Assembly: GCF_002979775.1 (NCBI RefSeq)
Contig: NZ_PCPR01000005.1
Span: forward strand, 62,001-126,000
Origin: Arthrobacter sp. MYb23
Lineage (GTDB): Bacteria; Actinomycetota; Actinomycetes; Actinomycetales; Micrococcaceae
Direction of reading: 5' to 3'
DNA: 64,000 bases
Within the stretch, counting starts at the first letter, position 1; each line of letters begins with the position of its first letter. The notes below the pieces were generated by a model that saw only the letters and a program-made list of their open reading frames with translations, did no database searches and was not told where the DNA came from. Of this stretch, positions 1-64,000 are shown piece by piece. The position numbers and the translations under genes were made by a program.

Positions 1-46
1 CGGTTCCGGCGGCGATGCGTACGGCGTTCTTGTTTGGCTTGTTCAC
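1..46 (-). CDS. Start of an unidentified gene running off the left edge
   Basis: A GTG at 46-44 on the minus strand opens a reading frame that stays open to the window edge (15 codons, beginning VNKPNKNAV). A GGAGA stretch lies about seven bases upstream of the GTG, which is good ribosome-site spacing. Fifteen residues are too few to assign a family. The 209 bases between this start and the next gene hold no other supported gene. Confidence 0.35.
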   Translation of the reverse strand, partial: MNKPNKNAVRIAAGT

Positions 47-255
47 GGGATCTTCTCCATTACGTAGCTGATGTTGTCCGCGCGCCACAGTGTGCCGCGC
101 CATCAGTGATTCGGAGCTGCCACCCTTGTGGATGGGATGCAGTTCAATCCGGGATTCGGGCGCGGGCGCAGCGGCCGGTGAAAGCACGACGGCGGCGAGC
201 AACTTTGCCGATGACGCCACCCCGAAGTCAGCGGCGTGTGGCGGCCGGCTGGAGG

Positions 256-819
256 CTAGCGCCGCTTCGGCCGATAAGTCCGCCCAAAACTACGCTCGGC
301 GCCCTCGTACATGTGGACGAGCTCCCAGTCGTAGCGGCGCCCTCCGGGGACGTCGAAGATCCGGGTACCGTCGCCGAGGAACACTGGTGCTACGAAGACC
401 TGCAGTTCGTCGATGAGGTCGTGCTCCAGTGCTTGGCGCGCAATGTCGGCGCTGATGATCTGCACGTCCTTGTCGCCGGCGATCTCCTGGGCGCGGCGGA
501 CCGCCTCCACGATGTCGCAATTGAGCGCAATGATGGTGGGGTCGTCGGCGATCTCCTCCGGCCGGTGGGTGAGGATGAACTCGGTGCCGGACCAGGCGCC
601 GCCATACGCCTCGGCGGTCATCTGATCCCTGTCGTCTCGTTGGGCTTTCGCGGCGTCATAGCCGTCCCTGCCGGAAATGATCACCGCGACCTCGCCCGCC
701 GTACGCTCCGTGGTGCCGTTGTCGAGTGGCTCGGCATCGGATAGCCAGCTCATGTCGTGTCCAGGCCCAGCGATGAAACCGTCGATGGAGCACGTGAATC
801 CCCAGGCTACTTTGCCCAT
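256..819 (-). CDS. Dihydrofolate reductase family protein (RibD C-terminal fold)
   Basis: The 187-residue protein begins with the family's first strand and loop (residues 1-25, with the SIDGFIAGP motif) and ends with the typical LIDELQVFVAPVFLGDG stretch near residues 138-155. These mark the RibD_C/DHFR-like fold of NADPH-dependent reductases. Members are mostly uncharacterised cytoplasmic enzymes, and substrate cannot be told from sequence. GAGGAA lies six bases before the ATG. It is separated from the upstream gene by about 210 bases, so it is probably its own transcription unit. Confidence 0.85.
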   Translation of the reverse strand: MGKVAWGFTCSIDGFIAGPGHDMSWLSDAEPLDNGTTERTAGEVAVIISGRDGYDAAKAQRDDRDQMTAEAYGGAWSGTEFILTHRPEEIADDPTIIALNCDIVEAVRRAQEIAGDKDVQIISADIARQALEHDLIDELQVFVAPVFLGDGTRIFDVPGGRRYDWELVHMYEGAERSFGRTYRPKRR

Positions 820-975
820 GTCTGTTCCTCGCGTGGGAGGTAGTCTGCGTTGCTCAATGATTACCTGCGGTTGAGTGATGGCTCGACTGTACTCCAGGAT
901 GAAATTGATGGGCTGCGACAGACCAACCTGCCGGCAGTTTCCCGGCAGTATTTCGTGCCATTCAGGAGAGCCGCC

Positions 976-1004
976 GGGGGCGTCCGCGAAATGCGAACGC
1001 CCCC
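976..1004. terminator. GC-rich hairpin after the 2-hydroxyacid dehydrogenase gene
   Basis: GGGGGCGT (976-983) pairs with ACGCCCCC (997-1004). An inner CGC/GCG pair closes the loop after one mismatch. It lies 26 bases past the stop of the leftward dehydrogenase gene. No T-run follows on either strand, so it could be a weak or Rho-assisted terminator. Confidence 0.5.
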
Positions 1005-1030
1005 AAACGAGTCAATGCTCAGATTGTGCC

Positions 1031-1990
1031 CTACGAGATGGCTGCGGGTGGTTGTTCCCCGCTGAGCACAGCGAGGGCGTTGTCGGCTGCGAGCATGGCC
1101 ATGGCGGTGCGCGTCTCCACCGTGGCCGAGCCAAGGTGTGGCAGCAGCGCAACATTGTCCAACTCCAGAAGGCCGGGATGGACGCGGGGCTCGTGCTCGT
1201 AGACGTCAAGTCCGGCTCCGGCGATGACACCGTCTCGAAGGGCCGCAGCGAGTGCATCTTCATCGACGATGGGTCCGCGCGCGGTGTTGACCAGAAACGC
1301 CGAGTTCTTCATTGCCGCGAGTTGTTCGGCCCCGATCAGGTGATGAGTGGCGGGACCGTAGGGGCAGTGCAGTGAAACGACGTCGGAAACGGCCAGCAAC
1401 TCGTCCAGATCGACGCGTCGTGCATCCAGTTCCGCGGCGATTGTTGGGTCGATTTCGCTGCGGGACTGGTAGACGATCTCCATGCCGAAGGCTTTGGCCC
1501 GCCGCGCGGTTGCCTGGCCGATGCCGCCCATGCCGACGACGCCGAGTGTCTTGCCCTGCAGGCTGGACCCGAGCAGGAAGAACATGCCCCATTTCCAATC
1601 CTGGCCGGAGCGGATGAGTCGTTCGCCCTCGCCGAGCCTCCTGGTGGCCATGAGGATGAGGCCGAAGGCGATATCGGCTGTGGCGTCGGTGAGCACGCCG
1701 GGTGTGTTGGCGGCGATGACGCCACGTTCCACACAGGCGGGTACGTCGATGTTGTCATATCCGACGGCGACGTTCGCGACGACTTTGAGCTGGGGGCCGG
1801 CGGCGTCGAGCAGTTCAGCATCAACGCGTTCGGTCAGCAGGGACACGATCGCGTCGGCGCCAGCCACGCGACGCAGGAGTTCCTCGCGTCCAATGGACTC
1901 AGGGCCGCTCCAGGCATCGACGTCGTGTTCTGCGCGAAGCTTTTCAAGTGCAGCGTCGGGGATGCGTCCCGTGACGACGACGCGGCTCAT
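1031..1990 (-). CDS. D-isomer-specific 2-hydroxyacid dehydrogenase
   Basis: This 319-residue protein has the normal length for the glyoxylate/hydroxypyruvate reductase branch. The NAD(P)-binding glycine motif VGMGGIGQ is near residue 150. The catalytic Arg (NTARGPIVDEDAL), Glu (YEHEP) and His (LLPHLGSAT) of the family are all present in order. The enzyme should reduce a 2-keto acid to a D-2-hydroxy acid, or the reverse. Its ATG overlaps the stop of the upstream aminotransferase (ATGA), so the two are translationally coupled. The pair fits transamination of an amino acid followed by reduction of the keto acid. The substrate is not identified. Confidence 0.9.
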   Translation of the reverse strand: MSRVVVTGRIPDAALEKLRAEHDVDAWSGPESIGREELLRRVAGADAIVSLLTERVDAELLDAAGPQLKVVANVAVGYDNIDVPACVERGVIAANTPGVLTDATADIAFGLILMATRRLGEGERLIRSGQDWKWGMFFLLGSSLQGKTLGVVGMGGIGQATARRAKAFGMEIVYQSRSEIDPTIAAELDARRVDLDELLAVSDVVSLHCPYGPATHHLIGAEQLAAMKNSAFLVNTARGPIVDEDALAAALRDGVIAGAGLDVYEHEPRVHPGLLELDNVALLPHLGSATVETRTAMAMLAADNALAVLSGEQPPAAIS

Positions 1991-3186
1991 GCGGTCACGA
2001 TCCAGTCGCGGAGGCGGCCGAGTCCGTCGCGGATGTTGGCGACGTCGATGCCTGAGTAGGCGAGCCGGATGTATTGCCGTTCCTCGCCGGGTTGGCGTCG
2101 GCCGAAGTGCTCACGTGTGCAGAACGAGACGCCGGTTTTGTACAGTGCGTCGCTGGCGAAGTCACCGACGGCGGTGTAGCCCATTTTCTCCATGACATCG
2201 GTGACGTCGGGGAACAGGTAGAAGGTGGATTGGGGTACGGCGACGTGCATTCCAGGGACGGAGTTCACGAGTTCGCAGGTGGCATCCCGGCGCTCACGAA
2301 GGATGTCGAGCATTTGCTGCACGGGCTCCTGGGTGCCGCGGAGCGCTTCGATGCCTGCCCACTGTACGTAGTGCGTGGTGCATGACTCATCGTTGGTGTT
2401 GAGTGTGCTGAGCACTTTCGCGATCTCCAGTGGCGCGACTGCGCAGCCTAGCCGTGAGCCGGTCATGGCGAACTTCTTGCTGAAGGTGTAGAGAATGACG
2501 GTTCGCTCTGCCATGCCGGGAATCGAGGTGATGGAGCTGGAGACTCCCTCGTAGCGGGTCTCGAAGTAGGCTTCGTCAGAAAGTACCCACAGGTTATGCT
2601 CCTGGGCGATCTGCGCGATGGCTTCGCGCTCGGCCGTGGTGGACTCCGCCGAGATGGGGTTCTGCAGGTCGTTGTAAATGATCGCGACCGTGTTCGGGTT
2701 GATGGACGCGCGCACTTGATCAAGGTCGATCGAGAAACCCTGGCTCGTGGGGAGGTAGCGGTAAGGTACGGCTGTGCCTCCGAGGTATTCGATCTGCGAT
2801 TCGTAGATCGGGAAGCCGGGATTAGGGTAGAGCACCTCCTGCCCAGGGTTCATGACTGCCTGAAGGAACTTCGTGATGACGGGCTTCCCGCCAGTCATGA
2901 CCACCACGTTGTCCGGGGAGAGACTGATGCCGCGGCGCGAACCGATGTCCTCGGCGAGGGCTTCGCGAAGCTGTGGGATGCCCGGGCCGGGGCAGTAGCC
3001 CGTGTAGCCGTCGGCGATTGCCTTGGTCATGGCTTCGACGATATTCGGGGCAGTGGGGATGTTGATATCGCCCAGGTGGAACGGGTAAACCAAGTTCCCC
3101 TTGGCCTTCCAAGCGGCCGCAGCTTGGGCGACGCTAAAGGCGGTTTCGGTGCCGAGCCGTTCGAGTCGATGCGCGAGTTGCTGCAT
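1987..3186 (-). CDS. Class I/II pyridoxal-phosphate aminotransferase
   Basis: The 399-residue protein is a fold-type I aminotransferase. The Schiff-base lysine lies in LYTFSKKFAMTGSRLG (around residue 240), with the upstream PLP contacts NPISAEST and LSDEAYFE. It resembles the aspartate/alanine aminotransferase group and should swap an amino group between an amino acid and a 2-keto acid in the cytosol. GAGGAG lies eight bases before the ATG at 3186. It is the first gene of a two-gene unit with the 2-hydroxyacid dehydrogenase. The upstream 120 bases are unusually AT-rich for this genome (around 3221-3250) and probably hold the promoter. Confidence 0.88.
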   Translation of the reverse strand: MQQLAHRLERLGTETAFSVAQAAAAWKAKGNLVYPFHLGDINIPTAPNIVEAMTKAIADGYTGYCPGPGIPQLREALAEDIGSRRGISLSPDNVVVMTGGKPVITKFLQAVMNPGQEVLYPNPGFPIYESQIEYLGGTAVPYRYLPTSQGFSIDLDQVRASINPNTVAIIYNDLQNPISAESTTAEREAIAQIAQEHNLWVLSDEAYFETRYEGVSSSITSIPGMAERTVILYTFSKKFAMTGSRLGCAVAPLEIAKVLSTLNTNDESCTTHYVQWAGIEALRGTQEPVQQMLDILRERRDATCELVNSVPGMHVAVPQSTFYLFPDVTDVMEKMGYTAVGDFASDALYKTGVSFCTREHFGRRQPGEERQYIRLAYSGIDVANIRDGLGRLRDWIVTA

Positions 3187-3313
3187 GCTGTTTACTCCTC
3201 GTTGAGTTAAGAGTCTTTCGTAGACATCTAATACCTAACTAATATATCAAAGGTGTTGGAGATCGTCTCGCTGCAGGTCGAATTGGGCATTTGCCCCGCC
3301 GTCGCTGTCTTCG

Positions 3314-3694
3314 TCAGGGCCGCTGTTCGATGAGGGTGAGCTGGGTACCGTCCGGGTCTATGAGGAATCCTGCACGTAGACCCCACGTCTGCTGACGGAC
3401 GGGGTGGAGGCGCGGCATGCCGGTGGTGGTTACTGGCACGCCGGTTCGGAGTATGGCGTCGTACAGTTCGTCGACGTCGGCGACGCGCAGGCAACACATG
3501 AAGCTGCTTGAGTACGGATCGAGGTCCGGGGAGGGAAAAAACTCCAGTTGCAGTCCGGCTCGGGTCAGGATCATCCACCCTTGATCGCGGAACAAGCGCA
3601 CAAAACCGAAACCGCCGTAGAACAGTTCGGTCGCGTCGAAGTCTCGCGAGGGGAGATTTGGGACAGCGAGATCGCGCGCCGGGGCAAAGGCCAT
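3314..3694 (-). CDS. VOC family (glyoxalase/bleomycin-resistance fold) protein
   Basis: From the ATG at 3694 this gives 126 residues, the usual size of a single-domain VOC protein. The chain begins with AVPNLPSRDFDATELFYGGFGF and ends with a FLIDPDGTQLTLIEQ strand, both typical of bleomycin-resistance-type paired beta-alpha-beta-beta-beta modules. Such proteins either bind a drug or act as metal-dependent lyases or dioxygenases; nothing here decides which. The longer upstream frame (to 3937) lacks a family match, and the ribosome site before 3694 is weak, so the start is uncertain. It is divergent from the DUF1801 gene. Confidence 0.75.
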   Translation of the reverse strand: MAFAPARDLAVPNLPSRDFDATELFYGGFGFVRLFRDQGWMILTRAGLQLEFFPSPDLDPYSSSFMCCLRVADVDELYDAILRTGVPVTTTGMPRLHPVRQQTWGLRAGFLIDPDGTQLTLIEQRP

Positions 3695-3845
3695 GGACCA
3701 ATGGTGACATATGGCAACCTCGACTCCCTTGATCCGGCAACGTAGGCTTGCACCGTCCGTCGTCGCAGACGAAATTGGTGGCTTATGGACACAAAGTCCG
3801 GCCAAAGCAATTCCTTGACAACCACAAGAAGGAGGCGTGAACAGG

Positions 3846-4184
3846 ATGTTCACTAAAAAGGGTGATGAGGCTGTTCTCGCCAAACTACGGGGAGCGCCCG
3901 AACCATACAGGGCGATCGCGGAGCGCCTCCACAGCATTGTCCGGGAGAGCGCACCCTCATTGGAGCCGATCGTGCGATGGGGACTGCCCTTTTACGTGAA
4001 GGACGGCCAGGATGTTTGCTACATCAAGCCGGATAAGGAATACATAGTGTTCGGCTTTGGCGAAGTTGTGAACCCGGCACGAGAAGAGGGCGCACACATG
4101 CACCCGGTCGCTTGGACCATAACTTCGCTGGATGAAGAGACCGAAGCCAGGATTCGCGGACTCGTTGAGAAGGCAGTCTCATAG
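3846..4184 (+). CDS. DUF1801 (YdhG-like) small protein
   Basis: The 112-residue protein has the DUF1801 signature: an N-terminal helix pair (PYRAIAERLHSIVRE), then the strand pattern PIVRWGLPFYVKDGQDVCYIKP. The family is small, soluble and of unknown biochemical role. I chose ATG 3846 rather than GTG 3837, because the strong GGAGG at 3831-3835 is ten bases before the ATG but only one base before the GTG. It is divergent from the VOC gene, and its 3' end faces the SCO1664-like gene. Confidence 0.8.
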   Translation: MFTKKGDEAVLAKLRGAPEPYRAIAERLHSIVRESAPSLEPIVRWGLPFYVKDGQDVCYIKPDKEYIVFGFGEVVNPAREEGAHMHPVAWTITSLDEETEARIRGLVEKAVS

Positions 4185-4291
4185 CCCATGCTTGTTTAGA
4201 GTCCGCCATCTCATCGATGGATCGGCAGGGCAGGAGGGGACGGAGCTTTGCCCTTGCATGGCTTCATCCTCAACTCTAGGGGGATAGGTCC

Positions 4292-5059
4292 TTAGAAAAG
4301 CGGCCAAGGTACTGCCGACATCTCACCGCTCGGTGCCGGAAAGCGCCCAGACGAGCGCAACCGGGCGCAGCGCGTGGCGAGCGATTCCATTTCTTCGGCA
4401 CTGATCAAGTCAGCCAAGTCCCGCCCCAGCCCACCGTCCAATCCTGCGATGACACGATCGATGCCTTCGCGTTCCCCGGTGGTCAGAGGGTCTCCCAGCC
4501 ATCCCCAGAGAACCGTGCGTAGCTTGTGGTCCTGATGGAAGGTCAGCCCATGGTCAACGCCGTGCCGATGTCCGTTCGTCATCGCAAGAATATGGTTGCC
4601 TTTGCGGTCGGCATTGTTGACCACCGCGTCGAAGACCGCCATGCGTCGGAGCGCTGGCGAGTCTTCGTGAACGAGGGAGACCATCTGACCGTTCTCGTCC
4701 TGTCCTTCGAGAACCTGTTTCCAGCCTTCCTCAGGCACGTGGTCCGTTGGCACCAGGTCCACGGCGTGTTGGGCGGGGTCCTGCTCCTGCCAGAGCTGCA
4801 CCATTCCTTCGCCCAAAGGACCATCGCGCAGCCAGGTGTGTGGCACGATGTCCCAGCCGAAGGCCTGCGAGACCAGATAGGCGGCGACCTCCCGTTGTGC
4901 CAATGTGCCATGGGGGAAGTCCCACAGCGGGCTTTCGCCTGCTATGGGTTTGTAGACGACTTCCATGTCGCCGATGCTGCCCAGGAATGTAGCGTTGGAG
5001 GCCGTCGTGATCCGGCCCGTCAGCGCGAGGTCGGCGGTTAAGAGGTCCGGCGCTGGCAT
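4292..5059 (-). CDS. SCO1664 family protein (phosphatidylinositol-kinase-like)
   Basis: From the ATG at 5059 the product is 255 residues. It carries kinase-like elements: MEVVYKPIAGE (probable ATP-binding lysine) near residue 35, and later FDAVVNNADRKGNHIL and GVDHGLTFH, which resemble the catalytic and metal-binding loops of PI3/PI4-kinase-like folds. The biochemical role is unknown. The ATG overlaps the TAA of the DUF3090 gene (TAATG), so they are translationally coupled. In Actinobacteria this family travels with DUF3090 and the MSMEG_4193 phosphomutase near mycothiol genes. A longer frame begins at 5122 but would overlap DUF3090 by 64 bases. Confidence 0.85.
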   Translation of the reverse strand: MPAPDLLTADLALTGRITTASNATFLGSIGDMEVVYKPIAGESPLWDFPHGTLAQREVAAYLVSQAFGWDIVPHTWLRDGPLGEGMVQLWQEQDPAQHAVDLVPTDHVPEEGWKQVLEGQDENGQMVSLVHEDSPALRRMAVFDAVVNNADRKGNHILAMTNGHRHGVDHGLTFHQDHKLRTVLWGWLGDPLTTGEREGIDRVIAGLDGGLGRDLADLISAEEMESLATRCARLRSSGRFPAPSGEMSAVPWPLF

Positions 5060-5604
5060 TAGACCTCGGGAGGGGTGCAGATGTGCCCGTCGGCGTCTAT
5101 GGGGAATCCGCAAAGCGGACATGTCGGACGACCAGCCCCGACGATTTCACGGGTGCGCTTGGCGAAGGCGCGTGCGGTGCCGACCGGCATTCTCACCAGC
5201 ACCATTTCGGGCGCGTTAGCGTGGTCCTCATCTAGGAGATCGTCGTCATCAGCATCCGTGAGGGGGTACGCCTCAACCACAACCTGGGCCGTGGTTGGAT
5301 CCCAACCCAAGCTCATTGCGCCGGTGCGAAACTGCTCCTCAACGGCCTCAAGGGGATCGTTGTCCACCAGCTCAATGGGAGTACTGGTGGGTATGCTGAA
5401 CGGGTTGCCGTCGACCGTGCCGAGCTGGTCCAACATCGCATCAATCTTCTCTGCAAGCAGAGCCGATTGCTGCTTCTCCAAGGAAATACTCACGATCTGA
5501 GTCCCTGCGCGCACCTGCAGGTAGAACGTGCGCGACCCTGGAAGGCCAATGGTGCCAACTACCACTCGATCAGGCCAGGCAAACTCGTGAACACGTGTAG
5601 GCAT
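5059..5604 (-). CDS. DUF3090 family protein with C-terminal zinc ribbon
   Basis: The protein has 181 residues, matching the usual length of DUF3090. Near the C-terminus CPLCGFPIDADGHIC (around residues 163-177) provides Cys residues in zinc-ribbon spacing. The function is unknown; the family is actinobacterial and co-occurs with mycothiol biosynthesis. It is the middle gene of a leftward three-gene unit, 24 bases after the phosphomutase and overlapping the SCO1664-like gene. Confidence 0.88.
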   Translation of the reverse strand: MPTRVHEFAWPDRVVVGTIGLPGSRTFYLQVRAGTQIVSISLEKQQSALLAEKIDAMLDQLGTVDGNPFSIPTSTPIELVDNDPLEAVEEQFRTGAMSLGWDPTTAQVVVEAYPLTDADDDDLLDEDHANAPEMVLVRMPVGTARAFAKRTREIVGAGRPTCPLCGFPIDADGHICTPPEV

Positions 5605-5628
5605 GACTGTATTTTAGGCACATAAGGC

Positions 5629-6321
5629 TCATGGCGCCTTATGTCCTGCACCGCCACCTACCGGCGCATCGCCTGAGTGGATGCCGTTTGAAAGCCACGA
5701 CAGGTCACCGGCGTCGGTGTTGGTGGCGAAGACACTTGGCCGATTGGGGCCGTACCGCACGATCGATAGGGAGGCGGGCCCTACGTTAAGACGCTGGAAC
5801 AGGTCTAGGTGCATGCCCAGCGCATCGGCCAGGATTGACTTGATGATGTCGCCGTGACTCACCGCCACCCACACGGCCCCCGGCCCATGCTGGGCTTCGA
5901 AGGCAGCGTCGTTGCGTCTGATCGCCGCTACGGACCGGGCCTGCATCGCGGCCATGGATTCACCGCCGGGAAAGACGACGGCGGACGGTTGCGATTGGAC
6001 AACCGACCATAAATCTTCGGTGGCGAGATCACTGAGCGCGCGGCCTTGCCACTGGCCATAGTCGCACTCGGTGAGATCGGGATCCACCGGTGCGTATGGC
6101 GTGCCGGTCTGGCGATTCATGATGAATTGGGCCGTCTGCAGGCAACGCTCAAGAGGGCTGGATACCACCCCGGCCACTGGCACGGATGCGAGACGGTCTG
6201 CTGCCAGGGCCGCCTGTTCGCGTCCGGTGTCATCCAGGCTCACACCGGGCGCCCGCCCGGCCAGCACTCCGGTTGCATTGGCCGTGGTGCGTCCGTGCCG
6301 CACGAGAATAACTGTTGCCAT
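5629..6321 (-). CDS. Histidine phosphatase superfamily protein, MSMEG_4193 type
   Basis: The 230-residue protein starts MATVILVRHGRTTANATG, whose RHG motif carries the phospho-accepting histidine of the phosphoglycerate-mutase/acid phosphatase superfamily. The second catalytic His is in WVAVSHGDIIKSILADALG near residue 155. The likely activity is hydrolysis or transfer of a phosphate from a small metabolite; the substrate is unknown. It is first in the unit with DUF3090 and the SCO1664-like gene, which is the order found in other Actinobacteria. The C-terminal 25 residues are Gly/Ala/His-rich and probably disordered. Confidence 0.87.
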   Translation of the reverse strand: MATVILVRHGRTTANATGVLAGRAPGVSLDDTGREQAALAADRLASVPVAGVVSSPLERCLQTAQFIMNRQTGTPYAPVDPDLTECDYGQWQGRALSDLATEDLWSVVQSQPSAVVFPGGESMAAMQARSVAAIRRNDAAFEAQHGPGAVWVAVSHGDIIKSILADALGMHLDLFQRLNVGPASLSIVRYGPNRPSVFATNTDAGDLSWLSNGIHSGDAPVGGGAGHKAP

Positions 6322-6455
6322 CCACCCAGCCTAACCAGTCGTCGTTCCCGGTGAGACCGCACAAGGCCCGGCCCGCGTGCATGCTGAGGGTGCAGAATGG
6401 GGTTCATGAAGATGGCTGCGGGCTTACGGCGCCGCGAACGCAAGAGTCGGAATTG

Positions 6456-8660
6456 ATGGACACGACCGCGGTGACGGGCAGCGCGTACGACGATGCAGTC
6501 CGGGCAGTCCGTGCGGGTGAGCTCAACGCGGATGACGCGGCGAACCAGCTGATCGGCCTGATGACGGACGGGGAGATCCTCGGGCTGCTCGACGGCGACT
6601 CGCCCAGGTGGCTGCTTCCCTTCATCCCGGTACTGCTCGGAAGGCGCCCGTTCGTGGCGGGTGCAGTCAGGCGACTCGGCATACCGGGCATTAGGTTCAG
6701 CGACGGCGGCCGCGGCGTGGTGATCGGCGCCTCCACGGCTTTTCCCGTGACTATTGCGCGGGCAGCCACTTGGGATCCATCGCTGGAGGAACGGGTTGGG
6801 CTTGCGATCGGTCTCGAGACCAGGGCAAGGGGAGCAAACTACTCGGCTTCAGTCTGCGTGAACCTGCTTCGCCACCCTGCGTGGGGCCGGGCGCAGGAGT
6901 GCTACGGAGAGGACCCCGTACTCACCGGCCAGATGGGATCGGCCCTGACGCGGGGCGTTCGCGTGAACACCATGGCGTGCGTGAAGCACTTCGCGCTCAA
7001 CTCGATGGAGAACGAGCGCTTCGAGGTGGACGTTGCGGTGGAGGAACACGCCCTTCACGAGGTGTATCTACCGCAGTTCAAAGCTGTGGTGGACGCCGGC
7101 GTCGATTCCGTGATGAGTGCATACAACCGCGTCCGAGGCGAGTACATGGACGTCAACCGCGCCCTGCTTACGGATGTGCTGCGCAAGGAGTGGGGGTTCT
7201 CCGGGTTCGTGACGAGCGACTGGGTGTTCGGGACCCACGATGCAGTGGTCAGCCTGGAGGCAGGAATGGACGTGGAGATGCCGCTCCGGCTGCTGCGCGC
7301 CCGTGAGCTGCCGGCCGCGCTGCGTCACGGTGACCTGGGCCGAGCAACAGTTCTGCAGTCCGCGCGCCGTATCCTGCGCACATGCGTGCAGCATGCCGCA
7401 ACCCGGGAGATGGAGGCTCCGACCCGCGCCGTCATCGCTTCCCCTGCGCACCGCGCTCTTGCCCACCAGGCGGCCGCAGAGTCGATCGTACTGCTGAAGA
7501 ATGAAACTGTTGGTGCGGCGCCGCTACTGCCATTGGCTCCCACCACCGGACATCTCGCGGTGATTGGACGACTCGCCGGACTAGCAAACCTCGGCGATCA
7601 TGGCTCGTCACGTGTCCGGCCTCCTTCCACGGCCTCGCCGCTCCAAGGCCTGCGTGAGGCGCTTCCCGGAGTCCGGATCACCACCACTACGGGCCAGAAT
7701 CAGGGCCGAGCGGCAGAATTGGCAGCCGCGGCGGAGACTGCGATCGTCGTCGTCGGCCTGGACCAGCACGACGAGGGTGAATCGGTGGTTACCGGAGGTG
7801 TGGATGTTGGCGTGCTTGGCAGGACCTTTGGTTCAGGTCCCCTCCGTCGGGTTCTCATAGGACTCGCACACCTGGCCGCACGCTTCGTCCGAGGTGGCGA
7901 CCGCAGCTCGCTTACCCTGCGCCCCTCCGACGAACGGCTCATTCAGGCGGTCGTCGCCGCGAATCCCCGGACCGTGGTGGTGCTGATCGGCGGCAGCGCG
8001 ATCCTCACGGAGACCTGGCGGGACAGCGTCCCAGCGCTCCTCATGGCTTGGTACGGAGGGATGGAGGGTGGCCGCGCTCTCGCGAGCGTCCTGACCGGTA
8101 GTGAGGAGCCCGGTGGACGTCTGCCCTTTGTGCTGCCAACGGACGCCGCGCATCTGCCATTCTTCGACTCCGCGGCAAAATCCGTTGAATATGACGAGCA
8201 ATGGGGTCAGCGCCGGCTCGACGGCGAGGGGCATAGGCCCGCGTTCCCGTTGGGGTACGGCCTGGGCTACACGACGATCGAACACCGCCTCCTTGAGCAC
8301 ACCTTGGACGAAACCGGTGGCCATGCGGACGTGCTCGTCACCAACACAGGCGACCGCAAGGGATCCACCGTCATTCAGGTGTATGCCGCGGACGTGTCTG
8401 TTCGCAGACCAGTCGCTCAGCTCCTGGGCTTCCGGAAGGTGACTATGCAGCCCGGCGCGGAGGCCACTGTGCGGGTGGTGCTGGACGCGGGTCCAACCTT
8501 GCAGCGTGATCCCGCCACTCGGCGCTGGTCTCCCCGCGCGGGGGAGTGGGCCTTGCTCGCCAGCCAACACAGTCCAGCCAGCTGGGAGAACGCCGTCCCC
8601 TTGCATCGCACGGAGGGCCTGGCGAACGAGGAAGTCATCACAGACGGCCAGCAGGCCTGA
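6456..8660 (+). CDS. Glycoside hydrolase family 3 (beta-glucosidase-like)
   Basis: From the ATG at 6456 the product is 734 residues with no signal peptide, so it should act in the cytoplasm. The N-terminal GH3 barrel contains KHFALNSMEN and the nucleophile motif GFVTSDW, with the catalytic Asp near residue 255. The alpha/beta sandwich domain follows (SIVLLKNE, then MAWYGGMEGGRALASVL). The C-terminal fibronectin-III-like domain (PLGYGLGYTTIEH onward) completes the usual three-domain layout. It should release terminal beta-linked glucose or a related sugar from oligosaccharides or glycosides. It is divergent from the phosphomutase operon. The frame extends upstream to 6315, but that part is low-complexity and would overlap the phosphomutase gene. 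Confidence 0.87.
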   Translation: MDTTAVTGSAYDDAVRAVRAGELNADDAANQLIGLMTDGEILGLLDGDSPRWLLPFIPVLLGRRPFVAGAVRRLGIPGIRFSDGGRGVVIGASTAFPVTIARAATWDPSLEERVGLAIGLETRARGANYSASVCVNLLRHPAWGRAQECYGEDPVLTGQMGSALTRGVRVNTMACVKHFALNSMENERFEVDVAVEEHALHEVYLPQFKAVVDAGVDSVMSAYNRVRGEYMDVNRALLTDVLRKEWGFSGFVTSDWVFGTHDAVVSLEAGMDVEMPLRLLRARELPAALRHGDLGRATVLQSARRILRTCVQHAATREMEAPTRAVIASPAHRALAHQAAAESIVLLKNETVGAAPLLPLAPTTGHLAVIGRLAGLANLGDHGSSRVRPPSTASPLQGLREALPGVRITTTTGQNQGRAAELAAAAETAIVVVGLDQHDEGESVVTGGVDVGVLGRTFGSGPLRRVLIGLAHLAARFVRGGDRSSLTLRPSDERLIQAVVAANPRTVVVLIGGSAILTETWRDSVPALLMAWYGGMEGGRALASVLTGSEEPGGRLPFVLPTDAAHLPFFDSAAKSVEYDEQWGQRRLDGEGHRPAFPLGYGLGYTTIEHRLLEHTLDETGGHADVLVTNTGDRKGSTVIQVYAADVSVRRPVAQLLGFRKVTMQPGAEATVRVVLDAGPTLQRDPATRRWSPRAGEWALLASQHSPASWENAVPLHRTEGLANEEVITDGQQA

Positions 8661-8684
8661 TGTCCAGCGGGGGGACGCGACCCA

Positions 8685-10148
8685 TTACCCCGGAAGATCG
8701 CGGGACGGTTCCGCCGGCCCTTCGACACGGACAGGCAGTGCGTCGTCGCCCCGAAGCATGGCACGCAGCAATCGGCGTTCCTCCCAATGGCGAAGCGGGG
8801 ACGCCTGGCTGCGCCGCAGCACCAACTCACCGTCCGGCGTCGAGTGTCGCTTCTGCAGATCCGCCAGCTCCTCCTCTTGCAGCAGTGCAACCGTGCTGCC
8901 CGACGCCTGGTCGACCAAGCGGACCAAGGATGAGGGCCCCGTGAGATCGGTCGCGACGAAACGCTGCTCGCTGGCGGCAAGAATAGTTCTTTGCGCCGCC
9001 CGCGTCACCACCAGTGGACGGGACGAGCCGCCCAGCAGCTCGTTTAATACGTTAGCCGCGGCGTCAGGGCGGCCTGTTCTCAGAGCCGCCGCCTGCATCA
9101 TCTGTAGGCGGCCGGGCTCGCGCAAAACCTCATCGATCTTCCAACCGATGGTTGCGGCCGCGTTGCAGCGAACTGCTGCCCCCTGCTCCATCAGGTAATC
9201 GCCGTTGCGTACCTCCTGACCAGGGATCGGGTTCACAAGCACCATGGGGAGCCCCGCAGCCATACACTCCGACGCTGACAACCCGCCCGGCTTGCCCACG
9301 AACAAGTCTGCCCGCTGCAGCAGCTGTGGCATCTCGGTCGTGAAACCGAGGACGCTGTAGCGGTCGCCAGCCGACGCCACCAGTGCCTCGATGCGCTGCC
9401 GCAGTGCATCGTTGTGTCCGCAGACGATGGTGGCCGTAAACTCCGAGCGCATGTGCATTGTCTGGCGCACCACCGAGAGGGCGTAGTCGCCACCGCTCGC
9501 GCCCGCCGAGATGAGCAGCATCGGTGGCTTGGTGGAATCGCGTACAGGCGCTGGACTGAGCTGTTTGTTAATCGGGATTCCCGTGGCAGCCACACGATCG
9601 GGAGGAAGGCCGAGCGCCATCAGCTCCACCTTTCCCTCCTCTCTGGCCACAAAGATCTTGTGGAACGCTCCCGACAGCGACAGTCCTTGGAAGTCGTAGT
9701 CGGTGGTCACCACAGCAGTCTTGGCATCCACCACGCCGCGAAGAAGCAGTGAGGCCAGCAGCTGGGCCGGCAGGAAATGTGTGCACACAATCGCGGTGGG
9801 GCGGAACCGTTTGATGGCACTGACCACGGGACTGGAGTTCACCCGCGTCCAGGGGTCGATCGGGCCACGGCGCCGGAACGGCGGGTTGCTGATGTCATAG
9901 CCCCACTCGACCAACCATGGCAAGTCTTCCACCAGGACGAAGTAACCCTTGCCCAGGAGCGCGCGGTAGAGGACGCTGCTCACTTGCAGTACGTCCAGCA
10001 CCTGCACCTCGGCAATGTCCGTGCGTGCGGCGCAGGCTTGCTCCACTGCCGCAGCGGCGCTGTTATGCCCCGATCCCACGCCCGCGGACAGGATGAGTAC
10101 GCGCTGTCCACTGGCCCTTGCTTCGGCTTGGGCCGACGTTGTGCGCAT
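8685..10148 (-). CDS. GT28-type glycosyltransferase (MGDG synthase/UgtP-like)
   Basis: The 487-residue protein has an N-terminal MGDG-synthase-like domain (VLILSAGVGSGHNSAAAAVE, residues about 17-36, through roughly 190). The GT28 C-terminal domain follows (LLISAGASGGDY, then FVGKPGGLSASECMAAGLPMVL near residue 290). Relatives move a sugar from UDP-sugar to diacylglycerol or another lipid at the inner membrane face. About 110 residues after the fold (from about residue 375) match nothing I recognise. It converges with the GH3 gene with a 24-base gap. Lipid acceptor and donor sugar are inferences. Confidence 0.82.
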   Translation of the reverse strand: MRTTSAQAEARASGQRVLILSAGVGSGHNSAAAAVEQACAARTDIAEVQVLDVLQVSSVLYRALLGKGYFVLVEDLPWLVEWGYDISNPPFRRRGPIDPWTRVNSSPVVSAIKRFRPTAIVCTHFLPAQLLASLLLRGVVDAKTAVVTTDYDFQGLSLSGAFHKIFVAREEGKVELMALGLPPDRVAATGIPINKQLSPAPVRDSTKPPMLLISAGASGGDYALSVVRQTMHMRSEFTATIVCGHNDALRQRIEALVASAGDRYSVLGFTTEMPQLLQRADLFVGKPGGLSASECMAAGLPMVLVNPIPGQEVRNGDYLMEQGAAVRCNAAATIGWKIDEVLREPGRLQMMQAAALRTGRPDAAANVLNELLGGSSRPLVVTRAAQRTILAASEQRFVATDLTGPSSLVRLVDQASGSTVALLQEEELADLQKRHSTPDGELVLRRSQASPLRHWEERRLLRAMLRGDDALPVRVEGPAEPSRDLPG

Positions 10149-10205
10149 GAGGAGAGGCTAGCAGGCTGCGTCACCTTGAGGACCGCCGGCTCCACTGATT
10201 CGGGT

Positions 10206-10235
10206 TTGCATGGCGTCCGGTGGACGTACTACTGT
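10206..10235 (+). promoter_or_regulatory. Candidate promoter before the leader ORF and desaturase operon
   Basis: TTGCAT (10206-10211) and TACTGT (10230-10235) are 18 bases apart and would start transcription around 10242. That is just before the short open frame at 10250. The match to the housekeeping sigma consensus is moderate. This is the only gap between the divergent glycosyltransferase and the ferredoxin reductase genes. Confidence 0.35.
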
Positions 10236-10249
10236 CTTCTGAAACCGCC

Positions 10250-10324
10250 ATGGGCGATAGGAGCCCTGAGTGGTGGAGCGCATCATCGCTGACCAATCCG
10301 GGCACTCCTTCGCCTTTCGGTTGA
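10250..10324 (+). CDS. Possible 24-residue leader peptide upstream of the desaturase operon
   Basis: An ATG at 10250 opens 24 codons beginning MGDRSPEWW and ending PGTPSPFG. The stop codon (10322-10324) overlaps the first base pairs of a perfect 9-bp hairpin. The tandem Trp codons and a Pro-rich end, where ribosomes slow, are the sort of features seen in attenuator leader peptides. No strong ribosome site is visible, but the candidate promoter would put the start only about eight bases into the transcript. Whether it is translated is not known. Confidence 0.35.
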   Translation: MGDRSPEWWSASSLTNPGTPSPFG

Positions 10325-10346
10325 AAGCCCCCAGTGAGGGGCTTTC
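10323..10346 (+). terminator. Hairpin (terminator or attenuator) in the desaturase operon leader
   Basis: GAAAGCCCC (10323-10331) pairs perfectly with GGGGCTTTC (10338-10346) around a six-base loop. It lies after the promoter candidate and short leader ORF and ends 38 bases before the ferredoxin reductase ATG. That position fits an attenuator rather than an end-of-operon terminator. The T-run is poor. Confidence 0.5.
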
Positions 10347-10384
10347 CCATGTCCGGTAGTGGTTCCGTCCGTGAGGAGTAGTTC

Positions 10385-11485
10385 ATGGTCAGCTTTCGGC
10401 CCTTGGCCCGCATCGCGTCGGTTTTGACCACCCCGTTGGCGCCGGAGGATGTCCTGGCGCTCTTTAACCCGGTCTATTCGTCTCGTCAGTTGCGTGGAGT
10501 CGTCACTGAGGTCATCCACGAAACAGCCCAGTCAGCCACTATTTTCTTCCGACCCGGTCGCGGCTGGCATGCCCACCTCGCCGGTCAATGGGCGAGGATA
10601 GGTGTGGAGCTGAACGGGGTCCGGCAATGGCGGTCCTATTCCCTGAGTTCGCCAGCCGGCAAGGACCCGGCCATCACGGTCACTGACGTTGGATCCGTCT
10701 CCGGAACGTTGGTCCGCGAGACCAAAGTGGGTGATGTCCTTTTCCTGGCTCCGCCCCAGGGCGACTTCGTCCTCCCTGAGCATCCCCGTTCACTGCTGAT
10801 GCTCACTGCGGGGAGCGGCATCACGCCCGTCATGTCAATGATTCGGACACTCGTCCCCAGCCGCCCCGACGCAGACGTTGTGCTGGTCCACTCCTCCCGC
10901 GGGAAAGGTGACAGCATCTTCCGCGAGGAACTTGCTGAACTTGCTGATCAATTTCCCAACTTCCGGATGGTGCAATGGCACACCAGTGGTCGTGGCCGCA
11001 TGAACTTCTCATCCACGGCGGTTCTGGAAGACGTTTGCCCGGACTGGCGGGACAGAGCAGCGTACGCATGCGGTCCTGAGTCCTTCCTGGATGACACGGA
11101 AGCTTTGTGGAAACAAGCGGCGCTGGCTGGTGCCGCCACCTCCGGCAAGGAAGCCAGCAGCGGAACCGGGCCGGGACCGCTCACTATTGAGCGGTTCAGC
11201 ACCGATCTCCGGGGAGGAGAAGGAAGCGAAGGTGGTTTGGTCACGTTCGAAGCTTCCGATCGCGAGGTAATGGCCGACGGCGGTGTCCCCATCCTGGACG
11301 TCGGAGAGGACGCTGGCGTGCTGATGCCCAGCGGATGCCGCATGGGCATATGCCACAGTTGCCTCACGCCATTACTCGCCGGCAGAGTCCGCGATCTGCG
11401 CACCGGGGAAATCCACGGGGCGCCGGGGGAACTAATCCAAACGTGTGTCTCGGCAGCTGCCGGACCCGTCAACCTCGAAATCTGA
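10385..11485 (+). CDS. Ferredoxin reductase with C-terminal [2Fe-2S] domain, desaturase electron donor
   Basis: The 366-residue protein combines an FAD-binding barrel (RSYSLSSP near residue 80), an NAD(P)-binding domain (LMLTAGSGITPVMSM near residue 140) and a plant-type ferredoxin domain. The cluster cysteines are at 318, 323, 326 and 354 (CX4CX2CX27C). It should pass electrons from NAD(P)H to the desaturase encoded 13 bases downstream. This matches the known actinobacterial pairing of such a reductase with acyl desaturases. GAGGAG precedes the ATG with good spacing. Confidence 0.9.
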   Translation: MVSFRPLARIASVLTTPLAPEDVLALFNPVYSSRQLRGVVTEVIHETAQSATIFFRPGRGWHAHLAGQWARIGVELNGVRQWRSYSLSSPAGKDPAITVTDVGSVSGTLVRETKVGDVLFLAPPQGDFVLPEHPRSLLMLTAGSGITPVMSMIRTLVPSRPDADVVLVHSSRGKGDSIFREELAELADQFPNFRMVQWHTSGRGRMNFSSTAVLEDVCPDWRDRAAYACGPESFLDDTEALWKQAALAGAATSGKEASSGTGPGPLTIERFSTDLRGGEGSEGGLVTFEASDREVMADGGVPILDVGEDAGVLMPSGCRMGICHSCLTPLLAGRVRDLRTGEIHGAPGELIQTCVSAAAGPVNLEI

Positions 11486-11498
11486 GGAGTACAACCGC

Positions 11499-12650
11499 AT
11501 GTCAGTAGTTTCAGCCAAAAGCTACGCCACCGCCGTCGGGCCCAAGACCCGTCCTGGGGCGCTTGCCGAGGCGGGGAGACCCACGGTCCGTCCACCTGCG
11601 GCAGCACATCTGAGCGATGAGCAAGTAGCCCAACTGGGCCGTGAGCTCGATGCCCTCCGTGACGGGATCCTTGCCAAGCGGGGCTCCAGTGATGCCGCCT
11701 ACATCAGGCGAATGATCAAGATCCAACGGACCTTGGAAATCACCGGCCGCGCCGCGCTGCTGGTGGGCAGGAACAAGGCCGCCTGGTTCACGGGCACAAC
11801 CCTCCTGAGCGTGGCCAAAATCCTGGAGAACATGGAACTTGGCCACAACATCCTCCACGGCCAGTGGGACTGGATGCGCGACCCGGACATCCACTCCACC
11901 ACGTGGGAGTGGGACTTCGTTACCCCCTCACGTTCGTGGCAGCACACGCACAATGACCTGCACCACCGCTGGACCAATGTGGTTGGCAAAGACCGCGACG
12001 TCGGCTACAACCTTCTGCGCATGGACCCCGATCAGGAGTGGAAGCCCTTCAACCTGGGCAACCCCCTGTACAACGCTCTGCTCGCGCCCGTCTTCGAATG
12101 GGGGATAGCCATTTATGACTTGGAGATCCCCGAGTATAAGGAAGGCCTGAAATCGAAGGAGGCCATGAACAAGGACCTCAAAGCGCTGGGGCGGAAGGCT
12201 CTCAAGCAGTTCTCCAAGGACTATGCAGCCACTCCGGCCCTGGCCATGTTGTCGGGTTCGGGGAAGCAAGCCCTCTATGGCACACTCACTGCCAACGCCA
12301 TCCGCAACGTCTGGGCCCATGCCGTTATTTTCTGCGGCCACTTCCCTGAAGGAACGGACACCTTCACCGAGGAAATGGTGGAAGGCGAAACCCGCGGCGA
12401 CTGGTATGTACGTCAGATGATCGGGTCGGCCAACATCTCGGGGTCACGGTTCATGCACCTCATGACAGGGAACCTGTCGCACCAGATTGAGCATCACCTC
12501 TTCCCGGATCTGCCATCCAACCGCTACGCAGAGCTTGCTCCCAAGGTCCGTGAAATATGCGAGCGTTACGGCCTGAAATACACCCATGGGCCCCTGCTGA
12601 AACAAGTGGGCTCTGCGTGGGCCAAAGTCTTCAAGCTCGCCCTGCCTTAG
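11499..12650 (+). CDS. Membrane fatty acid desaturase
   Basis: From the ATG at 11499 (GAGGAG eight bases upstream, overlapping the end of the reductase gene) the product is 383 residues. It has the three di-iron histidine boxes of acyl-lipid/acyl-CoA desaturases: HNILH, HTHNDLHH and HQIEHH. It should insert a cis double bond into membrane fatty acyl chains, using oxygen and electrons from the adjacent reductase. Hydrophobic stretches around the His boxes fit an integral membrane protein. Position specificity (delta-9 or other) cannot be read from sequence. Such genes are often cold- or membrane-fluidity-regulated; here a leader hairpin upstream may contribute. Confidence 0.9.
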   Translation: MSVVSAKSYATAVGPKTRPGALAEAGRPTVRPPAAAHLSDEQVAQLGRELDALRDGILAKRGSSDAAYIRRMIKIQRTLEITGRAALLVGRNKAAWFTGTTLLSVAKILENMELGHNILHGQWDWMRDPDIHSTTWEWDFVTPSRSWQHTHNDLHHRWTNVVGKDRDVGYNLLRMDPDQEWKPFNLGNPLYNALLAPVFEWGIAIYDLEIPEYKEGLKSKEAMNKDLKALGRKALKQFSKDYAATPALAMLSGSGKQALYGTLTANAIRNVWAHAVIFCGHFPEGTDTFTEEMVEGETRGDWYVRQMIGSANISGSRFMHLMTGNLSHQIEHHLFPDLPSNRYAELAPKVREICERYGLKYTHGPLLKQVGSAWAKVFKLALP

Positions 12651-12701
12651 GAGTGAAGCCCAAGCGCGCCGTCGTCGGAAATCGGGTACTACAGTTGATG
12701 T

Positions 12702-13736
12702 ATGGCTGCAAGCCGCAATCCGCTCGATGACCTGCGCGAAAACATTGGCCATCTGGCCAGTCAACTCAAGTTGTCAGGTTCGGAGCGTGTCGAAGACCTC
12801 GTAGGCGATGTGATCGGTGTGAGGCCGGGCCCGGCACGGCCGCTGTCCGAAGTGCAGGCCGAGCTGGACGCCCTGGTGGGACTGGAGACCGTGAAGGAAC
12901 AGGTGCGGGCCCTCGTGGCACTGCTCCGGGTACAGGCCCGTCGTAAGGCGCATGGCCTGCCGGAGGTTGCCACGTCACAGCATCTGGTGTTCCTCGGAAA
13001 CCCCGGAACGGGCAAGACCACCGTGGCGCGGCTACTGGCCGAGATGTACCGCGCAGTCGGTTTGCTCCAAAAAGGACATTTGGTTGAGGTGGACCGATCG
13101 GGCCTGGTGGGGCAGTACGTCGGTGCGACCGCCATCAAGACGGACAGGGTGATCCGGCGTGCGCTGGACGGTGTCTTGTTCATCGACGAGGCCTACGCGT
13201 TGGCCCCGGAAGATGGCCGGATGGACTTTGGTCCCGAGGCAATCGAGGTCCTTCTTAAGCGGATGGAGGACCACCGTCACCGCTTGGTGGTGATCGTGGC
13301 CGGGTATCCGCGGCTCATGGACGCGTTCTTGCTCTCCAACCCTGGACTTCGCTCCCGGTTCGCACGGGAGATCACGTTCCCTGACTACTCCGTCGACGAG
13401 CTTCAGACGATTTTCCACCAAATGCTGTTCCAGCACGAATACACATTGGAGCCGGGAGCGGACCAGATGCTGCGTCGCATCCTCACCGGGCTTCACGCGG
13501 GCGAGGAGTCCGGTAACGCGCGGTTCGCCCGGACGTTGTTCGAGCAGTCACTCAACCGGCAGGCCCTCCGGCTGTCGCTCGATGAAGAACATAGTCTGGA
13601 CGCACTCGATCGTGAGGCAGTCATGACCCTCACCGGAGATGACATCGTCGAGGCGGCGCTGGCCTTGGGTGAACAGCCGGAACCTGAACCCACTCCGGAA
13701 CCGGAGCGGTCACGTTGGTGGAGCTGGTTGGTCTGA
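12702..13736 (+). CDS. AAA+ ATPase of the CbxX/CfqX (EccA C-domain) type
   Basis: The protein has 344 residues with Walker A GNPGTGKT (residues 99-106), Walker B VLFIDE (about 158-163) and the CbxX-type pattern RSGLVGQYVGATAIKT between them. The C-terminal lid follows (LRSRFAREITFPDYS). The N-terminal 50 residues are a short helical region, and the C-terminus is a Pro/Glu repeat ending in Trp residues. Relatives are chaperone-like ATPases (CbbX, EccA), but no RuBisCO or type VII secretion gene is nearby, so the partner is unknown. No ribosome site is visible. A TACAGT at 12690-12695 would start transcription about at the ATG, so the message may be leaderless. Confidence 0.82.
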   Translation: MAASRNPLDDLRENIGHLASQLKLSGSERVEDLVGDVIGVRPGPARPLSEVQAELDALVGLETVKEQVRALVALLRVQARRKAHGLPEVATSQHLVFLGNPGTGKTTVARLLAEMYRAVGLLQKGHLVEVDRSGLVGQYVGATAIKTDRVIRRALDGVLFIDEAYALAPEDGRMDFGPEAIEVLLKRMEDHRHRLVVIVAGYPRLMDAFLLSNPGLRSRFAREITFPDYSVDELQTIFHQMLFQHEYTLEPGADQMLRRILTGLHAGEESGNARFARTLFEQSLNRQALRLSLDEEHSLDALDREAVMTLTGDDIVEAALALGEQPEPEPTPEPERSRWWSWLV

Positions 13737-13818
13737 CCGGATCCCTTAACATGCGATCACCTACAGTGGTGTTCCGATCAGGTCCAGGAGAATGATCAAG
13801 GCTTTGGCTAGCTGCTGA

Positions 13819-15189
13819 TCAGCAGGCGATCACGTTGACGGCGAGGCCGCCCCGGGACGTCTCTTTGTACTTGCTCTTCATATCGGCGCCGGTCTCTCGC
13901 ATGGTCTTGATGGCTGTGTCCAGGGATACGTGGTGCATGCCGTCGCCACGCAGGCTGATCCGTGCGGCGTTGATGGCTTTGTTGCTGGCCATGGCGTTGC
14001 GTTCGATGCAAGGAATCTGCACCAAGCCACCCACGGGGTCGCAGGTCAGGCCCAGGTTGTGCTCGATCCCGATTTCGGCGGCGTTCTCCACCTGCTCAGG
14101 GGTTCCGCCAAGGATCTCGCAGAGCGCTCCGGCCGCCATTGAACACGCTGATCCGACTTCCCCTTGGCACCCAACTTCGGCCCCGGAGATTGAGGCGTTC
14201 TTCTTGAACAGGACTCCGATGGCAGCTGCGGTGAGGAGGAACCGCACCACAGCTTCTTCGGAGGCTCCGGGGATGAACATCATGTAGTAGTGCAGTACCG
14301 CGGGAATGATTCCGGCGGCGCCATTGGTGGGGGCCGTGACAACGCGACCGCCTGTGGCGTTCTCTTCGTTGACCGCCAGGGCGAACAGGTTGACCCAGTC
14401 CACGGCGCGCAAAGGATCGCTGCTGTCGTCTTTGGCCTGCAGGTCCGCCAGGAGGCGGGGCGCACGACGGCGGACCATCAGGTTTCCGGGCAGGTGAACT
14501 TCGGTTCGGCTACAGCCGCGGGAGACGCACTCCTTCATGGTTTCCCAGATGTGGAGGAGCTTAGAACGGGTTTCCTCTTCGCTGCGCCAGACGCCTTCGT
14601 TGGCCAGCATGACGTCGCTGATGGATAGGCCGTCCCTGGCGCAGTGAGCCAACAATTCCTCGGCGTTGGAAAACGGGTAGGGGAGCTGTACCGTATCCGG
14701 CTGCTCCTTCCCCACAGCGTCCTCGTCAACAACGAAGCCACCGCCCACCGAGTAGTAGACACGTTCGGCCAGGATGTTCCCCTGACCGTCGAAGGCCTGG
14801 AACCGCATGCCGTTGGGGTGCGCCGGAAGGGACTGCCGCAGGTGGAGCACCACGTCTTTGGCTCTGTTGAAGGAGATCATCCGGCGCCCCGCGAGCAGAA
14901 GCTTCCTGGCCTCTGTGGCTTCGTCTACAGCACGGTCCGCCGTGAGTGTGTCCACGGATTCCGGGGTCTCTCCCATGAAACCCAGGATGACCGCCTTATC
15001 TGAGCCGTGCCCACGACCAGTAGCCCCCAGGGAACCGAACAGTGCGGCGTGGAGCCGGTCAACGGCGTCGAGCTTTCCTTCGCTTTCAAGGATGCGAACG
15101 AATGAGTGGGCCGCGCGCATCGGCCCCACGGTGTGGGACGACGAAGGGCCGATTCCGATCGAGAACAGATCAAGGGCACTCAGGGCCAT
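13819..15189 (-). CDS. sdaA: Iron-sulfur L-serine ammonia-lyase (single chain)
   Basis: From the ATG at 15189 (GGAGG upstream) the product is 456 residues, normal for the one-chain [4Fe-4S] L-serine dehydratase. It converts L-serine to pyruvate and ammonia. The N-terminal domain has the SSSHTVGPM motif (residues 16-24). The cluster ligands are likely Cys341, Cys383 and Cys394 (in [16 protein letters not shown] and IPCIERNAM). The chain ends in a Cys (456), as in the Legionella enzyme, where the terminal Cys reaches into the cluster site. A LysR regulator gene lies 132 bases upstream on the same strand. Confidence 0.94.
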
Positions 15190-15321
15190 GGGATACCTCC
15201 GGGGTGGAAAGTGGTTGGGATCTCCTACCAGCTTGGAGGCGAATGCGGTCGGGCGTCTATCGGCATCTTTTGAACAGAACCTCAAGCAAAACTTAACGGT
15301 TTCGTTCGCGTACCAATGAAG

Positions 15322-16215
15322 TCATGCTGTGGCTCGTGCGTCTGTACCTTTCCGTAGTTCACTGACGACGGCGGCAATCGCCGGCGATTCACGGCTGGCA
15401 GCGCGGTGCAGGACGATGATGTTGCGGCCGTACCCCGGATCCACGCGGCGTACCACCAGGTCCTCGGTCTCGCGTCCGAGGTTCAGCTCACTCATCAGCG
15501 CTACGCCCAGGCCGCCGCGAACCAATCCGAGCATGGCCATGAGGTTGCGGCAGTTTGCTACGACATTCGGCTCAAATCCGGCATTCCGGCAGGTTTGGCG
15601 AACGAACTGCTCAAAGACGCTGCCTTCCTGGTCCAGGATCCAGCGTTCGTCAGCGAAGTCTGAGAGTGTAGCGTCCGTGGACACCTGACGGTCTCCAGGG
15701 AGGCAGAGGATGATCTCGTCCCTGCCCAGGATGGTCTTGACCAGCCCTTCATCCTGGATATCGTGCAGGTCATCCACCACAGCCACATCAATGTGCCCGG
15801 CCCTCAGCTGGGCCACACTTTCGAATGGTTCCAGGTCCGAAACCGTCAATTCCAACCGTGGATAACCGGCGTGCAGGGACATAAGCGCCGAGGGGAGCAC
15901 TGTGCTGCAGAAACTGGGGAAGGCGCTGATGGACAGCCGCCCGCGCACGTCTGTCTGAAGCTTCTTCAGGTTGGCCTCTGCCGCCTCCACCTCGGTGGCG
16001 ATCCTGGCATAGTGGTCCACCAGCATTGCACCGGCCTCGGTCAGCCGTACATTCCTTCCGGCGCGGACCAGCAGTGCCAGTCCTGCCTCTCTTTCAAGCA
16101 CGGCCAACTGCTGGCTTACCGCCGATGTTGTCATGTGCAGCTTGGTGGCAGCGGCGGTCATAGTTCCCTCGAGCGCAAGGGTCTTGAGGATTTGCAGCCG
16201 GCGGATATCGAGCAC
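15322..16215 (-). CDS. LysR family transcriptional regulator
   Basis: I start the gene at GTG 16215 because AGGAGG sits six bases upstream. This gives 297 residues beginning VLDIRRLQILKTLALEG. The N-terminal winged helix (TMTAAATKLHMTTSAVSQQL) is followed by the periplasmic-binding-like effector domain. The frame extends to 16320 but that portion is not LysR-like. It lies directly before sdaA on the same strand, so control of serine deamination is possible but not shown. Confidence 0.87.
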   Translation of the reverse strand: MLDIRRLQILKTLALEGTMTAAATKLHMTTSAVSQQLAVLEREAGLALLVRAGRNVRLTEAGAMLVDHYARIATEVEAAEANLKKLQTDVRGRLSISAFPSFCSTVLPSALMSLHAGYPRLELTVSDLEPFESVAQLRAGHIDVAVVDDLHDIQDEGLVKTILGRDEIILCLPGDRQVSTDATLSDFADERWILDQEGSVFEQFVRQTCRNAGFEPNVVANCRNLMAMLGLVRGGLGVALMSELNLGRETEDLVVRRVDPGYGRNIIVLHRAASRESPAIAAVVSELRKGTDARATA

Positions 16216-16261
16216 GGGGGCCTCCTTTGGTTTAGGACCACTTAACCTTAGAAGCGCGGCT

Positions 16262-17266
16262 CTAGCTACTTGCCGACGACGGGTGGATGAATCCCAGCGT
16301 CGCGGCACCTTGTTCGTCAATGAGCCTGCCCAGGTGCTTGCTCATCCTGAACACTACGCTCCGGTCAACGATTCTGGCACTGGGCACGGCGGCTTCCAGA
16401 GCGGCTTCGAAGCGCATCACGTCCGACATTTCCCGTAGCCATACCGCCACCACGAGGTTGTACTGACTTGCGACTGCCAGCGCTGTGCGTGCTTCGGGAA
16501 TCCGGGCCATGAGTCCCTGCATTTGTTGGATGTGCTTGGCGGCAGTCCGCATGAAGTACCAAGCGTAGACAGGCCAACCGGTTACTGTCCGGGCCACGTC
16601 CGTTCGGATCCGGAGCATGCCATCTGCGCGCATGCGCGCGAGCCCGTCGGCGACGCGCTGCTCGCTGAGGCCGTGCTCGGCAGCGATCCGGCTGACTGGA
16701 CGCCGCCCGTCTTCAGTCAGGCAGTGGCGGAGAGCCGCTTCGACGTCGGGGTGTACTGCCCGCGGGGCCCTGGCCCGAGGCGGGCGGGGGCGTGGGATCT
16801 TCGCGGCGTCCTGGGAACTCAGGGCTCGCATCCTCCAGTCGGAGGCCTCCATGACTATTTCGGTGACGAGGTGGGTTTGGGTGTTTCTGACGCCGTCCAA
16901 AGCACCAATGCTGTTGGTGACGATATCCCAGATGGACAGGGGACTCTCAGCCAGCATGGTGGCCAATAAGTCGCGCCCGCCCGAGGTGTGGTCCAAGGTG
17001 AGCACTTCCGGGATCTGTGCGAGGTGGCGGGCAACCTCGCTGATCTGCTGAGGGTGGCAGGTGATGTCGATCAAGGCAGAAGCGCCGCCAGGGAAGATGC
17101 CGGTGGTCCAGGCCAGTCCACGTTCCCTCAATGACTCCCACCGCCGGGCCAAAGTTACGGCGTCCACGCCGATCACAGGTGCCAGTTCACTCCAAGGTGC
17201 CCGGCCTTCTATTTGAAGAGCATGGATGATGCGCTCCTCAAGGGGATCAAGCATGTTTTTCGACAT
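16262..17266 (-). CDS. Lrp/AsnC family regulator with two DNA-binding and two effector halves
   Basis: From the ATG at 17266 the product is 334 residues, about twice a normal Lrp. It has a first helix-turn-helix (LDPLEERIIHALQ, residues 5-55) and an effector half. A second helix-turn-helix begins near residue 170 (RRPVSRIAAEHGLSEQRVADGL), followed by a second effector half. Such fused Lrp proteins occur in Actinobacteria. It is divergent from the MFS/M20 pair, which it most likely controls in response to an amino acid or amide. The start is uncertain by up to 30 codons. Confidence 0.82.
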   Translation of the reverse strand: MSKNMLDPLEERIIHALQIEGRAPWSELAPVIGVDAVTLARRWESLRERGLAWTTGIFPGGASALIDITCHPQQISEVARHLAQIPEVLTLDHTSGGRDLLATMLAESPLSIWDIVTNSIGALDGVRNTQTHLVTEIVMEASDWRMRALSSQDAAKIPRPRPPRARAPRAVHPDVEAALRHCLTEDGRRPVSRIAAEHGLSEQRVADGLARMRADGMLRIRTDVARTVTGWPVYAWYFMRTAAKHIQQMQGLMARIPEARTALAVASQYNLVVAVWLREMSDVMRFEAALEAAVPSARIVDRSVVFRMSKHLGRLIDEQGAATLGFIHPSSASS

Positions 17267-17368
17267 GAGATGAAGCATATCCATGGAAAACTGCAATTTC
17301 ATCAATCGGAAACATGTGGATTCCATGATGTTGTGATCCCGTTCACTTCTCATCACATCGGAGCGCTC

Positions 17369-18817
17369 ATGCGTACAACTGCGCAGAAATCCACCACAGC
17401 GGCTGGTGCCGTCGGCTTCCTGGTGGTCATGGAGCTTGGCAGCGGCATCCTTCAGGGCTGGCTGAATCCTCTGTTCTCAACCATCGGTGAACACTACGGA
17501 GTCTCAGCTGCGTCCCTTAACTGGATCAGCGCCTCCTACCTCCTGGCGACGGTCCTGGTTGTTCCCCTCCTGTCCAAGCTCGGCGATATCCACGGCCACA
17601 AGCGGATCCTGATGATCGCCACAGCAATCGTGGCCGCTGCGTCCGTCTTGGTGGCCTTCGCACCCAACTACGAATTGTTCCTCTTGGGCCGGGCAATTCA
17701 GGCACCACTGGCTGTTTTCCTTCCCCTCGAATTCGCCATCGTGCACCAGCGTGACTCGGCGCGCTCCGGGAGAAGCATCGGCAGGCTCGTCGCGGCGCTG
17801 ACACTTGGAGCGACCATAGGTGGCCTGCTCTCCGGAATCGTGCTGGACGCCGTGGAGAGCTTGTCCATCACCCTGCTCATGCCCGCGATTTTCATGGCGC
17901 TATGCCTTCCCGGGATCGCGATCTTCGTCAAAGAGACGCCGCTACGCAGCAAGGGCAGGGTGGACTACTTTGGCGCCTTGCTGCTGGGCGGCGGTTTGGC
18001 AGCCCTGCTTGGCGGCGCCTCCAACCTCTCAACATGGCCGCCCATGAACACAGCGATCGCCATGCTGGCTGGTGTTGCACTCCTCATTGGTTGGGTGGTT
18101 TCGGCCCGCCGGACGGAGCACCCACTGGTGGACCTAACCATGCTTCTCCGTGGCGGCATCGGGCTGCCCATCGTCGTCGCTTTCCTCTATGGCGCTCAAC
18201 TCTTCGGTGCACAAGCGCCCATCTCGGTCTATCTTCGCTCCGACCCCGCTACGTTGGGCTTCGGCTTTGGCGCTGCAGCATCGGCAGCAGGAACCATGCT
18301 CAGCATCATGGCATTGGCAGCATTTCTGGGGGCTTCCCTCAGCGACCGGGTTGCCCGTGCGCTCGGCGGTCCGCGCAGCGTAGCTCTAGGCGGTGTCCTG
18401 AGTGCTGTGGCCTACGTCTTCATGATTCTGGCGCCGGGAAGCCTGATCACCTTCGCTGTATGGCTGGTGATCGCAGGCCTTGGTGCCGGCTTGGTCAGCG
18501 GCACCTTGCCAACGCTGGTGGTCCAACGGGCGGCCGCAGATTCGGTGGGAATCGCCTCCGGTCTGTACAACACTGCACGCACTGCAGCCGGTGGCGTGGC
18601 GGGAGCACTTTTCGCACTGCTGATGGCTGCACTGGCCACACCCACAACGGCCGGACCGAGGGCCGCCACCGAGCTGTCTTTCCACGCTGTCTGGTGGATC
18701 TGCGCAGGATTGTCCGTTCTGTTCGCCGTGGCTGTCCTCTTCATTCGGCCTGCGAAGCCAACCGCAGCATCCGTCGCTGCATCGGCTGATGCCGATGCCC
18801 TCGAACCCGTCAACTGA
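17369..18817 (+). CDS. MFS transporter, DHA2-like (14-helix type)
   Basis: From ATG 17369 (GGAGCG upstream) the product is 482 residues with about 14 hydrophobic segments. The MFS loop motif GDIHGHKRIL lies after the second helix, and LGRAIQAPLAVFLPLEF is near helix 4. The DHA2 branch mostly exports drugs or metabolites by proton antiport, but some members move catabolic substrates. The next gene, 26 bases on, encodes an M20 amidohydrolase, and the divergent gene is an Lrp regulator. I therefore infer transport of an N-acyl or amide compound. Confidence 0.83.
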   Translation: MRTTAQKSTTAAGAVGFLVVMELGSGILQGWLNPLFSTIGEHYGVSAASLNWISASYLLATVLVVPLLSKLGDIHGHKRILMIATAIVAAASVLVAFAPNYELFLLGRAIQAPLAVFLPLEFAIVHQRDSARSGRSIGRLVAALTLGATIGGLLSGIVLDAVESLSITLLMPAIFMALCLPGIAIFVKETPLRSKGRVDYFGALLLGGGLAALLGGASNLSTWPPMNTAIAMLAGVALLIGWVVSARRTEHPLVDLTMLLRGGIGLPIVVAFLYGAQLFGAQAPISVYLRSDPATLGFGFGAAASAAGTMLSIMALAAFLGASLSDRVARALGGPRSVALGGVLSAVAYVFMILAPGSLITFAVWLVIAGLGAGLVSGTLPTLVVQRAAADSVGIASGLYNTARTAAGGVAGALFALLMAALATPTTAGPRAATELSFHAVWWICAGLSVLFAVAVLFIRPAKPTAASVAASADADALEPVN

Positions 18818-18843
18818 CATCCCACCCAACGAAGGAGTATCCA

Positions 18844-20073
18844 ATGACCGTTTCCATCGACATCACTTCCAAGGCCGCCCTGCGGGAGGCTGTGCAGGAC
18901 TCCGTAACCGCCGTCGGGGCTTCCATTCTGGAACTTAGCCACAAAGTCCACGCACTGGCGGAGATCTCCTGGGAGGAGCATCAATCGGCTGCTGCCGTGG
19001 CTGAAGTCCTGCGCGAAGGCGGCTTTGACGTCACGGAAAGCGCCTATGGCGTCCCGACGGCGATCGAAGCAATCTACGGTAGCGGGGAACTGACGGTAGT
19101 AATCTGTGCTGAGTACGACGCCCTCCCCGAGGTGGGTCATGCCTGTGGCCACAATATGATCGCCGCCGCCGGCGTCGGCGCAGCATTGGCCCTCAAACGG
19201 GTTGCTGACGCTGCCGGACTTCGCATCAAACTGCTCGGCACCCCGGCTGAAGAGCACGGTGGTGGAAAGGTGTCCCTGCTGCAGGCAGGTGCCTGGGAAG
19301 ATGCCGCGTTCTCGTTGATGGTTCACGGGATGACCGGGACGGAAAGAAGCGCGTCGGCATTCACCATGGCGGCCGTAGAGCGCTTCGAAGTCCACTTCAA
19401 GGGAAGTGAAGCCCATGCAGCCGGTGCGCCGGACAAGGCTATCAACGCGGGCGCGGCGGCAAGCCTGGCACTGATGAACATGGCCGTTCTCCGGCAGCAC
19501 CTGCCGGAGAACGCCAATACCAATGCCTTCATTTCTCACGGTGGAGGCGCAACGAATGTCATTGCCGGTGACGCGACCGTCCAAGTGGAAGTCCGGGCCG
19601 GCGACGTGGAAGTGTGGCGGAACCTCAAGCGGCGCGTACTCGCATGCTTCGAGGGTGCGGCAATCGCCACCGGCTGCACGTGGACGCATCGGCAGACAGA
19701 ACATCCCTACGCTCCCCTCGAGACCCACCGGGGCCTGGGTCGTTTCTGGGATCAGAACATGGAGGCTGTGGGGAGGCCGGTGGACACGACTCCGGTTTTC
19801 GGCGGGGGATCCTCTGACATGGGCAACGTCTCTCAAGTGGTCCCGTCCGTGCACGGGATGGTGGTGGTGCGCAACAGCACGGCCGTTCCGCACCACCCGG
19901 ACTTCACCGCCGACGCCATCACTCCCGAAGCGGACCAGGCAGTACTCGACGGCGCGGCTGTCCTGGCCCTGACAGTCCTTGACGCAGCTCTGGACGCCAC
20001 CCTGAGAAACGAACTGCTGGAACTGCAGGGTGGCCGTCGCCCTGGCGCCACCACGGTAACCCTGGAGGCGTGA
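18844..20073 (+). CDS. M20 family metallo-amidohydrolase (AbgB-like)
   Basis: This 409-residue enzyme has the M20D metal site: CAEYDALPEVGHACGHNM (about residues 88-105) and GTPAEEHGGGK (about 139-149). The dimerisation domain begins near AVERFEVHFKG, and a last His ligand is near the C-terminus. It is closest in style to the AbgA/AbgB p-aminobenzoyl-glutamate hydrolases and other N-acyl-amino-acid hydrolases. Cytosolic cleavage of an amide brought in by the linked MFS transporter is inferred. AAGGAG lies before the ATG. A strong hairpin follows the gene. Confidence 0.87.
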   Translation: MTVSIDITSKAALREAVQDSVTAVGASILELSHKVHALAEISWEEHQSAAAVAEVLREGGFDVTESAYGVPTAIEAIYGSGELTVVICAEYDALPEVGHACGHNMIAAAGVGAALALKRVADAAGLRIKLLGTPAEEHGGGKVSLLQAGAWEDAAFSLMVHGMTGTERSASAFTMAAVERFEVHFKGSEAHAAGAPDKAINAGAAASLALMNMAVLRQHLPENANTNAFISHGGGATNVIAGDATVQVEVRAGDVEVWRNLKRRVLACFEGAAIATGCTWTHRQTEHPYAPLETHRGLGRFWDQNMEAVGRPVDTTPVFGGGSSDMGNVSQVVPSVHGMVVVRNSTAVPHHPDFTADAITPEADQAVLDGAAVLALTVLDAALDATLRNELLELQGGRRPGATTVTLEA

Positions 20074-20092
20074 CCACAACAGTCCCCAACAT

Positions 20093-20135
20093 CAGAACGG
20101 CACCCCTTAGGCGAAGCCTGAAGGGTGCCGTTCTG
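20093..20135. terminator. Bidirectional terminator hairpin
   Basis: CAGAACGGCACCC (20093-20105) pairs with GGGTGCCGTTCTG (20123-20135), and an inner AGGC/GCCT pair extends the stem. It lies 20 bases after the M20 stop and between two converging genes, so it can end both transcripts. Confidence 0.8.
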
Positions 20136-20173
20136 AGGGTCCAGCAGTGACTGTGCGGTCAGCCGCCAGCTTG

Positions 20174-21196
20174 CTAGGAGACTGGATCTTCGGTGTGATT
20201 CGTGGGCTTGTGACCGGCAATAGCGGCGCGGACGTCGCCTTCCTCGTGCCCTTCCTTCTTCTTGCCAAAAGGCAGCACCTTGAGCAGCGGGTGCAGGATC
20301 AGCATGATGACCAGGCCCCAGACGGCACCCAGGATGGCTGAGCACAACGTGTTGACCAGCCAAGCGAGGAAGCCGCCCACCACAGGGATCCCGGCGAAGG
20401 GTGTCTCGAGCACATGAACAAGATCATAGGGGCCGTGCCAGCCGAGGTCGTGTGCACCCTGCAGCATGATGTGGCCGCCGACCCACAGCATGGCGATGGT
20501 CCCGATCAAGGTGATGGCAGCCAGTACGGCCGGCATTCCCTTGACGAGCAGGCGGCCGAAGCGCTGGGAGCCCTCGTTGTCCTTGGTGGTCAGGTGCAGG
20601 CCGATGTCGTCCATCTTGACGATGAGTCCCACCGCACCGTAGACGAGGACTGTGATCACCACCGCTACGACTACCAGGATGAACGCCCTGACCCACAAAG
20701 ACTCACCGGCCACCTCGTTCATGGCGATGACCATGATCTCGCAGGAAAGGATGAAGTCGGTGGTGATGGCGCCCTTGGTCACCTTGGCCTCGGCCTCGGG
20801 CCCGCGTTGGACAGCCGGTGCTTTTCCTGCGTCGGAATGGCCGCGGAGTTTGTGCCAAACCTTCTCGGCTCCCTCGTAGCAGAGGTAGGTGCCGCCCAAC
20901 ATGAGGATGAACGGGATAACTCCCGGGATGAAGGCGCTGACAAGCAGCAACGCCGGGAGGATGATCACCAGCTTGTTTCGCAGTGAACCCCAGAAGATCC
21001 GCTTGATCATCGGCAGTTCCCGGGACGGGTCCGCCCCGGACACGTACTGAGGAGTGACCGCGGCGTCGTCTATCACCACGCCCGCGGCTTTGGCCCCGGC
21101 CTTGGCGGCCCCTGCGGCGATGTCGTCCACGGATGCTGCCGCTATGCGGGCCAGAGCTGCAACGTCGTCCAAAAGCGCTACCAGGCCGCCGCTCAT
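20174..21196 (-). CDS. DUF808 (YedI-like) inner membrane protein
   Basis: The 340-residue protein begins MSGGLVALLDDVAALAR and continues with the family's SVDDIAAGAAKAGAKAAGVVIDDAAVTPQYV stretch. Several membrane helices follow (from about residue 75 onward), and it ends in a His/Lys/Glu-rich tail. DUF808 proteins are conserved integral membrane proteins of unknown function. It stands alone between two hairpins. Confidence 0.88.
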   Translation of the reverse strand: MSGGLVALLDDVAALARIAAASVDDIAAGAAKAGAKAAGVVIDDAAVTPQYVSGADPSRELPMIKRIFWGSLRNKLVIILPALLLVSAFIPGVIPFILMLGGTYLCYEGAEKVWHKLRGHSDAGKAPAVQRGPEAEAKVTKGAITTDFILSCEIMVIAMNEVAGESLWVRAFILVVVAVVITVLVYGAVGLIVKMDDIGLHLTTKDNEGSQRFGRLLVKGMPAVLAAITLIGTIAMLWVGGHIMLQGAHDLGWHGPYDLVHVLETPFAGIPVVGGFLAWLVNTLCSAILGAVWGLVIMLILHPLLKVLPFGKKKEGHEEGDVRAAIAGHKPTNHTEDPVS

Positions 21197-21360
21197 AGAA
21201 CTACCCCGTCCAGCTCGTGGGCGGACAGCAGAGTATGGCTACCGGAGTAGAAACGCGTTATTGGCATGCTCGGATTATATGCTGGCGACGTCGGCGGTTC
21301 TGAGTTCCAGGCGCGGGAGTCCACACCGACGGCCGGGTTCGCAGGTAGCCCGGAGATCGT

Positions 21361-21388
21361 CGGACGGCCCCCACTTGGGGGCCGTCCG
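21361..21388. terminator. Terminator hairpin after the DJ-1/PfpI gene
   Basis: CGGACGGCCCCC (21361-21372) pairs perfectly with GGGGGCCGTCCG (21377-21388) around the loop ACTT. It starts 17 bases past the stop of the leftward gene. The 12-bp GC stem is strong, but there is no T-run. Confidence 0.75.
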
Positions 21389-21404
21389 GATCAGTGTCAG
21401 CAGA

Positions 21405-22181
21405 CTAGTGTTCGGTGTCCGCAGCTTCCTTCTTGGCGCTCTTTTCCGCGTCCTTCTCAGCACGCAGCGCCTCTGCCTCGTGCTGTTCTTCGGCCTTTTC
21501 CTGGTGGATGACCTCGGCGAAGAGCTTCTCCATTTCCTTGGCGACGCCTGCCGCTGAGGCTGGATTCTGGCCGGTTACCAGGCGCTCGTCCACCGCAACT
21601 TTCTCTTCAAAGACACCTGCGGAAACGTGGCGTGCACCTTGTTCTTCCAAGCGGTCTGCCAGGAAGAACGGGATGACCTTGTCCTTGCCGGCGGCCACTT
21701 CCTCATCATTGGTGAACGCGGCAACGTCCCGTCCTTGGACGAGGCGGAACCCGTTTTTAAGTTCCACATTCAGCAGTCCGGCGGGGCCGTGACATACCGC
21801 GCCCACCAGGCCGCCGGCGTCGTACACGCTTGCTACCAAACGCTGGAGTCCTTCACTGTCCGGGAAGTCCCACATTGTGCCGTGCCCTCCTACGAGGTAG
21901 ACGGCGTCGTATTGTTCGGGATCCACGACGTCCACCCGGGCAGTGTTGTAGAGCCCGGCGCGTGTGGTTTCGTCCTTGGTGAAGGCAACCTGGATGGGAT
22001 CATCGGCGTCTACCTCGTCGCTGGGAGGCTGGCCGCCCTTGATGGAGGCAAAATCGACGAAGTGACCTGAATCTTTGAAGACCTTCCAAGGATGTGCGGC
22101 TTCGGCGACGTTGTAGCCGGTCTTCTCGCCTGTATCGCCGAGTTCGGAAACGCTGGTCAGTACCATGAGGATTTTCTTCAT
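21405..22181 (-). CDS. DJ-1/PfpI superfamily protein (Hsp31/class I glutamine amidotransferase-like)
   Basis: From ATG 22181 (AAGGAG six bases upstream) the product is 258 residues. The nucleophile elbow GAVCHGPAGLL places Cys130 next to His131, and an upstream Glu (TGEKTG, about residue 19) can complete the site. Hsp31-type relatives are glyoxalase III/deglycase or chaperone-like proteins that deal with methylglyoxal damage. The last 40 residues are a highly charged Glu/Ala/Lys tail not part of the fold. It is probably a single-gene unit. Confidence 0.87.
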   Translation of the reverse strand: MKKILMVLTSVSELGDTGEKTGYNVAEAAHPWKVFKDSGHFVDFASIKGGQPPSDEVDADDPIQVAFTKDETTRAGLYNTARVDVVDPEQYDAVYLVGGHGTMWDFPDSEGLQRLVASVYDAGGLVGAVCHGPAGLLNVELKNGFRLVQGRDVAAFTNDEEVAAGKDKVIPFFLADRLEEQGARHVSAGVFEEKVAVDERLVTGQNPASAAGVAKEMEKLFAEVIHQEKAEEQHEAEALRAEKDAEKSAKKEAADTEH

Positions 22182-22264
22182 GAAGTGCTCCTTTCGTCCA
22201 CGATCCACACTACGCCCCACACATTTCCGGCCTCGCGGACGTGCTGAAGGAACCGACGAGTCGT

Positions 22265-23263
22265 CTAGAGAATGACGGGGTCAGGCGAAAAACGTGCGGC
22301 GCGGGCAGTGAACTCGCTGCCTTGCCGCTGCGTCAGGAGGGTGTAGAGCTCCGGCCTGCGTCCGCGGATCCACCGGCGGCCGGTGGAAAGGGGGATCAGG
22401 CCGAGATCGAGATCGGCGGTGACAATCGCTTCGGCAGCCACCCAGGTTTCGGCGATGATGGCGCCGTAGGGATCGATGATCATCGCATTGCCCGTGCGGA
22501 TCTCATCGTCGTCCTTGCCCACGCCGTTGCTGAAGAGAATGAAGATTCCGTTGTCGTGGGCGCGGGCAGGTAGCCAGCGCATCAGCCACTGGCGTCCGTG
22601 CGGGCCGCGGAAGGCGGCTTGGATGGCCTCGGGATCTGTGGCGCGGTTATCCCAGAGGGCAGCGGGGAGGGGCTTCATTCCCCGCGGGCTGCGGGAGTTC
22701 GTGCCACCGGTTTGGTGAGGAGCCAGGAGCACCTCGGCGCCCAGGAGTGCGGTGGCGCGGACGTTTTCCACGAGGTTGTTGTCCCAGCAGATGAGGATTC
22801 CGATCCTGACACCCCAGGGAGTGTCGAAGACCGTAAAGTCCGAGCCACTGTGGATGGCCTCGTGTTCGAAAGCATGAATTTTTCGGTGCGTGTGTCGGGC
22901 GCCGTCGGGTAGGCACACGGAGTAGGAGTTGTAGAGGCGGCCGTCACCCCCGGCTTCCAGGTATCCGATGCCGATACCCACGCCCAATTCCCGGGCAAGT
23001 TCACCGACCGCGCGGATGCTGACGCCGTCCTCTGGCTCGGCAAGTTGCTTCAAACGCTGAGCAGTTTGCCTGCGTAGGTGCCAGTAGCCGACGAGGCACA
23101 TTTCCGGGAACACCACCAGCTGCGCTCCTTCCTCTGCGGCGATGCTTGCCAGCCGGCGAATGGTCTTCAGATTAAGGTCCGGCCGGTTGGGGACAGCCTC
23201 GAACTGAAGGGTCGAGGCGCGAAGGGTTGCGGCGCGAGGGGTCGGGAGTGCTTGGTTGGGCAT
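22265..23263 (-). CDS. Carbon-nitrogen hydrolase (nitrilase superfamily)
   Basis: From ATG 23263 (AGGAG six bases upstream) the product is 332 residues. The Glu-Lys-Cys triad is complete: Glu54 (LVVFPEMCLVGYW), Lys128 (HTHRKIHAFE) and Cys159 (GILICWDNN). The family cleaves amides, carbamoyl groups or nitriles. The actual substrate is not evident. The C-terminal 60 residues carry the usual GRRWIRGRRPELY end. The gene is divergent from a LysR regulator with a LysR-type box between them, so it is probably induced by its substrate. Confidence 0.88.
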   Translation of the reverse strand: MPNQALPTPRAATLRASTLQFEAVPNRPDLNLKTIRRLASIAAEEGAQLVVFPEMCLVGYWHLRRQTAQRLKQLAEPEDGVSIRAVGELARELGVGIGIGYLEAGGDGRLYNSYSVCLPDGARHTHRKIHAFEHEAIHSGSDFTVFDTPWGVRIGILICWDNNLVENVRATALLGAEVLLAPHQTGGTNSRSPRGMKPLPAALWDNRATDPEAIQAAFRGPHGRQWLMRWLPARAHDNGIFILFSNGVGKDDDEIRTGNAMIIDPYGAIIAETWVAAEAIVTADLDLGLIPLSTGRRWIRGRRPELYTLLTQRQGSEFTARAARFSPDPVIL

Positions 23264-23346
23264 CGGGTCTCCTGGATGGGGTATTTGACTCCTCCCATGG
23301 TTCTCAGTCCAATGCATTCTGTCTATTGAATTATTTCTATCTTTCG

Positions 23347-23361
23347 ATTCCACCAAGGAAT
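23347..23361. promoter_or_regulatory. LysR-type binding box
   Basis: ATTCC-ACCAA-GGAAT is a perfect inverted repeat containing the LysR T-N11-A pattern (T23348 to A23360). It lies in the 130-base gap between the divergent nitrilase and LysR genes and ends 32 bases before the LysR ATG. The rest of the gap is AT-rich and likely holds both promoters. Confidence 0.55.
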
Positions 23362-23393
23362 GTAATTGGTGAGAACTTCTGTAAGGTGGCGGA

Positions 23394-24281
23394 ATGGAAC
23401 TTCGCTTGTTGCGCTCATTCATAGCGGTTGCCGAAAACCGGAACTTCGGGGCCGCAGCGAAGGACCTCATGACAACCCAGTCCGCCCTCACCAAACAAAT
23501 TCAGGTACTTGAACGGCAGGCGGGAAACACGCTGTTCACCCGGGGGCGCCACGGTGCTGCGCTGACCCCTGCCGGCAGGGCTTTGCTGGCAGATTCGGTT
23601 GATCTGGTGCGCAGGGCGGACGCCCTGGCTCACCGCATGCAGCGCGTGGCAATGGGTGCCGAAGGTGTGCTCAACGTGGGGTTCGGGATGTCCGCCCTTG
23701 ACGTGGCGCCGCGCGCAGTGGCGGTCTTCCGTTCCCGTCACCCTGGTGTCGACATCAAGCTCGAAGACATGTCTTCGACTGCCCAATTCGAGGCTTTAGG
23801 TAACGATTCCTTGCACGTTGGCTTCGTTCGGCTCCCGGCTCCGCCGGAATTTGGCGCACGCGTGATTCGCCGAGACCAGCTTGCCCTTGCTGTTCCCTCC
23901 GGAGTGCCGGTTCCTGGACTTGATCGCGAAAGTCTGCGGGAATGGCTCCGGGGCCGTCCACTGGTTCGCCTGCTGCCGGTGAGAGGACCGGGGCTGGCGG
24001 CACAAACCAGCCAGCTCTTCACCGATCTGGGATGCAGCCCAACGGTGATGTACGAGACCTCGGACCTGCTGACAGTGCTGGCGCTCGTGGCCGCAGGAAC
24101 AGGTTCCGCGGTGGTGCCGGCCAGCGTTGCGGCGATAGTCCCTGGGGGAGTGCAGCTCATTCCGATTGACTTAGAGTCTGCATTCTGGAGCATCGGCATT
24201 GCCTGGCTCCGCGGGAGTCAAAATTCCCTGGTTCCGCTGTTCCTTGCGTCAGCCGAAGCTGCCACGAATGACCAGGGCTGA
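23394..24281 (+). CDS. LysR family transcriptional regulator
   Basis: The 295-residue protein begins MELRLLRSFIAVAENRNFGAAAKDLMTTQSALTKQI, the standard LysR winged helix. The effector domain spans roughly residues 90-290. It is divergent from the nitrilase-family gene, with an inverted-repeat box in between, so it most likely activates that gene and represses itself. The ligand is unknown. Confidence 0.88.
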   Translation: MELRLLRSFIAVAENRNFGAAAKDLMTTQSALTKQIQVLERQAGNTLFTRGRHGAALTPAGRALLADSVDLVRRADALAHRMQRVAMGAEGVLNVGFGMSALDVAPRAVAVFRSRHPGVDIKLEDMSSTAQFEALGNDSLHVGFVRLPAPPEFGARVIRRDQLALAVPSGVPVPGLDRESLREWLRGRPLVRLLPVRGPGLAAQTSQLFTDLGCSPTVMYETSDLLTVLALVAAGTGSAVVPASVAAIVPGGVQLIPIDLESAFWSIGIAWLRGSQNSLVPLFLASAEAATNDQG

Positions 24282-24344
24282 TGGGTGGGGGCGCTGGCAG
24301 AGCGTCGTCACTCGAGAATGCTTTGCGGGTGCCAATTCGGCCTG

Positions 24345-24374
24345 TTGACAGACTCGAAGTAACGCGGGTAACCT
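24345..24374 (+). promoter_or_regulatory. Promoter of the fructan operon (before lacI-type gene)
   Basis: A consensus -35 TTGACA (24345-24350) and a TAACCT -10 (24369-24374) are 18 bases apart. The palindromic operator starts 18 bases after the -10, so bound repressor would block transcription start or early elongation. Confidence 0.6.
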
Positions 24375-24391
24375 AAGTCACATGCCCATCG

Positions 24392-24407
24392 GGTAACGCG
24401 CGTTACC
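24392..24407. promoter_or_regulatory. LacI-type operator palindrome
   Basis: GGTAACGCGCGTTACC is a perfect 16-base palindrome with a central CG, the form expected for a LacI-family operator. Related half-sites flank it: GTAACGCGGGTAACC just upstream (24359-24373) and AGCGTTACCC downstream (24411-24420). It lies between the promoter and the LacI-type gene, so self-regulation of the fructan operon is the simplest reading. Confidence 0.7.
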
Positions 24408-24487
24408 AATAGCGTTACCCGCCGAGCAGCCAGACAATGAAGCACTGGCATCACCCTCGGATCAAACAAGAGCACCCGGAGCATTCA

Positions 24488-25555
24488 ATGGCGAAAACCA
24501 ACCCTGACGAGTCCGTACCCGTGCGGCAGCGGGGAGTCACCATGAAGGACGTCGCCAACCACGCCGGCGTCTCCCGGACTGCAGTCTCGTTTGTACTGAG
24601 TAACCGCGAAAACGCCAGCATTTCCGAGGAAACCCGAACTCGGATCAATCACGCCGTGCAGGAACTGGGCTATCGACCCAATGCCGGTGCGCGTGCGCTG
24701 GCATCCCGACGCAGTGATTGGTACGGGATCGTCACTGAGATCGTCACGGCCCCGTTCGCCGTCGACATCATCAAAGGAGCCCAGGACCAAGCGTGGCTTG
24801 ACCGCCGGTTCCTGCTCATCGCGCCCTCCGACCAGGCCGATGCTGTAGGACCCAACGAGGGTCTGGAAGATGCTGCAACTGAAAAGCTGTTGGAACAACG
24901 AGTGGAAGGACTTTTGTACGCAGCCACTTTTCACCGGAGCGTCCACGTTCCGAAAAGCGCCAATGAAGTACCCACCGTCCTGATCAATTGCTTCGACGCC
25001 GACGGGAAGCTGCCCTCGATCGTTCCTGACGAGCGCGGGGGCGGACGTGTGGCCATGGAACGATTGCTGCAAGCCGGCCACACCCGGATTGGCGTCATCA
25101 ATCTTGATCCGGATATTCCGGCTGCTGTGGGGCGTTTGGAGGGTGCACGCGAAGCACTCGCCGGCGCCGGGCTGCAGCTTGACCCGGAACTTGTGGTGTC
25201 CGGATACGCAACGGCTGACGGGGGCTATGAAGCCACGTGCCAGATCCTGGACCGCTACCCGGAAGCTGGCAGGCCAACGGCGCTGTTCTGCCTCAATGAC
25301 CGTATGGCGATGGGCGCGTACGACGCCATCAAGGAACGGGGCCTGACCATCCCCGGGGACATCGCCGTGATCGGCTTCGACAACCAGGAACTCATTGCGG
25401 CCTACCTTCGGCCAAAACTGACCACGGTTGCGTTGCCGTTCGAAAAAATGGGCGCCTTGGGCGTCCAAACGCTCGCCGCTCTGACAGCAGGACAGCCGAT
25501 CCTTGCCGACCAGCAATTGGTCGACTGTCCGCTGCTAGAACGCTCTTCGGTCTGA
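24488..25555 (+). CDS. LacI family transcriptional regulator of the fructan operon
   Basis: From ATG 24488 (GGAG seven bases upstream) the product is 355 residues. The DNA-binding head reads VTMKDVANHAGVSRTAVSFVLSN, and the hinge YRPNAGARALASRR carries the minor-groove contacts. A periplasmic-binding-like sugar domain completes the fold (residues about 75-350). The gene is first in line before an ABC importer, two GH32 enzymes and a fructokinase. It most likely represses them until fructose or a fructo-oligosaccharide binds. No second operator is seen in the 80 bases before the binding-protein gene. Confidence 0.88.
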   Translation: MAKTNPDESVPVRQRGVTMKDVANHAGVSRTAVSFVLSNRENASISEETRTRINHAVQELGYRPNAGARALASRRSDWYGIVTEIVTAPFAVDIIKGAQDQAWLDRRFLLIAPSDQADAVGPNEGLEDAATEKLLEQRVEGLLYAATFHRSVHVPKSANEVPTVLINCFDADGKLPSIVPDERGGGRVAMERLLQAGHTRIGVINLDPDIPAAVGRLEGAREALAGAGLQLDPELVVSGYATADGGYEATCQILDRYPEAGRPTALFCLNDRMAMGAYDAIKERGLTIPGDIAVIGFDNQELIAAYLRPKLTTVALPFEKMGALGVQTLAALTAGQPILADQQLVDCPLLERSSV

Positions 25556-25634
25556 CCGCGAAATCAACGTCGAAGAGCAAACCCTTACCCACCCCTTCAC
25601 CTTGGACGATGAAGATAGGAAAGAGATAACCATC

Positions 25635-27308
25635 ATGACACAACCCCGATACTTCCGGGCTGCCCGGATGACGGCGGCAAGCCTAGCAGTGGGCGCCATG
25701 CTGCTCACCGGCTGCACCGCAAATGTCAACAAGACAAGCACCTCCGACGCCGGCGCCAACGCCAGCGCGTTCCTCACTATTCCGCGTGAGGACATGGGCA
25801 CGTTCGTGCAGAACTTCAACCCGTTCGCTCCCACGGTGAACCCGATGGTTCAGCAGTCAATTTACGAATCTCTCCTGATCTTCAACCCGGCAAAGGGAGA
25901 CACGGTGCCGTGGCTGGCCACCGAGTGGAAGGCGGCAGAGGACGGCAAATCGATCACCTTCACCCTTCGCGACGGCGTGAAGTGGTCCGACGGGCAGCCG
26001 CTCGTAGCTGACGATGTTGCCTACACTTTTGAACTGCAGAAGAAGATCAAGGGCGGCTTCGAGTATCTGGATACCGTCGCGGCCGAGGGCAATAAAGTCA
26101 CGTTCAACTTCAACAAGCCGTGGTCACCTGCGCTCTACGACGTAGGCCAACTCATCATCCTGCCCAAGCACATCTGGTCCGCTTTGCCGGATCCGGAAAA
26201 GGATGCGAACGCCAAGCCGGTGGGTACCGGACCGTACACCGAGGTGGATACTTTCCAGGCCCAATCCTTCGTGCTGAAGAAGAACCCCAAGTACTGGCAG
26301 CCTGAGAAGCAGAAAATTGCCGGCATCAAGATGCTCGCTTTCGCAGGAAACGACGGCGCCAACCTCGCCGCCGCGAACGGCGACGTGGACTGGGCTCCGC
26401 AGTACATTCCCAACATCGAGAAGACGTTCGTTTCCAAGGACAAGGAACACCGTCAGTTCTGGTTCCCTGCCACCGGTGCCATGATCAACTGGCAGCTGAA
26501 CACCACCAAAGCGCCGTTCAATGATGTTGACGTCCGCAAAGCACTGAGCATGGCCGTGGACCGCGATCAGGTCACCAAAATCGGTATGAGCGGCTACGCC
26601 AAGCCGGCTGACTGCACAGGACTCTCCGGCAACTATGAGACCTGGAAGAACGCCGCGGTCAAGGACAACTGCACGTGGACCAACCATGACGTGCAGAAAG
26701 CCAACGAGCTTCTGGACAAGGCGGGCTATCCCAAGGGAGCTGACGGGAAGCGCACGCTCAAGGACGGGAAGCCCTTCGAGTTCAAGATCTCTGTGGGCGC
26801 AACGTCTTCCGATTGGCTTTCCGTGGCCAACGTGATCGCGCAAAACCTGGCCGAGGTGGGTGTCACGGCCAAGGTGGAGTCCCCAGACTGGGCTGCAGTT
26901 GTTGCCGGCTACGAGACCGGCGACTTCGACTCCGGGATCGTCTGGAGCGCCAACGATCCCAGCCCTTACAAGTACTTCAACACGTCCATGGGCACCGCCA
27001 CTGTGAAGCCGGTAGGGACCAAGACGTTTGACAACTACCACCGCTTTGGCGACACGAAAGCCGATGCCCTGCTGGCCGACTTCGCCGGGGCAGCTGACGA
27101 GTCCAAGCAGAAGGACATCGCCAACAAGCTCCAGGAAGAGTACAACGACGTCGCACCACTGGTGCCGCTGTTCTCAGGCCCTGAATGGGGAGCCTTCAAT
27201 GACACCCGCTTCACTGGCTGGCCCACCGAGGATAACCCGTACGCCACCCTCTCCGTACGCTCACCTACAACAGTGCTGATCCTGACCACGCTGGAACCGC
27301 GCAAGTAA
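25635..27308 (+). CDS. ABC transporter substrate-binding lipoprotein, family 5 (Opp/Dpp type)
   Basis: From ATG 25635 the product is 557 residues. A lipoprotein signal peptide ends at LLTGC, so the protein is anchored outside the membrane. The SBP_bac_5 domain is clear (WKAAEDGKSITFTLRDGVKWSDGQP; DVRKALSMAVDRDQV near the middle). The family normally binds peptides, nickel or, in some branches, oligosaccharides. The LacI gene, GH32 enzymes and fructokinase around it point to fructo-oligosaccharides; this is inference. A 13-bp hairpin follows and may raise its expression over the permeases. Confidence 0.88.
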   Translation: MTQPRYFRAARMTAASLAVGAMLLTGCTANVNKTSTSDAGANASAFLTIPREDMGTFVQNFNPFAPTVNPMVQQSIYESLLIFNPAKGDTVPWLATEWKAAEDGKSITFTLRDGVKWSDGQPLVADDVAYTFELQKKIKGGFEYLDTVAAEGNKVTFNFNKPWSPALYDVGQLIILPKHIWSALPDPEKDANAKPVGTGPYTEVDTFQAQSFVLKKNPKYWQPEKQKIAGIKMLAFAGNDGANLAAANGDVDWAPQYIPNIEKTFVSKDKEHRQFWFPATGAMINWQLNTTKAPFNDVDVRKALSMAVDRDQVTKIGMSGYAKPADCTGLSGNYETWKNAAVKDNCTWTNHDVQKANELLDKAGYPKGADGKRTLKDGKPFEFKISVGATSSDWLSVANVIAQNLAEVGVTAKVESPDWAAVVAGYETGDFDSGIVWSANDPSPYKYFNTSMGTATVKPVGTKTFDNYHRFGDTKADALLADFAGAADESKQKDIANKLQEEYNDVAPLVPLFSGPEWGAFNDTRFTGWPTEDNPYATLSVRSPTTVLILTTLEPRK

Positions 27309-27349
27309 TCCCCAACCACCACCGCAGTAGGGCCCTGGCAGGCCCCACC

Positions 27350-27399
27350 GCACGCCCGGCGGCACTCTGCCGCTGACCCGGCCAACCCGCCGGGCGTGC
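27350..27399 (+). terminator. Long intercistronic hairpin between binding-protein and permease genes
   Basis: GCACGCCCGGCGG (27350-27362) pairs perfectly with CCGCCGGGCGTGC (27387-27399), leaving a 24-base loop. It lies 42 bases after the binding-protein stop and before the first permease. Such hairpins often protect the binding-protein message or end part of the transcripts, giving more binding protein than permease. Confidence 0.6.
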
Positions 27400-27435
27400 C
27401 CCACAATTTCCGCAATTCCCGAATGGAGGGAAACC

Positions 27436-28413
27436 GTGCGCTTCATCCTGCGCCGCCTGGGTTTCTACCTGATCGCCTTCTGGGCATCCATCACCCTGAA
27501 TTTCCTGCTCCCGCGATTCATGCCGGGCGACCCAGTGTCCCGCATGTTTGCCCGCTCCCAGGACCGAATGCAACCTGAACAGATCGAGGCCCTGCGCAAG
27601 CTGCTGGGTGTTGATGATCGGCCCATTTGGGAGCAATACATCAACTACATGCAGAACATTTTCACCGGGCAGATGGGTGTCTCCATCTCCCGTTTCCCCA
27701 CCCCGGTCACTGAGGTCATCTCGTCCCAAATCGGATGGACACTCCTACTGGGCGGAACCGCACTGGTGATCGCCGCCGTCGTGGGTAACCTGCTGGGAAT
27801 CCTGGCCGCTTGGCGCCGCGGCGGTGCGATCGACTCCGCGCTCCCACCGGTGCTGGTTTTCATTGGCTCGTTCCCGTACTTCTGGCTTGCGATGGGTGCG
27901 CTGTACCTGTTCGGCGTGGTGCTGGGATGGTTCCCCATCCGGCATGCGTTCACCGACGGTTTGGAGCCGGCGTTCACCTGGGAGTTCATCGGCGACGTCG
28001 GTGCCCACCTTGTGCTGCCCGCGTTGACCATTGTGCTGGTCTCGATAGGCGGCTGGATGCTCGGCATGCGAAACACCATGATCGCCACCAATTCCGAGGA
28101 CTACATCACCATGGCCGAAGCCAAGGGACTCCGCCCGGGCCGCATCATGCTCCGCTACGCAGCCCGCAACGCCATGCTCCCCTCGGTAACGAGCTTTGGC
28201 ATGGGACTGGGGTTCGTGGTGGGCGGCGCCCTGCTCACGGAGGTGGTGTTCGCCTATCCCGGCGTCGGCTACCAGCTCCTCAACGCTGTCCAAGGCCTCG
28301 ACTATCCGCTCATGCAGGGCTTGTTCCTGACCATCACCGCCGCTGTGCTGCTTGCCAACTTCCTGGTGGACATCCTGTACGTCCGCCTCGACCCGCGCGT
28401 GCGCAGCAACTAG
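27436..28413 (+). CDS. ABC transporter permease, DppB/OppB type
   Basis: The 325-residue protein starts MRFILRRLGFYLIAFWASITLNFLLPRFMPGDP, the DppB N-terminus, and has six predicted helices. The EAA-type loop for ATPase contact is MAEAKGLRPGRIMLRYAARNAMLP near residue 230. It forms the membrane channel together with the next gene's product, ten bases downstream. ATGGAGGG lies before the ATG/GTG start region. Confidence 0.9.
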   Translation: MRFILRRLGFYLIAFWASITLNFLLPRFMPGDPVSRMFARSQDRMQPEQIEALRKLLGVDDRPIWEQYINYMQNIFTGQMGVSISRFPTPVTEVISSQIGWTLLLGGTALVIAAVVGNLLGILAAWRRGGAIDSALPPVLVFIGSFPYFWLAMGALYLFGVVLGWFPIRHAFTDGLEPAFTWEFIGDVGAHLVLPALTIVLVSIGGWMLGMRNTMIATNSEDYITMAEAKGLRPGRIMLRYAARNAMLPSVTSFGMGLGFVVGGALLTEVVFAYPGVGYQLLNAVQGLDYPLMQGLFLTITAAVLLANFLVDILYVRLDPRVRSN

Positions 28414-28423
28414 AGGACTGACC

Positions 28424-29362
28424 ATGACAACCGCACTTCTGAAGCAGCCAACACCAACACCGGCTGTCCGCAAGCCCAACCGCAGCTTCGTCCACGGCCT
28501 TATCAGTAACAAGAAAGCGCTGACAGGTATGGCCGTGATGGTCATCTTCATTGCACTGGCCCTGCTGGCGCCGGTGCTGTTTCCGGGCGATCCCTCAAGG
28601 ATTACCGCCATGGCCTCCCTTGAACCTTCGGCCGAGCACTGGCTGGGCACCACCGCCAAAGGACAGGACGTGCTCGCCCTGACTGTTCACGGCTCACGTA
28701 GTTCTCTGTTCGTGGGACTGACAGTGGGCTTGGCATCCACCTTCATCGGCATTCTGGTGGGCCTGGCCTCGGCGTACTTCGGCAAGTTCATTGACGAAGC
28801 ACTGTCCCTGGTCACCAACGTTTTCCTGCTCCTGCCCGGCCTGCCGCTGCTGGTCATCCTGGCCGCCTTCCTTCCGCCGGGCCTGGGCACCGTCATCCTG
28901 GTTCTGGTGGTGACCGGATGGGCCGGCTCAGCGCGCGTCCTGCGTTCACAGGCGTTGTCGATCCGATCCAAGGACTTCGTAGCTGCGGCCGTGGTGTCCG
29001 GCGAACGGGCCGGCCGGATCATGTTCCGCGAGATCCTGCCCAACATGGCCTCGATCGTCATGGGTACCCTCCTGGCCTGCGTGATTTACGGAATCGGCGC
29101 ACAAGCTGGCCTGGAGTTCCTCGGACTGGGCGATGTCAGCACGGTCTCCTGGGGCAACAACCTCTTCTGGGCCGGCAATGAAGGCGCCTTGCTGACGGGC
29201 AGTTGGTGGGTCTTCGTACCCTCCGGCGTCTGCATCGCACTGGTGGCCTTCGCCCTGGCCCTGATCAACTACGCCGTGGATGAAGTCACCAACCCGCGGC
29301 TGCGAAAGATCAAGACCCCCAAAACAACACCCGCTAATGTCGAAAGGAGCGCCGCCAAATGA
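28424..29362 (+). CDS. ABC transporter permease, DppC/OppC type
   Basis: From ATG 28424 (AGAGGA upstream) the product is 312 residues. The DppC N-terminal segment ends in the EHWLGTTAKGQDVLALTVHGSR motif. The EAA loop (FVAAAVVSGERAGRIMFREILPNM) and about six helices follow. It is the second channel subunit. Its stop overlaps the ATG of the first ATPase gene (ATGA). Confidence 0.9.
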   Translation: MTTALLKQPTPTPAVRKPNRSFVHGLISNKKALTGMAVMVIFIALALLAPVLFPGDPSRITAMASLEPSAEHWLGTTAKGQDVLALTVHGSRSSLFVGLTVGLASTFIGILVGLASAYFGKFIDEALSLVTNVFLLLPGLPLLVILAAFLPPGLGTVILVLVVTGWAGSARVLRSQALSIRSKDFVAAAVVSGERAGRIMFREILPNMASIVMGTLLACVIYGIGAQAGLEFLGLGDVSTVSWGNNLFWAGNEGALLTGSWWVFVPSGVCIALVAFALALINYAVDEVTNPRLRKIKTPKTTPANVERSAAK

Positions 29363-30321
29363 CCATCTCCCAAGTTTCCTTCGGCTCCCACGAACCTGTC
29401 CTGGACGTCAAGGACCTCACGGTCAAGTACATCGGCGACACCCGCTCCACCACCGCCGTCGATCGCGTTTCCTTCAGCATTGGCACCGGTGAGGTGTTCG
29501 GTCTCGCGGGGGAGTCCGGCTGCGGGAAGTCCACCATTGCCAACTCGATCATGAGGCTCCTGAAGGATCCTGCGAAGATCGCCGGCGGCAGCATTTCCTT
29601 CGGTGGAAAGGACGTCCTGGCCTTGAGCCCGGAGGAGCTGCGGCGTTTCCGCTGGCAGGACGTGGCCATGGTTTTCCAGTCGGCCATGAACTCGCTCAAC
29701 CCGGTGCTGACCATCGGCGAACAGATTGTGGATATCTTCACCACCCATGCCGGTTACTCCCGCAAGGAATCAATGCGGCGTGCCGGTGAACTGCTGGAAC
29801 TGGTGAGGATCGATCCCGCCCGGCTTAAGTCCTATCCGCACCAGCTCTCGGGCGGCATGCGTCAACGCGCTGTGATTGCCATGGCGGTAGCACTCAAGCC
29901 TTCATTGTTGATACTGGACGAGCCCACCACCGCACTGGATGTGGTGGTGCAGCAGGAAATCATGGCGCAGATCAAGGATCTTCAACGCGAGCTTGGCTTC
30001 TCCGTCCTGTTCATCACGCATGACATGTCCCTCATGGTGGAACTCTCGCACCGCATGGCCGTGATGTATGGCGGGCGAATTGTGGAGACCGCGAAGGCCC
30101 AGGACGTATACGCAAACCCCCGCCACCCCTACACCCAGGCGCTGATGGGTGCGTTCCCGCCGCTCACCGGCCCCCGCCTTCCGCTGACCGGCCTGCCCGA
30201 CGGCGTGAAGTTCCGCAACATCCCGGACCTCGCCGAGGCTGCACCCGGCCACTTTGTGGCACCGTTCGGTGCCGACGCTTCGGTTGTTGAGTCCGTAAAT
30301 CTGGAAGGAGCCGCACGATGA
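29359..30321 (+). CDS. ABC transporter ATPase, OppD/DppD type
   Basis: The protein has 320 residues with Walker A GESGCGKST (about residues 52-60), signature LSGGMRQR and Walker B LLILDEPTTALD. The C-terminal tail of the OppD family is present (HPYTQALMGAFPPL) but lacks an obvious Cys cluster. It powers import by the two permeases. Start and stop both overlap the neighbours by four bases. Confidence 0.9.
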   Translation: MTISQVSFGSHEPVLDVKDLTVKYIGDTRSTTAVDRVSFSIGTGEVFGLAGESGCGKSTIANSIMRLLKDPAKIAGGSISFGGKDVLALSPEELRRFRWQDVAMVFQSAMNSLNPVLTIGEQIVDIFTTHAGYSRKESMRRAGELLELVRIDPARLKSYPHQLSGGMRQRAVIAMAVALKPSLLILDEPTTALDVVVQQEIMAQIKDLQRELGFSVLFITHDMSLMVELSHRMAVMYGGRIVETAKAQDVYANPRHPYTQALMGAFPPLTGPRLPLTGLPDGVKFRNIPDLAEAAPGHFVAPFGADASVVESVNLEGAAR

Positions 30322-31412
30322 GCCACTCACTGGTGACCCCACCGGCCGTGTCCAACACCGGCACCCCCGCCCTGGAGATCCGCGGTTTGGGAAAGACTTT
30401 CCCGATTGGCGGTTTGTTCTCCCGCGATTCTGTCCGTGCCCTGCACGGGATCGATCTGACCATCGCCAAGGGCGAAATTGTGGCGCTCGTGGGGGAGTCC
30501 GGTTCCGGCAAGAGCACCCTGGCCCGCTGTGTGGCGCGGCTCGAAAAGCCGAGCTCGGGGGAGATCCTGATTGACGGCGTCGACGTCCTCAAGAGGGACC
30601 GGTTCCAAGCGTCACGTGCGTTCCGAGCCCAACTGCAGATGGTGTTCCAGGATCCCTTCGGTTCATTGAACCCGGCCCACAGGATGGATCACTTCCTGCG
30701 GCGCTCGTTGGCCATCCACGGCAGGAGCGGCGGAACTGAGCAAGAGACCCAGACGCGGCTCGAAGAGCTCATGACCACCGTTGGCCTGCAGGCTGACATG
30801 CTGAACTCGTATCCGCACGAGCTCTCCGGCGGCCAGCGCCAACGCGTTGCGATCGCCCGGGCCCTTGCCGTTGAACCGCAGGTCATCCTGGCTGACGAGC
30901 CCACATCCATGCTGGACGTTTCTGTCCGGATCGGTGTGCTGAACCTGATGCGCAAGCTCCGCGACGAGCAGGGCATCTCCATGCTCTACATCACCCACGA
31001 CCTCGCGTCCGCACGGTACTTGGCAGACAGGACCGCGGTCATGTTCTCCGGCGAATTGGTTGAAGAGGGCGAGTCCTTGGACCTTCTGGCCAATCCGGCG
31101 CACCCGTACACGCAACTGCTGGTTTCAGCTGTCCCGGACCCTGCCCGTGCAGGCTCATATGATCCGGTCCGCAGGGCCGAATTGCGGCAAGCGGTTATGG
31201 CCTCAACGCACTGCGCGTTCCACGGCGATCCGAACCAAGCATGCTCGTCCGAGGAACCTGTGCGCCATCAGGTGGGTGACCCCGAAAACCGTCACTGGGT
31301 ACGCTGCCATCTCTACCGGCCGTGGGCTGCTGCCGGCAGTCATGCCTTGGCCAGCGAACCAATCCAAACCAGCCACCCGTCGTCGAACGCTCAAGAAGAG
31401 GCTTCCGCATGA
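30318..31412 (+). CDS. ABC transporter ATPase, OppF/DppF type
   Basis: The protein has 364 residues with Walker A GESGSGKST, signature LSGGQRQR and Walker B VILADEPTSMLD. The C-terminal tail has CAFHGDPNQACSSEEP...HWVRCHLY. These Cys residues resemble the iron-sulfur-binding tail described in some Opp/Dpp ATPases. A Gly/Ser-rich end of about 40 residues follows. Its TGA overlaps the ATG of the cytoplasmic GH32 gene, tying transport directly to fructan hydrolysis. Confidence 0.9.
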   Translation: MSHSLVTPPAVSNTGTPALEIRGLGKTFPIGGLFSRDSVRALHGIDLTIAKGEIVALVGESGSGKSTLARCVARLEKPSSGEILIDGVDVLKRDRFQASRAFRAQLQMVFQDPFGSLNPAHRMDHFLRRSLAIHGRSGGTEQETQTRLEELMTTVGLQADMLNSYPHELSGGQRQRVAIARALAVEPQVILADEPTSMLDVSVRIGVLNLMRKLRDEQGISMLYITHDLASARYLADRTAVMFSGELVEEGESLDLLANPAHPYTQLLVSAVPDPARAGSYDPVRRAELRQAVMASTHCAFHGDPNQACSSEEPVRHQVGDPENRHWVRCHLYRPWAAAGSHALASEPIQTSHPSSNAQEEASA

Positions 31413-32959
31413 CTGAACTTACCCACCCGCTCGCCACCATTCCGCGGGACGAGTTGCTGTCGCGCGCCGAGGCCGACCCCCTTCGTCCACGATTCCACTT
31501 CGTCTCGCCGGCGGGTTGGCTCAACGATCCCAACGGGGTCAGCCAATGGAACGGCACCTACCACTTGTTCTACCAGTACAACCCTGAGGGTGCTTTCCAT
31601 CACCGCATCCAGTGGGGCCATGCCACCAGCACGGACCTGGTTACCTGGACTGATCAGCCCGTGGCTTTGGAGCCTTCGGCGGGACCGGATGCCGAGGGTT
31701 GCTGGTCTGGGGTGTTGGTGGACGACGACGGTACACCCACCTTGGTGTATTCGGGACGGTTTGAGGACAGGGAACTGCCGTGCGTCGCCGTAGGATCACC
31801 GGACCTGCTGAATTGGACCAAGGATCCTGGAAATCCTGTGATTGGCGCCCCGCCGGCTGGCGTCGAAATTACTGCCTACCGCGATCACTGCGTGTGGCGC
31901 GAAGGTGGCAAGTGGCGGCAACTGGTGGGTTCAGGGATTCGGAACCTCGGCGGAACGGCGTTCTTGTACGAGTCTTCGGACTTGAGATCCTGGGACTACC
32001 TCGGACCACTGTTTATTGGCGATGCATCCCAGGGTGATCCTGCGGACACTGACTGGACCGGCACCATGTGGGAATGCGTTGACCTGTTCCGGGCAGGGCA
32101 AGGTTCGTTGGGGTCCGCACCTGCGGCCGACTCGCCGGATGTGCTGGTTTTCTCCGCGTGGGACGACGGCGAAACCCGCCACCCGCTGTACTGGACCGGC
32201 CGTTATGCCGGAGATACCTTCGAGCCGGCCGCGTTGCACAGGCTGGACTACGGAGGCCGCTTCTTCTACGCACCGCAGTCCTTCCAGGATGAGTCCGGCC
32301 GACGCGTCATGTTTGGCTGGATGCAGGAAGGGCGAAGTGACGCAGCAATGGTGGAAGCCGGCTGGTCAGGTGTCATGAGCCTGCCGCGCGTCACCACCGT
32401 GGCCAAGGACGGAACCTTGGCGTTTTCACCGGTTCCCGAAATCGAGAAACTGCGCAGCGATCACATCAGCGTGCCGGCCCAGGTGTTGGTGGGAGCCGGA
32501 ACGTCCGTGACAAAGGGTGTGTCCGGCAACCAGCTGGACCTGGATTTGGACGTGCAGCTGGCTCCCGGAGCAGAGGTTCGGTTGGGAGTGCTGGCGTCCA
32601 CGGATGGTGCTGAGCAAACGGAGATCGTGCTGAGCCGGGCTGCTGACGGAAGCCCCACCGGCACCCTTCGCCTTGACCGCACCCGCAGCAGTCTCAACCC
32701 TGCCGTGGATGTGGAGGACAAGTCCGGCCCGCTTTCCATGACGGATGGTCGTGTTCGCCTTCGCGTGTTGGTGGACCGGTCCGCCGTCGAAATTTTCGCC
32801 AACGGAAAGCCGCTCACGGCCCGTATTTACCCGACGCTGGGCGGCGAGCGCGTGACGCTGGCCGCAACTGAGGGTTCGGCGCGGCTCCTCTCCTTCGATG
32901 CCTGGACCATGGCTGAGATCTTTGAAGAGACCCGTAGCCTCCTGCCGGAAGGGAAGTGA
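31409..32959 (+). CDS. Cytoplasmic GH32 beta-fructosidase
   Basis: From ATG 31409 the product is 516 residues without a signal peptide. The GH32 triad is present: nucleophile Asp40 in WLNDPNG, transition-state Asp159 in AYRDHCVW (RDH in place of the common RDP), and acid/base Glu222 in WECVDLF. The C-terminal beta-sandwich begins about residue 345. It should split fructose from sucrose, inulin- or levan-type oligosaccharides inside the cell. It is coupled by ATGA overlap to the importer ATPase and followed by the secreted levanase. Sucrose-6-phosphate as substrate is less likely because no PTS gene is here. Confidence 0.92.
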   Translation: MTELTHPLATIPRDELLSRAEADPLRPRFHFVSPAGWLNDPNGVSQWNGTYHLFYQYNPEGAFHHRIQWGHATSTDLVTWTDQPVALEPSAGPDAEGCWSGVLVDDDGTPTLVYSGRFEDRELPCVAVGSPDLLNWTKDPGNPVIGAPPAGVEITAYRDHCVWREGGKWRQLVGSGIRNLGGTAFLYESSDLRSWDYLGPLFIGDASQGDPADTDWTGTMWECVDLFRAGQGSLGSAPAADSPDVLVFSAWDDGETRHPLYWTGRYAGDTFEPAALHRLDYGGRFFYAPQSFQDESGRRVMFGWMQEGRSDAAMVEAGWSGVMSLPRVTTVAKDGTLAFSPVPEIEKLRSDHISVPAQVLVGAGTSVTKGVSGNQLDLDLDVQLAPGAEVRLGVLASTDGAEQTEIVLSRAADGSPTGTLRLDRTRSSLNPAVDVEDKSGPLSMTDGRVRLRVLVDRSAVEIFANGKPLTARIYPTLGGERVTLAATEGSARLLSFDAWTMAEIFEETRSLLPEGK

Positions 32960-32964
32960 AACCC

Positions 32965-34530
32965 ATGGAAAAATCACCTTCAGTTTCACGCCGTGGACTT
33001 CTGACCGGTGCCGGTGCGGTGGCACTGGGCGGGTCCCTGGCGCTGTCCACCCCTGGTGGGCCCGCCGTGGCGGCGGGCGGCCCAGCCTCGAAAGGATCAT
33101 CCCGGATGCGCCCGGTCTATCACTTCAGCGTGCCTGACAATTGGAAGAACGATCCCCAACGGCCCATCTACCTGGACGGGGAGTATCACTACTACTACTT
33201 GTACAACGCCGATTACATCAGTGGCGGTGGGGGCACGTCTTGGCGCCGGGCCACTACTACTGATCACGTCGCGTTCCGGGACCGTGGTGTCGCGATACCG
33301 AAGTTCAGCAACAGCAACGGTGATTGTTGGTCCGGGTGCATGGTGGTTGATGAGGGCAATACCGCGGGATACGGGGCGGGTGCGATCATAGCCCTGGTCA
33401 CCCAGGCGCCGGAGGGCCGCCAGGCCCAGTACCTCTGGTACTCCACGGACAGGGGGCGCTCTTTCAAACCCGGTGGCCAGGCGCCCGTACTGCCCAACCC
33501 AGGGGTGAACGATTTCCGTGATCCCAAGGTGATATGGGATGAGGACCGTGGCCGGTGGTTCATGGCCAACGCAGAGGGACAAAAGCTGGGCTTCTACACC
33601 TCTCCGGACCTGCGTTCCTGGACCCGAGTTGGCGAGTTTCTTCGCAGTAACTTGGGACTGCTGGAGTGTCCTGACCTCTTTAGGATGACGGCCGACGACG
33701 GCACCTCCCATTGGGTGTTGGGCACCAGTGCCAACGGCAAGGGCCGTGGGCTTCCTGCGACGTACGCCTACTGGACAGGAGCTTTTGACGGTATTTCCTT
33801 TACCCCCGACCATGGCGAGCCGGAATGGCTGGATTATGGTTTCGATTTTTATGGCGCAGTGACGTATCCGCATCACGATGCATCGGGAGCGGAGGACCCC
33901 ACCCTCCGACGCACGATCGGGTGGGCAAACTTCTGGGACTACCCCCACAACACGCCGACCCTTGCCACTGACGGCTATAACGGCGATGACATGATCGTCC
34001 GCGATGTCCGGCTCAAGCGCGGAAACGGCGCCTATTACCTCGCGTCCGCGCCCACTTCGGCGTTGGCGGACCACGTGAAGCGCACACATCGACTGGGCGA
34101 TGTGGCGGTTGCGGGCACTCATGACCTGAAGATCCGTTCGAACGCCTACGATCTGAGCTGCGAGCTGGTGTGGGACCCGGCGGCGCCGCCCGCCAATCTG
34201 GGACTGGAGGTATGCCGTGCGCCGGGCGGAGGCCGGCATGTTGCGGCGGGTGCCTTCCTGCGTGGCCCGTTTACCTACGTCAACCGCCGCCCCACCATCA
34301 ACCCCACGGCTGGCGAAACCCAAACCCCTGTGGACCCCTCCATTGGGAGACTCACGCTACGCATCCTGGTGGACCGTACCAGCGTTGAGGTGTTCGTTGG
34401 CGATGGGCGTGTGGTGCACTCGCACCGGGTGTTCCCGCTTGAAGGCGACGACGGCATCCGCCTCTACGCCCATGAAGGGGCGGCCACGTTCCAGAACCTG
34501 ACCATCCGTGAGCTCAAGGTCACGCCCTAG
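32965..34530 (+). CDS. Tat-secreted GH32 levanase (SacC-like)
   Basis: From ATG 32965 (GAAGGGAAG upstream) the product is 521 residues. A Tat signal (SRRGLLTGAG, then a hydrophobic stretch, cleavage near AVAAGG at residues 34-39) sends it out folded. Catalytic residues are Asp63 in KNDPQRP, Asp186 in DFRDPKV and Glu234 in LECPDLF. The DPQRP form and the DGEYHYYYLYN stretch are those of Bacillus SacC levanase and of Arthrobacter levan fructotransferase, rather than invertase (DPNG). It should cut levan or inulin outside the cell. Hydrolysis versus difructose anhydride formation cannot be settled from sequence. A GTG at 32956 overlapping the previous stop is a possible alternative start. Confidence 0.9.
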   Translation: MEKSPSVSRRGLLTGAGAVALGGSLALSTPGGPAVAAGGPASKGSSRMRPVYHFSVPDNWKNDPQRPIYLDGEYHYYYLYNADYISGGGGTSWRRATTTDHVAFRDRGVAIPKFSNSNGDCWSGCMVVDEGNTAGYGAGAIIALVTQAPEGRQAQYLWYSTDRGRSFKPGGQAPVLPNPGVNDFRDPKVIWDEDRGRWFMANAEGQKLGFYTSPDLRSWTRVGEFLRSNLGLLECPDLFRMTADDGTSHWVLGTSANGKGRGLPATYAYWTGAFDGISFTPDHGEPEWLDYGFDFYGAVTYPHHDASGAEDPTLRRTIGWANFWDYPHNTPTLATDGYNGDDMIVRDVRLKRGNGAYYLASAPTSALADHVKRTHRLGDVAVAGTHDLKIRSNAYDLSCELVWDPAAPPANLGLEVCRAPGGGRHVAAGAFLRGPFTYVNRRPTINPTAGETQTPVDPSIGRLTLRILVDRTSVEVFVGDGRVVHSHRVFPLEGDDGIRLYAHEGAATFQNLTIRELKVTP

Positions 34531-34557
34531 CCCGCCCCTCGGAAGGAGAGACCTCTG

Positions 34558-35502
34558 ATGGTTTACCTCAACACTGTCCCAGACCAACCGCATCCGGAGC
34601 TTGATGTGATGGTGGTCGGTGAAGCACTTATTGACGTGGTGACCACCGGGAGCCGCAGGGTGGAACACCCTGGTGGTTCGCCGGCCAATGTCGCCTACGG
34701 ACTCGCACGTCTGGGGGTCACCACCGGTCTCCTGACCGCGATCGGCCCGGACGCCTGGGGGAGGCGCATTGAAGAGCATCTCACTGGCGCGGGAGTTGTG
34801 GTCCTGCCGGGATCACAGTCTCTCGCCAGGACCGCATCGGCCACAGCAACCGTTACGGCCGATGGCTCCGCCCACTACGACTTCGACATCTCCTGGGATC
34901 TGGCACCTCAGGCCCCCGCCTTTTTCCCGAAGATCCTGCACACCGGCTCCATTGCCACTTTCCTTGATCCGGGAGCCGGTGTGGTGAAATCCCTGCTGGG
35001 ACAAGCCAAAGGGCACTGTGTGATCACCTACGATCCGAACATCCGCCCGGACCTTCTTGGCAGCCACGCGGAAGCGAAAGCGATCTTTGAGGACCTGGTG
35101 GCCTTCACCGATGTCGTTAAGCTCAGCGACGAGGATGCGCAGTGGCTATATCCGGGGATGAGCATTCCTGAGACAGCCGCTCACATCCTGGGGCTGGGCA
35201 CTGGCCTGACGGTCATCACCAAGGGCGCCGAAGGTTCCTACCTCAGCACCCCGGGCTTGGACGTCACCGTTCCCGCCGTGAAAACCAGCGTGGCAGATAC
35301 CATCGGTGCCGGGGACTCGTTCATGTCCGCCCTGATTCTGGGATTGCTCAAGCGCGAAACGGAAGGGTTCGCCCCCGGTGTTCTGGAGGAGCTTGGACGC
35401 ACTGCGGTGGCGGCCGCGGCCATCACTGTGCAGCGCCCGGGAGCAAATCCGCCCAACCTTGAGGAGCTGAACGGACTACTCGAAAGCCAGCGGGTTGGGT
35501 GA
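34558..35502 (+). CDS. PfkB family carbohydrate kinase (fructokinase)
   Basis: The 314-residue protein has both ribokinase signatures: GGSPANVAYGLARLG (residues 39-53) for sugar binding, and DTIGAGDSF with catalytic Asp253. GGAAGGAGAG lies before the ATG. Being last in the fructan operon, it should phosphorylate free fructose made by the GH32 enzymes. The length and motif context fit fructokinase rather than inositol or deoxygluconate kinase. Confidence 0.88.
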   Translation: MVYLNTVPDQPHPELDVMVVGEALIDVVTTGSRRVEHPGGSPANVAYGLARLGVTTGLLTAIGPDAWGRRIEEHLTGAGVVVLPGSQSLARTASATATVTADGSAHYDFDISWDLAPQAPAFFPKILHTGSIATFLDPGAGVVKSLLGQAKGHCVITYDPNIRPDLLGSHAEAKAIFEDLVAFTDVVKLSDEDAQWLYPGMSIPETAAHILGLGTGLTVITKGAEGSYLSTPGLDVTVPAVKTSVADTIGAGDSFMSALILGLLKRETEGFAPGVLEELGRTAVAAAAITVQRPGANPPNLEELNGLLESQRVG

Positions 35503-35525
35503 GAGAAAACGGCGTTTGCTTCTCT
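35501..35525. terminator. Possible terminator at the end of the fructan operon
   Basis: Starting inside the fructokinase stop, GAGA...AAAC pairs with GTTT...TCTC around a GGC loop with a two-base bulge, followed by TTCCGTTCTT. It lies in the 44 bases between converging genes. The stem is modest. Confidence 0.35.
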
Positions 35526-35546
35526 TCCGTTCTTGCCTCAGTTCGT

Positions 35547-36431
35547 TCAGGCCTCTGGAATGACCATGGCGAAGCGCTCTTCGCGGGCTTCGTCCGGGTC
35601 GGGTCCACTCCGCACGCCGGTGTCGAGCGCGTTGATGCCGGCGAGTTCGGCTTCGGAAAGTTCGAAGTCGAACACATCGAAGTTTTCGGCGATGCGGTCC
35701 GGGTTCGTCGACTTCGGAATGGCCGAGCGGCCCTGCTGCAGGTGCCAGCGAAGCATCACCTGGGCAGGTGTCTTGCCACGGGCGTGGGCGATGGCGGCAA
35801 TAGCCGGGTCCTGCATCACGTTCCGGCGGTCCTTTCCGCCCCAGCCCGGGTAGAAGGTGATTCCCCCGATAGGCGACCACGCCTGGGTGAGGATGCCGTG
35901 CTCGGAATCGGCTGCCTGGACCTCGTGCTGGGTGAAATAGGGGTGGAGCTCAATCTGGTTGATAGCGGGGATGACCTCCGTAGCATCGAGCAGTTGCTTG
36001 AGGTGATGTGGCATGAAGTTGCTGACACCGATCGCCCGGACACGACCGTCAGCGAGTAGCGTCTCGAGAGCCTTGTACGCGGAGATTGTTTCTTCGAACC
36101 GGTCCGGAGCGGGCTGGTGCAGGATGAACAGGTCCAGATACTCCACGCCGAGCTTGCCAGCCGCTTTGTCCCAGGCGTGCAGGGTCTGGTCGTAACCGTA
36201 GTCACTGACCCAGACCTTGGTCTCGACGAAGACATCCGAACGGCTCAGGCCCGAATTGCGGATGCCGTCCCCGACTTCCCGCTCGTTGCCATAGGCAGCT
36301 GCGGTGTCGATGTGCCGGTAGCCGGTGTTGAGCGCGACCTCGACAGCCGCCGTCGTTTCTTCAGGTGCGCTTTGGAAGACGCCGAGCCCTAGGGCTGGCA
36401 TGGTGACTCCATTGTTGAGCGTGATGTCCAT
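35547..36431 (-). CDS. Aldo/keto reductase
   Basis: From ATG 36431 (AGAGGGA upstream) the product is 294 residues. It has the AKR signatures: YRHIDTAAAYGNE (catalytic Asp and Tyr), the later Lys in VFVETKVWVSD, the His in LFILHQPAPD, and IGVSNFMPHHLKQLL. The cofactor loop IPKSTNPDRI is also present. It should be an NADPH-dependent reductase of aldehydes or ketones, of the 2,5-diketogluconate-reductase-like group. It converges with the fructan operon and is not part of it. Confidence 0.9.
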   Translation of the reverse strand: MDITLNNGVTMPALGLGVFQSAPEETTAAVEVALNTGYRHIDTAAAYGNEREVGDGIRNSGLSRSDVFVETKVWVSDYGYDQTLHAWDKAAGKLGVEYLDLFILHQPAPDRFEETISAYKALETLLADGRVRAIGVSNFMPHHLKQLLDATEVIPAINQIELHPYFTQHEVQAADSEHGILTQAWSPIGGITFYPGWGGKDRRNVMQDPAIAAIAHARGKTPAQVMLRWHLQQGRSAIPKSTNPDRIAENFDVFDFELSEAELAGINALDTGVRSGPDPDEAREERFAMVIPEA

Positions 36432-36523
36432 GTGATCCCTCTGTTGTAGGTTCTGTTTCAGTTTCCAGTGAACACCGGTGGTGGACCTTGTGGGAGTGCA
36501 TGTCAGTACCCCCATGATGTGGC

Positions 36524-36682
36524 TTAGCGGACGTGCTCGACCTCTGGTGAAGGCGTCACCGTCCGGAGTGTCCTGCTTTGTGCGGCGAGCTCCGCGGGGA
36601 GTATCAGGGCGATGGTGGCAATTAATGCGAGGAGCAGTAGCACGCATGCGGTTGTGAGGGCCGTGCTGACCTGAGAGGCCAT
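36524..36682 (-). pseudogene. Possible remnant of a membrane transporter C-terminus
   Basis: From ATG 36682 a 52-residue frame encodes one long hydrophobic helix (TACVLLLLALIATIALILPAELA) and a charged tail. This looks like the last helix and tail of an MFS-type transporter. It has no visible ribosome site and sits head-to-head with the regulator gene at 36774. That is the place where a transporter under its control might once have been. It could instead be a true single-helix small protein. Confidence 0.3.
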
Positions 36683-36773
36683 GTCCTGGCCGTCCCGCTC
36701 ATGGGGAGTCACTCTTGTTCCGGGTAATGCCAGTCCCTCCCTCGGTCTGAGGCATCGGCGTAGCGTGGAAGCC

Positions 36774-37655
36774 ATGACACACAGCGAGGATGTGCGGAAG
36801 TTCCTGACTACCCGGCGCGCCAGAATCACCCCCGATGAGGCCGGACTGCCCGCCTATGGCGGCAACCGGCGCGTCAAGGGCCTGCGCCGCGAGGAAGTGG
36901 CGATGCTCGCCGGAATGAGCATCGACTACTACATCCGCCTTGAACGCGGAAACCTTTCCGGCGCCTCGGACAGCGTCCTCGAAGCGCTCGGACGCGCCTT
37001 AAAGCTTGACGACGCCGAATTGGCCCACCTTTTCGATTTGGCCCGCGCCTCCACTGCAGCTCCGCGTGTACGGCGCAAGCGCAGTCCCCAGACGGTACGG
37101 CCGAGCGTTCAACGCGTCCTCGACGCCATCACTGCCGCCCCTGCCTGGGTCCGTAACGATCGTGGGGACGTCCTGGCCGCCAATGACCTTGGCCGTGCGC
37201 TGTATCTGGAATTGATGGCCGAAGAGACCACACCGCCGAACAGTGCACGGTTTACCTTCCTGAACCCGAAAGCACGTGAGTTCTTCGCCGATTGGGAACG
37301 CGCCGCAGATGACATGGTCGCGGTCCTTCGGTCAACGGCAGGGAAAAACCCTTATGACAAGGACCTCACAGACCTAATAGGTGAACTCTCAACCCGAAGC
37401 GAAGAATTCCGTAGCCGGTGGGCGCGCCACGACGTGAAGTACCACCGCACCGGCCGCAAGCGCCTGCACCATTCGATCGTGGGGGACCTCGACCTGAGCT
37501 TCGAAGCGCTCGAACTGGCCGCAGACCCCGGGCTCCGGATCAACATTTACACTGCAGACCCAGGGACACCCTCCGAGGACGCACTGAAAGTCCTCGCCAG
37601 CTGGGCAGCGACCCAGCGCCATGCCGTTGACGCCGCTGTGAGGGAGCGGAGCTAG
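36774..37655 (+). CDS. Xre/MmyB-type transcriptional regulator
   Basis: From ATG 36774 the product is 293 residues. The N-terminal helix-turn-helix (GNRRVKGLRREEVAMLAGMSIDYYIRLERG, about residues 27-56) is followed by a MmyB-like ligand-binding domain from about residue 100 (VQRVLDAITAAPAWVRNDRGDVLAANDLG). Relatives bind fatty acyl-type ligands and control nearby reductases or transporters. Possible targets are the aldo/keto reductase on its left or a lost transporter. A strong hairpin follows the gene. Confidence 0.87.
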   Translation: MTHSEDVRKFLTTRRARITPDEAGLPAYGGNRRVKGLRREEVAMLAGMSIDYYIRLERGNLSGASDSVLEALGRALKLDDAELAHLFDLARASTAAPRVRRKRSPQTVRPSVQRVLDAITAAPAWVRNDRGDVLAANDLGRALYLELMAEETTPPNSARFTFLNPKAREFFADWERAADDMVAVLRSTAGKNPYDKDLTDLIGELSTRSEEFRSRWARHDVKYHRTGRKRLHHSIVGDLDLSFEALELAADPGLRINIYTADPGTPSEDALKVLASWAATQRHAVDAAVRERS

Positions 37656-37714
37656 CCCCTTCGAGGTCAGCACCCACGATTCGAGGCGACACAGTGAACA
37701 GCGAGACAGTGAAC

Positions 37715-37748
37715 AAGGGCAGGACCACTGGTGGGTGGTCCTGCCCTT
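37715..37748. terminator. Terminator hairpin
   Basis: AAGGGCAGGACCAC (37715-37728) pairs perfectly with GTGGTCCTGCCCTT (37735-37748) around a six-base loop. It lies 60 bases past the regulator gene and can serve it and the converging MatC gene. Two ACAGTGAACA direct repeats (37691 and 37706) sit just before it. Confidence 0.75.
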
Positions 37749-37864
37749 GCTGCGATGGGTCGCGCCCCTGCGCCCGTCGGTCGGGCTACCTGTTGCGATG
37801 GTGTGCTGGAGCGGTTCCTTACGCGTACCGAACGTGTTCGTCGGTGTCCGTTTACTCCTCGGAG

Positions 37865-39310
37865 CTACATGATGCCTGTAGGAACAAGCAGTGCCCAGGC
37901 CAGTGCCGGTGCCACCAGGACTACTCCTCCGGCGTACATCATCAGTTGCTTGTAGACGCGCTGACGGTCGTTTTCGCGGGCGTTGGCCACCACCAGGGCA
38001 CCATCGGTGGAGAACGGCGATACGTCAACCACCGTGGCGGCGATGGCGAGGGCCGCAACTGTTCCCGATGCACTCAGTGAGCTGGTTGCCAGCAAGGGAC
38101 CGGCCAACGGGATGAAGGCCGTCAGCAGTGCGGTGGATGAGGCAAAGGCTGAGCCGACGCCGATGACGTAGCAGAGAACCAGTGCAATGAGGAGCGGGGC
38201 TCCGAGTGCCAGGGCCTGTTCGGCGAGGGTGTCGATGACTCCGACGTGCTGCAGGAGGGAAACGTAGGTGATCATGCCGGCGACGAGCAGCACGGTGGAC
38301 CAGGAGACGCCGCCGATGAAGGTCTGGTGCTCCTTGATGTTGACCAGTGCCAGCAGGAGTCCTGCCGAGAGTGCGACGAAGCCGATGGGCATGTGGAAGC
38401 CCAGGGCGCAGACAAGCATGGCCACGATGAGTCCCAAGGTGAGGATCTGCTGGCCGTGTGGCCGGGTGGCGCGGGCCTCGAGTTCGGCGTGCTGGCCCGC
38501 AGCGCCGTCGCGAAGTTTGCCCAGCATGGCGAACAGCACCACGGTGAGGACTGAGAGGATGAGATTCAGTGCGAAGCTCGCTCCAAAAAGCGCACCTTGG
38601 GAGATCGGGAAGCCGTTCTTTACAGCAATGTCATGCACCAGGACGCCGGCCACGGAGAGCGGGGAGAAACCCCCGGCGTGTGCTCCGTTGATGACGAAAG
38701 CGCCCATGAGAACCGGGTGGATGCGTGATTCGTAGGCAAGCCCGATCGCAGCCGGTGCCAGCAGTGCCACGGCGGCGGGGGAGAACGTGCCCAGGGCGGT
38801 GAGTGATGCTGCCAGGAGGAAGAATACCCATGGCAGAAGCAGCGTCTTGCCACGAACAAGGCGGACGCAGTTTTGGACGATGATGTCGATGGTCCCGTTG
38901 CGCTGGGCCATGCTGAAGAAGTACGTCACACCGATGATGGTGATCACGATGTTTGCCGGGAAATCAGCCAGGATCTCCTTGTCGGTCATGCCGAGCATGA
39001 AGTAACCAACACCGAACGAGGCCACGAGTCCCATGACGCCGATGTTCAACGGCCACTTGGTGGCCACGACGAACATCACCACGAGGATGACCAGCGGGAT
39101 GATCTGGATGGCGGTCATGGTCGGCTCCGATTCAGGGGTGGCCGCCGGGTTGAAGATGGCACCCCCGAACAGGATGGCAGCCAGACCCAGGATGACAGAA
39201 GCGGCAACCGTTATCAGCAGGATACGGCGGCGGTTGTTCGGGCGCTGGGAACGTTCTTCCCGGATGTCGCTCTCAGCCTCGGGAGCTGGTTTGAAAATAG
39301 TCTTAGCCAT
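37865..39310 (-). CDS. MatC-type dicarboxylate carrier (SLC13/ArsB-like permease)
   Basis: The 481-residue protein has a 75-residue N-terminal region including a first helix. MatC-like helices follow (TAIQIIPLVILVVMFVVATKWPLNIGVMGLVAS) and about 12 membrane segments in total. The MatC family imports malonate and related dicarboxylates, probably with cations. It starts 12 bases after the PrpF gene and shares its transcript. I infer import of the acid that PrpF isomerises. Confidence 0.83.
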   Translation of the reverse strand: MAKTIFKPAPEAESDIREERSQRPNNRRRILLITVAASVILGLAAILFGGAIFNPAATPESEPTMTAIQIIPLVILVVMFVVATKWPLNIGVMGLVASFGVGYFMLGMTDKEILADFPANIVITIIGVTYFFSMAQRNGTIDIIVQNCVRLVRGKTLLLPWVFFLLAASLTALGTFSPAAVALLAPAAIGLAYESRIHPVLMGAFVINGAHAGGFSPLSVAGVLVHDIAVKNGFPISQGALFGASFALNLILSVLTVVLFAMLGKLRDGAAGQHAELEARATRPHGQQILTLGLIVAMLVCALGFHMPIGFVALSAGLLLALVNIKEHQTFIGGVSWSTVLLVAGMITYVSLLQHVGVIDTLAEQALALGAPLLIALVLCYVIGVGSAFASSTALLTAFIPLAGPLLATSSLSASGTVAALAIAATVVDVSPFSTDGALVVANARENDRQRVYKQLMMYAGGVVLVAPALAWALLVPTGIM

Positions 39311-39322
39311 GGTGTTCTCTCC

Positions 39323-40441
39323 TCATCGAGTGGCTGTTGCTAGTGAGGCTTCGACGACGTTGCCGAGAGTCTCCGGGAGGTGAATGATGCTGGAGGCGAT
39401 GGTGCGCGCTGTTCGATCGACGCCCACCAGAAGGGACCCATCTTGTTCCTCGCTCCAGGTTTCGATGACACCGGCAGGAGTCCTGAGCTTCAGGACTGCT
39501 GCGGAGGTGTTTCCGGTGATGGTGTTCAACACTGTGCCGGGTGTGCGGGCAGCGAGCGTCAACGCGACGCTGCCGGTGATGGCCAGGGCAGGATGCGGTT
39601 TGCCCATGGAGAGCATCATGATGTTGACGTCACCTTCGGCGTCAGGACCTTCGGGAGGGCCGACGATGGCGAGTTTGGGAACAGCCCGCGCAGCTTGAGC
39701 GGGAGTGGCTGCCATTCCCATCCGCACCGCTGCCTGGCGACGTATCAGGTCCAGGGTGTCCAGTTGCAGTTCCACGCCGGCTTTCCAGGTGTCGTACCGG
39801 GCAATATCCAGTCCTAGCTCTTCAGCCCGCACCATGACCACTGGTGCGCCAGCATCAACCATGGAGACCGTCCAGCGGGTACCGCCAGCAAGGATCGTGT
39901 CAGTTGCCGAGCCGGTGGGAAGGAGATGTCCGGTGGTCTTGCCGGCCGGATTTTGGAAGCCGAGGCCCACCCGGTAACCCGGAAAGACGACGCCGGGCAT
40001 CTGCGCGTCAGGGACGATCGGCAGGGCGCCGGAGGGAGTTGAAACCCTCTGAATGATGATCTGTCCAGTGTTGGTATTCCGGGTGACGATCCGGGTGGAA
40101 TCGCCGTCGGGCACTACCCAGCCTTTCTCGATGGCGTAGAGACCCACCACTGCTGAGCAGTTCCCGCAGTTGCTACCCCAATCAACAGCGGCCTCCTCGA
40201 TACCCACCTGGGCGAAAGTGAATTCGACATCCACCTCCGGATCCGCTGGCCGGCTGAGGATCATGGCCTTACTGGTGGTTGAAGTAGCTCCGCCTACGCC
40301 ATCGATCTGCCGGGTGTCCGGGCTACCGAAGAGACGTGGCAGGAGATCGTCCAGGTTGGCGTTGGCCTGATCCAGGTTTTCAGTTTCAAAAACCCAGCAC
40401 TTGCTGGTGCCTCCGCGCATCCATTCAGCTTCGATCTTCAT
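39323..40441 (-). CDS. PrpF family isomerase/tautomerase
   Basis: From ATG 40441 (AGGGAAG upstream) the product is 372 residues. It has PrpF marks: EWMRGGTSKCWVF at the N-terminus, DGVGGATSTTSKAMI, and DWGSNCGNCSAVVG near residue 95, whose Cys is near the active site. The family moves C=C bonds in acids such as methylaconitate, oxalomesaconate or aconitate. No 2-methylcitrate gene is present, so propionate use is unlikely. With MatC and a LysR regulator this looks like a small unit for an unsaturated di- or tricarboxylate. Confidence 0.87.
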   Translation of the reverse strand: MKIEAEWMRGGTSKCWVFETENLDQANANLDDLLPRLFGSPDTRQIDGVGGATSTTSKAMILSRPADPEVDVEFTFAQVGIEEAAVDWGSNCGNCSAVVGLYAIEKGWVVPDGDSTRIVTRNTNTGQIIIQRVSTPSGALPIVPDAQMPGVVFPGYRVGLGFQNPAGKTTGHLLPTGSATDTILAGGTRWTVSMVDAGAPVVMVRAEELGLDIARYDTWKAGVELQLDTLDLIRRQAAVRMGMAATPAQAARAVPKLAIVGPPEGPDAEGDVNIMMLSMGKPHPALAITGSVALTLAARTPGTVLNTITGNTSAAVLKLRTPAGVIETWSEEQDGSLLVGVDRTARTIASSIIHLPETLGNVVEASLATATR

Positions 40442-40494
40442 TGTGCTTCCCTGCCTCTCGTGGCATCCTGCAAATTTGTTGCCTGTTACGAGGA

Positions 40495-40506
40495 TGATCC
40501 GGATCA
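40495..40506. promoter_or_regulatory. Palindrome in the PrpF promoter
   Basis: TGATCCGGATCA is a perfect 12-base palindrome 54 bases upstream of the PrpF start. On the minus strand it lies between a TTGTCT (-35-like) and a CATCCT (-10-like) 17 bases apart. That is a position where a bound regulator would block transcription. The core GATCCGGATC occurs again at 51944-51953. Confidence 0.4.
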
Positions 40507-40626
40507 CACATGAAGACAATGTTGGATAAATGAGGGGTGCTGTAGTGTTGCTTCATTCATTGTGAGGACATGGTCAGTAGCTGCCGTGAAACAGCTTTCG
40601 CGTCGACTTCTCCGGACAGGGAGCCC

Positions 40627-40647
40627 ATGCAGGACAGGCTGCTGCAT
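40627..40647. promoter_or_regulatory. LysR-type inverted repeat upstream of the LysR gene
   Basis: ATGCA-N11-TGCAT (40627-40631 and 40643-40647) is an inverted repeat with LysR-like spacing, overlapping a TAGAAT (40647-40652) that can be the -10 of the regulator gene. It lies in the 238-base gap between divergent PrpF and LysR genes, as expected for auto-control. Confidence 0.4.
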
Positions 40648-40679
40648 AGAATGAACCAACAACGGGTAAGGGTGAAGTA

Positions 40680-41618
40680 ATGCTTAACGATGAGAGCGTG
40701 GATTTATTTGATATTCGGCGGCTTGCCCTTCTGGTGGAAGTGGTTGAGCAGGGGTCCATCACTGCGGCTGCCGACATCCTGATGTATTCGCCCTCGGCTG
40801 TCTCGCAGCAGTTGCGCAAGTTGGAACAAGAAGTGGGGCAGCCCCTCCTCAACCGCCGCTCACGCGGTGTGGTCCCCACGGAGGCGGGTCAGGTGCTCGC
40901 AGGACATGCGCGAAAGATCGTGGGCCAGATGCGTGCGGCCCGGTCCGATCTCGGCCAGATTGCCGGTTTGAACCGCGGCTCGTTGACAGTCGGTACGTTC
41001 CCCACGTTGGCGGGTTCGTTTTTGCCGCTGGTGATCCGTGCCTTCAAGAAGCGCTACCCGGCCATTGGTCTCTCGGTGCGCAGCGCCCGCTTCGATGAAC
41101 TCGTCTCGGACCTTGAATCCGGAGTGACCGGGCTTTGTCTGCTCTGGGACTACCCGTGGAACCGGTTCAACGACGAATCCATTCGGATTACGGAAGTCTT
41201 CCAGGAGAGCACGGTGATCCTGGTTGCCAAGGGGCACCCCCTGGCTGATCGCGACGAGGTGACCATGAAAGACCTCCGAAAGGAGTCATGGATAGTCCGC
41301 GCTGAGGCGCACCCAGTAGTTGAGGTACTTCAACGCTCCGCCCACGACGCCGGCTTTGAACCGAACATCGGTTTTCTTGCCAACGATTACCAAGAGGCCC
41401 AGGCCATGGTCAGCGTCGGCATGGGCGTGGCGATGGTGCCCAAGACAGCGGTGGCCTTGCAGCATCCGGATGTCAGGATCCTCAGCCTTGGCGCTGACGC
41501 CCCACTGCGCAGGGTGCTTCTTGCCCAGCGGCAGGACAAGGTCTATGCGCCCGCAGAGGTAGCTTTCCACTCAACGCTTTTGGAGATTGCCCGTGAGCGT
41601 GGCGGCGACTATCTCTGA
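40680..41618 (+). CDS. LysR family transcriptional regulator of the PrpF-MatC unit
   Basis: The 312-residue protein has a LysR winged helix (FDIRRLALLVEVVEQGSITAAADILMYSPSAVSQQL, residues 10-45) and a complete effector domain. It is divergent from PrpF-MatC, the usual arrangement for a LysR activator and its target. The ligand is presumably the carboxylate transported by MatC. Confidence 0.87.
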   Translation: MLNDESVDLFDIRRLALLVEVVEQGSITAAADILMYSPSAVSQQLRKLEQEVGQPLLNRRSRGVVPTEAGQVLAGHARKIVGQMRAARSDLGQIAGLNRGSLTVGTFPTLAGSFLPLVIRAFKKRYPAIGLSVRSARFDELVSDLESGVTGLCLLWDYPWNRFNDESIRITEVFQESTVILVAKGHPLADRDEVTMKDLRKESWIVRAEAHPVVEVLQRSAHDAGFEPNIGFLANDYQEAQAMVSVGMGVAMVPKTAVALQHPDVRILSLGADAPLRRVLLAQRQDKVYAPAEVAFHSTLLEIARERGGDYL

Positions 41619-41686
41619 GGCGATGCCCACCGGAAGCCCGAAGTAGAGCTGGTTGGTGGCCACAAGGTTGACGCTGGCCGAAGCCT

Positions 41687-43870
41687 TCAAGGGCCACTGA
41701 TGCCGGGTCCGGCCTGGTTTTTCAAGCGCAGTTCTGCCCGTTCCACGAGTTCGGTCAGCCACGGCCGGTGCCCTTGATGGAACACCATTCCCTCCGGCAG
41801 GCCCTGCACGCTGGGGATCGAACCGGCAATATCGATTGTCACCCTGCCTCCGGCCATGGGTGCGTTGGTGATGTGCAGATCGCCGTAAGAGGCCGGGAGC
41901 TGCGGATCCATCCAGAATCCCCCGTGGGACACGTGGGCGTCATACCTCATCAGGCTCGTGATCAATTGGATGGGTGATGTGGCAGCCCAGGCTTGGGGTG
42001 AGCAGGCGGTGGGGTAGGGAACTGGTTCGCTGTACTGCTTTCGGCTGAATCCGCAAAACAGCTCCGGGAGTCGGCCGTCGGAGTAGTCAGCCGCATCGAA
42101 CAGGGCTGTGGCGATTTTTTGAGCCTCTTCCACGAATCCATAGCGCATGAGCCCCGCTGCGATGACTGCGTTGTCGTGCGGCCAGACGGCGCCGTTGTGG
42201 TAGCTGGCGGGGTTGTAGGCGCCCATGTCGGATGCCAAAGTCCGGACGCCCCAGCCGCTGAACATTTCGGGTGACATGAGTCGCTCGGCTACGAGCGGTG
42301 CCTTGTCGTTGTCCACCAAGCCGACCCAGAGGCAATGCCCCATGTTGGACGCGCACGCATCCACCTGGCGCTTATTGCCGTCCAGCGCAATTGCATAGTA
42401 GCCCCGATCCGGCATCCAGAATTGTTCGTTGAAGCGTGCTTTCAACTGGGCCGCGCGATCGGCGAGGTCGCGCGCCAAGGGTGCCTCACCGGCGTCGTAA
42501 GCCATCCAGGCGCGGGCCATATACGCGTCATAAACGTAGGCCTGGACCTCGCACAGCGCGATGGGCGGTTCGGCGAGCCGTCCGTCCGCGAAGTTGATCC
42601 CATCCCATGAGTCCTTCCAGCCTTGGTTGATCAGCCCGCGATCATTGAGGCGCTCATATTCGACGAAACCATCGCCGTCCTTGTCCCCGTAGTCCCGGAT
42701 CCAGTCCAGGGCACGGTCTGCGTGGGGCAGCAGGGCGGCGATGGTGTCCTTGGCGAAACCCCAGCGGCTCACCGAACCAAGCACCACCACGAACAGGGGA
42801 GTGGCATCGACGCTGCCGTAGTAGACGGACTTCCCGCCCAAGGCCAAGCTGCTGGAAACATCCAAGCGGACCTCATGCAGGATCTTGCCCGGTTCTTCCT
42901 CCGTCAGGGGGTCAACCACTTGGCCCTGCCGCTCAGCCAACGTTTGCAACGTTCCCAAGGCCAGTGAGGGGTCAACCGGCATGGCCATTTCCGACGCCCA
43001 CAACGAGTCCCGGCCAAACAGAGTCATGAACCACGGGGCTCCGGCCGCCACCACTACTCTCTCCGGGTGGGCAGGATCCTCAATCCGGAGGGCGCCGAGA
43101 TCGTCATAACTGCGGCGCAACGTCCTCTCGATCGAGCGGTTGCCCATCTGCAGTGCGGGAATCTTGGCCACCCACTCCTGCCGGCGTCGATCGCTTCGGG
43201 AGAGTTCGCCGACGGCGGGATGCACCACTGGCGCTGCGGGCGCAGTGCCTTCAACGCCGGGGATCACGGCTAATTCGGTGCTCCACTGCCCCTGTGCCGG
43301 GATAGTTGTCCGGTAACTGAAACCTTCGCGGCCCGCTTCAACGAGATCGGAAGTTACGACGACGGACTTCCGGACGTCCTGCCATCGGGCGCGAATGGTC
43401 AGGGTGTTGGCGTGGGTCTCGCGGCTTTCTTGCCACTGCGTTTTTACGCGTGCTTCCTTCACCTCGAAGACATCGGCGAAATCGGAAGCCAGGGTGATCG
43501 CAATGAGGCATTCCACCGGCTTCATGGAGTAGTTGCTCACAGTGATGTGCTCCGCCATCCCTATGGTCAATTCCCGGGTGCGTTCCACGATGAGCGGGGT
43601 GTCCGCGTATCGGCCAGACATGGTGATGCGGCCGGCGAAGACGGCCCTGTACGGTTCCTTGGTTTGGGCCGTCAGGGGTTCTACCGACTGCCCGTTCACA
43701 GTCAAGCGCCACGCGGAGAGGATGCGCGTGTCCTGGAAGAACAGTCCGTGCGGATGATCCGGGGTGATGTCACCGCTTGGCAGTGAAATACAGAAGGAAG
43801 TGCCCTCAACCAAAGTGACTGTCCCGGCGCCCAAAGGACCGGCTGCGGTATCGGCATTCCATCCGGCCAT
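41687..43870 (-). CDS. Glycogen-debranching-type amylo-alpha-1,6-glucosidase
   Basis: The 727-residue protein has an N-terminal beta-sandwich domain of the GDE_N_bis type (residues about 15-210, including FFQDTRILSAWRLTVNG). It is followed by an (alpha/alpha)6 barrel. Typical barrel motifs are PWFMTLFGRDSLWASEMAM near residue 285 and NQGWKDSWDGINFADG near residue 420, which provides acidic catalytic residues. The family removes alpha-1,6 branches or related glucosides; many members are of unsettled substrate. It is a lone gene without signal peptide, converging with the LysR gene. Confidence 0.85.
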   Translation of the reverse strand: MAGWNADTAAGPLGAGTVTLVEGTSFCISLPSGDITPDHPHGLFFQDTRILSAWRLTVNGQSVEPLTAQTKEPYRAVFAGRITMSGRYADTPLIVERTRELTIGMAEHITVSNYSMKPVECLIAITLASDFADVFEVKEARVKTQWQESRETHANTLTIRARWQDVRKSVVVTSDLVEAGREGFSYRTTIPAQGQWSTELAVIPGVEGTAPAAPVVHPAVGELSRSDRRRQEWVAKIPALQMGNRSIERTLRRSYDDLGALRIEDPAHPERVVVAAGAPWFMTLFGRDSLWASEMAMPVDPSLALGTLQTLAERQGQVVDPLTEEEPGKILHEVRLDVSSSLALGGKSVYYGSVDATPLFVVVLGSVSRWGFAKDTIAALLPHADRALDWIRDYGDKDGDGFVEYERLNDRGLINQGWKDSWDGINFADGRLAEPPIALCEVQAYVYDAYMARAWMAYDAGEAPLARDLADRAAQLKARFNEQFWMPDRGYYAIALDGNKRQVDACASNMGHCLWVGLVDNDKAPLVAERLMSPEMFSGWGVRTLASDMGAYNPASYHNGAVWPHDNAVIAAGLMRYGFVEEAQKIATALFDAADYSDGRLPELFCGFSRKQYSEPVPYPTACSPQAWAATSPIQLITSLMRYDAHVSHGGFWMDPQLPASYGDLHITNAPMAGGRVTIDIAGSIPSVQGLPEGMVFHQGHRPWLTELVERAELRLKNQAGPGISGP

Positions 43871-44053
43871 TTTTCCGGCTCCTTCGGCGGTTCGGCTACG
43901 TCCTCGCTGTCCTGCTGTGTCGTCACAATGACGCTACTCTGGCCCAACCACCCGTGCCAGACCTGACCCGGATCAGCTTCGTGAGTCCGAAGGTGGGCCT
44001 GCATCATGGGCGAACGTCCGTCCTATGGATACTTCCGTCCCGAGCTATCGTCG

Positions 44054-44065
44054 ATTGTTGACAAT
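44054..44065. promoter_or_regulatory. GntR-type operator, copy 1 (cupin promoter)
   Basis: ATTGTTGACAAT has arms ATTGT/ACAAT around TG. The same palindrome occurs at three other promoters in this region. Here it lies directly before a TAGAAT (44069-44074) that fits a -10 box, so bound repressor would cover the promoter. The cupin ATG is 77 bases downstream. Confidence 0.65.
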
Positions 44066-44141
44066 TGGTAGAATCGAAAGCGTGCCCTTCCAATGACGGC
44101 AGGCATATTCACAGGGGGCTTCGAGCCCAAAAGGAGCAGCA

Positions 44142-44498
44142 ATGGTCAAGGCCACAGTCATGAAGAATGCAAATACAGAGAACCCGGGCGAACACCTTCC
44201 CAAGCCCACATCAAGCACTCCCGGCCAGACGGAAGTGTCCCTCCGCCTGTGGGCCCGGGAAGGACTCAAGACCGGCATTTGGGAGGCAACGCCCGGTGTG
44301 TCCACCAGTACCAGGCCGGGCTATGACGAGATCTGCCAGATCCTCAGTGGCACAGCGACCATCACGGAGGAAGATGGAACCAGCTTCGAAGTGGGTCCCG
44401 GCTCGTTGTTCGTCACGCCGGCAGGCTGGACAGGAACGTGGACCATCCACGAAACATTGCGGAAGATGTGGGTAGTAGCCGACCTCCCCAAGGACTGA
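44142..44498 (+). CDS. Cupin domain protein (DUF861/EutQ-like)
   Basis: The protein has 118 residues with AAAAGGAGC before the ATG. The cupin barrel reads KTGIWEATPGVSTSTRPGYDEICQILSGTATITEEDG, then VGPGSLFVTPAGWTGTWTIHE and RKMWVV. This matches the (S)-ureidoglycine-aminohydrolase/EutQ-like single-cupin group. Small cupins of this type often accompany amine and amino acid oxidation genes; their reaction is uncertain. It has its own promoter under the shared operator and is divergent from the debranching gene. Confidence 0.83.
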   Translation: MVKATVMKNANTENPGEHLPKPTSSTPGQTEVSLRLWAREGLKTGIWEATPGVSTSTRPGYDEICQILSGTATITEEDGTSFEVGPGSLFVTPAGWTGTWTIHETLRKMWVVADLPKD

Positions 44499-44518
44499 TG
44501 GTGAAGGTCCAATAGATC

Positions 44519-44557
44519 AAGGGAAGGGCCCGGTTCGGTGAACCGGGCCCTTCCCTT
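44519..44557. terminator. Bidirectional terminator, 18-bp stem
   Basis: AAGGGAAGGGCCCGGTTC (44519-44536) pairs perfectly with GAACCGGGCCCTTCCCTT (44540-44557) around GGT. It separates the converging cupin and GntR genes. Confidence 0.88.
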
Positions 44558-44578
44558 GATTCGGATATTTGACGATGA

Positions 44579-45271
44579 CTAGGCGGTTATCCCTGTCACT
44601 TCCGGTTTGGACGTCAAGTCCTCCACGGCCTTCTGCATGTGACGCCTAATGGCGTCCTGGAGCCCGCTCCGGTCGCGTGCTTCGAGCAGGTCCAAGATCA
44701 TTTGGTGCTCCTGTACCAGCGCGTCAATGCGTGGGTAGGCCACTTCCAGGCTGAGGATACACATCCTGGATTCGGCAGCAAGGGTCTCGTAGATCCGGAT
44801 CAAGCGCGTGTTTCCTGTTCCGGACACGAACGCCGTATGGAATTGCATATCCAACCGGGCAATAGCCTGCCAGTCCGACGCCGCGACTTGCTTGGCCATA
44901 CTTCGGATGATGCCTTTGAGTTCCCGGCAGGTATCTGCGACCTGATCCGACTCGGAATCCAAAAGTGTACTGGCGGCGGCCAGTTCCACAGCCTCGCGGA
45001 CTGCGTAGATCTCCCTGACGTCGTCCGTGGAGAGCTCCAGCACGAAGACGCCACGGTTGCGCTTGCTCACCAGGATGCCTTCCTGGCACAGCCGTTGCAG
45101 TGCTTCGCGGAGCGGTCCCCTGGACGTACTGAGTTGACTGGCCAGTGCGGATTCGTTGACTTGCTGTCCAGGCCTGAAGGCTCCCTGGACAATCAGCTCC
45201 CGCAATTGGTCAGCAATCAGCTGCGCCGTGGGCCGGCCCTCCAGAACGAACATTCCCTCCGGTGCCGCCAT
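44579..45271 (-). CDS. GntR family regulator, FadR/FCD subgroup
   Basis: From ATG 45271 (GAGGGG six bases upstream; the ATG at 45277 is too close) the product is 230 residues. The winged helix (LRELIVQGAFRPGQQVNESALASQLSTSRGPLREALQRL) is followed by an all-helical FCD domain. Likely metal-binding residues are in FHTAF and HQMIL. It is last in the leftward catabolic unit and the only GntR in the region. It is thus the best candidate to bind the ATTGT-N2-ACAAT operators. The effector should be a carboxylate of the pathway. Confidence 0.9.
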   Translation of the reverse strand: MAAPEGMFVLEGRPTAQLIADQLRELIVQGAFRPGQQVNESALASQLSTSRGPLREALQRLCQEGILVSKRNRGVFVLELSTDDVREIYAVREAVELAAASTLLDSESDQVADTCRELKGIIRSMAKQVAASDWQAIARLDMQFHTAFVSGTGNTRLIRIYETLAAESRMCILSLEVAYPRIDALVQEHQMILDLLEARDRSGLQDAIRRHMQKAVEDLTSKPEVTGITA

Positions 45272-45310
45272 TGACATCCCCTCATTCCATGATTCGGCAA
45301 GTTGGATCTA

Positions 45311-46765
45311 TTAGACCGCTACTGCGGTGTACTTGTATTCCAAAAACTCTTCAATACCAATTTTGCCGCCTTCGCGGCCCAGCCCGGACTGTTTGACACC
45401 GCCAAATGGTGCGGCGGGATTGGACACCAAGCCCGTGTTCAGTCCCACCATGCCAACTTCGAGGTCTGCGGAGAACCGCAGGGCCTTTTCCATGCTCTCG
45501 GTGAATACGTACCCCACCAGGCCCCATTCAGTATCGTTGGCCAGACGCAGGACTTCGTCTTCGCTATCAAACGGCGTGATGGCAGCTACCGGGCCGAAGA
45601 TTTCCGTGGACATCAACGCGGCGTTCGTAGGCACGTCCACCAGCACGGTGGGGGAGTAGAAGTAGCCTGGTCCTTCAGGGCGGCTGCCGCCTGTGAGGAC
45701 GCGGGCACCCTTGGATATGGCGTCTGCAACAAGGTTTTCGACCTTTTCCAGGCCCTTCTGCTCAATGAGGGGTCCGACGTCGGTCCCCTCCAGTGCGCCA
45801 TTGCCTACCTGCAATTCTGACATCTTTTTGGAGAACTTCTCGCCAAACTCTTCTACTACGGAGCGATGGACAAAGAAGCGGTTGGCGGCCGTGCAGGCCT
45901 CTCCCATGTTCCGCATTTTGGCCTTCATGGCACCATCTACGGCCTTCTCAATGTCCGCATCGGCCAGCACGATGAAAGGGGCGTTGCCACCGAGCTCCAT
46001 GGACGATCGCATGACGTTGTCCGCTGCCTGCCGCAGGAGAACTTTCCCCACCTCGGTGGAGCCTGTGAAGCTGATCTTGCGTGCGATCCCGCTGTCCGTC
46101 CAGGTCCGGACAACCCCCGAAGCGCCCGACGTCGTCACCACGTTGAGTACGCCGTCGGGAAGTCCTGCTTCCTTGAAGATCGCAACGAGCGCCAACGACG
46201 TCAGGGGCGTCAGCTCTGCAGGCTTGAACACCATGGTGCAACCGGCAGCAACTGCCGGTGCGATCTTCCGCGCGCCCATGGCGAGCGGAAAGTTCCAGGG
46301 TGTCACCAGCACGGAAGGCCCTACAGGTTCCTTGGTGATAAGGATGCGGGTGTTGCCGTCCACGGAGGAGGTGTTGTCGCCGCCGATCCTCACGGCCTCT
46401 TCGGAGAACCAGCGAAGCATCTCCGCGCCGTAGGCAACCTCACCCCTTGCTTCGGCGAGGGGCTTGCCCATCTCGGCGGTCATAATCGCCGCCAGCCGGT
46501 CCGTGTTGGCGATGACGAGATCGTAAGCGCGGCGGAGGATGTCTGCGCGCTCACGGGGAGTGGACTTCCCCCAAGCCGCCTGCGCGCGTCCGGCGGCCTC
46601 TATGGCCAAAGCAGCGTCTTCAGCGCTGCCGTCGGCAACGCGGGCAATGACTTCGTTCGTGGCCGGATTTTCCACAGCAAAGGTGGCTCCGTTCGCAGCC
46701 TGCTGCCAGCGTCCATCGATGAACAGATCTGTCTGCAGTGAGCTGGGATCAAGTGAGGGGGTCAT
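45311..46765 (-). CDS. gabD: NAD(P)-dependent succinate-semialdehyde dehydrogenase
   Basis: The 484-residue protein matches the family length. Key residues are present: PWNFP cofactor loop (156-160), Glu257 in MELGGNAP and catalytic Cys291 in GEACTAANRF, a context typical of succinate-semialdehyde dehydrogenases. It oxidises succinate semialdehyde to succinate for the TCA cycle. It lies 26 bases after the class III aminotransferase gene, as in GABA catabolism. A different semialdehyde is possible. Confidence 0.88.
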   Translation of the reverse strand: MTPSLDPSSLQTDLFIDGRWQQAANGATFAVENPATNEVIARVADGSAEDAALAIEAAGRAQAAWGKSTPRERADILRRAYDLVIANTDRLAAIMTAEMGKPLAEARGEVAYGAEMLRWFSEEAVRIGGDNTSSVDGNTRILITKEPVGPSVLVTPWNFPLAMGARKIAPAVAAGCTMVFKPAELTPLTSLALVAIFKEAGLPDGVLNVVTTSGASGVVRTWTDSGIARKISFTGSTEVGKVLLRQAADNVMRSSMELGGNAPFIVLADADIEKAVDGAMKAKMRNMGEACTAANRFFVHRSVVEEFGEKFSKKMSELQVGNGALEGTDVGPLIEQKGLEKVENLVADAISKGARVLTGGSRPEGPGYFYSPTVLVDVPTNAALMSTEIFGPVAAITPFDSEDEVLRLANDTEWGLVGYVFTESMEKALRFSADLEVGMVGLNTGLVSNPAAPFGGVKQSGLGREGGKIGIEEFLEYKYTAVAV

Positions 46766-46791
46766 GGTGGCTCTTTCAGTGATCAGGGGGA

Positions 46792-48045
46792 CTAGGACGT
46801 GGCCGACTTGAGTGCTTGCGAGAACCTGGAAAGGCCAAGCTGAATTTCATCGCTGCTGACATTCAGTGCGGGGATAAGGCGGATGACGTTACCGTGCGTA
46901 CCGCACGTGAGGAGCAGGAGTTCTTCCTTGATGGCGGCCTGTTGGACGGCCAATGCTGTGGAGGCATCCGGGGTCTTGTCGGCAGCCGTGAATTCGACGC
47001 CCTGCATCAGGCCCCGCCCGCGGACATTGCCGATTCCCGCGAACTCGGTTTGCAGCTCCTCCAAACCCGTCCTCAGTTCGTCGCCGCGCAGAAGCGCATT
47101 TTCTACGAGGTTCTCTCGTTGAATGACGCCAAGGGTGGCGACGCCGGCAGCCGCAGCAACGGCGTTTCCGCCGTATGTTCCGCCTTGTGAGCCTGGCCAG
47201 GCTTTGCCCATGAGCTCTGAGGAAGCGGCGATAGCCGAGATGGGGAATCCGCTGGCGAGGCCTTTGGCGGTGATGACGACGTCGGGCAGGATCCCGGCCC
47301 AGTCGTGGCCCCAGAACTTGCCGGTTCGGCCCACCCCGGCCTGAACTTCGTCGAGGATCAGAACAATGCCGTGCTTGTCCGCACGCTCCCGGAGTCCTTG
47401 AAGGAAGGCCACGGGCGTGGGGATGTAGCCGCCGTCGCCGAGGACGGGTTCGATGATGAAACCGGCAGTATCGCTCGGGGCGCTGATGGTCAGCAGGAGG
47501 TGGTCCAGTTCCTTCAGTGCGAATTCGACGGCGGTAGCTTCGTCCCAGCCGTACCGGTACCAGTGCGGGAACGGGGCAACGTGCACTCCGCCCATGATGG
47601 GGGAGAACCCGGAACGGAACTTGGTTCCGGCCGTTGTCAGGGATGCCGCGGCGACCGTCCGGCCGTGGAACCCTCCCTGAAAGGAAATGATGTTGGGCCG
47701 GCCGGTGGCCATGCGCGCCAGGCGAATGGAGGCCTCTACGGCTTCAGAACCTGATGTGGCGTAAAAAACGCTATCCAAACCCTGGGGCAACACACTGCCA
47801 AGAAGTTCAGTAAGTTCCAGCAGCGGTTTATGCATCACGGTGGTGTATTGGGCATGAACGATCTTGCCCACCTGTTCGCGGGCGGCTGCCACAACATCGG
47901 GGTGGCAGTGACCAGTACTGGTCACACCGATCCCGGTGGTGAAGTCCAGGTATTTCTTGCCGTCGGTTGCGTGGATCCAGCTACCGGCCGCGTGGTCGAC
48001 AACCACGGGGGTTGCCTGCTTCAGGATGGGGCTAAGTGTTGCCAT
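46792..48045 (-). CDS. Class III aminotransferase (4-aminobutyrate/omega-amino acid type)
   Basis: The 417-residue protein has the class III marks: SGSEAVEASIRLAR, FHGRT, the LDEVQAGVGRTGKFW stretch with Asp232, and the PLP Lys261 in ITAKGLASGFPISA. It should move the terminal amino group of an omega-amino acid such as 4-aminobutyrate to 2-oxoglutarate or pyruvate, making a semialdehyde for the next gene's dehydrogenase. It has its own operator and TTGACA box just upstream (48073-48084), so it can be expressed apart from the oxidase gene. Confidence 0.87.
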   Translation of the reverse strand: MATLSPILKQATPVVVDHAAGSWIHATDGKKYLDFTTGIGVTSTGHCHPDVVAAAREQVGKIVHAQYTTVMHKPLLELTELLGSVLPQGLDSVFYATSGSEAVEASIRLARMATGRPNIISFQGGFHGRTVAAASLTTAGTKFRSGFSPIMGGVHVAPFPHWYRYGWDEATAVEFALKELDHLLLTISAPSDTAGFIIEPVLGDGGYIPTPVAFLQGLRERADKHGIVLILDEVQAGVGRTGKFWGHDWAGILPDVVITAKGLASGFPISAIAASSELMGKAWPGSQGGTYGGNAVAAAAGVATLGVIQRENLVENALLRGDELRTGLEELQTEFAGIGNVRGRGLMQGVEFTAADKTPDASTALAVQQAAIKEELLLLTCGTHGNVIRLIPALNVSSDEIQLGLSRFSQALKSATS

Positions 48046-48072
48046 GGCTTCATACTTTCTTAGGAACTGTAG

Positions 48073-48084
48073 ATTGTCAACAAT
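48073..48084. promoter_or_regulatory. GntR-type operator, copy 2 (aminotransferase promoter)
   Basis: ATTGTCAACAAT lies 28 bases before the aminotransferase ATG. Read on the minus strand it contains TTGACA (48080-48075) that can be a -35 box, with AAGTAT 17 bases on as a weak -10. Repression by covering the -35 is the likely mode. Confidence 0.7.
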
Positions 48085-48125
48085 AGGCGATTTTGTTGGA
48101 TTCTCCCGTAAGAGTGCGGAACTCG

Positions 48126-49259
48126 CTAGGACTCTTGGAACCGCTGTGGCCGCAGGAAATCGAAGCCTTCAAACAAACGCTTGCCAAGTGCTTCGGTAGC
48201 TGCAATCTCTCCGTAACCGGCAGCCATTTTGAAGCCGGCTCCCGAGAAACCGGTGGCGGAGTAGATCCGGCTGGACTCGCTGAAGAAGCCCATTAACGGC
48301 TGCGAGTCGGAGGTAAAGAGGTCCGGGAACGCGTCAGAGCGCACGATGCTTGGAACCAAACCAGGGAAGAACTCCGAGACCGTCTCTGTGGTTTCCGTGA
48401 TCTCTGCCGGGGTGAGATCCCGGGGCACTGAATCGGCGGCCGGAGTTGGTGCCCCACGACCATCAAGGGTGGCTTTGACCGTAACGCCATCCACTGCCGG
48501 CGCACCGTACATGGAGCGATCGCCGGAAATCCTGATGAAGATCGGAAACTTCTCCGGCGAGAATTGTTCTGCGTCACGTGCGACGAACCATGAGAGGAAG
48601 ATCCTTCTGGTTTCGGTGTGGGCCTTGAGGTATTCGGGCATGAGCTGTTTGGACCATGCCCCGGAGGCGACAATGACTCGTTCGAAGGTCCAGGAATTTG
48701 CGCCGGAGGTGATAACGACGCCATCGTCGCTTTCAGTAATGCTGTCAATTGGAGTGTTGGTGTTCACTGTTGCGCCGTTGGCCTCAGCTGCGGTGACGGC
48801 CGCGGTGATGGCACGATCTGTCCGCAGGGCGCCCGCCTTGGGATCGTAGACGGCGATGTCATCAGCACGGAGGTTGTGTTGGGGGTACCGGGAGGCCATT
48901 TCCTCACGGCTGAGGATCTGGTGGGTGCCTCCGGTCAATCGCGTCGTCTCGAGCAAGCTGCGGATGTATGGTCCGTCACTGGTGCCGATGGAGAGTCCCC
49001 CACATCGGGTGAGGATGTCTTGTCCGGTCTCCGCTTCGAGTTCTGCCCAGAGTTCGCGCGAGCGTTCCAGTAAGGGGTAGTAGGCAGGGTTGCCGCGGTA
49101 GATCATGCGGAAAAGCCGGGTGTCGCCACCTGCTGCACTGCGCCCGTGGGCAGGAGAGTGGGCTTCGAACCCCACGACGGAGTCGGTAAGCCGGGAGGCT
49201 TGCCAGAGGGCCATGCTGCCGATGCTGCCCAAGCCAATGACTGCGAGTTTCCCGTCCAT
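48126..49259 (-). CDS. FAD-dependent amine oxidase, MSOX/SolA family
   Basis: The 377-residue protein opens with the FAD motif LAVIGLGSIGSMALWQAS and has the family's HSPAHGRSAAGGDTRLFR region near residues 34-51. A C-terminal GFSGAGFKMAAGYGEIA closes the flavin site. Relatives oxidise sarcosine or N-methyl-tryptophan, giving aldehyde plus peroxide. The position that carries the covalent-flavin Cys in those enzymes reads DLFTSD here (Asp313 by my alignment), so FAD is probably bound non-covalently. It starts two bases after the ATPase gene, tying it to amino acid import. The substrate is unknown. Confidence 0.85.
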   Translation of the reverse strand: MDGKLAVIGLGSIGSMALWQASRLTDSVVGFEAHSPAHGRSAAGGDTRLFRMIYRGNPAYYPLLERSRELWAELEAETGQDILTRCGGLSIGTSDGPYIRSLLETTRLTGGTHQILSREEMASRYPQHNLRADDIAVYDPKAGALRTDRAITAAVTAAEANGATVNTNTPIDSITESDDGVVITSGANSWTFERVIVASGAWSKQLMPEYLKAHTETRRIFLSWFVARDAEQFSPEKFPIFIRISGDRSMYGAPAVDGVTVKATLDGRGAPTPAADSVPRDLTPAEITETTETVSEFFPGLVPSIVRSDAFPDLFTSDSQPLMGFFSESSRIYSATGFSGAGFKMAAGYGEIAATEALGKRLFEGFDFLRPQRFQES

Positions 49260-49261
49260 GG

Positions 49262-50029
49262 TTAGAGGACCTGCTTGAGGAAGGCTTGGGTGCGGGGTTC
49301 TTTGGGGTTGGTGAGGACCTCGCGGGCGTCGCCGCGTTCTACGACGTTGCCTTCGTCCATGAAGATCAGGGAGTCGGCTACTTCGCGGGCGAAGCCCATT
49401 TCGTGGGTGACGACCACCATGGTCATGCCTTTTTTGGCGAGGTCTTGCATGACGTTGAGGACTTCGCCGACTTTTTCGGGGTCCAGAGCGGAGGTGGGTT
49501 CGTCGAAGAGGATGATTTCGGGGTTCATGGCCAGGGATCGGGCGATGGCGACGCGTTGTTGTTGGCCGCCGGAGAGTTCGGCGGGGTAGCGGTCACCGAA
49601 AGCGCCGAGGCCGACGCTGGTGAGGAGTTCCTGGGCTTGCTTGGCTGATTGTTTTTTGTCGGCACGTTTGACCAGGACGGGGCCGGCCATGACGTTTTCG
49701 CGGGCGGTCATGTTGGGGAAGAGGTTGAAGGACTGGAAGACCATGCCTACGCGGGTGCGCTGTTGGGCTAGTTTTTTGGGGGGTAGTGCGTGGTAGGCGG
49801 TGTCGGTTTCGTAGTAGCCAAAGTCTTCGCCGTTGACTTTCAGGATGCCGGAGTCCACGGTTTCGAGGCCGTTGATGCAGCGCAGCAGGGTGGATTTGCC
49901 GGAACCGGAGGGGCCGATGATGCAGCAGATTTCTCCGCTGGCGATGGTGAGGTCGACGTCTTTGAGGACTGTTTTGGGTCCGAAGGACTTCCTGATCTTT
50001 TGGGCTTGGATGGTGCCGTCAGCGTTCAT
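49262..50029 (-). CDS. Polar amino acid ABC transporter ATPase (GlnQ/HisP type)
   Basis: From ATG 50029 the product is 255 residues with Walker [10 protein letters not shown], signature LSGGQQQR and Walker [13 protein letters not shown]. This is a compact GlnQ/HisP-type ATPase. Its ATG overlaps the permease stop (ATGA). Together with the next two genes upstream it forms a complete importer for a polar amino acid or opine-like molecule. Confidence 0.92.
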
Positions 50030-50922
50030 CGTGCGATGCCTTCCGGTGCGGTGAGTGTCACTTTGCGGGTTTTGCGGGGGACCCGGGCGGAGGTGTGTGA
50101 GTACTTTTGTTCGAGCTTGGATTGGGGGTAGCTCAGGAGCATGGTCATGACGAGGTACCAAAGGCTGGCGACGATGAGCAGGGGGATGGTTTCGTAGGTG
50201 CGGGCGTAGATGAGTTGGGCGCTTTGGAGGAGTTCGGCTACGCCCAGGACTGAGACCAGGGAGGTGCCTTTGAACATGCCGATGACTTGGTTGCCGGTGG
50301 CGGGGATGATCGAGGGCATGGCTTGGGGGATGATGACTTTGCGCATTTTCATGGCACCGCTCATGCCCAGGGAGTCCGCTGCTTCGATTTGGCCTTTGCC
50401 TACTGAGGAGAATCCGCCGCGGATGATTTCGGCCATGTAGGCCGCTTCGTTCAGGGTCAAACCCACCAGGGCTGCGGTGATGGGGCCCATGAGGGCGTTG
50501 GTGTCGATCGCGGTCCCGATGTCGGTGAAGGGGATGCCGATGGACAGGTTCGGGTACAGGGCGGAGAGGTTGAACCAGAAGATCAGTTGGACCAGGACCG
50601 GGGTGCCGCGGAAGATGGTGATGTAGACCCCGGCGACGGCGGCTATGGGTTTGATGGTGGAGGCCCGCATGATGGCCAGGCCCAGTCCCAGAAGGGTACC
50701 CAGGGCCATGCTGGCTACCGTGAGGAAGATGGTGAGCATCAACCCGCGCAGGATCGATTCGTGCGTGAAGTACTTCGCCACAACGTCCCATTTGAAGTTC
50801 GGGTTCGTCGCGACCGAGCTAAGGACGCCGATACCGACCAGGATGCAGACAACCCAGGAAACGTACTCAAAAGTGCTGCGCCGCTTCAGCCGCGGTTTCA
50901 ACGCCGAATCCAACCCGCTCAT
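50026..50922 (-). CDS. Polar amino acid ABC transporter permease (HisM/GlnP type)
   Basis: From ATG 50922 the product is 298 residues. There is one N-terminal helix, then the HisM core ([27 protein letters not shown]), the RGTPVLVQL motif and the EAA loop [27 protein letters not shown]. The start is uncertain. In-frame starts also exist at 50940, 50955 and a GTG at 50967 that overlaps the binding-protein stop; AGAAG spacing favours 50922. Confidence 0.87.
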
Positions 50923-50966
50923 CACTTTGCTTCTTTCCATAGTCACTTGCTTCATCGGAAGACCCA

Positions 50967-51884
50967 CTAGTTCAATTTGGCGTCGGTAATGGCTCCGGAC
51001 TCGAGGCCCCAGTTGTCGAGGGACTCTTTGTACTCCGGTGTCTGAAGAACAGACTGGAGCGCCGTCTGGAAGGCCGGCGTCAAGGGTGAGCCCTTTTTCA
51101 AACCGATTGCGGTGAGGTCGCTGGCCCCCACATCAACGCGGCCCACCAGCTCGAAGGATCCGGGCTGCTGCTTCTCAGCCCACGCAAGTGCAGTTGTGTC
51201 GTACAGGATTCCGTCAATGCGCTTGGAGTGCAGCTGGGTCAGGGCGTCCTGGACGTTGGGCAACGTCACGCCATTGATGGCCGGCTGTCCCTTTGACGTG
51301 CAGCTCTGTTCGCTCAGGGCGGGCAGGCGCTTAAGCTGGCCAGTTGAACCCTGGGTGACGGCGATGTTCTTACCGCACAGGTTTTCCACGGTGAGTTTGA
51401 GCGGGTTGCCCTTGGGCACGGCCACGGAGTTGCCGGCCTTGAAGTAATCGATCATGTCCAGGACCTTGAGCCGCTCTTCAGTCTTGGACATGGTTGTGGC
51501 GGTGAAATCGAAGCGGCCGCCATCGAGTCCGGGAACAATGGTGTCGAATTTCGTGTCCACGAATTTCAACTTCAGGTCCAGCTTCTTTGCAATGAGCCTG
51601 GCGATATCCGGGTTAAGGCCGATCGCGGTTGTATTGTCCTCGGCAAGGAAGGTGGTGGGCGGATAGTGAAGGTCCATGGCGACCGTAAGCTCACCCTTGT
51701 CCTTGATCGACTGCGGCAACAGGGCCACGGCAGCTGAATCCGGCTGGACACCCTCGGAAATGTCTGTGGTGTCGGCGGTCTTGCTCTCTGGGGAGTCGCT
51801 GTTGGCGGCTCCTCCACAGGCGCTCAGCGCCAGAAGAACGGCTAATCCTGCAGCTGCGGTTTGCGCCTTGTTTCGAATCTTCAT
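50967..51884 (-). CDS. Polar amino acid ABC transporter substrate-binding lipoprotein
   Basis: The 305-residue protein has a lipoprotein signal ending in LSACGG (Cys23). The SBP_bac_3 domain follows (KGELTVAMDLHYPPTTFLAEDNTTAIGLNPDIARLIAKKL) with FDFTATTMSKTEERLKVLDM. This family binds amino acids or opines. It is the first gene of the leftward unit, reading from the operator-bearing divergent promoter region. GAAGGGAA precedes the ATG. Confidence 0.9.
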   Translation of the reverse strand: MKIRNKAQTAAAGLAVLLALSACGGAANSDSPESKTADTTDISEGVQPDSAAVALLPQSIKDKGELTVAMDLHYPPTTFLAEDNTTAIGLNPDIARLIAKKLDLKLKFVDTKFDTIVPGLDGGRFDFTATTMSKTEERLKVLDMIDYFKAGNSVAVPKGNPLKLTVENLCGKNIAVTQGSTGQLKRLPALSEQSCTSKGQPAINGVTLPNVQDALTQLHSKRIDGILYDTTALAWAEKQQPGSFELVGRVDVGASDLTAIGLKKGSPLTPAFQTALQSVLQTPEYKESLDNWGLESGAITDAKLN

Positions 51885-51992
51885 GATGGTTCCCTTCGAG
51901 GGGAGTCTGGTGGTGGGGAGGGAGAAGTCTTATGTTGAAATGTGATCCGGATCTCTCCGTCATCTAGTGCAATGCAACCCTCTCAACAGTAG

Positions 51993-52004
51993 ATTGTCAA
52001 CAAT
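51993..52004. promoter_or_regulatory. GntR-type operator, copy 3 (leftward importer promoter)
   Basis: ATTGTCAACAAT in the 328-base divergent gap between importer and HAD genes. On the minus strand it holds TTGACA at 52000-51995; a weak TTGCAT follows at -10 distance. About 110 bases of leader, including a GATCCGGATC palindrome at 51944-51953, separate it from the binding-protein ATG. Confidence 0.7.
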
Positions 52005-52063
52005 TTACAGAAACTTTTTCAGCAGATTCGTCTGATGAGAATGATTCCAGCTTTCACTCTAAA

Positions 52064-52097
52064 ACTGTTGACAATTGACAATTTTGCGGCCTAGAGT
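52064..52097 (+). promoter_or_regulatory. GntR-type operator copy 4 with overlapping rightward promoter
   Basis: ACTGTTGACAAT (52064-52075) matches the shared operator with one changed arm base, and a second overlapping TTGACAAT follows. TTGACA (52068-52073) and TAGAGT (52092-52097), 18 bases apart, make a strong promoter for the HAD operon. The -35 is therefore inside the operator. Confidence 0.7.
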
Positions 52098-52212
52098 CGA
52101 CACAGTGGTCGGGCAGCACCGGCAGGCTTGACAGGATCTGCGGGCATCGAGCCTCACCCGAAATCAATGAGCGGCTGGTCCGCTCCCATCTCCCACAAGA
52201 AACGGAATCGAC

Positions 52213-52887
52213 ATGGCAGAGACCAACTTCCGGCCGAAGTACATCTCCTTTGACATCTACGGCACGTTGATCAACTTCGACATCGATGCGACTACGCGGC
52301 GCCTCTTGGATGGGCGCATCTCAGAAGAGCAGTGGCCTACCTTTAAGAAGCAGTTCCGCGGATACAGGTTTGACGAGGTCCTGGGGGACTACAAGCCGTA
52401 TGAGCAGATCCTTCAGGACTCCTTTGACCGGGTCTGCAAGCGCTGGGGCATTGGCCCTACCGAAGGCGCCGGAGCAGCCTTCGCTGACGCTGTTCGCGGC
52501 TGGTTCGCCCACGAGGACGTGCCGGCCCCGCTGAAGCTCATGGGCGACAACTTCCAGCTCGTGGCTCTGTCCAATGCGGACACCAGTTTCCTGGACATCA
52601 GCATTCCCAAGCTCGGGGCTAACTTTCACTCCGTCCTCACCGCCGAGCAAGCCCAGGCATACAAGCCGCGCTACCAGGCATTCGAGTACATGTTGGACAC
52701 CTTGAATGCAAAGCCCGAGGACTTTCTGCACGTCTCCTCCCATACCCGCTACGACATGCACCCGATGCACGATATGGGCTTCCGGAACCTCTGGATGCTG
52801 GACCGCGGTTATGACCCCATTGGCCACGGCTACGACCTCAGCACAGTTAAATCCCTGGACGAGATCAACAAGCACCTCGGACTCTAA
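52213..52887 (+). CDS. HAD superfamily protein, haloacid-dehalogenase type II-like
   Basis: The 224-residue protein has motif I FDIYGTL with nucleophile Asp14, motif II LSNAD and motif III Lys in AYKPRY. In true L-2-haloacid dehalogenases motif IV reads SSNxxD; here it is SSHTRYD, so the Asn is lost. That argues for a phosphatase or other hydrolase rather than a dehalogenase. It begins the rightward catabolic unit behind the GntR-type operator, 28 bases before the flavin oxidase gene. Confidence 0.82.
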   Translation: MAETNFRPKYISFDIYGTLINFDIDATTRRLLDGRISEEQWPTFKKQFRGYRFDEVLGDYKPYEQILQDSFDRVCKRWGIGPTEGAGAAFADAVRGWFAHEDVPAPLKLMGDNFQLVALSNADTSFLDISIPKLGANFHSVLTAEQAQAYKPRYQAFEYMLDTLNAKPEDFLHVSSHTRYDMHPMHDMGFRNLWMLDRGYDPIGHGYDLSTVKSLDEINKHLGL

Positions 52888-52914
52888 AACGACCACGAGG
52901 CGAAAGGCCAACCC

Positions 52915-54192
52915 GTGAAACTTGTTCCCTACTGGCTTGATACTGCAGAGCCATCCGGCGATTACCGCCGCACGCCTGTCCCGGAGAACGTTGATGTTGC
53001 GATCATCGGCGCAGGTTTTACCGGGCTGTCCGCAGCCCTTGAATTCGCCAAGCAAGGCGCCACCGTAGCTGTCTTCGAACGCCACACCGTTGGTTGGGGT
53101 GCCTCAGGCCGTAACGGGGGCATGGCTACCACTGGTTTGGCTATCGGTTTCAGTACGGCGGTCAAGCGGTACGGTGCGCACCGCGCCGTTGAGATGTTCC
53201 GTGAATACAACGACGCCATTGAAACCATTGAGAAGCTGGTCTCCGACAACGGCATCGATTGCGACTTCAAGCGGTTCGGCAAGCTTTCACTCGCGTTCCA
53301 CAAGTCTCATTACGATGGCTTCTTGAAGTCTCAGAAGTTGCTGGCGGAGCTGGTTGATCACCATGTCAAGGTCATTCCCCAATCCGAGATCCACAGTGAA
53401 ATCGGAACGGACTTCTATCAGGGAGCCATGATGGACCCCTTGGGCGCGGGTCTGCATGTGGGCAAGTTCGTTCATGGGCTGGCAAAGGCGGCAGCCGACA
53501 ACGGAACCCACATCTGCGAGAACGCAAGTGTCACTGAGCTGAACAGGGTTTCAGGTACGGTCCATGACGTCCACACCACCCGCGGTATTACCCGGGCAAA
53601 GCAGGTCCTTGTGGCCACCAGTGGCTACACGGGAAATGTCACCCCGTGGCTTCAGCGTCGCGTGATTCCTGTAGGCAGCTTCATCATCTGCACTGAGCCA
53701 CTGTCCGAAGAGGTGGTAAACCGCATTCTTCCCAACAGGCGCCAAGCCTCAGACAGCAAAATGCTTACCTACTACTTCCGCATAACCCCGGACAACAGGT
53801 TGCTTTTCGGTGGTCGCGCCCGCTTCGCGCTGTCCAGCCCGGATTCTGATGTCAAAAGTGCAGAGATCCTGCACAAGGCAATGACCGAACTTTTTCCCTA
53901 TCTGTCCAAGGCCAAGGTGGATTACATCTGGGGTGGCCTGGTGGACCTTTCCATGGACCAGATGGTGCACGCCGGCGTCCATGACGGCCTGTTCTACTCA
54001 CTCTGCTACAGCGGACATGGTGTACAGATGGCCGCCCACATGGGCAAGAGGATGGCCCACTACATGGCCGGCGATAAGCAGGCGAACGTGTGGGAAGACC
54101 TGAAGAACCCGCCAGTGCCGGGCCACTTCGGCCCACCGTGGTTCCTGCCGTTCATTGGTGGAGCCGCGAAGATCATCGACCGCATCAAATAG
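52915..54192 (+). CDS. FAD-dependent oxidoreductase, PuuB/OrdL-like
   Basis: The 425-residue protein has an FAD-binding fold at VDVAIIGAGFTGLSAALEFAKQG (about residues 24-46) and the DAO-family segment GWGASGRNGGM typical of gamma-glutamylputrescine oxidase and related amine oxidases. It ends with GGLVDLSMDQMVHAG and a YSGHGVQMAAHMG flavin-contact loop. It should oxidise a C-N bond to an aldehyde plus amine, feeding the aldehyde dehydrogenase encoded next. No gamma-glutamylputrescine synthetase is nearby, so putrescine itself is not established. Confidence 0.86.
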   Translation: MKLVPYWLDTAEPSGDYRRTPVPENVDVAIIGAGFTGLSAALEFAKQGATVAVFERHTVGWGASGRNGGMATTGLAIGFSTAVKRYGAHRAVEMFREYNDAIETIEKLVSDNGIDCDFKRFGKLSLAFHKSHYDGFLKSQKLLAELVDHHVKVIPQSEIHSEIGTDFYQGAMMDPLGAGLHVGKFVHGLAKAAADNGTHICENASVTELNRVSGTVHDVHTTRGITRAKQVLVATSGYTGNVTPWLQRRVIPVGSFIICTEPLSEEVVNRILPNRRQASDSKMLTYYFRITPDNRLLFGGRARFALSSPDSDVKSAEILHKAMTELFPYLSKAKVDYIWGGLVDLSMDQMVHAGVHDGLFYSLCYSGHGVQMAAHMGKRMAHYMAGDKQANVWEDLKNPPVPGHFGPPWFLPFIGGAAKIIDRIK

Positions 54193-54209
54193 GCAGGGTA
54201 AAGGATCCC

Positions 54210-55760
54210 ATGAGTTCATCAACCAAAGTCGCTGCAGCGCGCCCGAAAACGGGGAAGGAGACTGCCTACCGGCGGGCAAGTATTGCCGCCCTGCCTGGCG
54301 GTGCCTTCCTGGAAGGCCGTTGGGCGACGGCTGACAGGATCCTTGAAGTCCGGGATCCCGAAGACGGCGTGCTTCTGGGCACAGTTTGTTCGTCCACTCC
54401 ACAGGATGTACGGCGGGCGGTTGCCTACATTTATCGCCATCTTCAAGAAGATGATTGGGCCCTCCGGGAACGGCGGGAGGCTTTGGAGCGTGCTGCACTG
54501 CTGCTTACAGACCAGGGTGAGCGGTTTGCGGAGATCATTGCCGCAGAAAGCAGCAAGACCATTACCGAGGCTGAGCGCGAAGTGCGCCGCTGCATTGAGA
54601 CGTTGCGACTATCAGCTGCGGCGTCCAGCGAACTTGTCGGAGAGACTCTGGCGTTTGAAGACAGTATCGCCGGGGCCAATAAGATCGGTTGGTACAACCG
54701 CAAACCCGTGGGCATTATCGCGGCCATCACCCCCTTCAATGATCCGCTCAATCTTGTAGCGCATAAGCTGGGCCCGGCGTTGATCGGAGGCAACGGCGTC
54801 GTGCTTAAACCCTCAGGACGCACACCGCTGACCGGGCTTGCCTTCATCGAACTGTTGTTGGAAGCGGGCGTTCCTGCCGGGCGCCTTGCCGCAATCGTTT
54901 CGGGACCGGGTGTTTCGGAGGCGATCGTCACCGACCCACAGGTGGATCTCATCTCCTTCACGGGCGGACCGAAGACTGCCGACCGTATCGCTGCCGCCGC
55001 GGGAGCGAAGAAGATCCTCTCCGAACTCGGCGGCAACAATGCAACCATCGTCTGCGCAGACGGTGACGCCTTGGCCGCCGCTGAGGCGATAGTGGGCGGC
55101 GCTTTCGGAGTAGCTGGCCAGAACTGCCTGTCCGTTCAGCGGGTCTACGTTCACATCTCCCTGTTCGATAAGGTCCTTGAACAGGTGGTCGCTGGAGCCC
55201 GGGCGCTTCGTGTCGGGGCTAAATTCGATCGCACCACGGACGTCGGACCCCTCATTACCGAAGCCGAAGCCCGCCGCGTGGAGGAATGGGTGGAAGAGGC
55301 CAAAGCACTTGGCGGCACTGTCCACGTGGGTGGCCACCGCCACGGCGCGTTCTACCAGCCCACAGTGCTCACGGACGTGCCCACAGATGCCTTGGTCATT
55401 CGCGAGGAAGTGTTTGGCCCGGTTGTCAGCATTATGCCGTTCATCCAGATCACCGATGCCATCCACGCCGCCAACGATTCCCACTACGGGCTCCAAGCCG
55501 GCGTCTTCACGGAGTCGATCGAGCTGGCCCTGGCCATAGCCGACAAGCTGCACGTGGGCGCCGTGGTGATCAATGAGACCAGCGACGTTCGAATCGACTC
55601 CATGCCCTTCGGCGGGTTCAAGAAATCCGGTGTGGGACGCGAAGGCGTCAAGCACGCGGTACGCGAGATGACCGAACCCAAAAGCACCATCATTAAACTG
55701 GCCGAACCCGCCACCCGCTGGCAGCAACTCAATGCCACCTCAGAACGGAATGCATCATGA
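54210..55760 (+). CDS. Aldehyde dehydrogenase
   Basis: From ATG 54210 the product is 516 residues. ALDH marks: ITPFNDPLNLVAHK cofactor loop (about 173-186), Glu272 in SELGGNN and catalytic Cys306 in GQNCLSVQRVYVH. The GQNC-SVQR context is that of the lactaldehyde/phosphonoacetaldehyde and related dehydrogenases. It should turn the aldehyde made by the preceding oxidase into an acid. It overlaps the next gene by four bases (ATGA). Confidence 0.87.
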   Translation: MSSSTKVAAARPKTGKETAYRRASIAALPGGAFLEGRWATADRILEVRDPEDGVLLGTVCSSTPQDVRRAVAYIYRHLQEDDWALRERREALERAALLLTDQGERFAEIIAAESSKTITEAEREVRRCIETLRLSAAASSELVGETLAFEDSIAGANKIGWYNRKPVGIIAAITPFNDPLNLVAHKLGPALIGGNGVVLKPSGRTPLTGLAFIELLLEAGVPAGRLAAIVSGPGVSEAIVTDPQVDLISFTGGPKTADRIAAAAGAKKILSELGGNNATIVCADGDALAAAEAIVGGAFGVAGQNCLSVQRVYVHISLFDKVLEQVVAGARALRVGAKFDRTTDVGPLITEAEARRVEEWVEEAKALGGTVHVGGHRHGAFYQPTVLTDVPTDALVIREEVFGPVVSIMPFIQITDAIHAANDSHYGLQAGVFTESIELALAIADKLHVGAVVINETSDVRIDSMPFGGFKKSGVGREGVKHAVREMTEPKSTIIKLAEPATRWQQLNATSERNAS

Positions 55761-56878
55761 CCACCCACAAAATCGCAGTCATCGCGGGAGACGGAATTGG
55801 AAAAGAAGTTGTCCCCGCCGCCATTGAATGCCTGGAACGGATCGCCCGGATCCACTCAGTAAACCTCGAGTTCACCCACTTCGGCTGGGGCTCGGACTAC
55901 TACGTTGAGCACGGGCGAATGATGCCGGTGGACGGGCTGGAACAGCTGGCGCAGCACGATGCCATCTTTTTGGGCGCCGTCGGATCACCGGAGGTTCCCG
56001 ACGCCGAATCCCTGTGGGGACTCCTGATTCCCATCCGGAGGGAATTCCAGCAGTACATCAACCTTCGTCCCGTGAAAACGCTCGACGGCGTCAAGTCACC
56101 ACTGGAGAACAAGGCACCGATCGATATTTTCATCGTGCGTGAAAACAACGAAGGGGAGTACTCGGAGGTCGGCGGCCGCGCGTACCGTGGGCTGCCCCAC
56201 GAGACCGCCGTCCAGGAAACCATCTTCACCCGCCTGGGAGTATCGCGTGCCGCACACTACGCCGCTTCGCTCGCCTCATCCCGAAAAGGGCACTTGACCT
56301 CGGCAACCAAGAGCAACGGCATCATCCACACCATGCCGTTCTGGGATGAAGTGGTGGAAGAAACCACCCGTCTCTATCCTGACGTGACGCTGACCAGCGA
56401 ACTGGTGGACGCGCTGGCTGCGCATCTGGTCCTGAAACCCTGGACCTTCGACGTGATCGTCGCCTCAAACCTCCTGGGCGACATCCTCTCGGACCTGGGC
56501 AGCTCCGTCACCGGTTCCATCGGCGTAGCCCCCAGCGCCAACCTCAATCCCGAAGGTGACTTCCCGTCCCTCTTCGAGCCGGTCCACGGATCAGCCCCGG
56601 ACATCGCGGGCAAGGGACTGGCAAACCCTGTAGGTCAGATCTGGTCAGGGGCAATGATGCTGCAGCACTTGGGCCACCCGGAAGCTGCCGAGCACCTGCA
56701 GTTGGCCTTCGAGTCAGTGTTGCGCGAGGGCCTGGGCACCCGCGACGTCGGAGGACCGTCGTCTACGTCGGAATTCACTGCCGCCGTCCTGGCTGCCATC
56801 GATGTGTTGGACACTACTGGCTCGACAGGTGCCGGAGCTACAGCCGCGCCAACGGCAGCAGCGGCGTCGTCATCGTGA
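55757..56878 (+). CDS. Tartrate dehydrogenase/D-malate decarboxylase-like (isopropylmalate dehydrogenase family)
   Basis: The 373-residue protein has the beta-decarboxylating dehydrogenase fold: GDGIGKEVVPAA at the N-terminus, the ENNEGEYSEVGG loop seen in tartrate/D-malate enzymes, catalytic Lys in SATKSNGI, and GSAPDIAGKGLANP at the NAD site. It should oxidise a 2-hydroxy-diacid, with or without CO2 loss. The last 20 residues are an Ala/Thr/Ser-rich tail. Both ends overlap neighbours by four bases, so it is tightly built into the operon. Confidence 0.86.
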   Translation: MTTHKIAVIAGDGIGKEVVPAAIECLERIARIHSVNLEFTHFGWGSDYYVEHGRMMPVDGLEQLAQHDAIFLGAVGSPEVPDAESLWGLLIPIRREFQQYINLRPVKTLDGVKSPLENKAPIDIFIVRENNEGEYSEVGGRAYRGLPHETAVQETIFTRLGVSRAAHYAASLASSRKGHLTSATKSNGIIHTMPFWDEVVEETTRLYPDVTLTSELVDALAAHLVLKPWTFDVIVASNLLGDILSDLGSSVTGSIGVAPSANLNPEGDFPSLFEPVHGSAPDIAGKGLANPVGQIWSGAMMLQHLGHPEAAEHLQLAFESVLREGLGTRDVGGPSSTSEFTAAVLAAIDVLDTTGSTGAGATAAPTAAAASSS

Positions 56879-57855
56879 CAACTCACGAAGGCAAGCGGCC
56901 CATCGTCGCTGTCCTGTACCGGGAGGCCCTGCCGCCCCGAGTGGACGAGATTGAGGAACTCGCCGACGTCCGCCTGACCAAGGCAGCTGGCCTTGGTGAA
57001 GCAATGAACGGCGCGGATGTTCTGTTCCAATGGCATTCCTTCTCACCCGCACTGCGGGAGAACTGGGCTGCAGCCTCATCACTGAAATGGGTCCACGTGT
57101 CAGCGGCGGGTGTCAGTCAGCTCCTGTTCGATGACCTGATCAAAAGCGACGTCACTTACACCAATTCGCGCGGGGTCCTGAGCCGGGCCATTGCCGAGTT
57201 CGCGCTGGGGTTTGTCCTGGACATCGCCAAGGATTCGCAGGGCTCGCTGCGGCTCCAGGAAGCCCGGCGTTGGCAGCACCGGATTACCCGGAAGATCCAA
57301 GGCCAGCGAGTGCTGGTGGTGGGGACAGGTTCCATTGGGCGCGAAATCGCGTCCTTGTTCCGTGCCGTGGGGTTGCGTGTCAGTGGTGCCGGACGCAGCA
57401 GCCGACCAGGGGATGAGTACTTTGATGACATCCACTCCTCCCAGGATCTGGCCTTGGTTCTCCGCGACTTTGACTACGTTGTCCTGGCCGCACCCCTGAC
57501 CGATGACACCAGGCACATGGTGGACGCCGACGTCCTTTCCGCCATGAAGCCCACCGCACATCTCATCAACGTGGGGCGCGGAGAACTGGTGGACACCGAT
57601 GCTCTGGTGGACGCACTGCGTTCGGGATCCATTTCAGGGGCCGCGCTCGACGTGGTGCACCCGGAACCTCTGCCGCCGGAACACCCGCTGTGGAGCATGG
57701 ACAACGTCATCCTCACCCCTCACATGAGCGGCGACACCGAGGAGTACCTCGATGATCTTGGCAAGCTGTTCGTGGAAAACCTCTGGCGCTTCAGCCGGAG
57801 CGAACCACTGCGGAACGTCGTGGACAAAAAGCTCGGGTTCGTTCCCGGTTCCTGA
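56875..57855 (+). CDS. D-2-hydroxyacid dehydrogenase family protein
   Basis: A GTG at 56875 overlapping the previous stop gives 326 residues. NAD motif VVGTGSIGREIASLF is near residue 142. The catalytic Arg (LINVGRGELVDTDAL), Glu (HPEPLPPEHPLW) and His (LTPHMSG) are in place. The N-terminal domain is diverged, as in the GhrA-like branch. It is last in the rightward unit and should interconvert a 2-keto and 2-hydroxy acid produced by the pathway. Confidence 0.87.
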   Translation: MTTHEGKRPIVAVLYREALPPRVDEIEELADVRLTKAAGLGEAMNGADVLFQWHSFSPALRENWAAASSLKWVHVSAAGVSQLLFDDLIKSDVTYTNSRGVLSRAIAEFALGFVLDIAKDSQGSLRLQEARRWQHRITRKIQGQRVLVVGTGSIGREIASLFRAVGLRVSGAGRSSRPGDEYFDDIHSSQDLALVLRDFDYVVLAAPLTDDTRHMVDADVLSAMKPTAHLINVGRGELVDTDALVDALRSGSISGAALDVVHPEPLPPEHPLWSMDNVILTPHMSGDTEEYLDDLGKLFVENLWRFSRSEPLRNVVDKKLGFVPGS

Positions 57856-57933
57856 TGAAAGCCCTCCTCACGAAGAAGCAGTGAATCCGGACACATTGTT
57901 ACGGGTCCCCGGTGTGTCATTTTCTACCCGGAA

Positions 57934-57952
57934 AGAGGTAAGGCTATCCTAA
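57934..57952. promoter_or_regulatory. DtxR/IdeR-type iron box
   Basis: AGAGGTAAGGCTATCCTAA matches the 19-base actinobacterial iron-box consensus TTAGGTTAGSCTAACCTAA at 15 positions; read in reverse, 15 of the first 17 match. A TATCCT inside it (57945-57950) can be the -10 box. Iron-bound DtxR/IdeR should therefore shut the downstream importer. The start codon follows 18 bases later with no clear ribosome site. Confidence 0.7.
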
Positions 57953-57970
57953 ATAGTCTCCATTTTCCCC

Positions 57971-59560
57971 ATGCCCACCCGTTCGGGCATAAAACGCAGG
58001 CGGTTCCCTTTGCGCACTCCCAGCCGATCCACGGCAGCCCTCGGGCTGGCAGCTCTCCTCACCCTTTCCGGATGTGGACTCAGCGGCGGCCAGCCTGCTT
58101 CCACCGAAAAGGTAGCCGATACCAACCAGCGCATCGTGGTGGACAACTTCCGCGCACCCGTGGCCAACTGGGCCCCCGAGTCCGACGCCGCATACATCCT
58201 GTCACTCTCCGGCTGCTTGGAGACCCTCACCAAGTACGATTCCGCCCAAGGGAAAGTGGTTCCATTCCTGGCTACGGAATGGAAGCAGGCCTCGCCGCTG
58301 GAATGGGACTTCACCATCCGTGAAGGCGTGAAATTCCAGGATGGCACCGATCTCACCGCAGAGGCTGTTGCCGCCTCACTGAATCACGTCCTCCAGGCCA
58401 AAGTGCCTGCCCGCGCCTTCAGCCCAAGCGTCGTCAGTGCTGTGAAGGCCACCGATGCCAAGACTGTTCGTGTGACCACACCCGTGGAGAACCCCCTGGT
58501 GCCGTTCCGCCTTGCAAGCGTGAACACCGGCATTCTCGCTCCTGCCGCCTACGGAGGTGCCACCGTTGATCCCTTCGGTCACTGCACCGGCCCGTTCACT
58601 CCGGTCTCGGAGAAGGCGAAGCAGTCCCTGACGCTGGATCGCAACGAAAATTACTGGGGCGGAGATGTTCAGCTTGCAGGTGCTGAGGTCCGCTTCATCA
58701 CCAACGGCGCCACACGCGCTGCGCAGGTACAAACCGGTGAGGCGGATATTTCCCTGTCCATCCCAGCCTCTGCTTTGTCCACGTTGGAGAATGCGCCTGA
58801 GGTTTCCGTGCTGAAGGCCGACTCGCCGCGCACGGCCACGCTCTACATGAACAACGGCCGGGCGCCTTTCAACAACGTCGATTTCCGTAAGGCCCTACGC
58901 TCCGCACTGGACCTTGAGGCGTTGGCCGCCAGCGTTTACGAGGGCGCTGCGCTTCCGGCTGCGGGCCCCTACGCACCTTCCGAACCCTGGGCGTCCAGCG
59001 ATGCAAGCTCACCCAAGCAGAACGTCGAGGAAGCGAAGAAGCTCCTCGCTGATGCCGGCTACACAGCCGCCAAACCGTTGGAAATCATCGCGATTGTTGA
59101 ACGAGCAGAGTTTGCCGACGTCGCAACCGTGATCCAGGACAACCTCAAGAACATCGGTGTACCGGTGGCCATTCAGGCCAAGGAATACGCCTCCGCGGAA
59201 CCCGACGTTCTGGCGGGCAACTACGACATGATCCTGAGTCAGCGTAACCGGCTCATCGACATCGCTGATCCCATTGGCTTCCTCACGGCCGACTACACGT
59301 GCAAGGGCTCATACAACCTGAGCCATTTCTGCAACGAAGAGTATGACGCGATCATTGCCGAAGCAGCCGGCACCTCCAACACCGAGGAACGCTACAAGCT
59401 GTATGCCAAAGCCGGCAAACTGCTGAACGACCAGGCAGTCAACCTTTGGCTGGTCAACGAACAAGCCACCGACGCCGTTCGCAGTAACGTCCTCTCTTAC
59501 GTTCAGGACCCGCTGTCCCGCTACGTCCTGACCGCACAAACGGCCAAGTCCGGCTCCTAG
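57971..59560 (+). CDS. ABC transporter substrate-binding lipoprotein, family 5 (peptide/nickel/metallophore type)
   Basis: The 529-residue protein has a lipoprotein signal with lipobox LSGC (about residues 33-36) and an SBP_bac_5 domain (LATEWKQASPLEWDFTIREGVKFQDGTDLTAEAVAASLNHV; NNVDFRKALRSALDLEALA). Paired Cys residues occur late (TCKGSYNLSHFCNEEYD). The iron box upstream suggests uptake of iron, nickel, heme or a metal-chelate rather than peptides. No ribosome site is visible before the ATG; leaderless or poorly led translation is possible. Confidence 0.87.
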   Translation: MPTRSGIKRRRFPLRTPSRSTAALGLAALLTLSGCGLSGGQPASTEKVADTNQRIVVDNFRAPVANWAPESDAAYILSLSGCLETLTKYDSAQGKVVPFLATEWKQASPLEWDFTIREGVKFQDGTDLTAEAVAASLNHVLQAKVPARAFSPSVVSAVKATDAKTVRVTTPVENPLVPFRLASVNTGILAPAAYGGATVDPFGHCTGPFTPVSEKAKQSLTLDRNENYWGGDVQLAGAEVRFITNGATRAAQVQTGEADISLSIPASALSTLENAPEVSVLKADSPRTATLYMNNGRAPFNNVDFRKALRSALDLEALAASVYEGAALPAAGPYAPSEPWASSDASSPKQNVEEAKKLLADAGYTAAKPLEIIAIVERAEFADVATVIQDNLKNIGVPVAIQAKEYASAEPDVLAGNYDMILSQRNRLIDIADPIGFLTADYTCKGSYNLSHFCNEEYDAIIAEAAGTSNTEERYKLYAKAGKLLNDQAVNLWLVNEQATDAVRSNVLSYVQDPLSRYVLTAQTAKSGS

Positions 59561-59591
59561 CAACGAAACTGCGACCGACAGACAAACCGGC

Positions 59592-60533
59592 ATGATCACG
59601 TTCCTTGCGAAGCGGACGGTGACCCTCGTGGTCGCCGTCCTGCTGTCGTCCTTTGCTGTCTTCCTGATTCCTTATGTCACTCCGGGCGATCCTGTCCGGA
59701 AGATCATCCGCTCCCGCGTCGCCGGGGATGTGGTGGATGACGCCACTGTTCGAGCTTTGGGCGAGAGCCTGGGCCTCAACGATCCTCTTCCCGTCCAGTA
59801 CCTGCGGTGGCTGGGGGATTTCTTCACCGGGGACATGGGGTTGTCCCATATCAGCAGGACACCCGTGGTTGACCAAGTGATGCCGGCTTTGGGGATCACT
59901 CTCAGCCTGGTGTTCGTCGCCCTGGGCGCTGCGGTGGTGGTGTCACTGCCCTTGGGGATTATTGCGGCGCTAAAACAAGGCAGTAAGACCGACAAGTTGA
60001 TCACCACAGTCACACAGTCCTTCATCGCCATGCCTGAATACTGGTTGGCGCCGCTGCTGGTGCTCGTGTTCGCCCTCAAACTGTCCCTCTTGCCCTCGGC
60101 AGGGTGGAACACGGCGTCTTCCATTGTGCTGCCAGCGGCAACACTGGCGTTGCGTCCCATTAGCTTCTTCACCTCCGCCGTACGGTCAGGAATGATCGAT
60201 GCCCTCGACGCCGAGCACATCTCCGCCGCGCGCGCCCGGGGATTGAGCCACGTCCAGACCGTCATGAGGCATGTTGTGCCGAACGGCCTGGTGCCGTTGT
60301 CCACACTGTTTGCGGTGTGGTTTGCAGGTCTGCTGGGAGGCTCGGTCATTGTGGAGGTGATCTTCGCGATCCCGGGCATGGGCAGGCTCCTTTTTGATGC
60401 CGTGGTCAATAGTGACATCCCCTTGGCCCAAGGAGGCGTGGTGGTGGTTGTGGCATTGGCTGTCGCGATCACAACGCTTGCCGATTTCCTGCACCGGATC
60501 CTGAGCCCGAAAGTCAGTGGTGCCCTTGCGTAA
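59592..60533 (+). CDS. ABC transporter permease, DppB/NikB type
   Basis: The 313-residue protein begins MITFLAKRTVTLVVAVLLSSFAVFLIPYVTPGDPVRK. It has six helices and the EAA loop SAARARGLSHVQTVMRHVVPNGLVP near residue 220. It is a channel subunit of the iron-box importer. Its 3' end overlaps the next permease gene by 17 bases. Confidence 0.9.
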   Translation: MITFLAKRTVTLVVAVLLSSFAVFLIPYVTPGDPVRKIIRSRVAGDVVDDATVRALGESLGLNDPLPVQYLRWLGDFFTGDMGLSHISRTPVVDQVMPALGITLSLVFVALGAAVVVSLPLGIIAALKQGSKTDKLITTVTQSFIAMPEYWLAPLLVLVFALKLSLLPSAGWNTASSIVLPAATLALRPISFFTSAVRSGMIDALDAEHISAARARGLSHVQTVMRHVVPNGLVPLSTLFAVWFAGLLGGSVIVEVIFAIPGMGRLLFDAVVNSDIPLAQGGVVVVVALAVAITTLADFLHRILSPKVSGALA

Positions 60534-61362
60534 CCGTTCAGCGATCGACGCCGCCGCCGTCGTGGTTCTCGTCCTTATCGTCAGTGCTGTGGCAGCTGCG
60601 CCATGGCTGGCGCCGTTCCCTCCGGATGATCAGAACCTTGCCGTACGGCTTGCACCTCCCAGCGCTACGCACTGGCTGGGAACGGACCACCTCGGGCGGG
60701 ACACTCTGAGCAGATTGCTCGACGGCGGCCGCTTCTCTTTGCTGGTTGCCGCGCTGGCCACCGTGCTCACCGGCGTCATAGGTTTGGTGATCGGCGTCCT
60801 CAGCGCCCGCCGCAAAGGCTGGCTGGATGAGCTGTTCACGCGCACCAATGACGTCTTGCTGGCCTTGCCCGAAATGGTGGTGGCGTTGTTTATTGTCGCT
60901 GCCATGGGAACCGGCTTCACATCACTGCTGGTGGCGTTGACCGTGACAGGATGGACGCCGTTTGCACGGCTGGCCCGGACCCTGGCCTATGACATCTCGG
61001 CACGCGGATTCGTGGAAGCGGCGCGGGTGGTGGGTTGTTCGCAGTCGTTCATTGTTTTCCGCCACATCCTGCCGCATCTGGCCGCGCCAATGCTGGGGCA
61101 GGCAACGCTGCGCTTCGGCCAGCTCCTGATCAGCGTAGGAGCCCTGTCCTACCTTGGGCTCGGCGTCCAACCGCCGCAATCGGACTGGGGTTCCATGCTG
61201 GCGGCGGCGCAACCCTACGCGGAAAGGGCGCCGTGGGGGATCATCGCTCCCGGACTCGCCGTCTTCCTGGTTGCCCTCTGCGTGACGTTGATCGGTCAAC
61301 GGGCATCGCGCCGGGCCTCGGATCCGGTGGACGTCCTGGTAGTGGAGGGTCAGCATGCCTGA
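60517..61362 (+). CDS. ABC transporter permease, DppC/NikC type
   Basis: From GTG 60517 (a second GTG is at 60520) the product is 281 residues. It is DppC-like, with THWLGTDHLGRDTLSRLLDGGR and the EAA loop FVEAARVVGCSQSFIVFRHILPHL. Second channel subunit. It overlaps both the preceding permease and the fused ATPase gene, so all are co-translated. Confidence 0.88.
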   Translation: MVPLRNRSAIDAAAVVVLVLIVSAVAAAPWLAPFPPDDQNLAVRLAPPSATHWLGTDHLGRDTLSRLLDGGRFSLLVAALATVLTGVIGLVIGVLSARRKGWLDELFTRTNDVLLALPEMVVALFIVAAMGTGFTSLLVALTVTGWTPFARLARTLAYDISARGFVEAARVVGCSQSFIVFRHILPHLAAPMLGQATLRFGQLLISVGALSYLGLGVQPPQSDWGSMLAAAQPYAERAPWGIIAPGLAVFLVALCVTLIGQRASRRASDPVDVLVVEGQHA

Positions 61363-62947
61363 GCTGGTGGTTGAGGATCTGACAGTCCACAGCGCGGAGA
61401 CAGGACGCCCGATCCTGGATGGTGTCAGCCTCACCGTGAAACCCGGCGAGTTCGTGGCGCTTGTGGGAGGCTCTGGTTCGGGGAAGACCATGACCGCGCG
61501 GTCCATCCTGCAGCTACTTCCTCAGCCCTTGAGGATTAAGTCCGGGTCCATCCGGCTCGGCTCCCTGGACGTCGCCGGGGCATCGGAATCAGAGCTGAAC
61601 CGTATCCGGGGTGGCCGGCTCGGAATGCTCTTCCAGCAGCCAAAAAAGATGTTCAACCCCAACAAAAGCATCGGAGCCCATCTTCGGGAACCCCTCAAAC
61701 TCCATGCTGGCCTGCGCGGCCACGCGGCAAAGGCGAAGGTGCTCGAATTGCTGGCCGAGGTGGGCTTCGAGGATCCACAAAGGGGCGCAAGCTCGTACCC
61801 GCATCAGCTTTCCGGCGGCATGGCGCAACGGGCCATGACTGCCATGGCCTTGGCCGGCCAGCCCGAGATCCTTCTTGCAGACGAGCCGACGTCCGCGCTG
61901 GACAAAGTTCTGGAACAACAAATCCTGGAGTTGTTGGACCAGCAACGGATCCAGCGAGGCCTGGGGATCCTCTACATCACCCATAACCTTGCCTCTGTTG
62001 CTGCCTTTGCGGACAGGGTGCTGGTGATGGATGCAGGCGTGATTGTTGAATCGGGCACCACGGAGTCGGTTCTCGGCAGTCCCAAGACCATGTACACCCG
62101 CAGACTCCTTGAAGCGTCCAACCTGGCGCCCACTGGTATCCCGGAGCCCCCCAAGCACCAGCGCAGTGCCCTGAAACTGACCAAGGTGGTCAAGCAGTTC
62201 GGATCCGGAAAGCGCAGCGGGCGCCCTGCCTTGGACTCGATCTCACTGGAGGTCCAACAAGGCGAAATCCTGGGCATCCTCGGCCAATCAGGATCAGGGA
62301 AGAGTACGCTCGCCCGGGCCATTGTTGGGTTGGAAGGCATCAGCAGTGGCAGCATCAGCAGGACGCTCGTGGCCAACGACGCAAGGGCAACAGCCGTGCA
62401 ACTGGTGTTCCAGGAGCCCCACGATTCCTTCGATCCGCGCATGACACTCCGAGCCAGCCTTGAAGCACCGCTCCGATCCCACAAAGAGTTCTCGGCAGAG
62501 GAACGGTCCCGGAAGCTTACTTCGGCAATGGAAGAAGTGGAGCTGGATCCGGCACTCCTGGACCGGCGACCAGGTCAATGCTCAGGTGGTCAATTACAGC
62601 GGGTCACCATTGCCCGGGCGTTACTTTTGGAGCCCGAAGTTTTGATCTGTGACGAGGCAACGTCCGCCTTGGATGCGCTGACCCAGCGGACCATTCTTGA
62701 CCTGCTCCAGCGACTCCATAGGGACCGCGCGCTGACGTTGGTGATCATCACCCATGACATGGACGTGGTGCGGCATATGTGCCAACGTGTGGCTGTTCTC
62801 TACCAAGGATGCCTTGTAGAGCTCACTGACACGGACAGGTTCTTTGCGGACCCGCAGCATCAGCACAGCCAAGCCCTCGTTTCGGCAGCCATTCCGTGCC
62901 GCGGCCTGCACCTCAAGAAAATCAGGGCCGCACTCCAAGTGAATTGA
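61355..62947 (+). CDS. Fused double ATPase of the Dpp/Nik importer (DppD-DppF in one chain)
   Basis: The 530-residue protein has two complete ATP-binding cassettes. The first has Walker A GGSGSGKT, signature LSGGMAQR and Walker [13 protein letters not shown] (residues about 1-255). The second has Walker A GQSGSGKST, signature CSGGQLQR and Walker B VLICDEATSALD (about 270-525). In the fructan importer the same two parts are separate genes, so the two Opp systems here are of different descent. It powers both halves of the transport cycle. Confidence 0.9.
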   Translation: MPELVVEDLTVHSAETGRPILDGVSLTVKPGEFVALVGGSGSGKTMTARSILQLLPQPLRIKSGSIRLGSLDVAGASESELNRIRGGRLGMLFQQPKKMFNPNKSIGAHLREPLKLHAGLRGHAAKAKVLELLAEVGFEDPQRGASSYPHQLSGGMAQRAMTAMALAGQPEILLADEPTSALDKVLEQQILELLDQQRIQRGLGILYITHNLASVAAFADRVLVMDAGVIVESGTTESVLGSPKTMYTRRLLEASNLAPTGIPEPPKHQRSALKLTKVVKQFGSGKRSGRPALDSISLEVQQGEILGILGQSGSGKSTLARAIVGLEGISSGSISRTLVANDARATAVQLVFQEPHDSFDPRMTLRASLEAPLRSHKEFSAEERSRKLTSAMEEVELDPALLDRRPGQCSGGQLQRVTIARALLLEPEVLICDEATSALDALTQRTILDLLQRLHRDRALTLVIITHDMDVVRHMCQRVAVLYQGCLVELTDTDRFFADPQHQHSQALVSAAIPCRGLHLKKIRAALQVN

Positions 62948-63001
62948 CCCTCTTCGCTACTAACCAGGTCCGCTGACGTCCCGCCACAACTCATCACACT
63001 C

Positions 63002-63031
63002 AACCCCCTTGCCGCCCGCGGTCAGGGGGTT
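63002..63031 (+). terminator. Terminator after the iron-box importer operon
   Basis: AACCCCCT (63002-63009) pairs with AGGGGGTT (63024-63031) around a 14-base loop, followed by AGTTGTTGTTGG. It starts 54 bases past the ATPase stop. Confidence 0.6.
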
Positions 63032-63094
63032 AGTTGTTGTTGGCGCACGGGAGGATTTACCGCGACGTGCTGTTCTTGAGCTCCAAGTCTTCGT

Positions 63095-63116
63095 TTGTTA
63101 GTATGACAGGACAAAC
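63095..63116. promoter_or_regulatory. Shared 22-bp element, copy 1 (tautomerase promoter)
   Basis: This element runs TTGT...ACAAAC and is the same as a stretch upstream of iolC at 18 of 22 positions. It includes the GACAGGACA block (63105-63113). It ends 14 bases before the tautomerase ATG, in the ribosome-site region, where a bound repressor would block expression. Confidence 0.55.
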
Positions 63117-63130
63117 TTAGGAGAAAAAAC

Positions 63131-63535
63131 ATGCCGCTTGTTCGAATTGATGTCAACCAGGGCCGCTCGCCAGAGCAATTGACCACCCTGAGCCGCGCGA
63201 TCCACGATGCCATCCTTGCGGAGTATGGGATACCGGAGCGCGACTACTTCCACATCCTCACTGAGCATGCACAGGGTCAGATCGTTGCCCAGGATGCAGG
63301 GCTGGGTTTTGAGCGCAGCTCCGGTGTTGTGATGATCCAGATCTTTACCCAGGGCGGGCGCAGCCAAGAAGCCAAGGGCTCGCTTTTTGAAGCCATCGCC
63401 ATCGGCCTTGCGCAGCTGGGGATACCCGGCGAGGACGTCTTTGTGGGCTACGTGGAGAACTCGCCAAGCGACTGGTCGTTCGGCTTTGGGCGCAGCCAGT
63501 ACGTCACGGGAGAACTGGCCGTTCCGAGCAAGTAA
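63131..63535 (+). CDS. Tautomerase family protein (Tautomerase_2 type)
   Basis: The 134-residue protein starts MPLVRIDVNQGRSPEQL, so processing exposes the Pro that is the catalytic base of the tautomerase superfamily. Two fused beta-alpha-beta units give the usual double length, with DYFHILTEHAQ and DVFVGYVENSPSDWSFG motifs. It should move protons in an enol/keto acid or sugar-derived intermediate. AGGAGAA lies before the ATG. It lies just before iolC and shares an upstream element with it, which suggests a role linked to inositol breakdown. Confidence 0.85.
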   Translation: MPLVRIDVNQGRSPEQLTTLSRAIHDAILAEYGIPERDYFHILTEHAQGQIVAQDAGLGFERSSGVVMIQIFTQGGRSQEAKGSLFEAIAIGLAQLGIPGEDVFVGYVENSPSDWSFGFGRSQYVTGELAVPSK

Positions 63536-63552
63536 AAGCACTCGGTGTCATG

Positions 63553-63587
63553 TTGTAAATATGTCAGTACAAACCTTTGACAGGACA
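63553..63587. promoter_or_regulatory. Shared element, copy 2, with an extra GACAGGACA (iolC promoter)
   Basis: TTGT...ACAAAC (63553-63574) repeats the element before the tautomerase gene, and an exact GACAGGACA follows at 63579-63587. The paired half-sites TGTCAGTACA and TGACAGGACA resemble the style of the Corynebacterium IolR motif, as I remember it. They lie 110 bases before the iolC start. Confidence 0.5.
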
Positions 63588-63697
63588 TTAAATCTGGTGC
63601 AAAGTAGTCATGTGGCCCCGCTCACTGAGGGGTGGCAAGGCATTGGGGCCCAGCGCTCAAAGGTTTAGAGTTCACAAGAGAAAGGTCAACGATCATC

Positions 63698-64000
63698 GTG
63701 ACCCACGAACTGCTTACGATCGGGCGCATCAGCGTTGATATCTACCCGAACGACATCGGAGTGGACCTGGAGGACGTGACGTCCTTCGGCAAATACCTCG
63801 GAGGTTCGCCCTCCAACGTAGCCGTCGCCGCGGCGCGTCACGGCCGCCGCGCGGGAGTCATTACCCGCACCGGCGATGACGCCTTTGGAAACTACCTTCA
63901 CCGGGAGTTGCACAAGTTCAACGTGGACGATTCCTTCGTCTCCGCTGTTAAGGAATACCCCACCGCTGTGACCTTCTGCGCGATTAAACCGCCTGAAGAC
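63698..64000 (+). CDS. iolC: 5-dehydro-2-deoxygluconokinase, N-terminal part (cut by right edge)
   Basis: A GTG at 63698 opens 101 codons that run off the window: TIGRISVDIYPNDIGVDLED, then GKYLGGSPSNVAVAAARHG, TRTGDDAFGNYLHREL and PTAVTFCAIKPPED. These are the start of a PfkB kinase, and the GRISVDIYPND opening and the TFCAIKPP segment are characteristic of IolC. IolC phosphorylates 2-deoxy-5-keto-D-gluconate in myo-inositol breakdown. The remaining iol genes presumably follow outside the window. Confidence 0.85.
   Translation, partial: MTHELLTIGRISVDIYPNDIGVDLEDVTSFGKYLGGSPSNVAVAAARHGRRAGVITRTGDDAFGNYLHRELHKFNVDDSFVSAVKEYPTAVTFCAIKPPED

Follow-up and report, generated by a model that had tools for sequence, protein, structure and literature searches.

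A predicted inositol-repressor operator shared by iolC and a malonate semialdehyde decarboxylase-like tautomerase gene in Arthrobacter

Introduction

Malonate semialdehyde decarboxylases (MSADs) convert malonate semialdehyde into acetaldehyde and CO2 and also show promiscuous hydratase activity (PMC11641302). They act in the degradation of the soil fumigant 1,3-dichloropropene (PMC10606566), and the tautomerase subgroups consist mostly of uncharacterised members (PMC5818174). Enzymes of the FG41 type are marked by the residues P1, D37, T72, Q73, R76, W114, F116, Y123 and L128 (PMC10606566). An MSAD among inositol genes is already known: IolK of Lactobacillus casei BL23 is listed with the MSADs (PMC10606566), and the iolK gene sits in the L. 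casei iol operon (PMC2530867). MSAD is touched upon together with inositol in a further paper (PMC11656851). Inositol catabolism in Bacillus subtilis passes through the aldolase IolJ, which releases dihydroxyacetone phosphate together with malonic semialdehyde; the latter is made into acetyl-CoA and CO2 by IolA (PMC3176187). On the regulatory side, inositol genes of Corynebacterium glutamicum are repressed by IolR, a protein of the GntR type (PMC9603128), and HutC-type regulators mostly bind GT-N4-AC sites (PMC4494728).

For the actinobacterial arrangement of MSAD and iol genes analysed here, a search confined to open-access literature yielded no earlier description, and the words tautomerase, IolK and Arthrobacter do not occur in the main text of an inositol-cluster survey (PMC9430895). 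With IolK of L. casei already known as an MSAD in an iol operon, the gene analysed here adds an actinobacterial case. It lies in a 64,000-nucleotide stretch of the Arthrobacter sp. MYb23 genome (contig NZ_PCPR01000005.1, positions 62,001 to 126,000), referred to below as the window, in which a tautomerase gene directly precedes iolC. A preliminary description of this DNA had noticed a similar element upstream of both genes. It proposed that a common regulator, probably the inositol repressor, controls both, and that the tautomerase serves the inositol pathway, for example in a keto/enol sugar-acid step.

Results

The tautomerase gene (63131–63535, forward strand) encodes a tautomerase-superfamily protein of 134 residues (Pfam Tautomerase_2, 104 bits), a homologue of the FG41-type MSAD. 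The gene for 5-dehydro-2-deoxygluconokinase, iolC (TIGR04382), runs on the same strand from a GTG start, inferred at 63698, to the window edge at 64000 and continues to about G000:C45:126715; its complete frame scores 365 bits against TIGR04382, for which the cut-off is 300. On the other side, peptide-type ABC transporter genes (a binding protein, two permease-like frames and a fused double ATPase) occupy 57971–62947. They stop 183 bases 5' of the tautomerase gene, and the sole match to the element described below within them, at 61378, has three mismatches.

The reported identity of 18 in 22 bases between 63095–63116 (TTGTTAGTATGACAGGACAAAC) and 63553–63574 (TTGTAAATATGTCAGTACAAAC) was confirmed on recount, and the exact repeat GACAGGACA was indeed found at 63105–63113 and 63579–63587. 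No ungapped 22-base pairing of the two upstream stretches (62949–63130 and 63536–63700) scores higher than 18. First-order Markov resamples of both stretches reached at most 17 of 22, and 0 of 2000 trials attained 18; the repeat is beyond chance. Read jointly, the full element is WATGWCAGKACAAA, a predicted operator of the type TGWCAGKACA, with one copy 5' of the tautomerase gene and two 5' of iolC. The predicted operators all lie on the forward strand: O1 (TATGACAGGACAAA, 63102–63115), a motif match conserved in relatives, precedes the tautomerase gene, and O2 (TATGTCAGTACAAA, 63560–63573) precedes iolC. O3 (TTTGACAGGACATT, 63576–63589) follows 16 bases after O2 as a weaker copy with three mismatches, and is the source of the repeated GACAGGACA on the iolC side.

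A strict promoter and terminator scan of 62940–63720 reported neither a promoter nor a terminator. By eye, a tentative −35 hexamer of the tautomerase promoter, TTGAGC (63076–63081, forward strand), can be placed 17 bases before a tentative −10 hexamer, TAGTAT (63099–63104, forward strand), which overlaps the operator. Among relatives, the 'ccTtg' column group at the possible −35 is moderately conserved, and TTTGTTAGTATG at the possible −10 is strongly conserved; conceivably, TTTGTTAGTATG is an extra regulator half-site instead of a −10. O3 contains TTGACA (63577–63582), a possible −35 of iolC.

Across the whole 5.19 Mb genome, TATGWCAGKACAAAC was matched 11 times with at most two mismatches, compared with three times for a reversed control pattern. 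Only three matches had at most one mismatch: the tautomerase site, the iolC site and AATGTCAGGACAAAC, about 10 kb downstream. The last of these stands upstream of a rhizopine/inositol-type binding-protein gene, at 75 bases from its first possible start and about 111 from the GTG that is its likelier one; a permease gene and then an ATPase gene follow in the operon. The preliminary description had named a search at other iol genes past the window edge as a test of its proposal, and the motif does occur there, at the promoter of this inositol/rhizopine-type transporter. None of the other eight genome matches, all with two mismatches, stands beside iol genes within the 3 kb read. These were set aside, seven lying inside open reading frames of at least 120 residues and one (L010) at the start of such a frame in a mechanically made list.

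Past the window edge, the cluster continues with iolC, a Cgl0159-like gene that is probably the aldolase, judged by its position, iolD (score 834, cut-off 715) and an iolA-type gene for a CoA-acylating methylmalonate-semialdehyde dehydrogenase (716, cut-off 448.5). Genes resembling iolE, iolG and an epimerase gene, a sugar porter and the ABC transporter genes come next, followed by three GFO/IDH dehydrogenases, iolB (269, cut-off 205) and a regulator gene adjoining iolB. The iolE-like and iolG-like genes score below the curated family cut-offs, so their names rest on best match and position. The three GFO/IDH dehydrogenase genes 3' of the inositol-type transporter lie at L002:13984–17104; two of them resemble inositol dehydrogenases, yet score under the family cut-offs.

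The cluster regulator carries GntR and UTRA domains, and its gene, on the minus strand at G000:C45:143012–143746, is about 16–17 kb from iolC. Its best solved relative is 2ra5 (E 8.9e-67), titled 'putative transcriptional regulator'. All 30 regulator loci read contain TGTCCTATCA, which in the 28 measured lies within 260 bases 5' of the conserved N-terminal residues. Taken on the other strand, TGTCCTATCA differs from the 10-base operator core at one position and from the 14-base pattern at four; some regulator loci have a further site, with no or one core mismatch, about 100 bases upstream. The sequence TGTCAGGACA has the GT-N4-AC layout, and this palindromic type is present at the tautomerase, iolC and transporter promoters. 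Its other strand fits KGWCHTRACA, which we take to be the motif of C. glutamicum IolR. There is thus strong support for the predicted role of the inositol repressor as a common regulator, from the sites at these three promoters, the related core at the GntR/UTRA gene and the conservation of the tautomerase and iolC sites in relatives.

A scan of the genome collection returned 176 relatives of the tautomerase, of which the best 80, hence close ones, were kept; their titles are Arthrobacter, Paenarthrobacter, Pseudarthrobacter, Sinomonas and one Micrococcaceae metagenome assembly. In each of these 80 loci (the best 80 of 176), the tautomerase gene lies directly 5' of iolC, an aldolase-like gene and iolD. 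Its operator, again in the best 80, has no mismatch in 62 loci, one in 16 and two in 2, and is 28–39 bases from the start in 78 loci and 83 and 84 bases in the other two. TTTGACA is found in the gap between tautomerase and iolC in 79 of the 80 loci. O2 recurs at the same place, 16 bases 5' of TTTGACA, with at most two mismatches in 77 of them, and is degenerate in L069 (three mismatches) and L039 (four). Within the 970,313 bases of the 80 loci, 153 sites match with no more than one mismatch, and every one is on the gene strand: 79 within 120 bases 5' of the tautomerase gene, in 78 loci, so that one locus has two, and 74 in the gap. Outside the two promoters no such match occurred in these bases. 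The element columns carry far higher information than the surrounding bases. Also conserved beyond the element are TTTGTTAGTATG, just 5' of the tautomerase site, and stretches flanking the iolC sites, which may be promoter sequence. A single locus, L076 (Arthrobacter sp. B6), has a gap of 107 bases without the operator pair or TTTGACA, while the tautomerase site is kept. With so short a gap, transcription of iolC may depend solely on the tautomerase promoter, and the locus is probably a natural fusion in which that promoter drives iolC.

Within a sample of 61 genomes of the genus, a tautomerase match was found in 51 (in G005 as a 49-residue piece only), iolC in 55 and the regulator in 56. Regulator and iolC occur together in 55 genomes, both are absent in five, and the regulator stands alone in one. 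Tautomerase, iolC and regulator are all lacking in G023, G024, G031, G033 and G044, and the fragmented assembly G048 has the regulator only. Directly 5' of iolC and on the same strand, with gaps of 164–288 bases, are 52 of the 54 tautomerase hits, which cover all 51 genomes. G022 has an additional copy, lying roughly 16 kb away from the iolC gene next to which it would belong and preceded at 31 bases by a two-mismatch operator; a second hit in G042 is a 34% identical paralogue, with no site within the 4 kb read. Two iolC genes, each with a tautomerase gene nearby, are seen in G059:C1 (3.04 and 4.13 Mb) and in G022:C1 (1.96 and 3.69–3.70 Mb).

Four of the 55 iolC-bearing genomes (G001, G017, G018 and G049) lack the tautomerase, which makes it a regular yet dispensable member. 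The operator pair at iolC is kept in G001, G017 and G049, and G018 has only a two-mismatch match. A decayed C-terminal remnant of the tautomerase gene in G001 (L184:2805–2891), just 5' of the kept operator pair, speaks for gene loss. With the gene directly 5' of iolC in 80/80 loci (the best 80 of 176) and in 51/51 gene-bearing genomes of the genus, there is support for counting the tautomerase among the inositol genes, as proposed.

The best solved relative of the window protein is the FG41 MSAD (3mjz, E 1.4e-43); 2aag (E 9.4e-26) and the next tautomerase, 6vvr (E 2.3e-07), are more distant. The window protein is identical to the FG41 MSAD at 71 of 132 residues (54%) and to the founder MSAD of P. 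pavonaceae at 49 of 127. It has all nine FG41-type signature residues. In the 80 relatives (the best 80 of 176), all nine are kept apart from P1 in one, L033, where the loss is probably an assembly error, because iolC and iolA are also split there. With its closest kinship to the FG41 MSAD and a full set of signature residues, the protein does not suggest the keto/enol sugar-acid step put forward in the preliminary description. We infer that malonate semialdehyde decarboxylation should take the place of this chemistry.

More distant genomes were covered by samples of the order (119 genomes) and the class (296 genomes). The protein was matched in 15 genomes of the order sample, where iolC was found in 54, and in 15 of the class sample. 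In family f11, all five genomes with a match (43–49% identity) have the MSAD gene directly 5' of iolC, with gaps of 118–306 bases. By eye, TTTGTMTGKACAAA-like sites are present in this gap in all five; directly 5' of the MSAD gene, no site was seen in these genomes. In genus g17 of family f13, MSAD genes occur in 5 of 11 genomes. Four of these have an exact TGACAGGACA 28–31 bases before the start, and the fifth, with a weak site only, lies directly behind iolG-like and epimerase-like genes. All five lie on the iolC strand, 9.9–22.1 kb downstream of that gene. The regulator homologue of f13 is divergent to iolC, and the intervening gap contains TGTCAGGACA in 5/5.

A tree of 37 rows was built from the window protein, seven of the 80 named loci, another 27 loci and two solved-structure sequences; the P. 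pavonaceae MSAD, the FG41 MSAD, L190, L197 and L204 form long branches whose place is unsure. The three iol-linked MSAD groups fall into separate clades: the window group is near FG41 (joint support only 85/71), f11 stands apart (100/98), and the f13 genes group with the P. pavonaceae enzyme (99/94, on a long branch). Such separate clades suggest either repeated joining to inositol genes or an old link that was often lost, both of which favour a functional tie.

Other MSAD genes in the class are not tied to inositol genes. At L234 and L235, the closest outside the genus (59 and 53%), the 200 bases before the gene contain no operator, and their genomes carry iolC and a regulator homologue on other contigs. 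In genus g57, 4 of 4 loci (L236–L239) likewise lack an operator within 200 bases, and neither iolC nor the regulator was matched there. No exact site was found at L241–L244, nor any TGTMCTGWCA with at most one mismatch anywhere in loci L196, L197, L198 and L204. At L240, a different palindrome, TGTCCGGACA / TATGTCCGGACATA, occupies the expected place of the operator, 38 bases before the MSAD gene, and is possibly the site of another regulator. Genomes G290 and G198 have iolC and regulator matches with the MSAD gene elsewhere (another contig, about 590 kb away). Within the order, MSAD and iolC are on different contigs in G105, G148 and G066, and G099 has no iolC match. L234, L235, L236–L239, L240, L241–L244, L196, L197, L198 and L204 rule out any general link of MSADs to iol genes. 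The unlinked genes elsewhere in the class and order signify that the MSAD family is not inositol-specific.

Discussion

We propose that the cluster's own GntR/HutC-type (UTRA) inositol repressor, in function an IolR, uses the repeated element as its operator, with one site on the tautomerase promoter and a pair, spaced by 16 bases, on the iolC promoter. When inositol is absent, both promoters would be kept shut by the repressor. Its release by an intermediate of inositol catabolism would let the tautomerase be made alongside the inositol enzymes and the transporter. The enzyme would most likely decarboxylate malonate semialdehyde coming from the aldolase step, giving acetaldehyde and CO2, and serve as a CoA-independent outlet, or safety valve, in parallel to IolA. 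Malonate semialdehyde is both the product of the iol aldolase and the substrate of MSADs, which may be the most economical reason for the presence of the gene in the regulon. Taking the parts jointly, we hold it to be fairly probable that IolR-type operators here govern an FG41-type MSAD homologue that acts as a CoA-free outlet beside IolA. A wider claim, that actinobacterial MSADs of at least three separate clades stand under or beside the inositol regulon as a regulated CoA-free branch beside IolA and that this is the native FG41-type function, has in our judgement an even chance of being right.

Several observations count against these proposals. The cluster has an IolA, for which the proposed substrate is already spoken for, the tautomerase is dispensable, and the MSADs of L234, L235 and g57 are not tied to iol genes. 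The site at the regulator promoter is four mismatches off the 14-base pattern, though only one off the core, and the f11 MSADs stand beside iolC yet have no site directly before them.

The most serious rival keeps the tautomerase in the inositol regulon and gives it another substrate, through a keto/enol change of an earlier six-carbon intermediate (inosose, the cyclic dione or 5-deoxyglucuronate), in line with the preliminary description, or through hydration of an unsaturated by-product. Evidence from regulon and synteny names no substrate, MSADs are promiscuous hydratases (PMC11641302), and some members of each tautomerase subgroup, in an unknown proportion, may lack the activity of the founder (PMC5818174). 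This rival has to contend with the retention of every listed residue of the FG41 enzyme and with the fact that what the three iol-linked groups have in common is the MSAD family, the f13 genes grouping with the P. pavonaceae founder (99/94, long branch). We regard it as unlikely, while giving it appreciable weight.

Decidedly more doubtful is the reading of the tautomerase as a passenger, whose own promoter would have kept an operator because the gene comes first in the iol transcript, and whose product would serve another pathway, such as detoxification of environmental acrylates. Its absence from 4/55 iolC-bearing genomes of the genus, one with a decayed remnant, and the FG41-like genes L234 and L235, which are not iol-linked, would fit a passenger. 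Against it stand the adjacency to iolC in 51/51 gene-bearing genomes, the separate operator pair at iolC, which makes a shared transcript unnecessary, and the iol-linked MSADs in two further families. That the similarity reflects only shared −10/−35 sequence or chance, with no common regulator, is very improbable. Promoter similarity alone, in the form of a −10 region, is conceivable for the left part of the 22-base match (TTTGTTAGTATG / TTGTAAATATG), but not for the operator core, which recurs at the transporter and regulator genes. A chance repeat is opposed by the resampling (0/2000), by the genome-wide counts and by conservation, with 153/153 near-perfect matches at the two promoters in 970 kb.

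Should the proposed outlet beside IolA exist, it would provide a native function for FG41-type MSADs, an enzyme type described from the breakdown of chlorinated compounds. This orphan enzyme type gains a candidate physiological substrate, malonate semialdehyde, inositol catabolism gains a possible side exit, and the generic 'tautomerase' label of the gene is corrected. A conserved place in the inositol regulon, together with a pathway that makes the named substrate of MSADs, turns the question of the native role into a one-gene test for which harmless soil bacteria can be used, and the operator map makes the role of the tautomerase easy to test.

Compared by description, the locus resembles that of L. 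casei IolK in having an MSAD-type gene within an iol gene cluster. L. casei is a firmicute, whereas the window gene heads the cluster under a predicted operator of its own. The FG41 MSAD (PDB 3mjz, from coryneform bacterium FG41) has all nine signature residues in common with the window protein, but was characterised, in the part of the literature cited here, outside an inositol context. C. glutamicum IolR, again compared by description, likewise belongs to the GntR type and represses the inositol genes of an actinobacterium; in contrast, the regulon predicted here includes an MSAD gene, and its regulator gene lies beside iolB, about 16–17 kb from iolC.
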